From positions 1 through 39,556 of IMG/VR virus record IMGVR_UViG_3300038954_000748: a stretch of DNA of 39,556 nt; one strand, 5' to 3'. Positions 1-39,556 of the stretch are shown here, one piece after another; the stretch's first letter is position 1, and each line of letters opens with the position of its first letter. Source of the DNA: a virus. The position numbers and the translations under genes are program-made. The notes beneath the pieces are model-generated. The model did no database searches and was not told the origin of the DNA. It saw only the letters and a list, made by a program, of their open reading frames with translations.

Positions 1-249
1 GAGTTCCCCTTGCGGCTTGTGGGTAAGATCAAAACTGCGGGTGAGGCTCGCCTGGCGACATTGTACGGTGGGCCGGACGCCCACCTGCTGCACAGTCGCG
101 GTGATTTTTTGGTATTTGGCGCCGATGAATCAGGGCTGCGCTTTCAGGCGGCTTACGTCGGCGGGGATGAAATCCGCTACGAGGTCAAGGAGATGGCTGG
201 CGAATGCCGGTCGACAGTGATCTACGCTGAGCCTGTCATTCGACGGTAA
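1..249 (+). CDS. FtsK-like ATPase, C-terminal part (contig-junction copy)
   Basis: Open from base 1 and in frame with the C-terminal 82 residues of the gene at 38473-39549. It repeats that sequence except at bases 113 and 223, which change Ala to Val and Asp to Tyr relative to the right-end copy. It is the same gene seen again where the circular genome was cut, not a separate gene. The stop codon is followed by a strong Shine-Dalgarno (AAAAAGGAGG) for the next gene, so the two are probably one operon. Confidence 0.9.
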   Translation, partial: EFPLRLVGKIKTAGEARLATLYGGPDAHLLHSRGDFLVFGADESGLRFQAAYVGGDEIRYEVKEMAGECRSTVIYAEPVIRR

Positions 250-256
250 AAAGGAG
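1..256. repeat. Terminal direct overlap with 39301-39556
   Basis: Bases 1-256 and 39301-39556 are the same sequence with two substitutions (113 T versus 39413 C; 223 T versus 39523 G). This is the signature of a circular or circularly permuted molecule assembled with overlapping ends. The two mismatches suggest strain variation in the source. Confidence 0.93.
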
Positions 257-261
257 GATCT

Positions 262-558
262 ATGATCTTCAGGCGTGTGTTGATATTTTGTATTGTCGTA
301 GCGTTGCTTTTGGGTGGGGCTGTGGTGTGGCGGCGCATCTCGCAACTATCGGATGATGCGCTGGCCGTATTAGCCGGGGCGTCCATGGTTATTTTGCCGA
401 TTTTTGCCTTTATAGCCACTCGCTTTGGTATAGTGATCTATCATGTGTTCCGCCAGCGCAATGAGGAGCGGGAGCGCCAGCATCAGCGAGCGATTGAGCG
501 CGAGCAGCCACAGATTGTTGTGGTGCAAACGCCACAAAAAGAAATCCGCAGATGGTAA
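262..558 (+). CDS. Small membrane protein with two transmembrane segments
   Basis: 98 residues. A hydrophobic helix lies at about residues 4-22 and a second at about 34-58, followed by a highly charged tail rich in Arg, Glu and Gln. The start ATG has an excellent Shine-Dalgarno (AAGGAGG, 7 bases upstream). It lies directly downstream of the FtsK-like ATPase and upstream of another multi-span membrane protein, so the three may work together at the membrane, for example by giving the membrane-free FtsK-like motor an anchor. That partnership is inference from order alone. I do not recognise the family. Confidence 0.75.
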   Translation: MIFRRVLIFCIVVALLLGGAVVWRRISQLSDDALAVLAGASMVILPIFAFIATRFGIVIYHVFRQRNEERERQHQRAIEREQPQIVVVQTPQKEIRRW

Positions 559-570
559 GGAGTAGATGGT

Positions 571-1485
571 ATGGCTAACGGTAATGGAAATCAACCGGCA
601 GGGATAGCGTATCCGCCGAGGGAACCGCCGCAAAAGGAGACGCTCAAAAATCAGCCGGTGCAGATGGCGCTGGTGGCGGGGCTGGCGTGGTGGCTGATAG
701 TGACGGCGGTGTTTGCGGGTCTGGCGATCTGGGGGCCGCGGGCGCAGTACTGGCTGGGCTGGTTCGTGGCGGGCATGGTGCTGCTGCGCGGGATCTCCGA
801 GATCTGGCAAGAGGAGATCGAGCTATACGCGATGTTGGGGTACGGGGTGACGGGGTTGGCGCTCTGTGTGCTCTGGTTTTTTCGGGGCGCGGTGTGGACG
901 GAGGCGTGGTTGATTGCCAAGGGCGCGGCGCTCAAGTTATACGTGGCGCTGAACGGGCTGGGCGTGGTGCTGATTTTGCTGGGGCTAATCGTGCGGGCGG
1001 TGGTGGAGATGTTTGATCCGTCCTGGCCGCCGACGCGGGAAGCGATTCCGGGTGAGCACGGCCCGCTGCTGCCGATTGTCTGGCTGTGGGGCGGGATGCA
1101 GCGGTGGTTCGACTGGATGCCGCTGCCCTCAGGCCGGTACGATGACGAGGAAGAGGTACCTGATGAGGAAGAAAAGGTGCCGGTGGTGATTCCGTTTTGG
1201 ACAGCGAACGGCGCGCCAGGCAGCCGGGTGAGGGTGGATGTGGCGGCGGGTGAAGTGCAGTGGCTGCGGTTGGCGCGGTCGCTGCAGCGCAATCCAGAGG
1301 TGTCGCTGAGTGAGGATTCGTTGGCGCGGCGGTGTGGATTCACTCAGGGACCACACGGCAACGCACGGCGGTTTCTCTCGCAACTGAAGTCCGCGGGGCG
1401 CGTGCGCACGGAGAGCGGTGTGCCGCAGGCGACGGAGGCGCTGGTCGATGAGTTGACGGGCGGGCTGTTGGAGCAGTATGTTTAG
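571..1485 (+). CDS. Multi-span membrane protein with cytoplasmic winged-helix-like tail
   Basis: 304 residues. About four hydrophobic helices lie between residues 32 and 150 (around 32-53, 58-75, 88-104 and 122-145). An acidic linker follows (EEEVPDEEEK near residue 193). The last 90 residues are soluble and look like a small helix-turn-helix or winged-helix fold (LSEDSLARRCGFT, then NARRFLSQLKSAGRV). A membrane part joined to a DNA-binding-like tail fits a plasmid or phage tether or sensor next to an FtsK-like motor. The DNA-binding reading is inference. The start ATG follows TAAGGAG in the 12-base gap after the previous gene. Confidence 0.7.
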   Translation: MANGNGNQPAGIAYPPREPPQKETLKNQPVQMALVAGLAWWLIVTAVFAGLAIWGPRAQYWLGWFVAGMVLLRGISEIWQEEIELYAMLGYGVTGLALCVLWFFRGAVWTEAWLIAKGAALKLYVALNGLGVVLILLGLIVRAVVEMFDPSWPPTREAIPGEHGPLLPIVWLWGGMQRWFDWMPLPSGRYDDEEEVPDEEEKVPVVIPFWTANGAPGSRVRVDVAAGEVQWLRLARSLQRNPEVSLSEDSLARRCGFTQGPHGNARRFLSQLKSAGRVRTESGVPQATEALVDELTGGLLEQYV

Positions 1486-1487
1486 GC

Positions 1488-1554
1488 TCCGACACGCCTT
1501 CGGCGGTCGCGAAAAACACGCGACTAAATGTCGGATGCAGGCAAAAAGCGCCTG
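1488..1554 (+). repeat. NPE copy 1 (nested palindrome element)
   Basis: Outer arms TCCGACA/TGTCGGA enclose hairpin CGCCTTCGGCG and hairpin GTCGCG...CGCGAC, then TAAA. Hairpin 3 CAGGC...GCCTG follows. It begins one base after the stop codon of the preceding membrane-protein gene. Confidence 0.85.
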
Positions 1555-1563
1555 TCCGTCCGT

Positions 1564-1606
1564 CTGGGGGTGCTCTGGGCGGGTACGCGGGGGCGCCCTC
1601 CCCCAG
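1564..1606. other. GC-rich stem-loop in intergenic region
   Basis: CTGGGGG at 1564 pairs with CCCCCAG at 1600, with an inner GGGCG/CGCCC pair. No T-tract follows, so it is a poor intrinsic terminator. It fills the gap between NPE copy 1 and the next gene. Confidence 0.5.
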
Positions 1607-1669
1607 GGTGGGGGGCCTTGGGATTGTGTTATGTCTGTGGAAATACATCTATGATTGCGGGGGTTGTAC

Positions 1670-2101
1670 ATGGGGCATATGAGTAAGTATCGCACGGCGC
1701 GGGCGTATTTGCGCACGCGGGTGTGGCGCGAAGCGGGTGAGGATGCGGTGCGGGTGGAGACGCGCGCGGTGTACGAGTACGGGCACGCGCTGAGTGCGAC
1801 GGGTAATCGGGCGTCCGGTCGGCGGCCCGGGGGCACGGTGCGGTTTGCGCTGGCGGAGGGGGATCTGGCGGCTCTGGCGGACGGGTGGGACGCGACTTTT
1901 GATCTGGGGGCGAAGGTGGTGCACAATACACCGTTGAGCACGCTGTGGACGCTGGATGTGGAGGTGAACGGCAAGGACGGTTGGCAGCGGGGTGCGGTGG
2001 AGACGATGGTGCGGGTCGCGGCGCATGAGTTGCGGATTCCGGTGAGTAGTCGGTTGGACACTCACGAACAACGTGAGGTCAGCCAAAGGCAGGCTGACTA
2101 A
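1670..2101 (+). CDS. Hypothetical phage regulatory-region protein
   Basis: 143 residues if started at ATG 1670, which has a GGGGG stretch 6 bases upstream. ATG 1679 and an upstream TTG are alternatives. The sequence has an Arg-rich first third (KYRTARAYLRTRVWREAGED) and a mixed C-terminal half. No family is recognised. Its last 16 codons and stop codon (GAC TAA) come from NPE copy 2, so the C terminus is element-derived. The next gene starts at the base after the stop. It lies in the integration module, upstream of a helix-turn-helix protein and the integrase. Confidence 0.6.
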   Translation: MGHMSKYRTARAYLRTRVWREAGEDAVRVETRAVYEYGHALSATGNRASGRRPGGTVRFALAEGDLAALADGWDATFDLGAKVVHNTPLSTLWTLDVEVNGKDGWQRGAVETMVRVAAHELRIPVSSRLDTHEQREVSQRQAD

Positions 2102-2109
2102 ATGTCCAA
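2054..2109 (+). repeat. NPE copy 2, forming a stop/start junction
   Basis: Outer arms TTGGACA/TGTCCAA; hairpin 1 CTCAC...GTGAG; hairpin 2 GTCAGCC...GGCTGAC; then TAAA. The sequence CTAAATG in it gives the stop of the upstream gene (TAA) and the start of the downstream gene (ATG). Confidence 0.88.
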
Positions 2110-2509
2110 CATGGTACGCGAACCCAGGTTGACGAAACGGGTGCGGGATCGGTTGCGGCGGTTGTTGCCGATGGAGTACCGGCCCAGCGAGATTGCCCGC
2201 GAGTTGGGCGTGTCGAAGGATACGCTGTATCGCGGGTGGGTTCCGGCAGGGGCGCCGCACCGGCGCGACGAGAGCGGGCATATCTGGATTGTGGGCACGG
2301 AGTTGGCGGCGTGGCTGCAGCAGTTTCAGCAGGAGCACGTGCCGCTGGACGAGGGCGAGGCGTACTGTCTGCACTGTCAGCAGGCGGTGGCGATGGTGGG
2401 AGAGGTGACGCGGTCGCCGAGTAAGTATGCGGTGCTGGTCAAGGGGCGGTGTGCGGTGTGTGGCGGTGAGGTGGCGCGGTTTGTGAGTGGGGATGAAGTT
2501 GCAGGTTGA
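2102..2509 (+). CDS. Helix-turn-helix plus zinc-ribbon DNA-binding protein
   Basis: 135 residues. A helix-turn-helix lies at about residues 25-50 (PSEIARELGVSKDTLYRGWV), followed by a wing-like stretch and an aromatic helix. A zinc ribbon follows, with Cys pairs CLHC (about 88-91) and CAVC (about 114-117). Its position just upstream of the integrase suggests a recombination directionality factor or local regulator, by analogy with excisionase genes; this is inference. The start ATG at 2102 comes from NPE copy 2; ATG 2111 is an alternative. The stop codon lies in a 7-bp tandem repeat array. Confidence 0.72.
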   Translation: MSNMVREPRLTKRVRDRLRRLLPMEYRPSEIARELGVSKDTLYRGWVPAGAPHRRDESGHIWIVGTELAAWLQQFQQEHVPLDEGEAYCLHCQQAVAMVGEVTRSPSKYAVLVKGRCAVCGGEVARFVSGDEVAG

Positions 2510-2545
2510 ATGTTGAAAGTTGCAAGTTGAAGGTTGAACGTTGGC
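2497..2545 (+). repeat. Seven tandem 7-bp units, NGTTGMA family
   Basis: Seven contiguous heptamers: AGTTGCA, GGTTGAA, TGTTGAA, AGTTGCA, AGTTGAA, GGTTGAA, CGTTGGC. The array overlaps the last four codons of the preceding gene and provides its TGA stop. Confidence 0.9.
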
Positions 2546-2583
2546 TGTTCAACTCATAATTGATGGTTAGGAGATGAGAAAAC

Positions 2584-3096
2584 ATGGATGAATCATTAAG
2601 GCAAAAACTTCTCAAGGTTCAAGCGCTCGCACGTCGTGGTGAGGGCGGCGAAAAACAAGCGGCAGCAAAGATGCTGGCTAAATTGATGCGTAAGCATGAT
2701 TTGACGCTTGACGACATTCAGAAATTCAAGCGCACCGAGCACGAGTTCTCTTACCAGACAAAGTTCGAGAAACAGATGATTGCTCATATCGCGGCTAAGG
2801 TTATGAATGAGTGGCCAGAGGTATATAGGATTAAAGGGCGATCCAGGAGGTTGTACATTGTTTGCACGGATGCAGAGGCGAAAGATATTCAATTTGAATT
2901 TGATCGACTAAAGCCGATTTGGAAAGAGGAATTGGATTTGTTGTTTAGTGCGTTTGTGCACAAGCATGATCTATTTGCTGAGTCCGATTCATCAGAAGAC
3001 TCCAGCACAATAGAACCAGATTATTTGGAAAGGTTGATCAACATGATATACAGCCTGCAGAACGCGCCAAATAGTTACAAAATGCTAACATCATAA
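2584..3096 (+). CDS. DUF2786-domain protein
   Basis: 170 residues. The first 45 residues match the DUF2786 pattern seen in phage and mobile-element proteins: a helical start KLLKVQALARRGE, then KQAAAKMLAKLMRKHDLTLDDI. The rest is helical and charged. Biochemical function is unknown for the family. Base composition is clearly more AT-rich than the neighbours, with codons such as AAA, GAT and ATA, which suggests recent acquisition. It is flanked on both sides by heptamer repeats in opposite orientation (2497-2545 and 3116-3150). A Shine-Dalgarno-like TAGGAG lies about 13 bases before the ATG. Confidence 0.85.
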   Translation: MDESLRQKLLKVQALARRGEGGEKQAAAKMLAKLMRKHDLTLDDIQKFKRTEHEFSYQTKFEKQMIAHIAAKVMNEWPEVYRIKGRSRRLYIVCTDAEAKDIQFEFDRLKPIWKEELDLLFSAFVHKHDLFAESDSSEDSSTIEPDYLERLINMIYSLQNAPNSYKMLTS

Positions 3097-3115
3097 ATTC
3101 AAAAGGCATAGTGGA

Positions 3116-3150
3116 CCTAACTTGCAACTTGTAACCTGTAACTTTCAACT
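3116..3150 (-). repeat. Five tandem 7-bp units, AGTTGMA family, inverted
   Basis: On the minus strand the units read AGTTGAA, AGTTACA, GGTTACA, AGTTGCA, AGTTAGG. With the array at 2497-2545 it brackets the AT-rich DUF2786 gene as an inverted pair. Confidence 0.88.
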
Positions 3151-3159
3151 GAGGTTTCT

Positions 3160-4168
3160 ATGATCAACCGCCGCAACTGGAAGGACGTGCAGGAGCATCT
3201 CGACTATCGCGCGGATGTGCACCGGGACGCGGAGAGTACGCAGGTGACGCGCCGGTCGTCGCTGCGGTTGCTGTTGCGGTGGGCGGATGCGACGTTGTTG
3301 GGTGAGGCGCCGGGGATCCGACCGACGCTGCCGGTGTGGCTGGCGCGGCAACCGGGGCGGGATGCCCGGATGCCCGCACAAAGCGCGGGGTCGCCTGCAG
3401 CGACTAAACATCCGGTGCGAAGGCTAGCGCCTTCGACGCAGGAGAATGTGTTGAGTACGGTGCGGGTGTTCTACCGGTGGGCGTTGATCGCGCATCCGCG
3501 ACGGTATCGGCAGGTGACGCCGTTGTGGTTGGATAGTTTGTGCGTGGTGCCGCAGCCGAGTCAGCCGGATGCGCGCGATGTGTACACGGTGGACGAGGTG
3601 CGGGCGCTGGCCGGGGTGGAGGCGGGGACGATGGCGCTGCGTCGGGTGCAGGCAGTGGACGAGTCTCGACGTGCGGACGAAGCGCAACAAGACGGCGACG
3701 ACGTGGTTGTTGGACGTGCCGGATCTGCTGGAGGTGGTCGCGGGGTGGGATGGGTACGTGCGCGCGCGGCTGCCCTCGCGGTCGATGTGGTATCCGAATC
3801 TGGAAGAGGTGCCCGGTCCGAAGGACGTGGTGGCGGTGCATGAGGCGAATCCGGGCCGCGCGCACGGTCTGCGGTACGATCTGCAGGATTTGTGTGAGGC
3901 GGCGGGGGTGGTGTACCGGCCTCCGCATGCGTTCCGACATGGGCACGTGGTGCACGCGCTGGAGCACGCGCGGTCGCCTGCGGATTTGAAGGCGATCAGT
4001 CAGAATGTGATGCACGCGAATCTGGCGACGACGGACGGGGTGTACGGGATTCTGCAGGATGGCGAGGTGGGCGCGCGGATCGGGCGGATGGGCGGAGATG
4101 GTGCTGGGGAAGCGGATGTGGTCGCGGAGTTGGAGCGGTTGTTGATGCGGTTGAAGAATGGGGGTTAA
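3160..4168 (+). pseudogene. int: Tyrosine recombinase (integrase), internal deletion and frameshift
   Basis: The N-terminal core-binding domain is read from ATG 3160 and continues to about 3645 (TVDEVRALAGVEAGTMALRR). The catalytic domain resumes in another frame from about 3660 (LDVRTKRNKTATTWLLDV) to the stop at 4166-4168. The catalytic beta-hairpin Lys region (RTKRNK), the HxxRH box (PHAFRHGH, near 3925-3948), the second His region (MHANLATT) and the Tyr nucleophile (codon 4043-4045) are all present. The segment that should carry the first catalytic Arg (a SGxRxGE/A-type box) is missing at the join. Both the loss and the frame change are explained by one deletion whose size is not a multiple of three. 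NPE copy 3 lies in frame in the N-terminal part. The product cannot be an ordinary active integrase unless the deletion is an assembly fault. Confidence 0.85.
3366..3435 (+). repeat. NPE copy 3, in frame inside the integrase
   Basis: Outer arms CCGGATG/CATCCGG; hairpin 1 CCCGC...GCGGG; hairpin 2 GTCGC...GCGAC; TAAA; hairpin 3 CGAAGGC...GCCTTCG. It is translated without a stop as a Pro/Ala/Ser/Lys-rich linker (MPAQSAGSPAATKHPVRR). Confidence 0.88.
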
Positions 4169-4170
4169 GC

Positions 4171-4374
4171 GTGAGCGCGGTGATGGATGAGTTGGTGGCT
4201 TCGCTGAACGCGCGGCAGCGGCATTTGCTGGAGCGGGTGGTGGTGGAGATTTTGCACAAGGGAAAGGGCGTGCAAAATGAGGTAATAGAACGTAGTGGAC
4301 CTGGTGGGACTCGAACCCACGACCCCCTCAATGCCGAGGGGGAAGCGGGTAGGAGTCACGGCGATTTGGGATAG
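4171..4374 (+). CDS. Small ORF running through the attP core
   Basis: 67 codons from GTG 4171, two bases after the integrase stop, so translation is probably coupled; ATG 4183 is an alternative. The first 35 residues form a helical sequence (MDELVASLNARQRHLLERVV). From about codon 42 the frame passes through the tRNA-derived attP core and stops at 4372-4374. Site-specific integration at the core would replace the C-terminal part with host sequence. No family recognised; the attP-derived tail may not be functional. Confidence 0.5.
   Translation: MSAVMDELVASLNARQRHLLERVVVEILHKGKGVQNEVIERSGPGGTRTHDPLNAEGEAGRSHGDLG
4296..4335 (-). other. Probable attP core: 3' half of a tRNA gene (tRNA-Ala-like)
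   Basis: On the minus strand this is a tRNA 3' half: the end of an anticodon loop containing GGC, the 3' side of its stem, the T-arm (GTGGG, loop TTCGAGT, CCCAC), acceptor strand CAGGTCC and a discriminator A. There is no 5' half, so it is not a tRNA gene. A T at the third-from-end acceptor position would pair with G3, the hallmark of tRNA-Ala, so the target may be a host tRNA-Ala(GGC). A tRNA 3' end beside a tyrosine integrase is the classic attP arrangement. Confidence 0.75.
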
Positions 4375-4377
4375 GCG

Positions 4378-4433
4378 GGGGTGTGGTAGGTGTGAGGCGT
4401 CAGGGTTTGCTCATTTTTAAGGGGTGTGGTAGG
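4378..4433 (+). repeat. 13-bp direct repeat flanking attP, possible arm sites
   Basis: GGGGTGTGGTAGG occurs at 4378-4390 and again at 4421-4433, beginning about 42 bases beyond the attP core. Repeats of this kind near attP are often arm-type binding sites for the integrase or excisionase. That function is inference. Confidence 0.45.
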
Positions 4434-4476
4434 GTGGAATTGGGCAAGTGAATGTATCCACGGGGTGGGGAGTGCT

Positions 4477-4674
4477 ATGGCTGGAGCGCGTCAGGTGACG
4501 GTGGTTTTTGGCGGCAATGAGGTCGCGGTGCGGTCGAAGCGTGTGGCGCGGATGATTGAGTATCTGGTGCAGAAAGAGGCCGCGATTGGCCGGGCGCCCA
4601 AGGGAAAGTTGTCTTTCAGTTTTGCGGGCGCGGATGGTTTGACGTGTGAGGTTACGGAGAAGGCGCAGTTGTAG
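4477..4674 (+). CDS. Small hypothetical protein
   Basis: 65 residues from ATG 4477, chosen because GGGGAG lies 5 bases upstream; an in-frame upstream ATG at 4426 lacks a ribosome site. Predicted beta strands at the N terminus (QVTVVFGGNEVAV) are followed by a helix (RVARMIEYLVQKEAAIG) and another strand pair. The size and fold pattern resemble small phage regulators but no family is recognised. It stands alone between attP and a strong terminator. Confidence 0.6.
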   Translation: MAGARQVTVVFGGNEVAVRSKRVARMIEYLVQKEAAIGRAPKGKLSFSFAGADGLTCEVTEKAQL

Positions 4675-4846
4675 GGTGGGTTGGGGTTCGATTCCCCGGT
4701 GCGCTGCGATAATCTTTTGATTAAAAATTCTCGCTATTGATGGATCGGGCTGACCCGGTCGCGGCGGGAGCATTGCGTGGGCTGCGGGTAGGATAGTCAC
4801 GGCAAGCCGGATAGTGTAACCGGTATTTTAGTTAGATTTTGGCGGC

Positions 4847-4918
4847 ACAGAGACCCCTGCGGGGGTCAGCGCAAAAAACGCGCTGACTAAATCTCTGTTG
4901 CGCCTAACGGCGTTAGCG
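4847..4918 (+). repeat. NPE copy 4
   Basis: Outer arms ACAGAGA/TCTCTGT; hairpin 1 CCCCTGCGGGGG; hairpin 2 GTCAGCGC...GCGCTGAC; TAAA; then CTAACGGCGTTAG as hairpin 3. It is nearly identical to copy 17 at 20182 except in hairpin 3, so the two are close relatives or recent duplicates. Confidence 0.9.
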
Positions 4919-4924
4919 TAAGAA

Positions 4925-4968
4925 GCGCGCCACTTGGAGAGTTTTCTCTCTGGGTGGCGCGCTTTTTT
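4925..4968 (+). terminator. Strong rho-independent terminator
   Basis: A 17-pair stem (GCGCGCCAC...GTGGCGCGC plus a GAGAG/CTCTC inner part with G-T wobbles) is closed by TTTT and followed by six T residues at 4963-4968. It ends transcription from the integration module before the holin-like gene. Confidence 0.92.
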
Positions 4969-4994
4969 GGTTGGACCTGCGCAGGTCCAACCAA
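4967..4994. promoter_or_regulatory. Perfect 28-bp palindrome
   Basis: The arm TTGGTTGGACCTGC is followed at once by its exact reverse complement, with no spacer. It starts in the terminator T-tract and ends 32 bases before the first lysis-region gene. It could be an operator for the late genes or a second terminator-like hairpin. Function is inference. Confidence 0.7.
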
Positions 4995-5026
4995 TGCTGT
5001 AGTGATTTGTTGACAAGGGGGCATAG

Positions 5027-5332
5027 ATGGACGGTGTGATTGATCAGGCGCAGGGGTTTTTGATCGGGCCGGTGTCGTTGATTCCGCTGGTGATTTTCAT
5101 CGTGCAGGCGGTGAAGGAGTTCGAGTGGGTGCGCGGCGCGAAGGCGTTGCGCGGCCTAGCCATGGCGCTGGGGTTCCCGCTGTTGATGGTGGCGCTGGCG
5201 ATGGAGCGCGGTTTGCTGCCGGATGCGGCGGTGATGTGGCTGGAGATGGTGGTAACGGCGCTGTGGGGGACGTTTGGGCCTTCCGGGATTTACGCGCTGG
5301 TCAAGGAGTATCTGGGTCAGTCGGACGAGTAG
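5027..5332 (+). CDS. Putative holin-like membrane protein
   Basis: 101 residues with hydrophobic helices at about residues 8-28, 40-60 and 68-85, a short N terminus and a charged C-terminal end (KEYLGQSDE). Size, topology and position at the start of a cassette with a membrane coiled-coil protein and a peptidase fit a holin, which forms the inner-membrane lesion at lysis. The family cannot be named from sequence alone. ATG 5027 has GGGGG nearby upstream. Confidence 0.6.
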   Translation: MDGVIDQAQGFLIGPVSLIPLVIFIVQAVKEFEWVRGAKALRGLAMALGFPLLMVALAMERGLLPDAAVMWLEMVVTALWGTFGPSGIYALVKEYLGQSDE

Positions 5333-5341
5333 AGGTTTTTT

Positions 5342-5593
5342 GTGGGCGTCGACGTCGCAACTGTTGTCTCCGTTATCAGTGTGCTGGTGGCTGTATTGTC
5401 GTGGTTTACGTCTGCACGCAAGTCGCGCGTGGATAGTCTGTGTCAGATTATTGATGCGCTGGGCGAGGAGATTGTTCGCCTGCGGGAGCGGGTGCTGGAT
5501 TTGGAGAAGGAGAATCGGTTGCTCCGCCAGGTGTTGGAGCGGTTGGGATTTGATCCTGATGCGGAGATTGAGGGGATTTTAGCCGATGGTTGA
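5342..5593 (+). CDS. Membrane-anchored coiled-coil lysis accessory protein
   Basis: 83 residues from GTG 5342. One N-terminal membrane helix (about residues 5-23, VATVVSVISVLVAVLSWF) is followed by a heptad-like coiled coil (RVDSLCQIIDALGEEIVRLRERVLDLEKEN). The layout matches XhlA/hemolysin-like or i-spanin-like proteins beside phage holins. It overlaps the next gene by 8 bases, so the three genes are translationally linked. The specific role is inferred. Confidence 0.62.
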   Translation: MGVDVATVVSVISVLVAVLSWFTSARKSRVDSLCQIIDALGEEIVRLRERVLDLEKENRLLRQVLERLGFDPDAEIEGILADG

Positions 5594-7172
5594 GCGCGAT
5601 CTGACGGAGTATGTGGAGAATTGGCAGTTCTGCGATGGGATGCCGACGTATCAGGACGGTATTCAGCAGTTGTTGATTCCCGAGGGTTGGGGCCCGCTGT
5701 GGTATCTGGATAATGAGGTTATTCCGGGGACGCAGAGTATTGCGTATCGCCCGGAGTGTCTGCCGGTGGCGATTGCGGATGTGGGCGGCGAGGGCGGGAA
5801 ATTCGGTCAGAGTCCGCCGAATCCGGGCGGCTACAACACGGTGTTCAAGATTCACAAGGCGTTTGCGCCGTTTGCGTACCGTTTACACAAAACCATTGTG
5901 TATCCGTTCAAGGCGGGGCATACGTATCTGTTCCGCGCGTGGGTGTTCATGGATTTTTATGATCACGAGGGGCATCCGCTGGATGATCCACACGGCGCGG
6001 AAGCGGGGATAGAGATTGGGGATTTCGACCTGGTGTGGTTCAGCGGGTTGCCGATGGATGCCTGGAGTGAGTTGCAGGTTGAGTGGACGCCGGACGCGGA
6101 CGTGGGCAGCGTGGAGATCGGTCTGGCAGGCAAGGCGAAGTGGGGCATGGCAGGCAATACGTTCTGGTGGCACGGGCTGCGGATGTATGAGGTGGACGGT
6201 GACGCGCCGCCTGATCCGCCGCCAGATGATCCGCCAGATGACCCGCCAGACGATCCGCCAGATGAGGATGAGGTGCACTATTATCTGCACGTCGACGGGC
6301 TGACGGACCTGGGTGATGAGGTGCGCGGGCTGCGGGACGAGGTGGCGCGGCTGGTGGATGCGATGCCGCAGGGTGTGGGGGGCGGCGGGCTGACGGATGA
6401 GGCGCGGGCGTTTTGGAATGCGCACGTGCAGCGGGTTATCGACGCGATCACGGCAGATCCAACGACGCCGGTGCCGATGGATGAGAACGGGCATTATACG
6501 CTGACGCTGGACGGGGGAGCGCCGTATATTCAGCAGTTGCGGGCGCTGCGGACGATGGGGCCCGAGGCGGCGGTGGCGTTTTTGCAGCAGGTGGTGGGGG
6601 GCGAGATGGGGCACGGTGTGACGCCGTTCAGTCAGAATGATCCGCGCTGGGCCAATGAGGTGTACGCGGGCGGCGCGTTGTTCAAGGATTACGGGTGTTT
6701 GACGGTAGGGTACTGCATGGTGGCGTCGCAGGTGTATCCGGCGCTGCTGCCGCCGTTGTTCGCGCAACAGATTGAGGCGGCGGGGGCGTACAGCGGGCCG
6801 TGGTTGAGTTATCCGGGCCAGATCCCAGAGGCGTATCCGCTGCTGGCGTGGCGCGGTCCGGTGCACTGGCGCGAGGTGGCGGCGGATGTGCAGCGGTTGC
6901 AGATGGAGATTCACGAGTACGGGCCGGTGGTGTGTGAGGTGCTGTGGGATGTGTTCAAGCCGCTGACGTGGGTGGATGAGGGCGGTGAGACGCATTGGAA
7001 CCAGCATTTTGTGGTGGTGACGCACGTGGATGTGCCCAACGACGAGGCGCACATTATTGATCCGTGGGACGGCGAGGCGAAGTTGTTGGGTGAGAGTCAG
7101 TACGCGGAGCCCAGGGGTTGGGGCGCAGGGCGGGCGATTCACGGGATGCGGCTGTTGCAGTTGAAGGAGTAG
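5586..7172 (+). CDS. C39-like cysteine peptidase with N-terminal binding domain (candidate endolysin)
   Basis: 528 residues. Residues 1-205 form a beta-rich, carbohydrate-binding-like module. Residues 208-227 are a Pro/Asp-rich linker with repeated DDPP. A short helical part (about 240-335) follows. Residues 345-528 resemble peptidase C39-like papain-fold enzymes, with Cys371 in YGCLTVGYCMVAS, His474 in QHFVVV and Asp492 in IIDPWDG as the likely catalytic set. Such domains cut peptide bonds in peptidoglycan or proteins. Next to a holin-like gene it is the best endolysin candidate, though it could be a virion-associated lysin. It has no signal peptide, which fits holin-dependent release. Confidence 0.75.
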   Translation: MVERDLTEYVENWQFCDGMPTYQDGIQQLLIPEGWGPLWYLDNEVIPGTQSIAYRPECLPVAIADVGGEGGKFGQSPPNPGGYNTVFKIHKAFAPFAYRLHKTIVYPFKAGHTYLFRAWVFMDFYDHEGHPLDDPHGAEAGIEIGDFDLVWFSGLPMDAWSELQVEWTPDADVGSVEIGLAGKAKWGMAGNTFWWHGLRMYEVDGDAPPDPPPDDPPDDPPDDPPDEDEVHYYLHVDGLTDLGDEVRGLRDEVARLVDAMPQGVGGGGLTDEARAFWNAHVQRVIDAITADPTTPVPMDENGHYTLTLDGGAPYIQQLRALRTMGPEAAVAFLQQVVGGEMGHGVTPFSQNDPRWANEVYAGGALFKDYGCLTVGYCMVASQVYPALLPPLFAQQIEAAGAYSGPWLSYPGQIPEAYPLLAWRGPVHWREVAADVQRLQMEIHEYGPVVCEVLWDVFKPLTWVDEGGETHWNQHFVVVTHVDVPNDEAHIIDPWDGEAKLLGESQYAEPRGWGAGRAIHGMRLLQLKE

Positions 7173-7184
7173 CGTTAACTTTCT

Positions 7185-8054
7185 ATGAGACGTATCGCGG
7201 TCTTCTTCTCCGACACACACGGCGGCCACAAGTTGGGTTTAATGAATCCGGCGGTGACGCTGTATGAAGAGGATGAGAACGGCGATGCGGCGCCGTGGAC
7301 GCCGGAGCCAACGGCGATGCAGCGGTATTTGTGGCGGCTGTATGAGAAGGCTATAGGTGAGGTAGCGCGGTTTGCGGGCAACGATCCGGTGCACGTGTTT
7401 CACGCGGGCGATTTGACGCAGGGTAAGGCGTACACGGATCATCTGGTGAGCACGCGATTGGCGGATCAGTTGTTTATCGCGGTGGCCAACATGGTGCCGT
7501 GGTTTAAAGCGCAGTTAAAACTTAGATCGTTTCGACTGGCCCAGGGGACGGGGTCGCATATTTTCGGAGAGGGGTCGGCGACGCTGTTGGTGGCGCAATC
7601 GCTGCGGGATAAGTTCCCAGGGCATAGCGTGAAAGAGACGCGCCACGGGCTGGTGACGCTGGGCGGGATAACGATCGATTACGCGCACCATGGTCCGAGC
7701 AGCGGTATCCGAGAATGGACGGAAGGGAATCAGTTGCGGTATTACCTGAAGTCTATCGTGATCGGCGATGTGCTGCGGGGGAAGACGCCGCCGAGGTTGG
7801 TGGTGCGGGGGCATTTTCACGAGTACACGCCGGAGCGGGTGACGGTGGCGAAGCGGTACAAGGCGGATATTGTGCTGCTGCCGAGTTTCTGCGGTATGGG
7901 TGAGTACGGCAGGCAAGCGACACGCTCGAAGCCGTATATTTCCAATGGGCTGGTGATGGTGGAGATTGTGGGCGGTAAGATGCGCGAGCCTATTCCGCTG
8001 GTGAAGGAGTTGGATCTGCGGACGGAAGAGGTGCTGGGTGATACAGGTCGATGA
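7185..8054 (+). CDS. Calcineurin-like metallophosphoesterase
   Basis: 289 residues with the ordered metal-binding motifs of the superfamily: SDTHGGH (9-15), GD (75-76), a GTGSH in place of the usual GNH (121-125), HHG (168-170) and GHFH (209-212). These enzymes cleave phosphoesters with two metal ions. The substrate cannot be told from sequence; in phages such genes act on nucleic acid ends or nucleotides. The weak GNH variant could alter activity. It lies between the lysis cassette and the terminase, and its end overlaps the next gene by 17 bases. Confidence 0.85.
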   Translation: MRRIAVFFSDTHGGHKLGLMNPAVTLYEEDENGDAAPWTPEPTAMQRYLWRLYEKAIGEVARFAGNDPVHVFHAGDLTQGKAYTDHLVSTRLADQLFIAVANMVPWFKAQLKLRSFRLAQGTGSHIFGEGSATLLVAQSLRDKFPGHSVKETRHGLVTLGGITIDYAHHGPSSGIREWTEGNQLRYYLKSIVIGDVLRGKTPPRLVVRGHFHEYTPERVTVAKRYKADIVLLPSFCGMGEYGRQATRSKPYISNGLVMVEIVGGKMREPIPLVKELDLRTEEVLGDTGR

Positions 8055-8283
8055 ATCGCAGCGTCTACAGATTATCGACGAGGTGCGGGCGCTGGCAGAA
8101 GCGCCGACGTTGGGTGAGGATGAGTTCACGGTGCGGCAGTATGCGGACCGGGCCGGGATTTCGATAAAGTTGGCACGGAATCATTTGTTGGCGCAGGTGG
8201 ATGACGGGGTTTTGGAGAAGCGCAAGGTGAAGCACGCAGGGAGCCGATGTTGGGCATTCCGCAAGCGAGAAGAGGATGAGTAA
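8038..8283 (+). CDS. Small winged-helix DNA-binding protein
   Basis: 81 residues from GTG 8038. A recognition-helix region (FTVRQYADRAGISIKLARNHL, about 31-51) is followed by a wing-like strand pair (DGVLEKRKVKHAGSRCWAF). It overlaps both the metallophosphoesterase (17 bases) and the small terminase gene (8 bases), so it belongs to the packaging operon. It could regulate late genes or assist terminase in recognising DNA; neither is shown by the sequence. Confidence 0.72.
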   Translation: MIQVDESQRLQIIDEVRALAEAPTLGEDEFTVRQYADRAGISIKLARNHLLAQVDDGVLEKRKVKHAGSRCWAFRKREEDE

Positions 8284-8953
8284 GCATAAGGGATCGGGCC
8301 GGACGCCTGCAGAGAGCGCAGGGTCGGACGAAAAGCGTCCGACTGAACGTCCGGCACTGGGGCAGCCTACGCTGCCCGGCGTGCCGGATGCGGCGGGGAA
8401 TGCGTACGATGAGGCGTTGATGGCGTCGGAGCGGGCGCGATTGATGTTTGAGGACGACGCGGCGCACGCCGAGTGGTTGGACCAGTATTTCGCGCTGATC
8501 GCGGAGGGGTGGAGTTGGCGGCAGGCGGTGTATATGATCTGGGCCTCGCAGCCGAAGCCGCGGACGCCCGCGACGGAGAAGGCGCTGGCGACGGAGGTGC
8601 TGGGGTTGACGTCGGCGCGGTCGATTCGCACGTGGAAGGCGGAGAATCCGCACATGGAGTTGCGGATCAGGAAGTTGAGTCTGGCGGCGCTGGGGCACGC
8701 GCGGAATGAGGTGCTGCAGGCGTTGATTGAGAGCGCGCAGACGCCGAGTTATCGGAACTATCGGGATCGGGAGTTGTTTCTAAAGATGACGGGGGACTAT
8801 GTGCCCAGGGAGCGGCTGGATGTGGGCGCGGTATCGGCGGAGCAGGATCTGGCGGCGTTGAGTGCTGAGGAATTAGCGGCGCAGGCGCAAATTCCTGTTG
8901 ATCATGGTCGGGCACCTGCAGAAAACGCAGGGTCCGCAAAGGACGCGGACTAA
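8276..8953 (+). CDS. terS: Terminase small subunit (putative)
   Basis: 225 residues, directly before the large terminase. The centre has a helical DNA-binding-like region (about 75-125: WSWRQAVYMIWASQPK, then TSARSIRTWKAENPHM) and a following helix typical of subunits that pick the packaging site. Two NPE copies are part of its coding sequence: copy 5 in the N-terminal 30 residues (read as GRTPAESAGSDEKRPTERPA) and copy 6, which forms the last 15 codons and the TAA stop. The ends of the protein are therefore element-derived, leaving a core of about 175 residues. Confidence 0.72.
   Translation: MSKHKGSGRTPAESAGSDEKRPTERPALGQPTLPGVPDAAGNAYDEALMASERARLMFEDDAAHAEWLDQYFALIAEGWSWRQAVYMIWASQPKPRTPATEKALATEVLGLTSARSIRTWKAENPHMELRIRKLSLAALGHARNEVLQALIESAQTPSYRNYRDRELFLKMTGDYVPRERLDVGAVSAEQDLAALSAEELAAQAQIPVDHGRAPAENAGSAKDAD
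8298..8377 (+). repeat. NPE copy 5, in frame inside small terminase
   Basis: Outer arms GCCGGACG/CGTCCGGC; hairpin 1 CCTGC...GCAGG; hairpin 2 GTCGGACG...CGTCCGAC; TGAA; hairpin 3 GGGCAGC...GCTGCCC. Read in the frame where TGAA falls as (AC)T GAA, so no stop arises. Confidence 0.9.
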
Positions 8954-9008
8954 ATGCCCGAAACACCTGCGGTGACTAAACGTCCGGTGCGCGCTGCGGG
9001 GCAGCGCG
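8908..9008 (+). repeat. NPE copy 6 with a fused partial copy, across the terS/terL junction
   Basis: Outer arms TCGGGCA/TGCCCGA; hairpin 1 CCTGC...GCAGG; hairpin 2 GTCCGC...GCGGAC; TAAATG gives the terS stop and the terL start. It is followed by CACC/GGTG, then GACTAAACGTCCGG and a CGCGCTGC/GCAGCGCG hairpin, which look like the right half of another copy. Confidence 0.85.
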
Positions 9009-10540
9009 ATGCGGTGCGTCAGGAACTTGCGCGGCGGGAGTTGGCGCGCCGGGATTTGCTGGCGTTTGCGTGGTATACGATGCGGCAGTATCGGGCGGCG
9101 GCGGTGCACGAGGCGCTGGCGCAGAAGTTGATGCAGGTGGAGCGGTACATTGTGACGGGCGGCCAGGACGGGATCGGGCGGTTGATGGTGTTTATGCCGC
9201 CGCGTCATGGTAAATCGGAGTTGGTCTCGGTCAGGTTCCCGGCGTGGTTTCTGGGTCGGAATCCGAATAAGCGGGTGATTCTGGCGAGTTGTACGGCGAG
9301 TCTGGCGACGGGGTTCAGCCGCCAGGTACGCGATACGATCCGCGACGTGCCGTATCAGGCGGTGTTTGGGGAGACGTCGGGGTTGCCCGAGGACGAGCAG
9401 GTGATGTTGAGCCGGGAGAGCCGCAGTGTCGAGACGTGGGAGTTGCACAGGCGCGCGGGTGGGCTGGTGGCGGCTGGCGTCGGTGGGAGCATTGTGGGCC
9501 GGGGGATGCACCTGGGCGTGATCGACGATCCGTTCAAGAACCGGGAAGAGGCGGAGAGCGAGCGGACTCGGGATCAGATTGACGACTGGTATCGGAGCAC
9601 GTTTTACACGCGGCTGGAGGAAGGCGGCGCGGTGGTGTTGATGCACCAACGGTGGCACTTTGACGACTTGGCGGGGCGGTTGCTCCGGCGGATGGTCGAG
9701 GATCACGAGGCGGATCAGTGGGTGGTGTTGAATCTGCCCGCGATTGCCGAGGATTGGGCCGAGCACGTGGGGCCGGACGAGGTGCTGGACGCGGCGAAAA
9801 GCGGCTGGTGGAAGTCGGCGGATGCGCTGGGGCGGGAGCCCGGCGAGGCGTTGTGGCCCGGCAAGTACGATCTGGGCGCGCTGGACAGCATCCGCACGAA
9901 TGTCGGCGCGTACGAGTGGGAAGCGATGTATCAGCAAAGGCCGCAGCGGTTAGAAGGGTCGCTGATCAAGGCGTATGAGATGCTGCAGGTGCGGCTGGAT
10001 CAGGCGCCGAAGAAGATGCGCGAGGTGCGGTACTGGGACCTGGCGGTGAGCGGTCGCAAGCGCGCGGACTACATCTCCGGCGCGCGGGTGGGACGCTCGG
10101 ACGAGGGTCATTCATACATCCGGCACATTGCGCGGATGCCGGGACCGTGGGCGGACGCGAAGGCGCGCATGATCGAGGTGATGCTGAGGGATCCGGCGAG
10201 TGTGACGCAGGGTGTGGAGACGTCGGGGCAGCAGCAGGGCTATCTGCAGGAGTTGCAGCGCGATCCACGGCTGCAGGGGCGCGCGATTGTGGGCGTGAAT
10301 CCGCAGAAGGTGGGCAACAAAGAGGTCAGGGCGAACGTCTGGGCCTCCAGGATCCAGGATGGTCTAATCACCCTGGTGGTGGGGAACGGCTGGGATGTTG
10401 AGGCGTTTTTATCGGAGTGCGTGGCGTTCCCGCTGGGCGCGCACGACGATCAGGTGGATGCGGTGAGCGGGGCGATGCAGATGCTGGGGGAGCGGAAGCG
10501 GCGGAAGATGGTGACGGGACGGGTGGATTTTTATGCTTGA
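8954..10540 (+). CDS. terL: Terminase large subunit
   Basis: 528 residues. The ATPase part has Walker A PPRHGKS (82-88) and Walker B HLGVIDDP (186-193). The C-terminal RNase H-like nuclease has acidic residues Asp362 (RYWDLAVS), Glu422 (GVETSG) and the Asp cluster at 498-502 (HDDQVDA). It pumps DNA into the prohead and cuts it. ATG 8954 lies in NPE copy 6 directly after the terS stop; the first 17 residues are read from NPE-like sequence (VTKRPVRAAGQRD), so the native start may once have been different. Confidence 0.95.
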   Translation: MPETPAVTKRPVRAAGQRDAVRQELARRELARRDLLAFAWYTMRQYRAAAVHEALAQKLMQVERYIVTGGQDGIGRLMVFMPPRHGKSELVSVRFPAWFLGRNPNKRVILASCTASLATGFSRQVRDTIRDVPYQAVFGETSGLPEDEQVMLSRESRSVETWELHRRAGGLVAAGVGGSIVGRGMHLGVIDDPFKNREEAESERTRDQIDDWYRSTFYTRLEEGGAVVLMHQRWHFDDLAGRLLRRMVEDHEADQWVVLNLPAIAEDWAEHVGPDEVLDAAKSGWWKSADALGREPGEALWPGKYDLGALDSIRTNVGAYEWEAMYQQRPQRLEGSLIKAYEMLQVRLDQAPKKMREVRYWDLAVSGRKRADYISGARVGRSDEGHSYIRHIARMPGPWADAKARMIEVMLRDPASVTQGVETSGQQQGYLQELQRDPRLQGRAIVGVNPQKVGNKEVRANVWASRIQDGLITLVVGNGWDVEAFLSECVAFPLGAHDDQVDAVSGAMQMLGERKRRKMVTGRVDFYA

Positions 10541-10550
10541 TTTGGGGCTT

Positions 10551-10621
10551 GGCCACTCGCAAACGGCGCGAGGTCCGGCAGAAAACGCCGGACTAAATGG
10601 CCGATGCGCCTCTACGGGGCG
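10551..10621 (+). repeat. NPE copy 7, upstream of portal
   Basis: Outer arms GGCCA/TGGCC; hairpin 1 CTCGC...GCGAG; hairpin 2 GTCCGGC...GCCGGAC; TAAATG; hairpin 3 CGCC...GGCG. It begins 11 bases after the terL stop. Confidence 0.88.
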
Positions 10622-10626
10622 TTGCT

Positions 10627-11940
10627 ATGTCTAACAAGATCAGTTCGATTTTCGACCGGGATGAGTTCAAGCACTTGCGCAAGGCGTGGGATGCGCGGCG
10701 CCGGGAGTTGAAGGCGCGGGCGGCGTACTACGACGGGACGGTGTACCGGCAGATGCAGGCGTTGTTCGGTCCGCTGTGGCCCAAACTGTACCGGGGTGTG
10801 AAGCCGCTGTTCCTGCCCTTTTCGCGGGCGGTGAATGTGGACGCGGGGATTATTCCGGGCGGCTGGGCGCTGCCCGAGGACGCGCCCGCGATCTGGACGG
10901 CGGCGCGAGATCGGGTGTTCCGCGATAGCCATTGGGACGCGAAGGGCGTGCTGTGGGTGCACTACGGCGCGCAGTACGGGATCTCCATGTTGAAGGTGGT
11001 GGATGATCGAGCGGCGCGGCGCGTGCGGCTGCAGCCGGTGGATCCGCTGCGGGTGATGCTGGTGGGCCGGTCGGTGTACGACGCGGGCGCGGAGATGAGT
11101 GTGTATGTGGACAAGCGCCGGACGCCCCTGCGGGGGTCGCCTGGGGCGACTAAACGTCCGGCACGCAAGCAAAATGCGCTTGCGGAATACGCCGAAGTCA
11201 CGACGGCGACGCAGGTGCGGACGTTTGTGGACGGCGCGCCGATGGGTGTGGGCGGGCGCGAGGCGGTGTATGCCAACGATCTGGGCGTGGTGCCGTACGT
11301 TCAGAATCCGCACATTGACGACGGGACGGCGCTGGGCGAGTGCACGTACGCGCGGGCGATTGAGATGTTGGATGAGGTCAACGAGTTGGCTTCGTACCTG
11401 GCGGATATTATCAAGAAGCACGCGGAGCCGCAGTGGGCGATCAGCGGGGCGGAGCCCTCGGAGTTGGAGAAGAGCGGCGATAATGCGTGGTTTTTGCCGC
11501 AGGACGGCGACGCGAAGGCGCTGGTGGCGAAGGTCGATATTGAGGGCGTGCTGAATTTCGTCAAACTGGTGCGCGATAACGTGCACGAGGCGCTGCCGGA
11601 GACGTCGTTTACGGAGTTACGGAAGCGGGAGCGGGTGGCGACGGCGACGCTGGAGTTGCAGATGCTGGAGTTGACGCTGAAGATTCAGCGGGCGCGGCCC
11701 AATTATGACGCGGCGCTGGCCAAGGCGCTGCGGCTGGCGGGCCAGGCCGGGCAGCAGATGGGGATTCCGGGGCTGGCGGTGCTGGATAGTGAGGATCTGC
11801 AGTTGGATAACGAGCGGCGCGTGCTGCCGTTGGACCCGGAGGTGGCGCTGCGGTTGGAGAGTCTGGCGCTGAGTATTGAGAGTCAGCGGAAGGCGATAGC
11901 CCTTCAAGATGAGTTGGGTGATGACAGGAGTAGGGAGTAA
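10627..11940 (+). CDS. Portal protein
   Basis: 437 residues from ATG 10627; an in-frame ATG at 10597 inside NPE copy 7 would add 10 residues, but most NPE-preceded genes start after hairpin 3. The position after terL and before an Mu F-like head protein, the length and the central alpha/beta region (TALGECTYARAIEMLDEVNELASYL) followed by long helices (RERVATATLELQMLELTLKIQRARP) fit a portal, the ring at the head vertex through which DNA passes. NPE copy 8 inserts a Lys/Arg/Pro-rich stretch near residue 165. The stop codon lies in a GGAGTAG-type repeat. Confidence 0.82.
   Translation: MSNKISSIFDRDEFKHLRKAWDARRRELKARAAYYDGTVYRQMQALFGPLWPKLYRGVKPLFLPFSRAVNVDAGIIPGGWALPEDAPAIWTAARDRVFRDSHWDAKGVLWVHYGAQYGISMLKVVDDRAARRVRLQPVDPLRVMLVGRSVYDAGAEMSVYVDKRRTPLRGSPGATKRPARKQNALAEYAEVTTATQVRTFVDGAPMGVGGREAVYANDLGVVPYVQNPHIDDGTALGECTYARAIEMLDEVNELASYLADIIKKHAEPQWAISGAEPSELEKSGDNAWFLPQDGDAKALVAKVDIEGVLNFVKLVRDNVHEALPETSFTELRKRERVATATLELQMLELTLKIQRARPNYDAALAKALRLAGQAGQQMGIPGLAVLDSEDLQLDNERRVLPLDPEVALRLESLALSIESQRKAIALQDELGDDRSRE
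11117..11184 (+). repeat. NPE copy 8, in frame inside portal
   Basis: Outer arms GCCGGACG/CGTCCGGC; hairpin 1 CCCCTGCGGGGG; hairpin 2 GTCGCC...GGCGAC; TAAA; hairpin 3 CGCAAGC...GCTTGCG. Translated as RRTPLRGSPGATKRPARKQN. Confidence 0.92.
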
Positions 11941-11957
11941 GGGAGTAGGTAGTAAGG
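11926..11957 (+). repeat. Imperfect 7/8-bp tandem repeat, GGAGTAR family
   Basis: Units GGAGTAG, GGAGTAAG, GGAGTAG, GTAGTAAG in tandem. The array covers the last codons and TAA stop of the portal gene. Confidence 0.7.
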
Positions 11958-11962
11958 TAATT

Positions 11963-12058
11963 ATGCTCAGACCGTTGTTGGTATGGTTGATCAATCGGGT
12001 TAAGGACCGGCTGGGGATCAGGTCGCCGTCCAAGGCGTGGGTGTCGCCTGATGCCTAA
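11963..12058 (+). CDS. 31-residue ORF between portal and minor head protein
   Basis: ATG 11963 opens a 31-codon frame with a hydrophobic start (LLVWLI), then a basic stretch and RSPSKAWV. It overlaps the next start by 8 bases, a spacing typical of coupled phage genes. The RSPSK motif echoes the SSPSK segment near the end of the tape measure protein. Too short for certainty. Confidence 0.35.
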   Translation: MLRPLLVWLINRVKDRLGIRSPSKAWVSPDA

Positions 12059-12971
12059 TCCGCGGGATCGGTTGTTGGAAATTAACGCACGCGGGACGCA
12101 GGGGTTGGAGCGTCTGGAGTTGGCGACGGTGCGGCGGATCCGGGAAGCGTATGAGGAGTCGCGGCAGGTGTTGCTGGCGGCGATCCGGCAGCGGCAGGCG
12201 CGGTTGGCGCAGGAACTGGCGGCGGATGAGCAGGCGGCGCTTTCGCGGGCGCTGGCGCGGGATCAGGCGTTGTTTGATCAGGTTGAGGATCGGCTGGCGT
12301 TTTTGCGCGGGCAGGTCGACGATTTGACGCGCGGGGCCTGGGACGACGCGCTGGACGAGGCGACGGACCGGGCAGAGCAGGAAGCAGATGTACTGGCGCG
12401 CGGGCTGCGGGTCGGGTTTGGGTTTGAGATGATCGACTTTGCGTCGGTCGAGATTGGGCTTGAGGATGCGCTGCAGGCGCTGGACGCGGATCAGCAACGG
12501 GTGGCGGCGGCGCTGCGGGCGGAGTTGCGCGCGGGGCTGGTGCGCGGTGATCCGTTTGACGAGATGATCGAGCGGTTGCTGGCCAGGGACGCGGGGCTGT
12601 GGGCCAACGGGCGGGTCTCGGCGGAACGGGCCGCGCGGCGCGGGGTGATCGATGCGAACAACGGCGCGCGGGATGCGTATTATCGCCGGTGGCGCGATGA
12701 GATTCCAGGGCTGCAGAAACAGGCGGTGGCGGTGGTAGGTGACACGACGACGGAGACGTGTCTGCACGTGCACGGGCAGGTGCAGCCGTTGGACGAGCCG
12801 TATCGGCTGCAGGGGCGCAAGGCGTTCCGCAGCCGGATGATGTACCCGGCGTTCCATTGGGGATGCCGGACGAGTAGTGTGGCGTATCACGCGGATTTTG
12901 AGCGCGGGGCGGCGATGCCGACGAGTGCGATGCAGGCGAGTGCGAGGGCGGAGTTGGTGAGGCGAGGTTGA
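12051..12971 (+). CDS. Minor head protein, phage Mu F-like
   Basis: 306 residues. The first two-thirds are helical. The C-terminal part has the Mu gpF-like/SPP1 gp7-like head-morphogenesis pattern: a Cys-His start (TCLHVHGQVQPLDEPYRLQG) and the terminal signature YPAFHWGCRTS near residues 265-275, a likely metal-binding Cys/His set. Such proteins sit near the portal in the head and may travel with the DNA. Gene order portal, then this gene, matches the family. Confidence 0.88.
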   Translation: MPNPRDRLLEINARGTQGLERLELATVRRIREAYEESRQVLLAAIRQRQARLAQELAADEQAALSRALARDQALFDQVEDRLAFLRGQVDDLTRGAWDDALDEATDRAEQEADVLARGLRVGFGFEMIDFASVEIGLEDALQALDADQQRVAAALRAELRAGLVRGDPFDEMIERLLARDAGLWANGRVSAERAARRGVIDANNGARDAYYRRWRDEIPGLQKQAVAVVGDTTTETCLHVHGQVQPLDEPYRLQGRKAFRSRMMYPAFHWGCRTSSVAYHADFERGAAMPTSAMQASARAELVRRG

Positions 12972-12989
12972 GAATGTATAAGGCGGTGA

Positions 12990-13277
12990 ATGGATGAAAA
13001 CGACGCAAGAAGTGGTAAACCCAGGCAAAAGACGGTTTCCAGCGCGGGTACAGCCGAGGCGTTGGTGGGGTCCTCAACAGATTTGCTTCACGGCGTGACG
13101 ATCAAGGCTCTCGCGGGCAATTCTGGAAACGTGTATGTGGGAGATAGTGACGTCTCTTCGGCTAATGGTATGGAGTTGGAGGCGGGGGATTTCCTGTTTT
13201 TGAGTGTGGGCGATCTGGCGGATGTGTATGTTGATGTTGCTACGAATGGCGACGGCGTTTCTTTTATAGCCACATAA
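12990..13277 (+). CDS. Small beta-rich structural protein
   Basis: 95 residues. After a polar N terminus, the rest is beta-rich with NSGNVYVGDSDV and a C-terminal strand pair (LADVYVDVATNGDGVSFIAT). Compact beta proteins of this kind near phage head genes are often spike, fibre or decoration modules. Function is inferred only from position. It ends exactly at the first base of the next start (TAATGA overlap). Confidence 0.62.
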   Translation: MDENDARSGKPRQKTVSSAGTAEALVGSSTDLLHGVTIKALAGNSGNVYVGDSDVSSANGMELEAGDFLFLSVGDLADVYVDVATNGDGVSFIAT

Positions 13278-14131
13278 TGACATCAATGTTGCCCGCGAGA
13301 ATTGGCACCCGCCGCGCCCTGCTGACTCGGCGCTCTGGCGCTTTCACGGGCGCTTACGACGCCTACGAGTCCTCGCTGGTGCATGTCTACGAACCGGCGC
13401 GGCGCGTGCTCGCGTCGTACACCGGCGACCTCGTGCGCTTGCGGCGGGACAGCGACGATGCGGAGAGTGACTTCGGCTACGACGGCGATGGCAACTTGGA
13501 TACGGCTGCGATTCAGGACTGGCTGGACGCAGACGGGGCGAGCAATGCCTACGTGGTGACGGTCTACGATCAAAAGGGCGGCGACGACGTGACGCAGGCG
13601 ACGAAGGCGGCGCAGCCGCTCTACGTGGCGTCGCTGCAAAACGGACGACCGGGGATGCGGCTCAATGGCACGAGTCACTTTTTACAAGGCGCGTTCACGA
13701 ACGGCGGGCAGTTGAGCCAGCCGTTTAACGTGTTTGCAGTTGCATACAAACAAATATCGGGGCGTGGTTACATTTGCGATGGAAATGATGGTAATCGGAT
13801 GATCATCGGGCAATCAAGTGCTTCGGAACAGCGAATGTATAGCGGTGTGTGGCTGGAAGAATCTGGCGGCAGTTATCCAAACGAATGGATTTTACGGACG
13901 GCGCTGTTTGATGGGGCGTCGAGCGAGATGCGCTGGAACGGCTCTGTTGTAGCGTCCGGTGATGCCGGAAGTCAAAATGCAAACGGCATTACCATAGGCG
14001 CTTCTAGGGACGGTTCTGCGAATTTGGACGGTGACATCGCCATCCCCGCCATCATCGCTGACCCCGCACTCTCCGCTGCGGATCGAGCGGCGCTTGAGAC
14101 TGCGGTTAACGCATACTGGAGTATCTACTAA
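13277..14131 (+). CDS. Arabinofuranosidase-like/lectin-like surface protein in head module
   Basis: 284 residues. Residues 35-110 resemble the alpha-L-arabinofuranosidase B-type beta-sandwich domain (LVRLRRDSDDAESDFGYDGDGNLD, then YVVTVYDQKGGDDVTQA), and the remainder looks like a LamG/concanavalin-type sandwich. These folds bind carbohydrate; whether any hydrolase activity remains is unclear. Bases of about 13740-14030 are distinctly more AT-rich than the flanks, suggesting domain exchange. It sits between minor head protein and scaffold, unusual for a tail-fibre-type module, and may decorate the capsid. It shares its last base with the next start. Confidence 0.68.
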   Translation: MTSMLPARIGTRRALLTRRSGAFTGAYDAYESSLVHVYEPARRVLASYTGDLVRLRRDSDDAESDFGYDGDGNLDTAAIQDWLDADGASNAYVVTVYDQKGGDDVTQATKAAQPLYVASLQNGRPGMRLNGTSHFLQGAFTNGGQLSQPFNVFAVAYKQISGRGYICDGNDGNRMIIGQSSASEQRMYSGVWLEESGGSYPNEWILRTALFDGASSEMRWNGSVVASGDAGSQNANGITIGASRDGSANLDGDIAIPAIIADPALSAADRAALETAVNAYWSIY

Positions 14132-14724
14132 TGGCCTACATTCCCTACGATTCTATCGACGAAGCCGACACCCGCTCCGCCGAGTTCTGGGCACAGGTGC
14201 GCGGTGATGGCTGGCGAGAAGGCGACGTGACGCAGTATCTGTACAGCCGACGGCAGCGCACCGGCGACCCGGAAGCCGACGCTGATCTACCTGACGGCGT
14301 GGACTATGCCATCCGCGTGACTGACCGTGACGCCGATCTGGATGCGTTGCTGATCGGCGAGCACCTGACCGCTGACGAGTACAGCGCGATCATCGAGGTA
14401 TACCCGGCGTGGTCGAGTGGCGGCGTGCAGTATGTGATACACACATCCATTGTGCGTCATAACGGGCAACTGTGGGAGTGCGCGCAGTCGCACCCGTCAC
14501 AGGTAGATCGAGAGCCTGGGGTTGCGCTGAGCCTTTGGATATTGACTGCACCGCCGGGTGTGATTGCCGCGTGGGTGCAGCCGACAGGCGGGCACGACGC
14601 TTACAATACGAGCGATCTTGTCACGCACGACGGCTACATTTGGCGCTCTAACATTGATGCGAATGTGTGGGAGCCTGGGAGTACAGGGGCAGAAAATTTG
14701 TGGACACAACTGGAAGCGTTATGA
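14131..14724 (+). CDS. Carbohydrate-binding (CBM5/12-like) protein in head module
   Basis: 197 residues. The C-terminal half contains two copies of a chitin-binding CBM5/12-like pattern: YPAWSSGGVQYVIHTSIVRHNGQLWECAQSH is one (shown in part here as VRHNGQLWECAQ) and AYNTSDLVTHDGYIWRS the second, ending in ENLWTQLEAL. Aromatic residues typical of sugar stacking are conserved. With the preceding gene it forms a pair of glycan-binding candidates within the head cluster, suggesting capsid decoration that sticks to host or environmental polysaccharide. Confidence 0.7.
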   Translation: MAYIPYDSIDEADTRSAEFWAQVRGDGWREGDVTQYLYSRRQRTGDPEADADLPDGVDYAIRVTDRDADLDALLIGEHLTADEYSAIIEVYPAWSSGGVQYVIHTSIVRHNGQLWECAQSHPSQVDREPGVALSLWILTAPPGVIAAWVQPTGGHDAYNTSDLVTHDGYIWRSNIDANVWEPGSTGAENLWTQLEAL

Positions 14725-14728
14725 AACA

Positions 14729-14756
14729 GGTCAGGAGTCATAGGTCATGAGTCAAC
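14729..14756 (+). repeat. Four tandem 7-bp units, RGTCATG family
   Basis: Units GGTCAGG, AGTCATA, GGTCATG, AGTCAAC. It begins five bases after the preceding gene's stop. Confidence 0.85.
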
Positions 14757-14852
14757 GCGGGGCGGATTCATCAAGCAGGCGCGCCGGGCATTCTGGTAAT
14801 TGACCCGCATGTGAGCGTGAGCGGCGGGGAGTCGATTGAGATATGGCAGTAA
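14751..14852 (+). pseudogene. Possible C-terminal gene remnant
   Basis: A frame without start codon reads a protein-like tail (AGRIHQAGAPGILVIDPH, then GGESIEIWQ) and ends at TAA 14850-14852. The composition is protein-like rather than random. It may be the remains of a gene truncated by the adjacent heptamer repeats. Confidence 0.35.
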
Positions 14853-14876
14853 AACAAGGTTGAATAGGTGGTGCGC

Positions 14877-14941
14877 GACCACTCGCAGAATACGCGAGGT
14901 GCGGCTAAAAGCGCCGCACTAAATGGTCGATGCCCTACGGG
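14877..14941 (+). repeat. NPE copy 9, upstream of scaffold
   Basis: Outer arms GACCA/TGGTC; hairpin 1 CTCGC...GCGAG; hairpin 2 GTGCGGC...GCCGCAC (note GTG/CAC instead of GTC/GAC, a compensated change); TAAA; hairpin 3 CCCTACGGG, whose 3' end forms the Shine-Dalgarno of the next gene. Confidence 0.88.
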
Positions 14942-14949
14942 AGGTAAGG

Positions 14950-15438
14950 ATGCCAGACGAGAATAAGGACGATAAGCAGCAAGAGCAGCAGCATTCACAG
15001 GATGGACAGCAGGCGCCGGGGCCGGTGCCGTACGAGCGGTTCAAAGAGGTCAATGACCGGGCGCGGCAGTTGGAGGAGCGGCTGCAGGCGCTGGAGGACG
15101 CGCAGGAGAGCGCCGAGGAAAAGCGGCTGAAGGAACAAGAAAAGTGGCGCGAGTTGGCCGAGAAACGCGAGCGGGAGTTGGAGCAGGAGCGGTTGTCACG
15201 GTTGCGGCTGGAAGTGGCGGCAGAGGCGGGGATTCCCCCCGCGCTGGCGGGGCGGCTGCAGGGTGAGGATCGGGAGAGTATGCTGGAGGATGCCGAGCAG
15301 GTGAAGGCGTTCTTGAAGCCGGACGAGGGCCCGGGGAATCCACCGGCGCCGGAGGGCGGCGAGCCGACGCTGGATCTGGAGAGTATGACGCCGGAGCAGA
15401 TTCGGGAGCATGCGGGGGAGTTGTGGGGGAGTAGTTAA
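14950..15438 (+). CDS. Scaffolding protein
   Basis: 162 residues from ATG 14950, chosen because GGGAGG precedes it by 5 bases; an upstream ATG at 14923 lies inside NPE copy 9. The protein is very Gln/Glu-rich with a long coiled coil (about residues 30-95: RARQLEERLQALEDAQE and following), an Ala/Gly hinge and an acidic C-terminal end. This composition and the place just before the coat gene are typical of phage scaffolds, which template prohead assembly and then leave. Confidence 0.85.
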   Translation: MPDENKDDKQQEQQHSQDGQQAPGPVPYERFKEVNDRARQLEERLQALEDAQESAEEKRLKEQEKWRELAEKRERELEQERLSRLRLEVAAEAGIPPALAGRLQGEDRESMLEDAEQVKAFLKPDEGPGNPPAPEGGEPTLDLESMTPEQIREHAGELWGSS

Positions 15439-15439
15439 A

Positions 15440-15467
15440 AGTTGCAGGTTACAAGTTGAAAGTTGGC
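15440..15467 (+). repeat. Four tandem 7-bp units, RGTTGMA family
   Basis: AGTTGCA, GGTTACA, AGTTGAA, AGTTGGC; the last unit runs into NPE copy 10. It starts two bases after the scaffold gene. Confidence 0.88.
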
Positions 15468-15518
15468 CGGGGACTCTACGAGGTCCCTACGGGACTAAAT
15501 CCCCGGCACACTGAAGTG
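15466..15518 (+). repeat. NPE copy 10, upstream of major capsid gene
   Basis: A compact copy: outer arms GCCGGGGA/TCCCCGGC; hairpin 1 CTCTACGAG; hairpin 2 GTCCCTACGGGAC; TAAA; hairpin 3 CACTGAAGTG. Confidence 0.88.
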
Positions 15519-15593
15519 AAGACTCCACGTGGCGTTGCACGTTAAACACGAAGCGGAGCGTGTAAACCATAGTACAGAGTGGAGAGGTGTGAG

Positions 15594-16493
15594 ATGGCAA
15601 ATATTACGAGTACGCAGTTGAGCAACAGTATTCCGACGATTGTGGCGGCACAGGCGCTGGGGTATCTGAAGGCGAACACGGTGATGGCGCAGTTGGTGGC
15701 CCGTGACTGGGACAGCGACGTGGCGCAGTATGGGCAGACGGTGAATATTCCATTCGCCGGATCGTTGAGTGTCAACGATAAGAGCGAGGGCAGCACGGTG
15801 ACGCTGCAGCAACCGTCCGATTCGGCGGTCAGTGTCACGCTGAACAAGCACAAGGAGGTATCCTTCTTGCTTGAGGATCTGGCCAAGGCGTTGTCACGTC
15901 CCGCGTACATCATGAAGTACATGGAGCAGGGAATGGCAAAACTCGCTGAGGAGATCGACGGCGATCTGACGGCGTTGTATTCCGGTTTCTCCCAGAGCAT
16001 CGACGCGACAGCCGGGATGGACGTGGATGATTTCCGTGAAGCGCGCCGCCAGTTGAACGCGGCCAAGGCGCCGTTGGCAAACCGTGTGGCGGTGCTGCAC
16101 GAAGACGCCGAGTACGCGCTGCTGGGGATCGAGGAGTTCATTAACCGGGACTACGAGTTGGGCGACGCGCCGCAGGGCCTGATCAATGCGCTGACGGGGC
16201 GGTTCGTGGGCTTCAACATCTTCATGGATCAGAAGGTCGCCACGGCGGCCAGCGAGTGCAAGAACCTGTTCTTCCAGAAGGACGCGATGGTGCTGGCGAC
16301 GCGCCCGCTGCCTCAGGTCGAGGATGGCATGGGCGTTGTGCAGCGTGTGATGGCCGAAGACGGCATTGGGTTGCGCGTGACGATGTCCTACAGTGCGGAC
16401 TACCTGGGTGCCCAGGTGACGATTGACGTGCTGTACGGGGTCGCGGAGTTGCGCGATAACCACGGGGTTGTGGTACGGACGACGGAGATTTAG
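15594..16493 (+). CDS. Major capsid protein
   Basis: 299 residues from ATG 15594 (GGAGAGG upstream; a GTG at 15579 is in frame but too close to that ribosome site). The start ANITSTQLSNSIPTIVAAQALGYLKANTVMAQLV, seen here as an N-terminal helix before GQTVNIPFAG, and the later EEIDGDL, AEYALLGIEEF and YELGDAPQ segments fit the HK97-fold coat proteins of the P22-like branch. Position after scaffold supports this. It is the main shell protein. The downstream half includes the usual beta-rich end (GVAELRDNHGVVVRT). Confidence 0.88.
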   Translation: MANITSTQLSNSIPTIVAAQALGYLKANTVMAQLVARDWDSDVAQYGQTVNIPFAGSLSVNDKSEGSTVTLQQPSDSAVSVTLNKHKEVSFLLEDLAKALSRPAYIMKYMEQGMAKLAEEIDGDLTALYSGFSQSIDATAGMDVDDFREARRQLNAAKAPLANRVAVLHEDAEYALLGIEEFINRDYELGDAPQGLINALTGRFVGFNIFMDQKVATAASECKNLFFQKDAMVLATRPLPQVEDGMGVVQRVMAEDGIGLRVTMSYSADYLGAQVTIDVLYGVAELRDNHGVVVRTTEI

Positions 16494-16498
16494 GTGAA

Positions 16499-16526
16499 AG
16501 TTGCAAGTTGAAAGTTGCAGGTTGGC
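16499..16526 (+). repeat. Four tandem 7-bp units joined to NPE copy 11
   Basis: AGTTGCA, AGTTGAA, AGTTGCA, GGTTGGC, then directly CGGGG of the next NPE arm. The same heptamer-to-NPE junction occurs at 15440-15473. Confidence 0.85.
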
Positions 16527-16551
16527 CGGGGGTTCGCTGTGGATCCCCGGC
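16525..16551 (+). repeat. NPE copy 11, reduced to the outer stem
   Basis: GCCGGGG and CCCCGGC are retained, but hairpins 1 and 2 and the TRAA are gone. Reads as a decayed or deleted copy. Confidence 0.6.
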
Positions 16552-16588
16552 TGCCTAAAACGTAAAACATGATTTTTGGGGGTGCAAG

Positions 16589-17035
16589 ATGATAAAGAAC
16601 GGACGGTTGCTGAAGGTTTTGGGGCTGTTGATGCTGCTGGCGGTGATGCTGGGCGGTGGGCTGGTGATGTCCCGGGGGCCGGCTGAGGTGGAAGCGGCTG
16701 GGGCGTCGTGGCCGGTGACGATCACGGACGAGACGGCGATCACGGCGGATACAACGTACAGCGCGTATCAGTGGAACTGGGACGGCAACGACAAGGATAC
16801 GATCGAGGTCTGGTACGACATCGATCATGGGACGACGAATACGGTGACGCTCTATATCGACGTTTCGCCGGATAACAGCATGTGGAAGACGGGGTATTCG
16901 ACGGCACTGAGTGCCAATGCCGCGGACGCGACGGGGTACGCGACGGCGACGATTGTCGGGCGGTACTATCGACTGCGCGCGGACGTGACGAATACGAATT
17001 CGCTGACACTGACGTTGAAGGCTATTTACAAGTAG
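16589..17035 (+). CDS. Exported beta-rich protein with signal peptide, in head module
   Basis: 148 residues. The N terminus is a clear Sec signal peptide: basic MIKNGRLLK, hydrophobic core VLGLLMLLAVMLGGGLVM, then a likely cleavage after VEAAGA near residue 38. The mature part is beta-rich with Thr/Asn repeats. A signal peptide is surprising between coat and connector genes. It may be a surface or periplasmic factor (for example affecting superinfection), or a decoration protein that borrowed a host leader. The start ATG has GGGGGTG upstream. Confidence 0.68.
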   Translation: MIKNGRLLKVLGLLMLLAVMLGGGLVMSRGPAEVEAAGASWPVTITDETAITADTTYSAYQWNWDGNDKDTIEVWYDIDHGTTNTVTLYIDVSPDNSMWKTGYSTALSANAADATGYATATIVGRYYRLRADVTNTNSLTLTLKAIYK

Positions 17036-17046
17036 GCGACCGGGGC

Positions 17047-17180
17047 GCCAGGGACCTGCAGCGCTGAGGGCCTTTCAGGGTCGCGGGACGTAAACACGTC
17101 TTTAGCGACTAAACCCTCAGCATAGGAAATACGCAGGGTCCGCACAGAACGCGGACTGAATCCCTGGCATGCCTGACGGC
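17047..17180 (+). repeat. NPE copy 12 (host copy of a nested pair)
   Basis: Outer arms GCCAGGGA/TCCCTGGC; hairpin 1 CCTGC (17055) with GCAGG (17133); hairpin 2 GTCCGC...GCGGAC; TGAA; hairpin 3 GCCTGACGGC. The hairpin 1 loop, usually 7 bases, holds a whole second element at 17063-17121. Confidence 0.85.
17063..17121 (+). repeat. NPE copy 12b, inserted in the loop of copy 12
   Basis: Outer arms GCTGAGGG/CCCTCAGC; hairpin 1 CCTTTCAGG; hairpin 2 GTCGC...GCGAC with an extra GACGT/ACGTC stem; TAAA. A complete element nested within another. Confidence 0.87.
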
Positions 17181-17194
17181 AAGGAGAATGTTCT

Positions 17195-17446
17195 ATGGGT
17201 AAAACACAGGTGTATTACATCGTGAATCCTGCGGGGGCTGTGCATACGGTGACGCGGGAGCATGCTGCGGAGCGGTTGCGGCAGCCGGGGTATCGGCAGG
17301 CGACGAAGGACGAGATTGAGCAGTATGAGGCGCAGGAGATTCAGCGCGCGGATCGTCCGATTGCGAAGCCGTGGGATCCAACGCCGGAGCCGGTGGAGGT
17401 TGAGGTTGAGGAGCCGGAGAAGAAGGGGTCGGGGTCGAAGAAGTAG
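17195..17446 (+). CDS. Small head-region protein with acidic/basic tail
   Basis: 83 residues. The N-terminal 50 residues look like a compact alpha/beta fold (QVYYIVNPAGAVHTVTREHAAERLRQPGY, the last part a helix and turn). The C terminus is low complexity: Pro/Glu/Val-rich followed by KKGSGSKK. Similar small proteins follow the coat gene in many siphovirus-type genomes and are annotated only as head proteins. ATG has AAGGAG about 9 bases upstream. Confidence 0.65.
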   Translation: MGKTQVYYIVNPAGAVHTVTREHAAERLRQPGYRQATKDEIEQYEAQEIQRADRPIAKPWDPTPEPVEVEVEEPEKKGSGSKK

Positions 17447-17461
17447 TTGATTTGAGGGGCG

Positions 17462-17529
17462 GCCGGGGACCTGCAGACAACGCAGGGTCCGCACAGAACG
17501 CGGACTGAATCCCCGGCACGCCTTCGGCG
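17462..17529 (+). repeat. NPE copy 13
   Basis: Outer arms GCCGGGGA/TCCCCGGC; hairpin 1 CCTGC...GCAGG; hairpin 2 GTCCGC...GCGGAC; TGAA; hairpin 3 CGCCTTCGGCG. Its hairpin 2 to TGAA part equals that of copy 12, so these two form a subgroup. Confidence 0.92.
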
Positions 17530-17548
17530 GCACGCTCCAGGAGATGCT

Positions 17549-18364
17549 ATGGAACGTAATCATTTGACGAACGGGCGGTTTTTGCACGATCTGGACGACT
17601 GGGTTCTGTCGGATGCAGCGTACTATGCCGGGGACGGTGACGAGCATTACGGTACGGCGCGGGTGCAGGACGGCGGCTCGATTGCGCAGGAGTTCAGCGT
17701 GCCGTATACGCGCGTATATTCGCTGCACCTGGCGTTGAAGCCGGACAGTGACGTCTCGGGCAGTGAGGTGACGGCGACGGCCACGGACGGCGACGGGAAC
17801 ACGGTCAAGGTGCAGAATCTGACCGGGTCGACGGATACCTGGGGCGAGACGACGGTGACGCTGGGGCTGGCGCCGGGGACGACGTACACGCTGACGTTGA
17901 GCAACGCGAGCGGCGGTGTGGTGCTGTTCGACGACGTGTGGGTGTATCACGTGCCGACGACGCGGGCCAACGTGGCGGCGCGGGTGAACGCGAAGTTGGG
18001 CCAGTTGGCGACGGATCAGGGTCTGGATACGTTCGCGGACGGCGATCTGACGGAAGGCGATTTCACGTATGCGGTGGATGCCGGGTTGCGGAGCATCGGG
18101 GCGATCAATCCTGAGACGGGCGAGCCGGACGTGCGGTACGTGGAGCCGGAGCAGGTCGCGGCGTTGATCGACGCGGTGGAGCAGGAGATGCTGGAGCGGC
18201 TGGTGCGCGATTATTCGACGGTGGTCGATATTGCGGTGGGGCCGCGACGGGAGAGCCGCAGCCAGACGGCGCAGATGCTGCAGGATCAGGTGTCGAAGCG
18301 CGGTGGGGCGAAGGTGCAGGTGCGGAAACTGCGGCACCGGGCGGATGATTATGAGATGGGATGA
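17549..18364 (+). CDS. Carbohydrate-binding-like domain fused to head-tail adaptor
   Basis: 271 residues in two parts. Residues 1-135 form a CBM-like jelly roll (NLTNGRF-type start HLTNGRFLHDLDDWVLSD, GTTYTLTLSNASGG, ending VVLFDDVWVYHV). Residues 140-271 are helical (RANVAARVNAKLGQLATDQG onward) and end in a basic tail (VSKRGGAKVQVRKLRHRADDY), as in head-tail adaptor proteins that dock on the portal. Adaptors in other phages lack the N-terminal domain, so this would display a sugar-binding fold at the neck. The adaptor call rests mainly on gene order and helix pattern. Confidence 0.65.
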   Translation: MERNHLTNGRFLHDLDDWVLSDAAYYAGDGDEHYGTARVQDGGSIAQEFSVPYTRVYSLHLALKPDSDVSGSEVTATATDGDGNTVKVQNLTGSTDTWGETTVTLGLAPGTTYTLTLSNASGGVVLFDDVWVYHVPTTRANVAARVNAKLGQLATDQGLDTFADGDLTEGDFTYAVDAGLRSIGAINPETGEPDVRYVEPEQVAALIDAVEQEMLERLVRDYSTVVDIAVGPRRESRSQTAQMLQDQVSKRGGAKVQVRKLRHRADDYEMG

Positions 18365-18379
18365 CGGATTTAGTGGGGT

Positions 18380-18443
18380 ACCGAGGCCCCTGCGGGGGTC
18401 GCCCAAACTGCGGGCGACTAAACCTCGGTTGCGCCTGGCGGCG
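18380..18443 (+). repeat. NPE copy 14
   Basis: Outer arms ACCGAGG/CCTCGGT; hairpin 1 CCCCTGCGGGGG; hairpin 2 GTCGCCC...GGGCGAC; TAAA; hairpin 3 CGCC...GGCG. Copy 18 at 20701 is identical up to hairpin 3. Confidence 0.93.
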
Positions 18444-18448
18444 ATGTG

Positions 18449-18760
18449 ATGACTGCGTTTACGGACTTACTATCGGCGACGGCGACGGTGTCGCGGAATA
18501 GTGACGGCAGCGGGATGGTGGAGCAGGGCGATGTCTCTGTGATGCCGGTGATGCCGGTCGGGCAGCGGTTGGTTGAGGAGTTGGATCTGAACGCGCTGCG
18601 GGAGCCGGTGCAGACGTTCTGCGGTGACGAGGATGTGCTGGAGGGCGACCGGCTGGTGATCGCCGGGACGACGTATGAGGTGCGCTGGGTGGGGACGTGG
18701 CCGTGGGATGACAGCGAGGAGTATTTGCATATTGTGGCTGAGGTGAACCGGCATGCTTGA
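18449..18760 (+). CDS. Head closure (stopper) protein
   Basis: 103 residues from ATG 18449 (GTG 18446 is in frame). A beta-rich fold with VSRNSDGSGMVEQGD, then LEGDRLVIAGTTYEVRWVGTWPWDDSEEYLHIV, here the typical D-x-hydrophobic-G-x-x-Y core of head-closure proteins of the SPP1 gp16/HK97 type. It would close the neck after packaging. Overlaps the next gene by 8 bases. Confidence 0.68.
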   Translation: MTAFTDLLSATATVSRNSDGSGMVEQGDVSVMPVMPVGQRLVEELDLNALREPVQTFCGDEDVLEGDRLVIAGTTYEVRWVGTWPWDDSEEYLHIVAEVNRHA

Positions 18761-19121
18761 TGGTGAGATCAAGGGCTTAGAGGCGACGCAGCGGCGGCTG
18801 ACGCGGCTGCTGCAGGAGACCTCGGCGAACGACGGGCTGCTGGGGATTGTCGCCAAGGCGACGTTACGCGCGCACCGGTACGCGACGCAGATTGTGCACG
18901 TGCTGACGGGGTGGCTGAAGAATTCGCTGTTTCCGCGCACGTCGACGCGACGGAATCAGGCTTACGGTGTGGTGGGCACGAATGTGGCCTACGCGCGGGT
19001 AGAGCACGAGCGCGGCGGGAATCACGCGTATTTCCGGCGCACGATTGATGAGGAAGGACCGGGGATTGTGGCGATGTGGGAGCGGGATGTCGCGGCGGCT
19101 GCGCGGCGGGCTGGTGAGTAG
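18753..19121 (+). CDS. HK97 gp10-like tail completion protein
   Basis: 122 residues. N-terminal helices (GLEATQRRLTRLLQETS) precede the family core: TGWLKNSLFPR, YGVVGTNVAYARVEHERG and a final helix with GPGIVAMWERDVAAAARRA. This is the usual pattern of HK97 gp10-like neck/tail proteins, including the tail-end YARxxExG box. It probably works at the head-tail joint together with the stopper and terminator on either side. Confidence 0.85.
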   Translation: MLDGEIKGLEATQRRLTRLLQETSANDGLLGIVAKATLRAHRYATQIVHVLTGWLKNSLFPRTSTRRNQAYGVVGTNVAYARVEHERGGNHAYFRRTIDEEGPGIVAMWERDVAAAARRAGE

Positions 19122-19151
19122 GTAGGGTCATGTTGGGTCACAAATTAAGGC

Positions 19152-19218
19152 ACAGACACCCGCAGAATACGCGGGGTCGCCAAACTGCGGCGACTAAATG
19201 TCTGTTGCGCCTGCGGCG
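19152..19218 (+). repeat. NPE copy 15
   Basis: Outer arms ACAGACA/TGTCTGT; hairpin 1 CCCGC...GCGGG; hairpin 2 GTCGCC...GGCGAC; TAAA; hairpin 3 CGCCTGCGGCG, overlapping the Shine-Dalgarno region of the next gene. Confidence 0.92.
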
Positions 19219-19226
19219 AGGTGTGT

Positions 19227-19649
19227 ATGGCGATTCCGAGTAGGGCGGATTTACGAGCGCGGTGGGTGGCGCTGGTGACGGCGGAAGGGTCGTGGACGGG
19301 TGGGGTGTACGATCATCAGCCGGGGACGCTGGACGGCGACACGAAGGTGGCGACGGTGCACGGCGGCGAGGTGGTGCTGGAGCCGGTGGTGTTCGGCGGC
19401 GGGGATCAGGACGTGCAGATCCGGCTGTTGCACACGAATTACACGCGGCGCGATGACCCGGATCAGGCTGAGGATGATCTGGACGCGCTGCTGCTGGCGG
19501 TGGCGCAGGTGGCGCAGGATAATTACAAGGATTCGGCGGGGAATTGGGACGAGGCGCGGTTGCTGCGCACGGAGCCGGATTATTTTGTGATCAGCGGTCA
19601 GCAGTATCGGGCGGAAGTGGTGACGTTGGAGTTTACGGTGTATCAATGA
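19227..19649 (+). CDS. Tail terminator protein
   Basis: 140 residues from ATG 19227 (GCGAGGTG upstream; GTG 19221 also in frame). The mixed alpha/beta fold has RIRLLHTNYTRRDD-like central strands and the helix DDLDALLLAVAQVAQDNY, ending with QQYRAEVVTLEFTVY, a strand that closes the sheet. Size and place between the gp10-like protein and the tail-tube genes fit the lambda gpU-like terminator that caps the tail. The family is inferred from order and fold pattern. Confidence 0.66.
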   Translation: MAIPSRADLRARWVALVTAEGSWTGGVYDHQPGTLDGDTKVATVHGGEVVLEPVVFGGGDQDVQIRLLHTNYTRRDDPDQAEDDLDALLLAVAQVAQDNYKDSAGNWDEARLLRTEPDYFVISGQQYRAEVVTLEFTVYQ

Positions 19650-19660
19650 TGGGGGGAGCA

Positions 19661-19739
19661 CGGACGCCCCTGCGGGGGTCCCTGTGGGACTGCGCGCTGC
19701 GCGCGCCCGTCCGATGCACCTACGGTGACGCCTGCGGCG
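19661..19739 (+). repeat. NPE copy 16 (subfamily with extra GC hairpin)
   Basis: Outer arms CGGACG/CGTCCG; hairpin 1 CCCCTGCGGGGG; hairpin 2 GTCCCTGTGGGAC; instead of TRAA an extra GCGCGC...GCGCGC hairpin; then CACCTACGGTG and CGCCTGCGGCG hairpins. Copy 20 shares this variant. Confidence 0.85.
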
Positions 19740-19774
19740 AGTTGAAAGTTAAACGTTGCACGTTGAAGGTTTAG
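19740..19774 (+). repeat. Five tandem 7-bp units, NGTTGMA family
   Basis: AGTTGAA, AGTTAAA, CGTTGCA, CGTTGAA, GGTTTAG. It lies between NPE copy 16 and the first tail-tube gene. Confidence 0.85.
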
Positions 19775-19781
19775 GGGGTGT

Positions 19782-20162
19782 GTGGTGACAAAGTATTCTG
19801 GCAGTGATTTGAGTGTGACGTTCAATTCGGTGGATTTGAGCGATCACGGGGGCTCGCTGGATGTGCCCGAGGAGCATGAGGCGCCGGACGTGACGGGATT
19901 TGGTCAGGATGATGGGAATTATATTCCTGGCGGGGTGACGGATCGGAAGGCGACGTTGGAGGGGTTTGACGACTCCGAGGGGACGAAGTACGCAGCGGTT
20001 GCGCCGGGCACGTCGGCGAATCTGGTGTATACGCCGGACAGCGGGATGACGACGTATACGGTGACGGCGATCGTGACGAAGCGCGAGCGCGGGTTCAAGG
20101 TGCGGGACAAGGTGACGTTGAAGGTGGAGTTTCAGTTGAGTGGGAGTGTGGCGACGTCGTAG
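19782..20162 (+). CDS. Tail tube protein, paralogue 1
   Basis: 126 residues from GTG 19782 (a second GTG follows at 19785). The beta-rich fold has SLDVPEEHEAPDVTGFG, RKATLEGFDD and ends with KVTLKVEFQLSGSV, as in small major tail proteins that stack into the tail tube. The next gene is a paralogue, about two-thirds identical by eye, with the same motifs. One may be the main tube and the other a decorated or terminal ring. Confidence 0.8.
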   Translation: MVTKYSGSDLSVTFNSVDLSDHGGSLDVPEEHEAPDVTGFGQDDGNYIPGGVTDRKATLEGFDDSEGTKYAAVAPGTSANLVYTPDSGMTTYTVTAIVTKRERGFKVRDKVTLKVEFQLSGSVATS

Positions 20163-20181
20163 GGGTTTGGTTAGGTGCGGC

Positions 20182-20248
20182 ACAGAGACCCCTGCGGGGG
20201 TCAGCGCAAAAAAACGCGCTGACTAAATCTCTGTTGCGCCTGGCGGCG
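20182..20248 (+). repeat. NPE copy 17
   Basis: Outer arms ACAGAGA/TCTCTGT; hairpin 1 CCCCTGCGGGGG; hairpin 2 GTCAGCGC...GCGCTGAC; TAAA; hairpin 3 CGCC...GGCG. Differs from copy 4 mainly by one A in a loop and in hairpin 3. It sits between the two paralogous tail-tube genes. Confidence 0.93.
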
Positions 20249-20262
20249 AGGGAGGATGTGCG

Positions 20263-20661
20263 ATGACGAAGTATAGCGGCAGTGATTTGTATATTACGTT
20301 CGGCGGGACGGTGATCAGCGATCACGGCGCGAGTCTGGATGTGCCCGAGGAGCACGAGGCGCCGGATGTGACGGCGTTCGGTGACGACGACGGGGAGTAT
20401 GTGCCCGGCGGGGTGACGCACCGGAAGGCGACGTTCGAGGGGTTTGACGACAGCACGGAGACGGTGTACGACGCGCTGGCGCCCGGAACGGAAGCGGAGT
20501 TGGTGTATCAGCCGCAGGGGAACGTAGCGGGTGATCCAACACACACGGTGACGGCGATCGTGACGAAGCGCGAGCGCGGGTTCAAGATCGGCGACAAGGT
20601 GGCGTTGAAGGCAGAGTTTCAACTGACGGGCAGTGTGGCGGATGGGACGGTGGCGGCGTAG
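20263..20661 (+). CDS. Tail tube protein, paralogue 2
   Basis: 132 residues from ATG 20263 with GGGAGGA upstream. Shared with paralogue 1: TKYSGSDL, SLDVPEEHEAPDVT, PGGVT, RKAT, EGFDDS, HTVTAIVTKRERGFK and KAEFQLTGSV. It has a 6-residue insertion around GNVAGDPT and an Ala-rich end (DGTVAA). The better ribosome site suggests it may be the more abundant subunit. A tandem duplication followed by divergence is the simplest origin. Confidence 0.82.
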   Translation: MTKYSGSDLYITFGGTVISDHGASLDVPEEHEAPDVTAFGDDDGEYVPGGVTHRKATFEGFDDSTETVYDALAPGTEAELVYQPQGNVAGDPTHTVTAIVTKRERGFKIGDKVALKAEFQLTGSVADGTVAA

Positions 20662-20700
20662 TTGGTACGTGAGGCAGGTTCATAATATTAAGTAGATGGC

Positions 20701-20761
20701 ACCGAGGCCCCTGCGGGGGTCGCCCAAACTGCGGGCGACTAAACCTCGGTTGCCCTACGGG
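20701..20761 (+). repeat. NPE copy 18
   Basis: Outer arms ACCGAGG/CCTCGGT; hairpins 1 and 2 identical to copy 14; hairpin 3 CCCTACGGG, whose end gives the Shine-Dalgarno GGGAGG for the tail chaperone gene. Confidence 0.93.
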
Positions 20762-20769
20762 AGGCAGAT

Positions 20770-21138
20770 ATGCCAAAGCGTGATTCGAAGGGATGCAGGA
20801 TGATCAACTGGGTGGATGCGAGTGCGTTGGAGTCGCAGCCAGAGGGCGCGCGGGTGGGGTTTCGGAAGCATTTGAAACTGAAGCACTTGCGGGCTGTGGC
20901 GGAGATGGCGACGTTTGCGGACGTGGATTTCAGCCAGGATCAGGCGGGGGCGCTGGATGCGTTCGCGCGGATCGACGAGGTGATGTCGCAGGTGGTGCTG
21001 GACTGGACGCTGGTTGATGAGGACGGCGAGCCGCTGCCGAAGCCGAAGGACAATCCGCAGGCGTTTGAGGAACTGACGTTCCCCGAGTTGATGTGGATTG
21101 TGGAGAAGATGGGCGAGGCGGTCGGCGCAAAAAACTGA
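20770..21138 (+). CDS. Tail assembly chaperone, short form (G-like)
   Basis: 122 residues from ATG 20770. Helical, with KHLKLKHLRAVAEM and DWTLVDEDGEPLPKPK, then FPELMWIVEKMGEAVGAKN at the end. Position between tail tube and tape measure is that of lambda gpG. The frame ends in TGA one codon after the slippery sequence at 21129-21135, so a fraction of ribosomes should extend into the next frame. The proteins coat the tape measure during tail assembly. Confidence 0.85.
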   Translation: MPKRDSKGCRMINWVDASALESQPEGARVGFRKHLKLKHLRAVAEMATFADVDFSQDQAGALDAFARIDEVMSQVVLDWTLVDEDGEPLPKPKDNPQAFEELTFPELMWIVEKMGEAVGAKN

Positions 21139-21341
21139 CGAGCGCGCGCGTTCTGGAGCGGTTGGGGCGGTATCTGTGGATTGAGGAAGGTTCGCCTCCC
21201 TGGTCGTGGGTGGAGTTGCAGTTGATTAAACTGTATCACTGCACGCACCGGGAGTTGCAGGAGATGGACGCGCGGCAGGCGTTGTTGGATTTGGAGATGG
21301 AGGCGCTGGCGGCGAAGGTTGCGAGGATGCGGCGCTCATGA
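20770..21341 (+). CDS. Tail assembly chaperone, frameshifted long form (GT-like)
   Basis: A -1 shift at 21129-21135 joins the 122 codons of the short form to the -1 frame from 21135 to the stop at 21339-21341, adding 68 residues (LTSARVLERLGRYLW, then PPWSWVELQLIKLYH) for about 190 in all. The -1 frame has no good start of its own: its only early ATG, at 21093, lies inside the short form without a ribosome site. The stop codon lies in a heptamer repeat array. Confidence 0.82.
21129..21135 (+). promoter_or_regulatory. -1 ribosomal frameshift site A AAA AAC
   Basis: The canonical slippery heptamer is in the correct phase relative to the chaperone start at 20770 and is followed directly by an in-frame TGA. 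Slippage yields the long tail chaperone. Confidence 0.88.
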
Positions 21342-21361
21342 GTCAGCAGTCATGAGTCAGG
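21334..21361 (+). repeat. Four tandem 7-bp units, AGTCATG family
   Basis: Units CGCTCATG (imperfect), AGTCAGC, AGTCATG, AGTCAGG. The TGA stop of the long tail chaperone is inside it. Confidence 0.85.
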
Positions 21362-21366
21362 ATGTA

Positions 21367-21429
21367 GGGATGAGATAGGCACGCGGTCGCTCCGGGTGTT
21401 GAATAGGTATGCCTCACCGTTCTCATCCC
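21367..21429 (+). other. 63-base stem-loop before the tape measure gene
   Basis: GGGATGAGA at 21367 pairs perfectly with TCTCATCCC at 21421, with an inner AGGCA/TGCCT. It lacks the NPE hairpins and TRAA. It lies about 55 bases before the tape measure start and could tune its expression. Confidence 0.6.
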
Positions 21430-21483
21430 TGCGCCAGGTATTCACGACGAGGCGCGAGGGGTAAGGGGCAATACTATGTCTGA

Positions 21484-23457
21484 GTGAGTCGAAACACGAT
21501 TGAACTTGTTTTAACGGGGAAGAGCGAGGGCGTTGAGAGCGCGGTAAGCGGCGCGACGGGCGCGCTGCAGGGTCTGGGCAACGTGGCCCAGGTGGCGCTG
21601 GGTACGCTGGCTGGCTCACTGATGACGGGCGCGATTCAGAAGGTGGGTGAGTTGGCGCGCGCCATTGGCGACACGCTGGTCAACGAGGCGCCCGCGCTGG
21701 AGCAGGTGCAGACGTCGTTTGAGAATCTGGCGGCGAGCGCGGGGGCCAGCGCCGACGAGGTGCTGGCCTCGATGCGTGAGGCGTCGAACGGGATGGTCAA
21801 CGACGCCGACCTGATGACGTCGTACAACGAGGCGATGTTGCTGGTGGGCGACTCGATGGCGACGCAGTTCCCGGCGCTGCTGGAGATCGCGCAGGCGAGC
21901 GCGAGCGCGACGGGTGAAGACGTCGGCTTTATGCTCGATTCGCTGGTCAAGGGTATCGGGCGCGCCTCGCCGATGATCCTGGACAATCTGGGGCTGACGA
22001 TTTCCACGGCGGAAGCGTACGGGCAGTACGCGGAGCAGTTGGGCATCAGCACGGACGAGATGAGCAAGGCGCAGCAGCAAGAGGCGCTGTTGAACGCGGT
22101 GGTGGCGCAGGGCGGCGACTTTGTGGAGCGGCTGGGCGAGAACACGGGCGGCGCGGCGCAGACGATGGGCCAGATGCGCGCGACGCTGGACAATCTGCGC
22201 AACGGGCTGGCGACGGCGCTGCTCCCGGCGCTGGTGGCGATTCTGGAGCCGCTGGGCGGGCTGGCGCAGGAGTACGGCCCGCAGGTGGTGGCGTGGGCGG
22301 AGCAAGCGGGGCAGTGGCTAGGCACGCATATTCCTGGCGCGTTGGCGACGCTGCAGGCGGTTTGGGCGACGGCGTGGCCGCAGATTCAGGCGGCGGTGGA
22401 TGCGGTGTGGCCGGTGGTGCAGCAGGTGTTCGCGCAGATGGCGACGTGGCTGCAGGATGAGGGCCCGGCGGCACTGGCGACGCTGCAAAATGTGTGGACT
22501 ACGGCGTGGCCGGTCATTCGTGACACAATGACAGTATTATCGCCGGTATTTGCTGCCTTCCGGTTGTTGGCAGCGTGGTTGCAGGGCGATGGGCCCACGG
22601 CGCTGGGGCAGTTCCGCGACGTATGGCAGCAGATCTGGTCGCGGGTGCAGGCGATCCTGGCCACGGTTTCTGGCTTCATCCAGGAGCGGTTGAATGTGCT
22701 GCGGGGCTGGTGGCAGGATCACGGCGGCAGCGTGCGCACGATTGTCGATGCGATGATGCAGGCGATTCAGGCCGTGATCACGTTCGTGTTGAACAACGTG
22801 CAGGCATTCTGGAACGCCTGGGGCGATGAGATTATTGCGCTGACGCAACTGGCCTGGGATACGATGCAGGCTATTGTGGACGGCGTGCTGGCGGCGATTG
22901 GCGCGCTGGTAGATGCGTTCGCGGCGGCGCTGACGGGCGATTGGGAAGCGTTTGGCGAACATATCGCGACGTTCTGGGGCACGGTCTGGGAGACGATAGG
23001 CACGGTGGTGGAAAACGGAGCCGCCGCGCTGATCGAGATTGTGACCGGGCTGATCGACAATATTCGCACGACGTGGAACAACATCGACTGGGGTGAGTTG
23101 GGCCGCAGCATTATTAGCGGGATCGCCGGAGCGATCAGTGCGGGGGCGGGCGCGATTGCGGACGCGGCGCGCGGCGCGGCCCAGAGCGCGCTGGACGCGG
23201 CCAAGAATCTGCTGGGGATTTCGTCGCCGTCGAAGGTGTTCGCGGCGCTGGGTGAAAACGTGGTGATGAGTTTCGCGGATCGGATGCGGGCGCTGAGTGA
23301 CGTCCCGGCGCAGGCAGCGGGGCAGATGGCGCAGCAGACGGTGCAATCGGCGGTGGATCGGAGCGATCGCAGTGTGACGATTTACGGCGGGGTGACGCAG
23401 GTGGTGCGGCGCGGCGACCAGGGTTTGTTGGCGGAGTTGCAGGGGATGACGGTGTAG
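21484..23457 (+). CDS. Tape measure protein
   Basis: 657 residues from GTG 21484. The start overlaps a four-codon frame (ATG 21475, TGA 21484-21486 region), suggesting coupling. An N-terminal Gly/Ala helix region (ALQGLGNVAQVALGTLAGSL) precedes repeats with regularly spaced Trp (VWATAWPQIQAAVDAVWPVV; VWTTAWPVI; VWQQIWSRV; AFWNAWGDEI), typical of tape measure proteins. The end has LLGISSPSKVFAALGENV. It sets tail length and may aid DNA entry. For a tail of about this protein length, roughly 100 nm would be expected from the usual ratio; that is an inference. Confidence 0.92.
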   Translation: MSRNTIELVLTGKSEGVESAVSGATGALQGLGNVAQVALGTLAGSLMTGAIQKVGELARAIGDTLVNEAPALEQVQTSFENLAASAGASADEVLASMREASNGMVNDADLMTSYNEAMLLVGDSMATQFPALLEIAQASASATGEDVGFMLDSLVKGIGRASPMILDNLGLTISTAEAYGQYAEQLGISTDEMSKAQQQEALLNAVVAQGGDFVERLGENTGGAAQTMGQMRATLDNLRNGLATALLPALVAILEPLGGLAQEYGPQVVAWAEQAGQWLGTHIPGALATLQAVWATAWPQIQAAVDAVWPVVQQVFAQMATWLQDEGPAALATLQNVWTTAWPVIRDTMTVLSPVFAAFRLLAAWLQGDGPTALGQFRDVWQQIWSRVQAILATVSGFIQERLNVLRGWWQDHGGSVRTIVDAMMQAIQAVITFVLNNVQAFWNAWGDEIIALTQLAWDTMQAIVDGVLAAIGALVDAFAAALTGDWEAFGEHIATFWGTVWETIGTVVENGAAALIEIVTGLIDNIRTTWNNIDWGELGRSIISGIAGAISAGAGAIADAARGAAQSALDAAKNLLGISSPSKVFAALGENVVMSFADRMRALSDVPAQAAGQMAQQTVQSAVDRSDRSVTIYGGVTQVVRRGDQGLLAELQGMTV

Positions 23458-23476
23458 CATTTATTTGAGCGGCTGC

Positions 23477-23547
23477 ACGGGCACTCGCAAAATGCGCGAG
23501 GTCAGCGCAGAAAGCGTGCTGACTGAATGCCCGTTGCACCTACGGTG
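23477..23547 (+). repeat. NPE copy 19
   Basis: Outer arms ACGGGCA/TGCCCGT; hairpin 1 CTCGC...GCGAG; hairpin 2 GTCAGC...GCTGAC; TGAA; hairpin 3 CACCTACGGTG, adjoining the ribosome site of the next gene. Confidence 0.92.
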
Positions 23548-23554
23548 AGGTGAC

Positions 23555-26500
23555 ATGGCGCGGAATATTCCGTTTGCGTTGGATGATTTGGTGATCAGCG
23601 ACGGAGAAAATTGGCGGTCGCGGCTGCTGGATGGGTTTGGGCTGGCGGGGGCGCAGCCGGTGATGGCGTCGCGGTACGGGCGCAGGCCGGTGTTCGCAAA
23701 TGCGGGGTTAAACGCGCAGGAGCGCACGCTGCAGACGCTGTGGCTGACGGCAGATCACGATGAACGGGCGACGCGGCGCGCGCTGTTGATGCGGATGTTG
23801 AATCCAGATCGGCGGGTGACGCGGCGACTGACGGTGGTGGATAGTGTGATCCCCGGCGTGGCGCCGGATGAGGTGCTACTGTGGTTGGACGGGGACGTCT
23901 ATTATGACGCGGATGATGCTGCGTGGTATCTGCGCGACGTGCTGCAGCCGGATGATATTGAGGCGACGATCGGCGGCGCGCTCCATCTGGAGACGGGGGC
24001 ATGGGCGGGGACGCGGGCGCTGATGGTGGAGAATGATGGCAAAAACTACTGTAAATCTCCAGGTATGTATGATGGAAATTCAGACGGGGTAGCAGACTCT
24101 CCGTGGGTAGATGGTGGCGGTACGCTGAATGGGACTCCCACAAAGACAGTAGTCAACCATCCCATTTCAGAGCGGGGCTGGATGCAGAGATTCGAGTATA
24201 CCGGCGTAGCTGGTGACTCAGGACAGCTCTACGCATTCTATATCCAAACCGGTAGTGGAACATTTTCTGCTGGTGATGATGCGACTATGACTGTTGATAT
24301 TAAAGGCAGCACCGATGCAGCAGCTCTAATACAGATTCGCGCCATTGACTCCGGTGGGAGCGTGCTGGGTGTTGCCGCCGATTCAATCCTGGCTACTGAA
24401 ATCTCCGAAACTGTTAGTCGCTACGAACTGGCATACTCCAACCTACCCGCAAGCACCGATTATCTCCAATGCCGCTTCTACCCTGCGTACTTGGTAGATA
24501 ATGGAGATGACGTAAATATATACTTCGGTGCAGTCAATATCGAGAAGGCCGACTACGCAACATCTTACATGTACGGAGGATTGCCCTGGTGCTCCTGGAG
24601 TAGCACTGAGCACAACAGCACATCGACTCGCACCAAAACAGAGGTCAATCTGGACGACTATGCCGCGCGGCTCTCAGGAAATGATACGTGGACACTATCG
24701 GCGTGGGTGCAGGCACCGTATGATGCTGATGCGGATTGGCCGGAAACCACAAATTATGTTTTAGACACGCGAGGTGCGGACAATAACAACCGCGTTATCT
24801 TACGGTACAACTCCACCGATGATAGATGGACTGTATATATTAATGGAGCTGACACAATCTCATCAGGGAGCACTCAAACATTCAGCGCTGGTGATTGGAT
24901 TCACCTGGTGCTCACGGTCGATTTTGCCAGTGATGAATATAAATTATATGTGGATGGCACATTGTACGATAGCAGTACCGGTAGTTTGAGTGCTCCCACG
25001 CTCACAGACTGGAAACTGCTGACAAGTTATACTGCTATTGAAAACTTCTTCAATGGTGCGCTGGAAGAGGCTGCGCTTTTCGATAATGTGCTTACCGCCG
25101 AGGAAGTCTCCGTACTGCACAACGCAAGCAATCTCAATCCGCGCTGGGCGGATGTGTTCTGTCGGGCGGCGGATGCCTGGCAGGTACGGGGGCGGCCCAG
25201 CGACAAGGGGCTGGTGAGCACGCTGGTGCTGGACCGCGACGCGCGCTGGCGCAGACGAGACGGAGATTTGTTTGGCACAACGATGACGACCGACACGGAT
25301 TCGCTGACGGTGGAGAATCTCGGCGATGATCTGGCGTATCCTATTTTTTACATCGAGCCGAAGACGGCGAAGAGCAGCGGGTATGCGTATAAGCGGTTTG
25401 TGGCGGTGACATGGCGCGCCGACGCAGCAGCGACGCGGTACCCGGTGGATATAGTCAATGATGGCCTGGACACGGCCTCGCTGGTGACGGCCAGCAAGAT
25501 GCAGGCGGACGGTGACGATTTGCGCGTCTATAACGGCGGCTCGGAGATCGACCGGTGGCTGCAGGACATCAACACGAGCACGACGCAGGTCTGGTGCAAT
25601 CTGGACTTCGAGGCGGCGGTCGATATGACGCTGAAGACGGCGATCACGGCGGGGGCAACGGTGACGACGGTCGAGGTGAACGAGGACATCGGTGATATGC
25701 CCAGCACGGGCATTCTGATGATCAACAGCGAGGTGTTCACCTACACGAGCAAGAACGATACGGACCGGCGCTTTTTGGGCGTGACGCGGGCGGCGAAGGG
25801 CACGAGCGCGGCAGCGCACGCCGTGGACGATGACGTGTACTGGCTGCAGCACGATCTCTGGATCTGGTACGGGAACGCCAGCGTGAGCGCGCCCACGGTA
25901 GACGATGATTATAAACCGGCGTTCGAGTTGGATTCGACAAATACGAGTTGGGTGTATGAGGAGTTCGGCGAGGACGACGGGCTGCGGGCGGGGCAGTGGG
26001 TAACGCATTCGTTAGTGTATTCTCCTTCGTTCTATGGCGGCAATCGCGGCGCATCTGCTGACCCGTACGTCGAGGTGGGTATTTACGTTGATGATGACGC
26101 TGGAACCGGCGTGTTTTACATCGAAAATGTCTGCGGTGTGACCAACCTGAACTTTACCAACGGCGAGCAATATGCAGATGATACGGGCCGTTGGTACGGC
26201 AAGATCGTTTCATGGACAGGTGCTGGATATCAAATTGAGGCCAGCATTGCTGCGCCCTCGTCAGATTCCACCTGGGAATCGTGGAGCGCTAATCAGGCGA
26301 TCACGAGTGATCGCGTGCGTGCCGGGCTGTATTACGGCGTTGGCCTGAATTCTGGCGATAACTACGTCGAAGCCTCCGACTGCACGGTGACGCTGGACAG
26401 CAGCAACACGCCGGTGGTCAGCGTGGGCAGCGAGCAGGGCAACTACGTGCTGGATCTGACGATCGAGAATGAGACGACGGGCGACGAACTGGTGTTGAGC

Positions 26501-26716
26501 CTGTCCATGGATCTGGACGAGGTGCTGGTGGTGGATACGGACGCGCAGACGGTGACGTATCTGACGGAGAGTAAGATCGAGGCGCTGACGCTGACGGGCG
26601 GGGTGCGGTTGGATTGGCTGGCGTTGGAGCCGGGGGAGAATGCGCTGGCGTTCGAGGATACGGCGACGCAGGAGTTGGATGTGTGGGTTGTGTTTGATCG
26701 GCGGTTGTTTGAGTAG
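23555..26716 (+). CDS. Distal tail protein with inserted LamG-like domain
   Basis: 1053 residues. The N-terminal 155 residues (starting ARNIPFALDDLVISDG) and the C-terminal end (LSLSMDLDEVLVVDTDAQT, RLDWLALEPGENALAFE) resemble the two halves of a Dit-like distal tail protein. Between them lie a jelly-roll region (about 160-345), a concanavalin/LamG-like domain (about 365-523: TWTLSAWVQAP, WIHLVLTVDF, KLYVDGTLYDSS, LEEAALFDNVLTAEEV), and further beta-sandwich segments. DNA from about 24030 to 25140 is markedly more AT-rich than the flanks, so this domain block was probably acquired. The protein joins tail tube to baseplate and may bind host glycans. Confidence 0.8.
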   Translation: MARNIPFALDDLVISDGENWRSRLLDGFGLAGAQPVMASRYGRRPVFANAGLNAQERTLQTLWLTADHDERATRRALLMRMLNPDRRVTRRLTVVDSVIPGVAPDEVLLWLDGDVYYDADDAAWYLRDVLQPDDIEATIGGALHLETGAWAGTRALMVENDGKNYCKSPGMYDGNSDGVADSPWVDGGGTLNGTPTKTVVNHPISERGWMQRFEYTGVAGDSGQLYAFYIQTGSGTFSAGDDATMTVDIKGSTDAAALIQIRAIDSGGSVLGVAADSILATEISETVSRYELAYSNLPASTDYLQCRFYPAYLVDNGDDVNIYFGAVNIEKADYATSYMYGGLPWCSWSSTEHNSTSTRTKTEVNLDDYAARLSGNDTWTLSAWVQAPYDADADWPETTNYVLDTRGADNNNRVILRYNSTDDRWTVYINGADTISSGSTQTFSAGDWIHLVLTVDFASDEYKLYVDGTLYDSSTGSLSAPTLTDWKLLTSYTAIENFFNGALEEAALFDNVLTAEEVSVLHNASNLNPRWADVFCRAADAWQVRGRPSDKGLVSTLVLDRDARWRRRDGDLFGTTMTTDTDSLTVENLGDDLAYPIFYIEPKTAKSSGYAYKRFVAVTWRADAAATRYPVDIVNDGLDTASLVTASKMQADGDDLRVYNGGSEIDRWLQDINTSTTQVWCNLDFEAAVDMTLKTAITAGATVTTVEVNEDIGDMPSTGILMINSEVFTYTSKNDTDRRFLGVTRAAKGTSAAAHAVDDDVYWLQHDLWIWYGNASVSAPTVDDDYKPAFELDSTNTSWVYEEFGEDDGLRAGQWVTHSLVYSPSFYGGNRGASADPYVEVGIYVDDDAGTGVFYIENVCGVTNLNFTNGEQYADDTGRWYGKIVSWTGAGYQIEASIAAPSSDSTWESWSANQAITSDRVRAGLYYGVGLNSGDNYVEASDCTVTLDSSNTPVVSVGSEQGNYVLDLTIENETTGDELVLSLSMDLDEVLVVDTDAQTVTYLTESKIEALTLTGGVRLDWLALEPGENALAFEDTATQELDVWVVFDRRLFE

Positions 26717-26723
26717 TTTAGGC

Positions 26724-26792
26724 TCGGACGCCCCTATGGGGGTCCCTACGGGACTGCGCGCTGGGCGCGCCCGTCCGATGCGCTTGACAGCG
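26724..26792 (+). repeat. NPE copy 20 (extra GC hairpin subfamily)
   Basis: Outer arms TCGGACG/CGTCCGA; hairpin 1 CCCCTATGGGGG; hairpin 2 GTCCCTACGGGAC; extra GCGCGC/GCGCGC hairpin in place of TRAA; hairpin 3 CGCTTGACAGCG. Same variant as copy 16. Confidence 0.87.
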
Positions 26793-26891
26793 AGGTGCGG
26801 TTGGTTGCCCACTGCCTACGGCAGGTCGCCTAACAGCGACTAAATGGGCAACACAAGATCAGGCGTGGGTTACATACAGCGAGGTGCGGTT
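26787..26891 (+). repeat. 16-bp direct repeat flanking NPE copy 21
   Basis: ACAGCGAGGTGCGGTT is present at 26787-26802 and again at 26876-26891, on both sides of NPE copy 21. The second copy carries the ribosome site and TTG start of the next gene. Confidence 0.85.
26804..26852 (+). repeat. NPE copy 21
   Basis: Outer arms GTTGCCCA/TGGGCAAC; hairpin 1 CTGCCTACGGCAG; hairpin 2 GTCGC...GCGAC; TAAA. No hairpin 3. It begins one base after the left 16-bp direct repeat. Confidence 0.9.
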
Positions 26892-27211
26892 TGAAAGCAA
26901 AGATTAGGTTTTGGGTGGATGGGGATGGGGTGCGCTGGTTGACGCTGACGTTGATCGGCGAGGATTGGCCCAAGGGCTGGAGTGTTGATTATCAGTATCT
27001 GGAGTCCTGGGGGATGCTGGACTGGTTTGCGTCTGCGCCTGCTGAGGGTGAGGGGCTGGTCGCCGGTCGCAAGTATCGGATGAGCCCGACGCCGCAGCCG
27101 AGCGAGTTTGCGGGGTTTGTGGACAATCTGCATACGTTGATCTCGCAGATCAAGCCGGTGGTGACGCCCGAGGCGACGCTGGTGATTGAGGACGAGCGGG
27201 AGTATGAGTAG
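26891..27211 (+). CDS. Hypothetical tail-region protein
   Basis: 106 residues from TTG 26891; GAGGTG lies 6 bases upstream. Begins with a strand pair (AKIRFWVDGDGVRWLTLTLIG), then a Trp-rich central stretch (WSVDYQYLESWGMLDWF), and ends acidic (VIEDEREYE). No family recognised. Located between the Dit-like protein and the hub protein, so likely a baseplate or assembly component. Confidence 0.6.
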   Translation: MKAKIRFWVDGDGVRWLTLTLIGEDWPKGWSVDYQYLESWGMLDWFASAPAEGEGLVAGRKYRMSPTPQPSEFAGFVDNLHTLISQIKPVVTPEATLVIEDEREYE

Positions 27212-27217
27212 TTTAGC

Positions 27218-27286
27218 ACCGACACGCCTTCGGCGGTCAGGCAAGAAAGCGCCTGACTAAATGTCGGTTGTAATAACCTGGTGGTT
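27218..27286 (+). repeat. NPE copy 22
   Basis: Outer arms ACCGACA/TGTCGGT; hairpin 1 CGCCTTCGGCG; hairpin 2 GTCAGGC...GCCTGAC; TAAA; hairpin 3 AACCTGGTGGTT, three bases before the next ATG. Confidence 0.9.
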
Positions 27287-27289
27287 ACT

Positions 27290-28312
27290 ATGAGTGACGC
27301 AGTGCGCGTGTCGCTGTACGGGCGGCAGACGGGGCGGTTGCTGGCGTATGTGGAGCCAGCGTTGGAGATGGTCAACTGGCGCTTGAACAATGTCGGGATG
27401 GCGCGGTTTTTTCTGCCGTTTGCGGATGGCGCGTGCACGCCGACGAATGTGGCGCTGGGCAACCGGGTGTTGATCGAGTTCAGCAACGGGTTGCCGGACT
27501 GGGGCGGGGTGATCGACGTGCCGCGCAGGATCGACTCCAACGGGGTCACGGTGACGGCGTACACGGGCGAGAAGTTGTTGGATTGGCGCGTGACGGCGAA
27601 GGCGCGGTATTTCTCGCAGGAAACGCCGGGCGCGATTGTGCAGACGCTGCTGCAGGAAGAAAACGGGATCTGGCCCACGGGCGTCAGCGTGGGCGATATC
27701 TGGACGGGCGGCACGGCGCGGACGCTGGAGTATCACTATCACGATCTGCTGCGGCGGATCCAGGACCTGCAGCGGTTGAGCGAGTACGGCGATTTTGACG
27801 TGACGCCGAGCGTCGCGGGCGGCGTGATCGCCTTTGCGTTTAACTGGTACGAGGCGAAGGGCCAGGACCGGAGCGGCAGCCTGGCGCTGATCGACGGGCA
27901 TAACGTGGGCCAGGTGGTGCTGGATGAGCAGGGGCCGCTGGCGTCGCACGTGCGGCTGGCGGGCGAGGGCAGCACGTGGGGTGACGAGCGCCCGACGTCG
28001 GAAGCGGTCAACACGACGACGCGGGATCAGTACGGCTACCGGGAGTATGCCGAGGTGCAGAGCGGCGTCAAGGTGCAGGCGACGCTGGATGCTAACGTTG
28101 AAGCACTGCTGGCGGCCTACGCGACGCCGCACGAGGCGTACAGCCTGCGCGACGCGCTGAACAGGACGCCCGCGCTGTGGGCCGATTACGACGTGGGCGA
28201 CACGCTGGCGCTCCAGGCGTTCCCCGACACGCTGTGGGCGGTCGAGGATACGATCCAGGTGGTGGCGCGGGAGTGGCGGCCTGATGGATTATGTCAACTT
28301 GAGGTGATCTGA
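27290..28312 (+). CDS. Tail hub/baseplate protein (ReqiPepy6 Gp37-like)
   Basis: 340 residues from ATG 27290. The pattern matches the Gp37-like siphovirus tail proteins found downstream of Dit: RLLAYVEPALEMVNWRLNNVG, NRVLIEFSNGLPDWGGVID, VTAYTGEKLLDWRV, and the C-terminal DVGDTLALQAFPDTLWAVED. These proteins form the hub below the distal tail ring. The stop overlaps the next start (TGATG). Confidence 0.82.
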   Translation: MSDAVRVSLYGRQTGRLLAYVEPALEMVNWRLNNVGMARFFLPFADGACTPTNVALGNRVLIEFSNGLPDWGGVIDVPRRIDSNGVTVTAYTGEKLLDWRVTAKARYFSQETPGAIVQTLLQEENGIWPTGVSVGDIWTGGTARTLEYHYHDLLRRIQDLQRLSEYGDFDVTPSVAGGVIAFAFNWYEAKGQDRSGSLALIDGHNVGQVVLDEQGPLASHVRLAGEGSTWGDERPTSEAVNTTTRDQYGYREYAEVQSGVKVQATLDANVEALLAAYATPHEAYSLRDALNRTPALWADYDVGDTLALQAFPDTLWAVEDTIQVVAREWRPDGLCQLEVI

Positions 28313-28620
28313 TGCCTTCACTTCTCAACCGCGATCATTACCCGGAAAATATCTTAGACGCGCTTGAGGCGGTCCAGGACCGGCTGGCAGATCTGGAGCG
28401 CACGGCGAAAACGGGCGCGGCGACGTTTATCGAGATCGACACGACGGACGTCAGCAATCCCCCCACCGATGCAGAGTTGGACGCGATCTTCGGCACGCCG
28501 GACGAGGCGGGCGCGGGGTTTACGGCGCTGGTCAACGATGACGGGGCGGGCAGTCATGCGTATCTGGTGTGGAGCGATGGATCGGCGTGGTGGTATGCGA
28601 GCGGGACAAAAGCCGTCTGA
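28312..28620 (+). CDS. Small tail-tip/fibre protein
   Basis: 102 residues. An N-terminal helix with a trimeric coiled-coil-like pattern (ILDALEAVQDRLADLERTAK) is followed by a small beta domain ending YLVWSDGSAWWYASGTKAV, a terminal signature frequent in phage fibre and head-fibre proteins. It is the last gene of the rightward structural operon. Start ATG overlaps the hub stop. Confidence 0.68.
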   Translation: MPSLLNRDHYPENILDALEAVQDRLADLERTAKTGAATFIEIDTTDVSNPPTDAELDAIFGTPDEAGAGFTALVNDDGAGSHAYLVWSDGSAWWYASGTKAV

Positions 28621-28621
28621 T

Positions 28622-28656
28622 AGTTATAGGTTGCACGTTGCAGGTTGCAGGTTAGC
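28622..28656 (+). repeat. Five tandem 7-bp units between converging genes
   Basis: AGTTATA, GGTTGCA, CGTTGCA, GGTTGCA, GGTTAGC. It fills the 31-base gap between convergent operons and overlaps the stop end of the leftward gene. I see no intrinsic terminator here. Confidence 0.85.
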
Positions 28657-29428
28657 GGCGGCTGACTTCCACGCCCTGGGCATTGTAGAGCACGGCGGGG
28701 TCAGGTTCGCTGTTGTTCCAGATGTTGTTATCAAAGCCGCAACTATAGCCATCTGATCCGGTCATGGCGTAAATGCGCAGCGTCTGACCGGGCTGTAACA
28801 CGCCCGCAAGTGCACAGGCTTGATTTCCCTTCTCTGAGACCAGTCTCCAGCCGTTGAGGTCCTGGGGCTGGTCTCCGCTGTTTTGAATGTCCACAAATTC
28901 CGCGACCTTGTTCTTGGCGACGATAACGACACGCGGGCCGATAGGAGCAGGCGTCGCGGTCGGCGGCGCCGGGGTTGCCGTGGCTGAGGGTAACGGTGTG
29001 GCGGTTGGCAGCGCAGTGGCTGTGGGTGGACGTGTGGCCGTAGGCGTGAGCGTCGCCGTGGCTGTAGCCGTGGGGCGCGGCGTGCGGGTGGGCGTCGCCG
29101 TCGCTGTGGACGTGGCAGTAGGGGTGCCTCCTGTGGCCGTGGCGGTTGACGTCGCGGTTGGCGTAGTGGATGGGGTGTGTGTGTAGGTAGGCAGCAGGCC
29201 AACTTCGCGCAGACTGGCGTCTATCAGTTCCACTGCGAAACACCCAAGGCACAAAACGCTGATGAGTAGGATGATGGCTACGAGGGCATTGCTACGCACG
29301 CCATTTTTGCCAATGGGAAGCGTAAATTGGATATTGTGTAGCCACTTCATGACTGCTCGAACCGCAGAAATCAGCGCGCCGATGATAGCAAAGATAAAAC
29401 AGCCATACCTCTTTTTATTATTGGCCAT
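28652..29428 (-). CDS. Membrane-anchored surface protein with Thr/Pro stalk and lamin-tail domain
   Basis: 258 residues. A hydrophobic segment (about 10-26) and a stronger membrane helix (about 49-70, ALVAIILLISVLCLGCFAV) anchor it. Residues 83-160 are a Thr/Pro/Ala-rich stalk (TPTATSTATATPTRTPRP-type repeats). The C-terminal 90 residues fit a lamin-tail beta-sandwich (VVIVAKNKVAEFVDIQN, LNGWRLVSEKG, VLQPGQTLRIYAM). The stalk style is typical of Chloroflexota surface proteins. It is the last gene of the repressor operon, so it is probably made in lysogens as a lysogenic-conversion or exclusion factor. That role is inference. Confidence 0.8.
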   Translation of the reverse strand: MANNKKRYGCFIFAIIGALISAVRAVMKWLHNIQFTLPIGKNGVRSNALVAIILLISVLCLGCFAVELIDASLREVGLLPTYTHTPSTTPTATSTATATGGTPTATSTATATPTRTPRPTATATATLTPTATRPPTATALPTATPLPSATATPAPPTATPAPIGPRVVIVAKNKVAEFVDIQNSGDQPQDLNGWRLVSEKGNQACALAGVLQPGQTLRIYAMTGSDGYSCGFDNNIWNNSEPDPAVLYNAQGVEVSRR

Positions 29429-29582
29429 GGATACTTACGCCGTAGATAATCCAGGTGCGGGGCGGATATTTCCGACGTTTGATCACGCGCCGGACACGAC
29501 GGCGTTCCTCTGTGGTGAGTACGAGCATGTGACATGCAAATTCAAGATTGCGTCGCAGGCGTCCCTTTTTTCGCTGCGTCAT
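29418..29582 (-). CDS. Small basic protein in the repressor operon
   Basis: 54 residues from the ATG ending at 29582, with AAGGAG upstream inside the repressor gene; a later ATG (at 29528) would give 36 residues. Very Arg/Lys-rich (TQRKKGRLRRNLEF, TTEERRRVRRVIKRRKY), so nucleic-acid binding is possible. It overlaps the repressor by 41 bases and the downstream stalk protein by 11 bases, which fits an operon. No family recognised. Confidence 0.5.
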   Translation of the reverse strand: MTQRKKGRLRRNLEFACHMLVLTTEERRRVRRVIKRRKYPPRTWIIYGVSIHGQ

Positions 29583-29937
29583 AGCGTGCTTTTTTCTCCT
29601 TGACGATGGTGCGGATGATGGCGAGGACCTCGTGCTGGTCAGCATCCTCCAAATCGTTGTAGAGGCGGATCATCTCCAGGATGTCAGGACTTTGTTCTGG
29701 TGGTTCGTAGGGCTTTTCAGGAAGAAACCCTGCTTTTCTGAAAACGACCTCGGGTGGTAAAACCAAGGCTTTCGCAATAGCGCGGCACGTATCCGGGCTT
29801 GGCTCGCGTTCTAAATTAAGAATTCTGCTAAAGACACTGCTGTCAATTCCAGTGGCCCGAGCGAGATCTGCCTGACGCCAACCACGGATTTTCATTTCGT
29901 TTTTTAACCATTGCGAAAAGTCAATTAAGTTTGTCAT
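29542..29937 (-). CDS. XRE-family phage repressor (CI-like)
   Basis: 131 residues. Helix-turn-helix at about residues 20-55 (WRQADLARATGIDSSVFSRI, with the conserved P and D of the next helix in EREPSPDTCRAIAKAL). The C-terminal half is helical (DILEMIRLYNDLEDADQHEVLAII) and probably dimerises; there is no LexA-type peptidase domain, so induction is unlikely to be by simple autocleavage. Divergent from the early rightward operon, it should repress the promoter at 29995-30024 and maintain lysogeny. Confidence 0.88.
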   Translation of the reverse strand: MTNLIDFSQWLKNEMKIRGWRQADLARATGIDSSVFSRILNLEREPSPDTCRAIAKALVLPPEVVFRKAGFLPEKPYEPPEQSPDILEMIRLYNDLEDADQHEVLAIIRTIVKEKKARYDAAKKGTPATQS

Positions 29938-29946
29938 CTGACAATT

Positions 29947-29952
29947 ATTATA
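29947..29952 (-). promoter_or_regulatory. Probable -10 box of the repressor promoter
   Basis: TATAAT on the minus strand ends 10 bases before the repressor ATG. Initiation about 7 bases downstream would leave almost no leader, as with CI mRNAs made from a leaderless maintenance promoter. No good -35 is seen, which would fit an activator-dependent promoter. Confidence 0.5.
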
Positions 29953-29994
29953 ACCCCTAAAGCAATGTTAGTGAGCAACTTCCAAATTTGCCCC

Positions 29995-30024
29995 TTGACA
30001 AGATATAGCATACTATGCTATAAT
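29995..30024 (+). promoter_or_regulatory. Consensus sigma-70 promoter for the early rightward operon
   Basis: TTGACA (29995-30000), 18-base spacer and TATAAT (30019-30024). Transcription would start near 30031, about 45 bases before the first early gene. Confidence 0.9.
30006..30020. promoter_or_regulatory. 15-bp palindromic operator in the promoter spacer
   Basis: TAGCATACTATGCTA is a perfect palindrome around a central base. It occupies the spacer and the first bases of the -10 box, so protein bound here would block polymerase. A half-site (TTAGCA) follows at about 30029. The repressor at 29542-29937 is the obvious candidate ligand. Confidence 0.8.
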
Positions 30025-30075
30025 GCCAATTAGCACGAGATGGTGATGTCAGAGGGCAATATTTAAGGGGGCACG

Positions 30076-30339
30076 ATGCCAGAGGAACAGCACGTTGAGG
30101 GGCGCAACGTCACGCTCTTCCCGGAACAGTGGGAGACGGTGGACCGGTTTGCGCAGGAGCACGGATTCATGACGAAGCGCGGGCCCAACACGTCGTTGGC
30201 GCTGCGCTTTATCGTTATGGAGTGGGCGGAGATGAAGGCGCGCCGCGAGGCGCTGGCGCAATCGCCGACGCTGGTCAGCGCGCTGACGGCGTTGGCTGAG
30301 GGCAAGGTCCTGGCGCCGGTCCCGGGTGAGGTGGAGTGA
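30076..30339 (+). CDS. Ribbon-helix-helix-like early regulator
   Basis: 87 residues from ATG 30076 with AAGGGGG upstream. The pattern fits a ribbon-helix-helix fold: strand RNVTLF (10-15), helix PEQWETVDRFAQEHG (16-30), helix NTSLALRFIVMEWAEMKAR (38-56), then a short helical end. As first gene after the early promoter it occupies the place of Cro/Arc-type regulators. Role inferred from fold and position. Confidence 0.62.
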   Translation: MPEEQHVEGRNVTLFPEQWETVDRFAQEHGFMTKRGPNTSLALRFIVMEWAEMKARREALAQSPTLVSALTALAEGKVLAPVPGEVE

Positions 30340-30422
30340 TGTGGGGCAACGGGTTTGTCGTGGGGATGGCGTGCGGCGTGGTGCTGGTGGCGCTGCTCCG
30401 CACGTGGGCGAAACGCGCATAG
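30339..30422 (+). CDS. 27-residue membrane microprotein
   Basis: ATG 30339 overlaps the previous stop (TGATG), giving coupled translation of a 27-residue peptide that is essentially one hydrophobic helix (FVVGMACGVVLVALL) with a basic end (RTWAKRA). Similar single-helix peptides occur in phage early operons; function unknown. Confidence 0.5.
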   Translation: MWGNGFVVGMACGVVLVALLRTWAKRA

Positions 30423-30431
30423 TTATGTCAA

Positions 30432-30503
30432 GCCGGGCTGGCGCAATGGTAGCGCATCCGCGTCGTAAGCGGACGATTCCGGGTTCGAGTCCCGGGCCTG
30501 GCT
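30432..30503 (+). tRNA. tRNA-Thr (anticodon CGT)
   Basis: Complete cloverleaf of 72 bases without encoded CCA: acceptor GCCGGGC/GCCTGGC with one G-T pair, D-stem GCGC/GCGC, anticodon stem TCCGC/GCGGA with loop GTCGTAA (CGT at positions 34-36, preceded by T33), five-base variable region, T-arm CCGGG/CCCGG with loop TTCGAGT. It reads codon ACG, which is very frequent in the phage structural genes. Confidence 0.93.
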
Positions 30504-30548
30504 CTGCGGCGCTGCGAGCGTCGCGCAACAAAATCTCCTCCTTTGGGT

Positions 30549-30586
30549 GGCTGACGGCGACCTGCGGGCTACAGGCGCCGTCAGCC
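30549..30586 (+). repeat. Hairpin with NPE-like outer and inner stems
   Basis: An 11-base perfect stem GGCTGACGGCG/CGCCGTCAGCC encloses CCTG...CAGG. It resembles an NPE with only hairpin 1. It lies between the tRNA and the nuclease gene. Confidence 0.5.
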
Positions 30587-30613
30587 GTGGTTTAGGTGCT
30601 GTGGGGGTGAAAC

Positions 30614-30972
30614 GTGGCGAAACACAATCGCGTGGGGCGATTAGGGGAGCAACTGGTCGCCGAGCGGCTGGCTGCTTTCGGCGAGGTCGAAGCGAGCGAC
30701 TGCGCGGACCTGCGCATCGGCGGCATCGACGTCGAGGTCAAAGCGGCAACCATCTCACAGAGCGCACCGTCGCGGCGCGGGTATCAGTTCTGTTTACACA
30801 GAGACCATCGGCGGGGCGTGCGAGGGCACTTCGTGGTGCTCACCTGCTTGCGGAGCAGGTCGAAGCGCGGAAGAACCTGTACCTGCCCATCAACCTGCAG
30901 GACTACGACGGTCAATGGGCCGACTACCGCGACCGTTGGGATCTCCTTGTTAACGTGCTACCCACAGCATAA
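30614..30972 (+). pseudogene. PD-(D/E)XK nuclease-like gene with frameshift
   Basis: From GTG 30614 the first 80 residues contain a nuclease-type start (GRLGEQLVAERLAAFG) and the catalytic pattern GGIDVEVKAA (Asp39, Glu41, Lys43). The frame then turns to low-quality Arg/Thr-rich sequence. The natural continuation (LAEQVEARKNLYLPINLQDY, then DLLVNVLPTA) is in the -1 frame and stops at 30970-30972. Loss of one base near 30845-30851 explains this. It could be a true inactivating mutation or a base-calling error. No slippery site is evident. Related proteins include group I intron-like and Holliday-junction-type nucleases. Confidence 0.7.
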
Positions 30973-31018
30973 CCGGCACCGTCGAAGGGAACAAAACGGG
31001 CATCAAATGGGGGCGCAA

Positions 31019-31339
31019 ATGGTAGATGCAGAGATGTTGGTCATTATCCTGGGATTATTCGTGTTCGGTATGGGGTTTGACAGATTTGTCAATTATCTGG
31101 CCAATCAGCCAGGTGGGCACGAGGGCTTTACCTCGCTGCTTGTCGTGGTGGGCGTGGCGATCACCGTCATCATGCTCTGGCCACTGATCGGCGCCGAGGC
31201 CATCTGCTACCTGGCCGTAGGCTTTGCAGCCAGCGGCGTGCCCATGGTCTACGGCAGCGTGCGTCGCTACATGCGCCAGCGTGCCGCCGAGATCGAGGAA
31301 CTGCAGGCGCTGCAAGGTGAGTTCCATGACGAAGCCTAA
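31019..31339 (+). CDS. Small membrane protein with three helices
   Basis: 106 residues from ATG 31019 (GGGGG 5 bases upstream; ATG 31007 also in frame). Hydrophobic helices at about 6-20, 38-55 and 58-78, then a charged C-terminal helix (SVRRYMRQRAAEIEELQALQ). Early-operon location. No family recognised; could modulate host membrane or exclusion. It overlaps the following start by 14 bases. Confidence 0.62.
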   Translation: MVDAEMLVIILGLFVFGMGFDRFVNYLANQPGGHEGFTSLLVVVGVAITVIMLWPLIGAEAICYLAVGFAASGVPMVYGSVRRYMRQRAAEIEELQALQGEFHDEA

Positions 31340-31550
31340 GCTTGGCGGCTACAATCATCAGCGTCTGGTGCGCCGTGCGCGCCGTGCCGTGGGCGTGGCT
31401 ATGGAGAAACTACAGCAGGTCACAGAGGCACGCTCTGGCAGAGCGCAGGCGCTGCACCTGGCCTCCTGTTCCCTCGCCCTCGCTGAGGCAATCAATGCCC
31501 TCGCCGATATGGAAGCCCTGCTTAACGACGCGCCGGGCGGTTCCGCGTGA
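31326..31550 (+). CDS. Small helical protein
   Basis: 74 residues from ATG 31326, preceded by AAGGTGAG. Two amphipathic helices (NHQRLVRRARRAVGVAMEKLQQ and ALHLASCSLALAEAINALADM in part) give a helical hairpin. The N terminus is strongly basic. Ends the small-gene cluster before the helicase. No family recognised. Confidence 0.55.
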   Translation: MTKPKLGGYNHQRLVRRARRAVGVAMEKLQQVTEARSGRAQALHLASCSLALAEAINALADMEALLNDAPGGSA

Positions 31551-31905
31551 TTGCTCCCCCCGTGCCCCCTGTTGGTTTTTTAACCGTCAAAATAAGAGTG
31601 CCAGATCTACCGTTCTCGGGGCGCAACGTGGGGCAAACGGGCGCCTTCGTAACAAAAGGGCGCGGGGGCGGGTTTTGCGCATGAAATGCGGCCTTCTTGA
31701 CATAACATGGATAGTCGGAAGGTGGTAGAGAGGGGGTTTCCCCCATTTGAGGGCGATGCCCGGAGGGCCGGGCGTCTATGCTGTAGATAATTCTATCACA
31801 ATTTAACAAACGGTTCAACTGTTGATCTTGTTCGTGGGGCGGGACTCTCTCGCTTTTGGCGGTGACGTCAAGAGGGGGCACGGGGGAGAAAGGGGAATGT
31901 GCTGA
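31551..31905. other. Gene-free region before the helicase; candidate replication origin
   Basis: 355 bases with no credible gene. It contains TTGACA at 31695-31700 without a good -10, a GCCCGG/CCGGGC hairpin near 31757-31772, and an AT-rich tract (about 31785-31830) unusual in this GC-rich genome. An AT-rich tract beside helicase and primase genes is a reasonable origin candidate, but no iteron array is visible. Confidence 0.4.
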
Positions 31906-33645
31906 ATGTATCAACCGCAGGATGTGTTGGCGTTTTTGATCGACAAGGGGGATCCGTCGTTTGTGGCGGAGGATTATGGGGAGCGGTATGGCGAGCCGTG
32001 GGCTTCGCTGATCGCGGAATTGATGGAGACGGAGCCGCTGGAGCGAGCGGCGCGCTTTGAGTCGTTGATGGATGACGCAGGGGGCACGGGGGACGAGGAG
32101 CAGGCGGATGAGGTGCGGTCGCTGGTGTATGAGGCGATGCAGCAGCGGTTTGCGCGCAAGCGGAACGCCGAGGGGCTTCAGGATGTGCCGCCAGCATTAG
32201 AGGATGAGAAGGAGCAGATGGACCGCAGCGCGCTGTATAAGGCGGTGCAGACGGAGGAGGACGGCGACGCGAGTGTGTTCGCCGGGTTGTATCAGGGCCA
32301 GGTGGCGTTCGATCACAGTGAGGGGCAGTGGTATCTGTGGGAAGGGCAGCACTGGGTTGAGGATACGACGAATGCGATTATCAATTTGCTGCGGACGGAG
32401 GTGGCCGGGCAGTTTGCGCAGCAAGGCGCGCAACTGATCAAGGAGGATAAGGCGGACGCGGCGAAGAATTACATGAAGCGGGCGGAGCGCCTGCACACGC
32501 GGCGGCGCAAGGAGCACGTGCTGTGGGCGGCGGCCTCGCTGCCGGAGTTGGCGCTGTCTGGGGATGAGTGGGATGCGCACCCGTGGCTGCTGGGCACGCC
32601 GAATGGGGTGATTGATCTGCAGTCGGGGACGTTCCGGCCAGGGCAGCCAAGAGACTGGATACGGACGGTGGTGCCGACGACGTGGCAGTCGCTGAATGCA
32701 CCGGCGCCGCGCTGGGAGCGGTTTCTGCGCGAGATTTTCGATCACGATGAGGAGATTGTGCGCTTTGTGCATCGGCTTCTGGGGTACGGGGTGACGGGGT
32801 TGAACAGCGAGCATGCGTTCCCGGTGTTGTGGGGCCCGCAAGGGCGCAACGGGAAGACGACGCTCCTGGAGACGCTGGCCGCCGTGCTGGGCCCGGATAT
32901 TACGATGTCGATTCCGGCGGATGATTTGATGCACACGTACCGGGGCGGCTCGGGGCCGCAGCCGTACATCGTCAAGTTGCGGGGGAAGCGGGTGGTGTGG
33001 TCTTCGGAGACGAATCCTGACCGGCGCTTGGACGGGGAGACGGTGAAGAAACTGACGGGTGGCGACCGGATCCACGCGCACGCGAAGTACAAGAATCCGG
33101 TGGAGTTTACGCCGACGCACTTGCTGCTGCTGCTCACCAATCACAGGCCAAAGATTGAGGCGGCGGACCTGGCAATCTGGGACCGCGTGCACTTGATTCC
33201 GTTTACGCTGCGGTTTGTGGATCACCCGCAGAAGCCGAATGAGCGGCAGCGGGACGCGCATTTGCTGGCGAAGTTGAAGGAGGAGCGCGAGGGGATTCTG
33301 GCGTGGCTGGTGCGGGGGTGTCTGGAATGGCAGCGGGCGGGCTCGCTGCAGCCACCGGAGCAGGTGCAGTTGGCGACGGATGAGTACCGCGCGGAAGAGG
33401 ACACGGTGGGGCAGTTTATTGATGAGCACTGTGTCCAGACGTACGACGCGCAGGTGACGCACCGGAAGTTTTACAAGGCGTACACGCAGTGGTGCAAGGA
33501 TCTGCGGTTGTATCCGGCAGGGAGCCGGGAGTTTGGGGCGACGTTGAAGGCGCGGTTTGAGCACAAGCACACGCGCCAGGGGATGACGTATTTTGGGATC
33601 GGGCTGCCGTTTGAGGGCAGTGGGCAGCAGATTGCGTTTGATTGA
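31906..33645 (+). CDS. SF3 helicase, phage/plasmid D5-like (P4 family)
   Basis: 579 residues. An N-terminal helical region (1-215) without primase motifs precedes the D5_N-like part (TPNGVIDLQSGTFR near 231-244, then FVHRLLGYGVTG). Walker A is GPQGRNGKTT (310-319), Walker B KRVVWSSE (361-368), and the sensor/motif C is LLLLTNHRP (407-415). The C-terminal 160 residues resemble the pox D5/primase C-terminal domain (YKAYTQWCKDLRLYP). It unwinds DNA at the phage origin; priming would be supplied by the separate primase gene at 34359. Confidence 0.92.
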   Translation: MYQPQDVLAFLIDKGDPSFVAEDYGERYGEPWASLIAELMETEPLERAARFESLMDDAGGTGDEEQADEVRSLVYEAMQQRFARKRNAEGLQDVPPALEDEKEQMDRSALYKAVQTEEDGDASVFAGLYQGQVAFDHSEGQWYLWEGQHWVEDTTNAIINLLRTEVAGQFAQQGAQLIKEDKADAAKNYMKRAERLHTRRRKEHVLWAAASLPELALSGDEWDAHPWLLGTPNGVIDLQSGTFRPGQPRDWIRTVVPTTWQSLNAPAPRWERFLREIFDHDEEIVRFVHRLLGYGVTGLNSEHAFPVLWGPQGRNGKTTLLETLAAVLGPDITMSIPADDLMHTYRGGSGPQPYIVKLRGKRVVWSSETNPDRRLDGETVKKLTGGDRIHAHAKYKNPVEFTPTHLLLLLTNHRPKIEAADLAIWDRVHLIPFTLRFVDHPQKPNERQRDAHLLAKLKEEREGILAWLVRGCLEWQRAGSLQPPEQVQLATDEYRAEEDTVGQFIDEHCVQTYDAQVTHRKFYKAYTQWCKDLRLYPAGSREFGATLKARFEHKHTRQGMTYFGIGLPFEGSGQQIAFD

Positions 33646-33654
33646 AATTGAACA

Positions 33655-33689
33655 TGTTGCAGGTTGCAAGTTACAAGTTGAACGTTATG
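33655..33689 (+). repeat. Five tandem 7-bp units, NGTTGMA family
   Basis: TGTTGCA, GGTTGCA, AGTTACA, AGTTGAA, CGTTATG, starting 10 bases after the helicase stop. Confidence 0.87.
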
Positions 33690-33982
33690 ACGCTTGTTGC
33701 TGTGCGAAATGGTTAGAATTGGGCGGGCTGGGGCGACGCGCGGGGGCCGGTGGGTGTGATGAATGTGACGAAATATTGGCCCGTTCTAAAAGTTTTCTCT
33801 TATACGGCCTCGCGTAAGGAGATTCTTGGAAACACGTTCAGTTTCGTCACATTCGTCACATTTTACCTTATTTTTTAGGTGTTTTTTGAAGTCGGTACGA
33901 CGTTTTAAGAATTTTGATTGCAAAGAGCGGGTTTTGAGCCACGGGACAGTTCGAATGGTGAAGGTTAGAAGAGAGGGTCAAA
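33690..33982. other. Gene-free AT-rich region between helicase and primase
   Basis: About 300 bases without a credible gene. It carries the long inverted repeat at 33755-33860 and an AT-rich stretch around 33860-33935. It may be an origin or a control region for the downstream replication genes. Confidence 0.5.
33755..33860. promoter_or_regulatory. Long inverted repeat built of TGTGACGAA units
   Basis: The left arm 33755-33773 (TGTGATGAATGTGACGAAA) and right arm 33842-33860 are reverse complements at 18 of 19 positions, 68 bases apart. Each arm itself is two direct units (TGTGAYGAA). Four binding sites in symmetrical pairs suggest a replication-initiator or repressor target. Function is inference. 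Confidence 0.7.
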
Positions 33983-34010
33983 CGTCATGAGTCAGGAGTC
34001 AGGAGTCGGG
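33983..34010 (+). repeat. Four tandem 7-bp units, AGTCAGG family
   Basis: CGTCATG, AGTCAGG, AGTCAGG, AGTCGGG. The ATG of the next small gene is in the first unit and its first seven codons are repeat-derived. Confidence 0.85.
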
Positions 34011-34184
34011 GGGCGGGTTAGACGGCACGTGGTTGAGGATGGTGGCCGGGCGTGTTGGTGCAGGCCGTATGTGCTTCACTACGACGAGGGCGATGTTGTT
34101 GTGCACCGGACGGCCTGGCAGATTGCGGTAGATCCAGAGGCAGAACATCCAGAGTTGGTTTTGATGCTGGAAGAGGCAGGGTGA
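33987..34184 (+). CDS. Small hypothetical protein
   Basis: 65 residues from ATG 33987. The first residues (SQESGVGG) come from the heptamer repeat. The remainder looks like a real small domain (RACWCRPYVLHYDEGDVVVH, then an acidic end PEAEHPELVLMLEEAG). A GAGAGGG lies about 10 bases upstream. The stop is 1 base before GTG 34186, the duplicated primase start. No family recognised. Confidence 0.5.
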   Translation: MSQESGVGGRVRRHVVEDGGRACWCRPYVLHYDEGDVVVHRTAWQIAVDPEAEHPELVLMLEEAG

Positions 34185-34185
34185 C

Positions 34186-34314
34186 GTGAGCGGTCGGATT
34201 GATGTTGAGGGGGTTGGTTGGGGACCTGGCCGGACACTCGCAACCTGCGCGAGGTCAGCCAAACGATGGCTGACTAACATGGGGATTTCTGCGAGGGTCT
34301 GCTACGCAGACTAA
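34186..34314 (+). pseudogene. Duplicated 5' end of the primase gene
   Basis: GTG 34186 and the next eight codons (SGRIDVEG) repeat the start of the primase gene at 34359 with only two base differences over 26 bases. The frame then runs into NPE copy 23 and ends at its inner TAA (34312-34314). It is a relic of a duplication that came with the insertion of NPE copy 23. Confidence 0.8.
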
Positions 34315-34338
34315 ATCCCCATTGAGTTTATGTCCGGC
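34229..34338 (+). repeat. NPE copy 23 (host copy of second nested pair)
   Basis: Outer arms GCCGGACA/TGTCCGGC; hairpin 1 CTCGC...GCGAG; hairpin 2 GTCAGCC...GGCTGAC; TAA; then a second element inserted before the 3' outer arm. It separates the duplicated primase start from the real one. Confidence 0.85.
34279..34322 (+). repeat. NPE copy 23b, nested in copy 23
   Basis: Outer arms ATGGGGAT/ATCCCCAT; a weak hairpin 1; hairpin 2 GTCTGCTACGCAGAC; TAAA. It lies between the TRAA position and the 3' outer arm of copy 23. Confidence 0.82.
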
Positions 34339-34358
34339 ATGTAAACACAGGGGGTTTG

Positions 34359-35774
34359 ATGAGCGGGCGGATTGATGTTGAGGGTTTGAAGATGCAGGCG
34401 GATCTCGGGGTGATTGTGGAGCATTATCTGGGGGCGCCGGTGCGGGTGAATGGGCGCTGGTTGTGGTGGCGGTGTCCGTTCCACGAGGAGAAGTCGGCGA
34501 GTTTTGGGGTGACGCCGGACGACGGGCGGTTTAAGTGTTTCGGCTGCGGGGTGATCGGCGATGTGTTTGAGTTTGTGCAGCGGATGGAGCGGCTGGGGGA
34601 GAATCCGAGGGATTTTATCAAGGCGGCGGAGAAGGTGGCGGCGCTGGTGGGCACGACGCCCCTGCGGGGGTCCGCTGCGCGGACGAAACGTCGGGCAGGG
34701 GCGACTAAACGTCAGACACGCGCGCCGGGTGCGCGCTGGCAGGAGGCGGCGCGGCGGGTGGTGGCGCAGGCGGAGCGGTGGTTGTGGGATCCGGTGGGCG
34801 CCGGGGCGCGGCGGTATTTGATGGAGCATCGGGGCTTGACGGAGGCGACGATCCGGGCGTGGCGGTTGGGGTGGTGGCCGAATACGACGTATGAGGCGCC
34901 GGAGGGGTGGGGGTTGGACCGGCAGCGGGATGTGTGGCTGCCGCAGGGGCTGGTGATGCCGGGGATTGTGGGGGCCGGACGCTCGCAAGTGGCGCGAGAT
35001 GGCACTGTCTGGTATGTAAAGTTTCGTCCGGCGAAGCGAGTGGGGTTTAGTGGGAAATACTATGGCGTGCCGGGTGGCAGGACGGCGTTGTTGGGCTCGG
35101 ATGCGTGGGATGATGATTTGGATCTGATGTTGTTGGAAGGGGAGATGGATTTTTACACGGTCTGGCAGGTGTTGCGCGGGTATGTGAACGCGGGGACGCT
35201 GGGTGGCGCGGCGAAGGGGCGGCAGGGTGAGGCGGTGCAGTTTGGCCGCTGGATGGGGGCGGTGCTGCGGTTTGATCGGATTTATGCGGCGTTTGATCTG
35301 GATACGGCAGGGCAGCAGGCGCGGGATGTGATGGCGGGCGCGAGCGAGCGGATTGTGCCGGTGGCGGTGCCGTACGGTGAGGATGTGAACGGGTTTTATG
35401 TGATGGGCGGGGATTTGCGGACGTGGTGGGGGACGGTGGCCCAGAGCCTGCAGACAACGCAGGGTCGGGCAAAGGGCGCCCGACTGAACTCTGGGCATGC
35501 AAGCATGGGCGCGGCTGGCCGGAGATTTGGGGCGCGGTCTGACGCTCACAACAAGCGTGAGGTCGGCGCAAAAAACGCGCCGACTGAACGTCAGACACAC
35601 GGGTTCCCCGTGACGTTGGTGTTTGAGCCGGGAGAGGGGTTGGCGATTGCGGGGGCGTATCGGGAGTTGCCGGACGGTCGGATTGCGGCGACGTTTGAGA
35701 GCCGCGAGGCGTTGGAGGCGACGATTGAGGCGACGAAGGCGATTGGGATGTATCCAGGCGTCACGAGTCATTAG
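34359..35774 (+). CDS. DnaG-type primase with CHC2 zinc finger and TOPRIM domain
   Basis: 471 residues from ATG 34359. Zinc finger Cys39, His42, Cys60, Cys63 (RCPFHEEKSASFG, then RFKCFGCGVIGD). TOPRIM acidic motifs LLEGEMD (258-264) and AFDLDTAG (311-318). It makes RNA primers for the phage replisome together with the SF3 helicase upstream. Four NPE copies (24-27) are read through in frame, adding linkers after the zinc domain (about 98-126), near residue 206, and twice near the C terminus (about 361-418), so roughly a quarter of the protein may be element-derived. The stop lies in a heptamer array. Confidence 0.88.
   Translation: MSGRIDVEGLKMQADLGVIVEHYLGAPVRVNGRWLWWRCPFHEEKSASFGVTPDDGRFKCFGCGVIGDVFEFVQRMERLGENPRDFIKAAEKVAALVGTTPLRGSAARTKRRAGATKRQTRAPGARWQEAARRVVAQAERWLWDPVGAGARRYLMEHRGLTEATIRAWRLGWWPNTTYEAPEGWGLDRQRDVWLPQGLVMPGIVGAGRSQVARDGTVWYVKFRPAKRVGFSGKYYGVPGGRTALLGSDAWDDDLDLMLLEGEMDFYTVWQVLRGYVNAGTLGGAAKGRQGEAVQFGRWMGAVLRFDRIYAAFDLDTAGQQARDVMAGASERIVPVAVPYGEDVNGFYVMGGDLRTWWGTVAQSLQTTQGRAKGARLNSGHASMGAAGRRFGARSDAHNKREVGAKNAPTERQTHGFPVTLVFEPGEGLAIAGAYRELPDGRIAATFESREALEATIEATKAIGMYPGVTSH
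34652..34736 (+). repeat. NPE copy 24, in frame inside primase
   Basis: Outer arms CGACG/CGTCG; hairpin 1 CCCCTGCGGGGG; hairpin 2 GTCCGC...GCGGAC; GAAA in the TRAA place; then a second partial unit GCGACTAAACGTC and a GCGCGC/GCGCGC hairpin 3. Confidence 0.82.
34974..35032 (+). repeat. NPE copy 25, decayed, in frame inside primase
   Basis: Outer arms GCCGGACG/CGTCCGGC and hairpin 1 CTCGC...GCGAG remain; hairpin 2 is no longer paired and the TRAA has become TGTAAAG. It reads as an old copy now evolving as coding sequence. Confidence 0.65.
35439..35508 (+). repeat. NPE copy 26, in frame inside primase
   Basis: Outer arms GCCCAGAG/CTCTGGGC; hairpin 1 CCTGC...GCAGG; hairpin 2 GTCGGGC...GCCCGAC; TGAA; hairpin 3 CATGCAAGCATG. 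Read in a different frame (SLQTTQGRAKGARLNSG) from copies 5 and 8. Confidence 0.92.
35537..35612 (+). repeat. NPE copy 27, in frame inside primase
   Basis: Outer arms GTCTGACG/CGTCAGAC; hairpin 1 CTCAC...GTGAG; hairpin 2 GTCGGCGC...GCGCCGAC; TGAA; hairpin 3 CACGGGTTCCCCGTG. Only 28 bases after copy 26. Confidence 0.92.
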
Positions 35775-35786
35775 TCATGAGTCAAT
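35759..35786 (+). repeat. Four tandem 7-bp units, AGTCATG family
   Basis: CGTCACG, AGTCATT, AGTCATG, AGTCAAT. The TAG stop of the primase gene is inside it. Confidence 0.87.
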
Positions 35787-35798
35787 GTGAGGTGTGAA

Positions 35799-36647
35799 AT
35801 GCCGTTTTATGTGGAGCGGGTGGAGCCGTGTGCGGTGTGTGATGAGTCGGGGTGGGTGCAGCATCCGGCGTGGGCGTTGTACTGGGCAGAGCATTCAGAG
35901 GGGCTTTCGGGCGTGGATCAGGATATGCAGTGGTTTCGCGGTCAGGGTTGGCCGGTGTACTGCGAGGATGATTTGCCGCCGGAAGAGGTGGAGTGTAGTG
36001 AGTGCGACGGTACGGGGTTTGTGTCGGTGGAGTATGATCTGCGGGATGCGTTGCGGGAGATCAGCAGTGATGAGTCAGGAGTCAGAAGTCAGGAACTGCG
36101 TGTGGCGTCGGAGAAGATTGAGGTGATACGGTCGGTGCTCCGCCGAGCGAAAGGCGCGGGGGTGGAAGCGGCGGATAACGCGCTGGGGTTGGTGGACGAG
36201 ATTGCCTGGGATCTTCAGGAGTGGGAGCGGCAGTATAACCGGGAGCAGGCAAGGGCATATTTGGCCGAAGAAAAGTTGCGTGAGTTGGCTGAGGGCCTTT
36301 TAGGGTCGCCTACGGCGACTAAACCCTCAGCACAATCGCAGATTGATGCGCTGCCGGTGGTGGTGTGGTTTGCGGAGCGGATGGGGGAGCGGTTGTTGGG
36401 GATGGGTGGCGGGTGGAATAGTGCGGAAATATCGTATCTGATGCGACGGTTAGGGATGCAACACGAGCGGTTGGGTGAGGTGCTGGCGCGCGGCACGGAT
36501 GATCCGCAGGATGTTGTTGGCGAGGCCGCACAGGTGGCGGTGTACGCGCTGCTGATTGCGGATCGCTGGAATCGAAGCCGGTTGGCGGTGGAGCGTGTGA
36601 TGGATTGGACGGACGCGGAGTTGCGGGCGCTGGGCGCGGAGGTATGA
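35799..36647 (+). CDS. Zinc-binding DnaJ-like Cys-rich protein
   Basis: 282 residues from ATG 35799 (GAGG about 8 bases upstream; GTG 35787 in frame). Cys pairs PCAVCDESGWVQHP and ECSECDGTGFV follow the CxxCxGxG style of DnaJ central zinc fingers. The rest is helical with a later segment (LMRRLGMQHERLGEVLARGT) of unknown role. A heptamer array is read in frame near residue 93 and NPE copy 28 in frame near residue 165-178, splitting the protein into modules. Downstream of replication genes; could be a replication accessory factor. Confidence 0.68.
   Translation: MPFYVERVEPCAVCDESGWVQHPAWALYWAEHSEGLSGVDQDMQWFRGQGWPVYCEDDLPPEEVECSECDGTGFVSVEYDLRDALREISSDESGVRSQELRVASEKIEVIRSVLRRAKGAGVEAADNALGLVDEIAWDLQEWERQYNREQARAYLAEEKLRELAEGLLGSPTATKPSAQSQIDALPVVVWFAERMGERLLGMGGGWNSAEISYLMRRLGMQHERLGEVLARGTDDPQDVVGEAAQVAVYALLIADRWNRSRLAVERVMDWTDAELRALGAEV
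36073..36093 (+). repeat. Three tandem AGTCAGG units inside a coding region
   Basis: AGTCAGG, AGTCAGA, AGTCAGG, translated in frame as part of ESGVRSQEL. This heptamer array is read through as coding sequence. Confidence 0.82.
36288..36331 (+). repeat. NPE copy 28, in frame
   Basis: Compact copy: outer arms GCTGAGGG/CCCTCAGC; hairpin 1 CCTTTTAGG; hairpin 2 GTCGCCTACGGCGAC; TAAA. Translated as GLLGSPTATKPSA. Its outer arms match those of nested copy 12b. Confidence 0.9.
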
Positions 36648-36648
36648 G

Positions 36649-36786
36649 ATGCCGTTGTGGGGCTGGGCGATGGTTGGGTTTGCTGTGCTGGATGTGGTGA
36701 TTTTGTATTCGTTGTGCGCGGTGTCTGCGAAGTGCGATCAGGCGGAAGAGGATCGGTACGGGGTGGAGAAGGCGCGCCGGTCGTGA
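36649..36786 (+). CDS. 45-residue membrane microprotein
   Basis: ATG 36649 overlaps the region of the preceding stop (TGAGATG), giving a 45-residue peptide with one membrane helix (about 5-27, GWAMVGFAVLDVVILYSLCA) and a charged tail (CDQAEEDRYGVEKARRS). It sits just before the partition genes. Function unknown; it may belong to the same operon. Confidence 0.55.
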   Translation: MPLWGWAMVGFAVLDVVILYSLCAVSAKCDQAEEDRYGVEKARRS

Positions 36787-36821
36787 GGTTGTTGTCCGTT
36801 GTGCAGACAAAGGAGCAAGTC

Positions 36822-37568
36822 ATGGGGACGATTATTGCATTGGCGAATCAGAAGGGCGGTGTGGGGAAGACGACGGTGTGCCTGCATCTGGCGGTGGGCG
36901 CGGCGCGGCGGGGCAAGCGGGTGGTGGTGGTGGACGCAGATCCGCAGGGCAATTTGACGTCGTGGCTGCTGGATGGGGAGACGCGGGATGGGATTTTCCG
37001 GCTATTGATCAATCAGGATGCGCCGGTGACGTTGGTGCGCGGGTTGCGGGAGTGGGGGATTGGGCTGCTGCCGGGCAACTGGCGGACGGGCGAGGCGATG
37101 TCGATGTTGGCGGCGGTAGGGCGGTTGGGGGAGATTCCCGGGCGGCTGGCGCCGTTGCGATCGATTGCGGATTTTGTGTTGATGGATATGCCGCCGAGCC
37201 GGTCGCCGGGGTTTACGGAGTTGTTGAGCGGCGCGGATGATGTGATTGTGCCGACGCAGTTGGAGCGGCTGAGTTTGGAGGGCGTGGTGCTGATGGCGCA
37301 GACGGCGCGGGCGCTGGAAGCGGGGCCCAGGTTGCTGGGGATTGTGCCGAATATGGCGCGTCGGCAGACGAATGAGCATCAGGCGCAGATGGGCTCGCTG
37401 GTGGAGACGTTCGGCAAAGCGGTCTGGCCGCCGGTGCCGCTGAGTGTGCGGGTGACGGAAGCGGCGAGTTTTGGCACGACGTTGTTTGATCTGTGCCCGG
37501 AGCACGCGACGACGCAGGCAATGCGGCTGTTGGTGGAGCGTCTATTGGAGAATGGGGGGGACGCATGA
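36822..37568 (+). CDS. parA: ParA-family partition ATPase
   Basis: 248 residues from ATG 36822 with AAGGAG 8 bases upstream. Deviant Walker A KGGVGKTT (11-18), Walker A' VDADPQGN (37-44) and Walker B LMDMPPS (120-126). Short, with no N-terminal helix-turn-helix, like type Ib plasmid ParA proteins. These bind nucleoid DNA with ATP and move plasmid or prophage-plasmid copies apart. The stop overlaps the start of its partner gene (ATGA), a classical parAB arrangement. Confidence 0.93.
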   Translation: MGTIIALANQKGGVGKTTVCLHLAVGAARRGKRVVVVDADPQGNLTSWLLDGETRDGIFRLLINQDAPVTLVRGLREWGIGLLPGNWRTGEAMSMLAAVGRLGEIPGRLAPLRSIADFVLMDMPPSRSPGFTELLSGADDVIVPTQLERLSLEGVVLMAQTARALEAGPRLLGIVPNMARRQTNEHQAQMGSLVETFGKAVWPPVPLSVRVTEAASFGTTLFDLCPEHATTQAMRLLVERLLENGGDA

Positions 37569-37948
37569 AGCGCCGGGGTGGTCTCTCGTCGAAGGTAGAT
37601 CCGGCAGTTGAGGAATGGCAGAAGAAGGCGGCGCAGAACAAGGCGGCCATGTCTGCGCGCGAGCGCGCGGAGATTGAGCGCACGCGGCTGAATATGGACG
37701 TGCCGACGGTCGTGAAGCAGACGCTGCGCACGTTGGCAGATCAAGAGCATGAGGATACGTCGATGAGCCAGTTGGGGTCGCTGCTGCTGGCGTACGGACT
37801 CAAGGTGTTTTTGGAGGATGACGACCTGCAGGAGCAGGTGCGAGCGATGCGCGAGTTCAGCCGGACGCCGCGTTTTGCGTACAATCTGGCGGAACCGGCA
37901 GCGTGGATCGAGGCTTTTCGCGCGTTTCTGTTCAACGGTGAAGTTTAA
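37565..37948 (+). CDS. Ribbon-helix-helix centromere-binding partner of ParA (ParG/ParB type Ib-like)
   Basis: 127 residues from ATG 37565, overlapping parA by 4 bases. A flexible basic N-terminal arm (MKRRGGLSSKVDPAVEEW) is followed by a ribbon-helix-helix pattern: strand TRLNMDV (about 44-50), helix PTVVKQTLRTLADQEH, helix SMSQLGSLLLAYGLKVFL. The C-terminal part (RTPRFAYNLAEPAAWIEAF) is extra. N-terminal arms of such partners stimulate ParA ATPase, often with an arginine finger. It should bind the direct repeats that start at its own 3' end. Confidence 0.82.
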   Translation: MKRRGGLSSKVDPAVEEWQKKAAQNKAAMSARERAEIERTRLNMDVPTVVKQTLRTLADQEHEDTSMSQLGSLLLAYGLKVFLEDDDLQEQVRAMREFSRTPRFAYNLAEPAAWIEAFRAFLFNGEV

Positions 37949-38021
37949 CGGTGTGGTAGACGGTGACGTTTAATTTTGCCCTACGGTGACGTTAAATATC
38001 ACCGTCTATGGTGAAGTTTGA
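37936..38021 (+). repeat. Four direct repeats at 23-25 bp spacing: candidate parS/centromere
   Basis: CGGTGAAGTTTAA (37936), CGGTGACGTTTAA (37961), CGGTGACGTTAAA (37984) and TGGTGAAGTTTGA (38009) recur every 23-25 bases, close to two helical turns, so all face one side of the DNA. They overlap the end of the partner gene. Part of the array can also fold (TAGACGGTGA/TCACCGTCTA). Best read as the centromere or operator of the partition cassette. Confidence 0.85.
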
Positions 38022-38090
38022 TTTTACAGGCAACACGGAGAGCGTTTTTTAGGGATGGGGATAGGTAAACTATCAGGGTGGGGGGTTGCG

Positions 38091-38381
38091 ATGTGTAAGA
38101 AGGCGCAGACAGCGAGTCAGGATGGGCAGCCGCAGGTTTCGTTTTTGCACGAGATGCTGGACGTTGTACCCGAGACGGATGAGGAGGTGCATTTCAGCGA
38201 AGCGACGTGGTGGGGATGGGGGTTGACGGAGCATGACACGCTGGAGGAGCAGGTTCCGGCAGCGCGGGAGGCGTTTGAGGATCGGTATAAGCGGGAGCCG
38301 GAGGTGGTGGTCATCGGGCGCCCAAATCGGACGTTGTATTTGGGACCGCTGGCGCAGAATGAGGCACGGTCCGCATCATAG
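38091..38381 (+). CDS. Hypothetical small acidic protein
   Basis: 96 residues from ATG 38091 (GGGGGG upstream; an ATG at 38055 is in frame). Acidic in the middle (DVVPETDEEVHFSEATWWGWG), with a predicted strand near the end (PEVVVIGRPNRTLYLGPLA). No family recognised. Follows the centromere repeats and precedes the FtsK-like gene, so may belong to the maintenance module. The stop codon lies in a hairpin (38363-38395). Confidence 0.6.
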   Translation: MCKKAQTASQDGQPQVSFLHEMLDVVPETDEEVHFSEATWWGWGLTEHDTLEEQVPAAREAFEDRYKREPEVVVIGRPNRTLYLGPLAQNEARSAS

Positions 38382-38395
38382 ATGCAAACCGTGCC
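38363..38395 (+). other. Hairpin over the stop codon (decayed NPE or terminator-like)
   Basis: GGCACGGT/ACCGTGCC with inner GCATC/GATGC. No T-tract follows, so terminator function is doubtful. It could be an NPE reduced to the outer stem plus one hairpin. Confidence 0.55.
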
Positions 38396-38472
38396 CAAGT
38401 CATGGGGTGACTCAGGTACAGTTTACGGTGAAAGGTTAAAAGGTGCAAGTTAAGGATCATGGGGGTGACAAG

Positions 38473-39549
38473 ATGCCACAGCCGTTACGAGCGTATTTAG
38501 AAGCACAGGCAGATAGGGTGGAAATTGTTTTAGCGCAAGCGAGCGCGCCGTGTCAGGTAACAGGCGGGACGGTGGGCCCGCGTATCGTGCGCTTTTTCAT
38601 GGATGCGGCGCCGGGGATTAAATATGATCAGGTGCGACGTCTGGGGGACGATTTGGCGCTGGCGTTGTGTGTCAGCAGCGCGAAGGTGGATCGCAGTGAG
38701 AGGGGGATTGTTCTGGAGTTCGAGAATCCCAACCCGCGACCGGTGAATTTGTTGAATCTGCTGCCACAGGTGCAGAAAGATGAGCATGGTGCACCGAAAC
38801 CGCTACCGACGTCCACGGCTTTGCTGGGGCTGACCGAGGATGGTATTCCGCTGCTGGCGCGATTGGCGTCGGAGCAGATAGGCCACGTGCTGGTAACCGG
38901 GCAGGAAGATGCCGGAAAGAGCGTGCTCCTGAGAGCGATCGCACTATCGCTGGCACTGACACACGATGCCGAGGATTTACACCTTATCTGCGTGCATCCC
39001 GACGGCAAGACATTCGCGCCGTTTGCTGGGCTGCCGCATCTAATCCGCCCGCCGGTGCGGGATGTGGCGGAGGGTGTGGAGGCAGTCTCCTCGCTGACCA
39101 TGATGCTGGATTACCGCGAGCGCTACGAGGAGGACGCACCGCACATCGTGCTGCTGATCGATGACGCAGGAATTCTGTGTAATAACTATCGTGGATTTGT
39201 TGAGAATCTGCAGATCTTGGTCCAACGCGGTCGCGAGGTTGGCATTCACGTTGTTGTCGCGTCTGCGCCTTTGTCATTGGGAATCTCGGCGATTGTCGAG
39301 GAGTTCCCCTTGCGGCTTGTGGGTAAGATCAAAACTGCGGGTGAGGCTCGCCTGGCGACATTGTACGGTGGGCCGGACGCCCACCTGCTGCACAGTCGCG
39401 GTGATTTTTTGGCATTTGGCGCCGATGAATCAGGGCTGCGCTTTCAGGCGGCTTACGTCGGCGGGGATGAAATCCGCTACGAGGTCAAGGAGATGGCTGG
39501 CGAATGCCGGTCGACAGTGATCGACGCTGAGCCTGTCATTCGACGGTAA
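38473..39549 (+). CDS. FtsK/SpoIIIE-like DNA translocase ATPase, membrane-free
   Basis: 358 residues from ATG 38473 (GGGGTG 6 bases upstream; GTG 38443 in frame). Residues 30-90 match the FtsK beta domain (GPRIVRFFMDAAPGIKYDQV, then DDLALAL), and 130-340 the RecA-like motor with Walker A GQEDAGKS (143-150) and Walker B HIVLLIDDAG (224-233). There is no membrane segment and no C-terminal gamma domain, unlike cellular FtsK. Plasmid and actinomycete-type translocases of this form move double-stranded DNA. With the parA cassette it suggests plasmid-style maintenance or transfer. The gene crosses the contig junction. Confidence 0.88.
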   Translation: MPQPLRAYLEAQADRVEIVLAQASAPCQVTGGTVGPRIVRFFMDAAPGIKYDQVRRLGDDLALALCVSSAKVDRSERGIVLEFENPNPRPVNLLNLLPQVQKDEHGAPKPLPTSTALLGLTEDGIPLLARLASEQIGHVLVTGQEDAGKSVLLRAIALSLALTHDAEDLHLICVHPDGKTFAPFAGLPHLIRPPVRDVAEGVEAVSSLTMMLDYRERYEEDAPHIVLLIDDAGILCNNYRGFVENLQILVQRGREVGIHVVVASAPLSLGISAIVEEFPLRLVGKIKTAGEARLATLYGGPDAHLLHSRGDFLAFGADESGLRFQAAYVGGDEIRYEVKEMAGECRSTVIDAEPVIRR

Positions 39550-39556
39550 AAAGGAG

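Follow-up and report, generated by a model that had tools for sequence, protein, structure and literature searches.

Both bacteria and organelles are known to carry palindromic mini-elements, whose way of moving is mostly unproven. The Rickettsia palindromic elements (RPE) are bacterial palindromes of 105-146 bp that occur in and between genes and are read in frame in conserved proteins (PMC2229807). The GC clusters of yeast mitochondria (GC42) and other palindromic or double-hairpin elements of organelles are short, GC-rich and subject to rapid turnover, and at homologous sites they occur both alone and merged (PMC4478555). REP/REPIN sequences and the ends of IS200/IS605 elements (TnpA_REP, TnpA_IS200) are hairpins present in many copies, mostly between genes (PMC6006769), and the Correia, ERIC and RUP repeats, which are bacterial MITEs, are larger and have terminal inverted repeats and a target-site duplication (PMC2229807).

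The palindromic mini-elements described here, which are very probably mobile, have a three-way junction, reside in a phage, and offer a nested insertion that is directly visible. They resemble the RPE in being read in frame in the genes for the portal and an integrase-like protein and at the C-terminus of a small-terminase candidate, and are set apart from the published description of the RPE (105-146 bp) by a unit of ~45-66 nt, the three-way junction, nesting and an observed turnover. The GC clusters belong to mtDNA and are flanked by putative target-site duplications (AG or ACT), whereas the one phage insertion event that we could delimit has none, a property that separates it from the MITEs as well and that it shares with IS200/IS605; the likeness to MITEs lies in small, non-autonomous repeats of which some enter genes. 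As with REP and IS200/IS605 sequences, the phage hairpins could be handled as single-stranded DNA (ssDNA), are mostly intergenic and are present in many copies; however, the listed copies lack a conserved GT[AG]G 5' of their first stem, and a REP is a single hairpin rather than a three-way junction. The closest analogies are the RPE for in-frame gene insertions and the GC clusters for turnover and merging, neither of which matches in size, structure or site duplication. Among openly licensed papers we found no report of such elements in phages.

The phage record and its family of elements

The window, by which we mean the whole analyzed stretch of 39,556 nt, is IMG/VR record IMGVR_UViG_3300038954_000748. 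Its two ends have 256 nt in common with two mismatches, and this terminal repeat suggests that the genome is complete. The phage encodes a P22-like coat protein, terminase, portal and tape measure, with all likely genes on the + strand, and a Chloroflexota host is likely because relatives of the coat protein include contigs from Anaerolineae and Kouleothrix assemblies. A tRNA-Thr (CGT) gene lies at 30432-30504, and two neighboring genes (19839-20036 and 20317-20514) have a 198-nt stretch in common (78% identity), apparently through gene duplication.

The family unit of ~45-66 nt forms a three-way junction of three abutting, almost perfectly paired helices with zero unpaired bases between them. 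Its consensus order is P1 (7-8 bp), H1 (3-5 bp), H2 (5-8 bp), a 4-nt linker TRAA and P1', with an H1 loop of 7 or 3 nt as a rule, an H2 that starts with GTC in nearly every copy, and conserved columns (C/GGTC...GACTRAA) around the junction. A trailing hairpin 3' of the element is frequent, and similar ones follow most intergenic copies. At E < 0.03, a covariance model of the family (R1) matched the window 26 times, each time on the + strand; our site list also has 26 entries, with nested pairs counted once and 19660-19714 added. A strict structural scan gave 20 matches in the window versus none in five mononucleotide-shuffled windows. Pairing within the family is 97.5%, against 70.6% in shuffles, and doubly changed pair cells number 95 against 27, with many of the pair replacements needing transversions on both sides. 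Across distinct simple bodies, Watson-Crick pairing accounts for 398 of 400 pairs and G-U for one, a rarity unlike RNA under pairing selection alone and one that would fit pairing at the DNA level or copying from arm to arm. Several hairpin loops are of the UNCG type (TGCG, TTCG, TACG), which is very stable as RNA. A scan of the window against Rfam up to E 5 found no match to the family, with tRNA alone matched.

By a rough gene map, in which ~14% of the genome is noncoding, 16 of the 26 sites are mostly noncoding (p 2e-8), and many of the copies between genes begin no more than ~40 nt past a stop codon, with 13-40 nt left between their end and the next start, by a likely ribosome-binding site. 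The copies that are not taken up below are as follows, each from the covariance model R1 with the exception of 19660-19714, which comes from the comparison with a relative, L032:

1488-1535, + strand, intergenic copy
2054-2109, + strand, copy that overlaps ORF 1655-2101 (weakly supported) at its end
4847-4898, + strand, intergenic copy, near-identical to 20182-20234
10549-10604, + strand, intergenic copy between terminase and portal
14875-14930, + strand, intergenic copy
15467-15506, + strand, intergenic copy of the short subtype
18380-18429, + strand, intergenic copy shared with L032
19660-19714, + strand, variant with an extra hairpin in the junction linker (GCGCGC-TGC-GCGCGC), absent from L032
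20182-20234, + strand, intergenic copy
20701-20750, + strand, intergenic copy
23477-23534, + strand, intergenic copy
26805-26851, + strand, intergenic copy
27218-27268, + strand, intergenic copy

The window also has repeats of other types, namely intergenic runs of GTTGAAAGTTGCAAGTTGCAGGTT (family D3; 16491-16531, 15432-15472, 2489-2543, 28621-28661 and 33654-33694) and a short repeat, GTCATGAGTCAGGAGTCAGG (family D17; 21335-21361, 33984-34010, 35760-35786 and 36067-36093), at gene ends and within ORF 35787-36647.

The sole other contig found with the family is L032 (IMGVR_UViG_3300037504_001396, 4,217 bases), which is 87% identical to the window on the capsid side, 91-96% over most of the rest and ~70% past ~3,800. 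The family model had no match in ~1.05 Mb of other relatives, and a nucleotide search of phage and plasmid collections gave none. Four pattern scans of IMG/VR, with patterns that match just some of the window copies, returned L032 alone as a family member. Six matches from one of these scans are copies of a single coding-like repeat whose P1 is poor (21.1 bits each) and a seventh, L122, had no model match, while the matches of another scan scored 15-17 bits; none of these was assigned to the family. The covariance model found the family in 0 of 400 Chloroflexota genomes (14 candidates scored per genome), a generic pattern that matches just five window copies occurred, across 400 Chloroflexota genomes, at about the level of a reversed control, and a specific pattern was found in 0 of 249 genomes of the class of L080. 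These scans, each limited in sensitivity, revealed no host that carries the family.

Nested elements and an empty site

The following features bear on nesting:

17047-17168, + strand, outer element of copy 12, P1 GCCAGGGA (17047-17054)/TCCCTGGC (17161-17168)
17063-17121, + strand, inner element in the H1 loop of copy 12, P1 GCTGAGGG (17063-17070)/CCCTCAGC (17114-17121)
17169-17181, + strand, trailing hairpin TGCCTGACGGCA of copy 12, then AAGGAG and the next gene
17463-17516, + strand, simple paralogue of the copy 12 outer element, H1 loop AGACAAC (covariance model R1)
36289-36330, + strand, free-standing sister of the copy 12 inner element (GCTGAGGG type), in frame within ORF 35787-36647
19152-19205, + strand, empty site, the L032 ortholog of which (~3251-3354) has a clean 51-nt nested insert in the junction linker
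34230-34337, + strand, other compound element of the window, a 52-nt ATGGGGA-type element (34278-34329) between GACTAA and ATGTCC of an outer three-way junction

The initial annotation had reported a complete second element inside the H1 loop of copy 12 with the CCTGC/GCAGG stem intact, and direct reading, fold and covariance model all bear this out. The outer stem (17055-17059/17133-17137) encloses a loop of 73 nt (17060-17132) instead of 7, and is followed by the outer H2, GTCCGC/GCGGAC (17138-17156), and the linker TGAA. The inner element has the H1 CCT-TTC-AGG, the H2 GTCGC...GCGAC with an additional apical hairpin (GACGT-AAAC-ACGTC), and the linker TAAA, and is detected by the covariance model alone (17064-17120, 28.7 bits, E 5e-6). 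The nested fold has a z of -6.5 as DNA and -6.0 as RNA, and zero shuffles equal it. The statement that this loop is normally about 7 bases long applies to the long-H1 subtype, but not to the other subtype, which has H1 loops of 3 nt.

The simple paralogue, 300 nt downstream, is 95% identical to the outer element over 44 shared nt and differs from it by compensating changes in P1 (CCAGGGA/TCCCTGG in copy 12 versus CCGGGGA/TCCCCGG), and the free-standing sister, 19 kb away, matches the inner element in P1, GGGTCGC and GCGACTAAACCCTCAGCA parts. Because a simple outer form and a free inner-type form both exist, we infer that the outer copy was present first, as had been proposed. An insert delimited as CGCTGAGGG...CAGCATAGGA (66 nt) would leave the loop AGAATAC, as at 19152 and 14875. 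Copy 12 is thus probably a nested insertion, in which a small non-autonomous palindromic mobile element entered the H1 loop of a family member. Relatives with an ordinary short loop at copy 12, which the initial annotation expected, were not found, the site being occupied by a different compound element in L032 and by no element in L004, L005 and L006.

Direct evidence that nesting reflects mobility comes from another copy, 19152-19205. Between window 19146-19225 and L032 ~3245-3375 the outer element and the downstream gene are the same, and L032 has 51 extra bases (CATGGGGACCTCTGCGAGGTCTGCTACGCAGACTAAATCCCCATTGAGTTT) at GACTAA^ATGTC, with borders that cannot be shifted and, in this one event, no target-site duplication. 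The insert is itself a family member (model match L032 3298-3340); with possible donors it has just ~6 nt in common on the left flank and next to nothing on the right, and it is still exact. Its inner type occupies the same junction position in two more outer elements with other stems (window 34278-34329, and L032 1146-1196 within outer element 1094-1205). Since the insert-free state matches the simple copies, the difference at 19152 more likely arose by insertion than by loss. Precise deletion is less likely, as without the insert the site has the family consensus seen in simple copies, and homologous recombination between outer elements is less likely as the shared flanks amount to a few nt.

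Element content differs at five of the six sites in the stretch common to the window and L032. Following the coat gene, a simple hairpin in the window stands against a full element in L032; after 17446 there is one element in the window versus two in L032; and at 19660 an element in the window has no counterpart in L032. The element at 18380 is the same in both, identical except in the outermost base pair region. Bodies and trailing hairpins also vary separately: the bodies of L032 547-603 and 1510-1566 differ at one base and their trailing hairpins on both arms, and 18380-18429 and 20701-20750 have near-identical bodies with different trailing hairpins. On the evidence of one clean empty/filled pair and two family-bearing contigs, which reveal fast turnover between close relatives, we consider it very probable that the elements of this family are mobile.

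Elements within genes

Several elements lie within genes:

11118-11188, + strand, element and trailing hairpin in the portal gene (alignment to 12 relatives)
3366-3415, + strand, element in the integrase-like gene (ORF 3160-3843)
8908-8961, + strand, element at the 3' end of the gene in the small-terminase position, adding a C-terminal tail, with the element TAA as stop codon
8299-8354, + strand, element near the 5' end of the gene in the small-terminase position, in frame
34652-34717, + strand, element and partial second copy in the primase gene, right after the Zn-ribbon domain
34975-35031, + strand, degenerate copy in the primase gene (17.9 bits)
35440-35595, + strand, two elements (35440-35495 and 35538-35595) in the C-terminal part of the primase gene, in frame

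The portal insert encodes ~22 residues (RTPLRGSPGATKRPARKQNALA) directly before EYAEV. The portal proteins of 12 relatives were aligned (L004, L014, L013, L006, L025, L005, L008, L022, L027, L030, L011 and L080), and in 11 the segment is clearly shorter between the same aligned flanks; that of L004 is of middling length, reading QD-VAWNNA then AGGDPY, and is unrelated in sequence to the element. The family model had no match at the portal loci of the relatives. In the integrase-like gene, L073 lacks ~23 residues of the element segment and L004 lacks most of it; this gene (3160-4168) is apparently split, with overlapping frames (3160-3843 and 3569-4168) that each have weak integrase matches. 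In L073 and L004 the gene that precedes the large terminase stops three residues past AQIPVD; in the window it reads AQIPVDHGRAPAENAGSAKDAD, with tail and stop codon both derived from the element. No relatives of the primase gene were found in IMG/VR or among 25 relative contigs. In six of seven read-through copies the frame through the linker is ACT AAA, ACT GAA or ACG AAA, which avoids a stop codon, and the copy at 35440 is in another open frame.

Possible routes of spread and their meaning

With G-U pairs nearly absent and no duplication made, our first choice is that the unit would be copied as a folded single strand of DNA. The lack of a duplication, the near-perfect Watson-Crick hairpins and the single orientation of the copies would fit handling of ssDNA by a Y1-type enzyme, although orientation cannot separate transcription from replication here, as all likely genes are on the + strand. 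The phage record matched neither a Y1 transposase model (PF01797) nor a reverse transcriptase model; an enzyme of either type would therefore have to work in trans, and it may be provided by the host or a co-infecting element. Members may often enter one another because an exposed junction or loop is a good target. We tentatively favor such an ssDNA mechanism in trans, IS200/IS605- or REP-like, as a plausible route without regarding it as probable.

Spread without transposition, through template switching in replication and short-homology recombination between elements that would also perfect the stems, appears rather unlikely. Copying from one arm to the other gives perfect stems with doubly changed pairs, bodies and trailing hairpins are shuffled among copies (18380 versus 20701), and entire intergenic regions differ from L032. 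However, such a route accords poorly with an exact 51-nt insert that has so little flank homology (~6 nt on the left, almost none on the right) to possible donors, with an insert at the same position in three different outer elements, and with the portal and integrase genes of relatives, which have no element to recombine with.

We find less to recommend copy-and-paste at the RNA level, in which folded RNAs would move by reverse splicing or through reverse transcription by a host enzyme, and consider it unlikely. Yeast mitochondrial GC clusters are suspected to move as folded RNAs, and the orientation of every copy with the likely genes, the absence of a target-site duplication and the several UNCG-type loops would suit this route; against it are the single G-U pair in 400, which is unlike RNA under pairing selection alone, and a phage without a reverse transcriptase match. 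It is improbable that the elements are functional RNAs (processing, stabilization or translation-coupling signals) and copy 12 a locally expanded regulatory hairpin, as the position of many intergenic copies between stop codon and likely ribosome-binding site would allow, given the differences between close relatives at five of six sites, the ~1 Mb of relatives without copies, and the several copies within genes, one of which provides the stop codon.

It is conceivable, if somewhat doubtful, that these three-way-junction elements of ~50 nt are a new mobile kind, one that recognizes and enters its own folded junctions, can be translated through within essential phage proteins and is moved by an undescribed enzyme. 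Two closely related phages here provide one site in both its filled and its empty state, with exact borders, and they also display nesting, turnover and the invasion of portal, integrase and terminase genes. Were the mechanism found, it would become possible to test how some of the smallest mobile elements move, and phage proteins would be seen to gain new peptide segments from this source.
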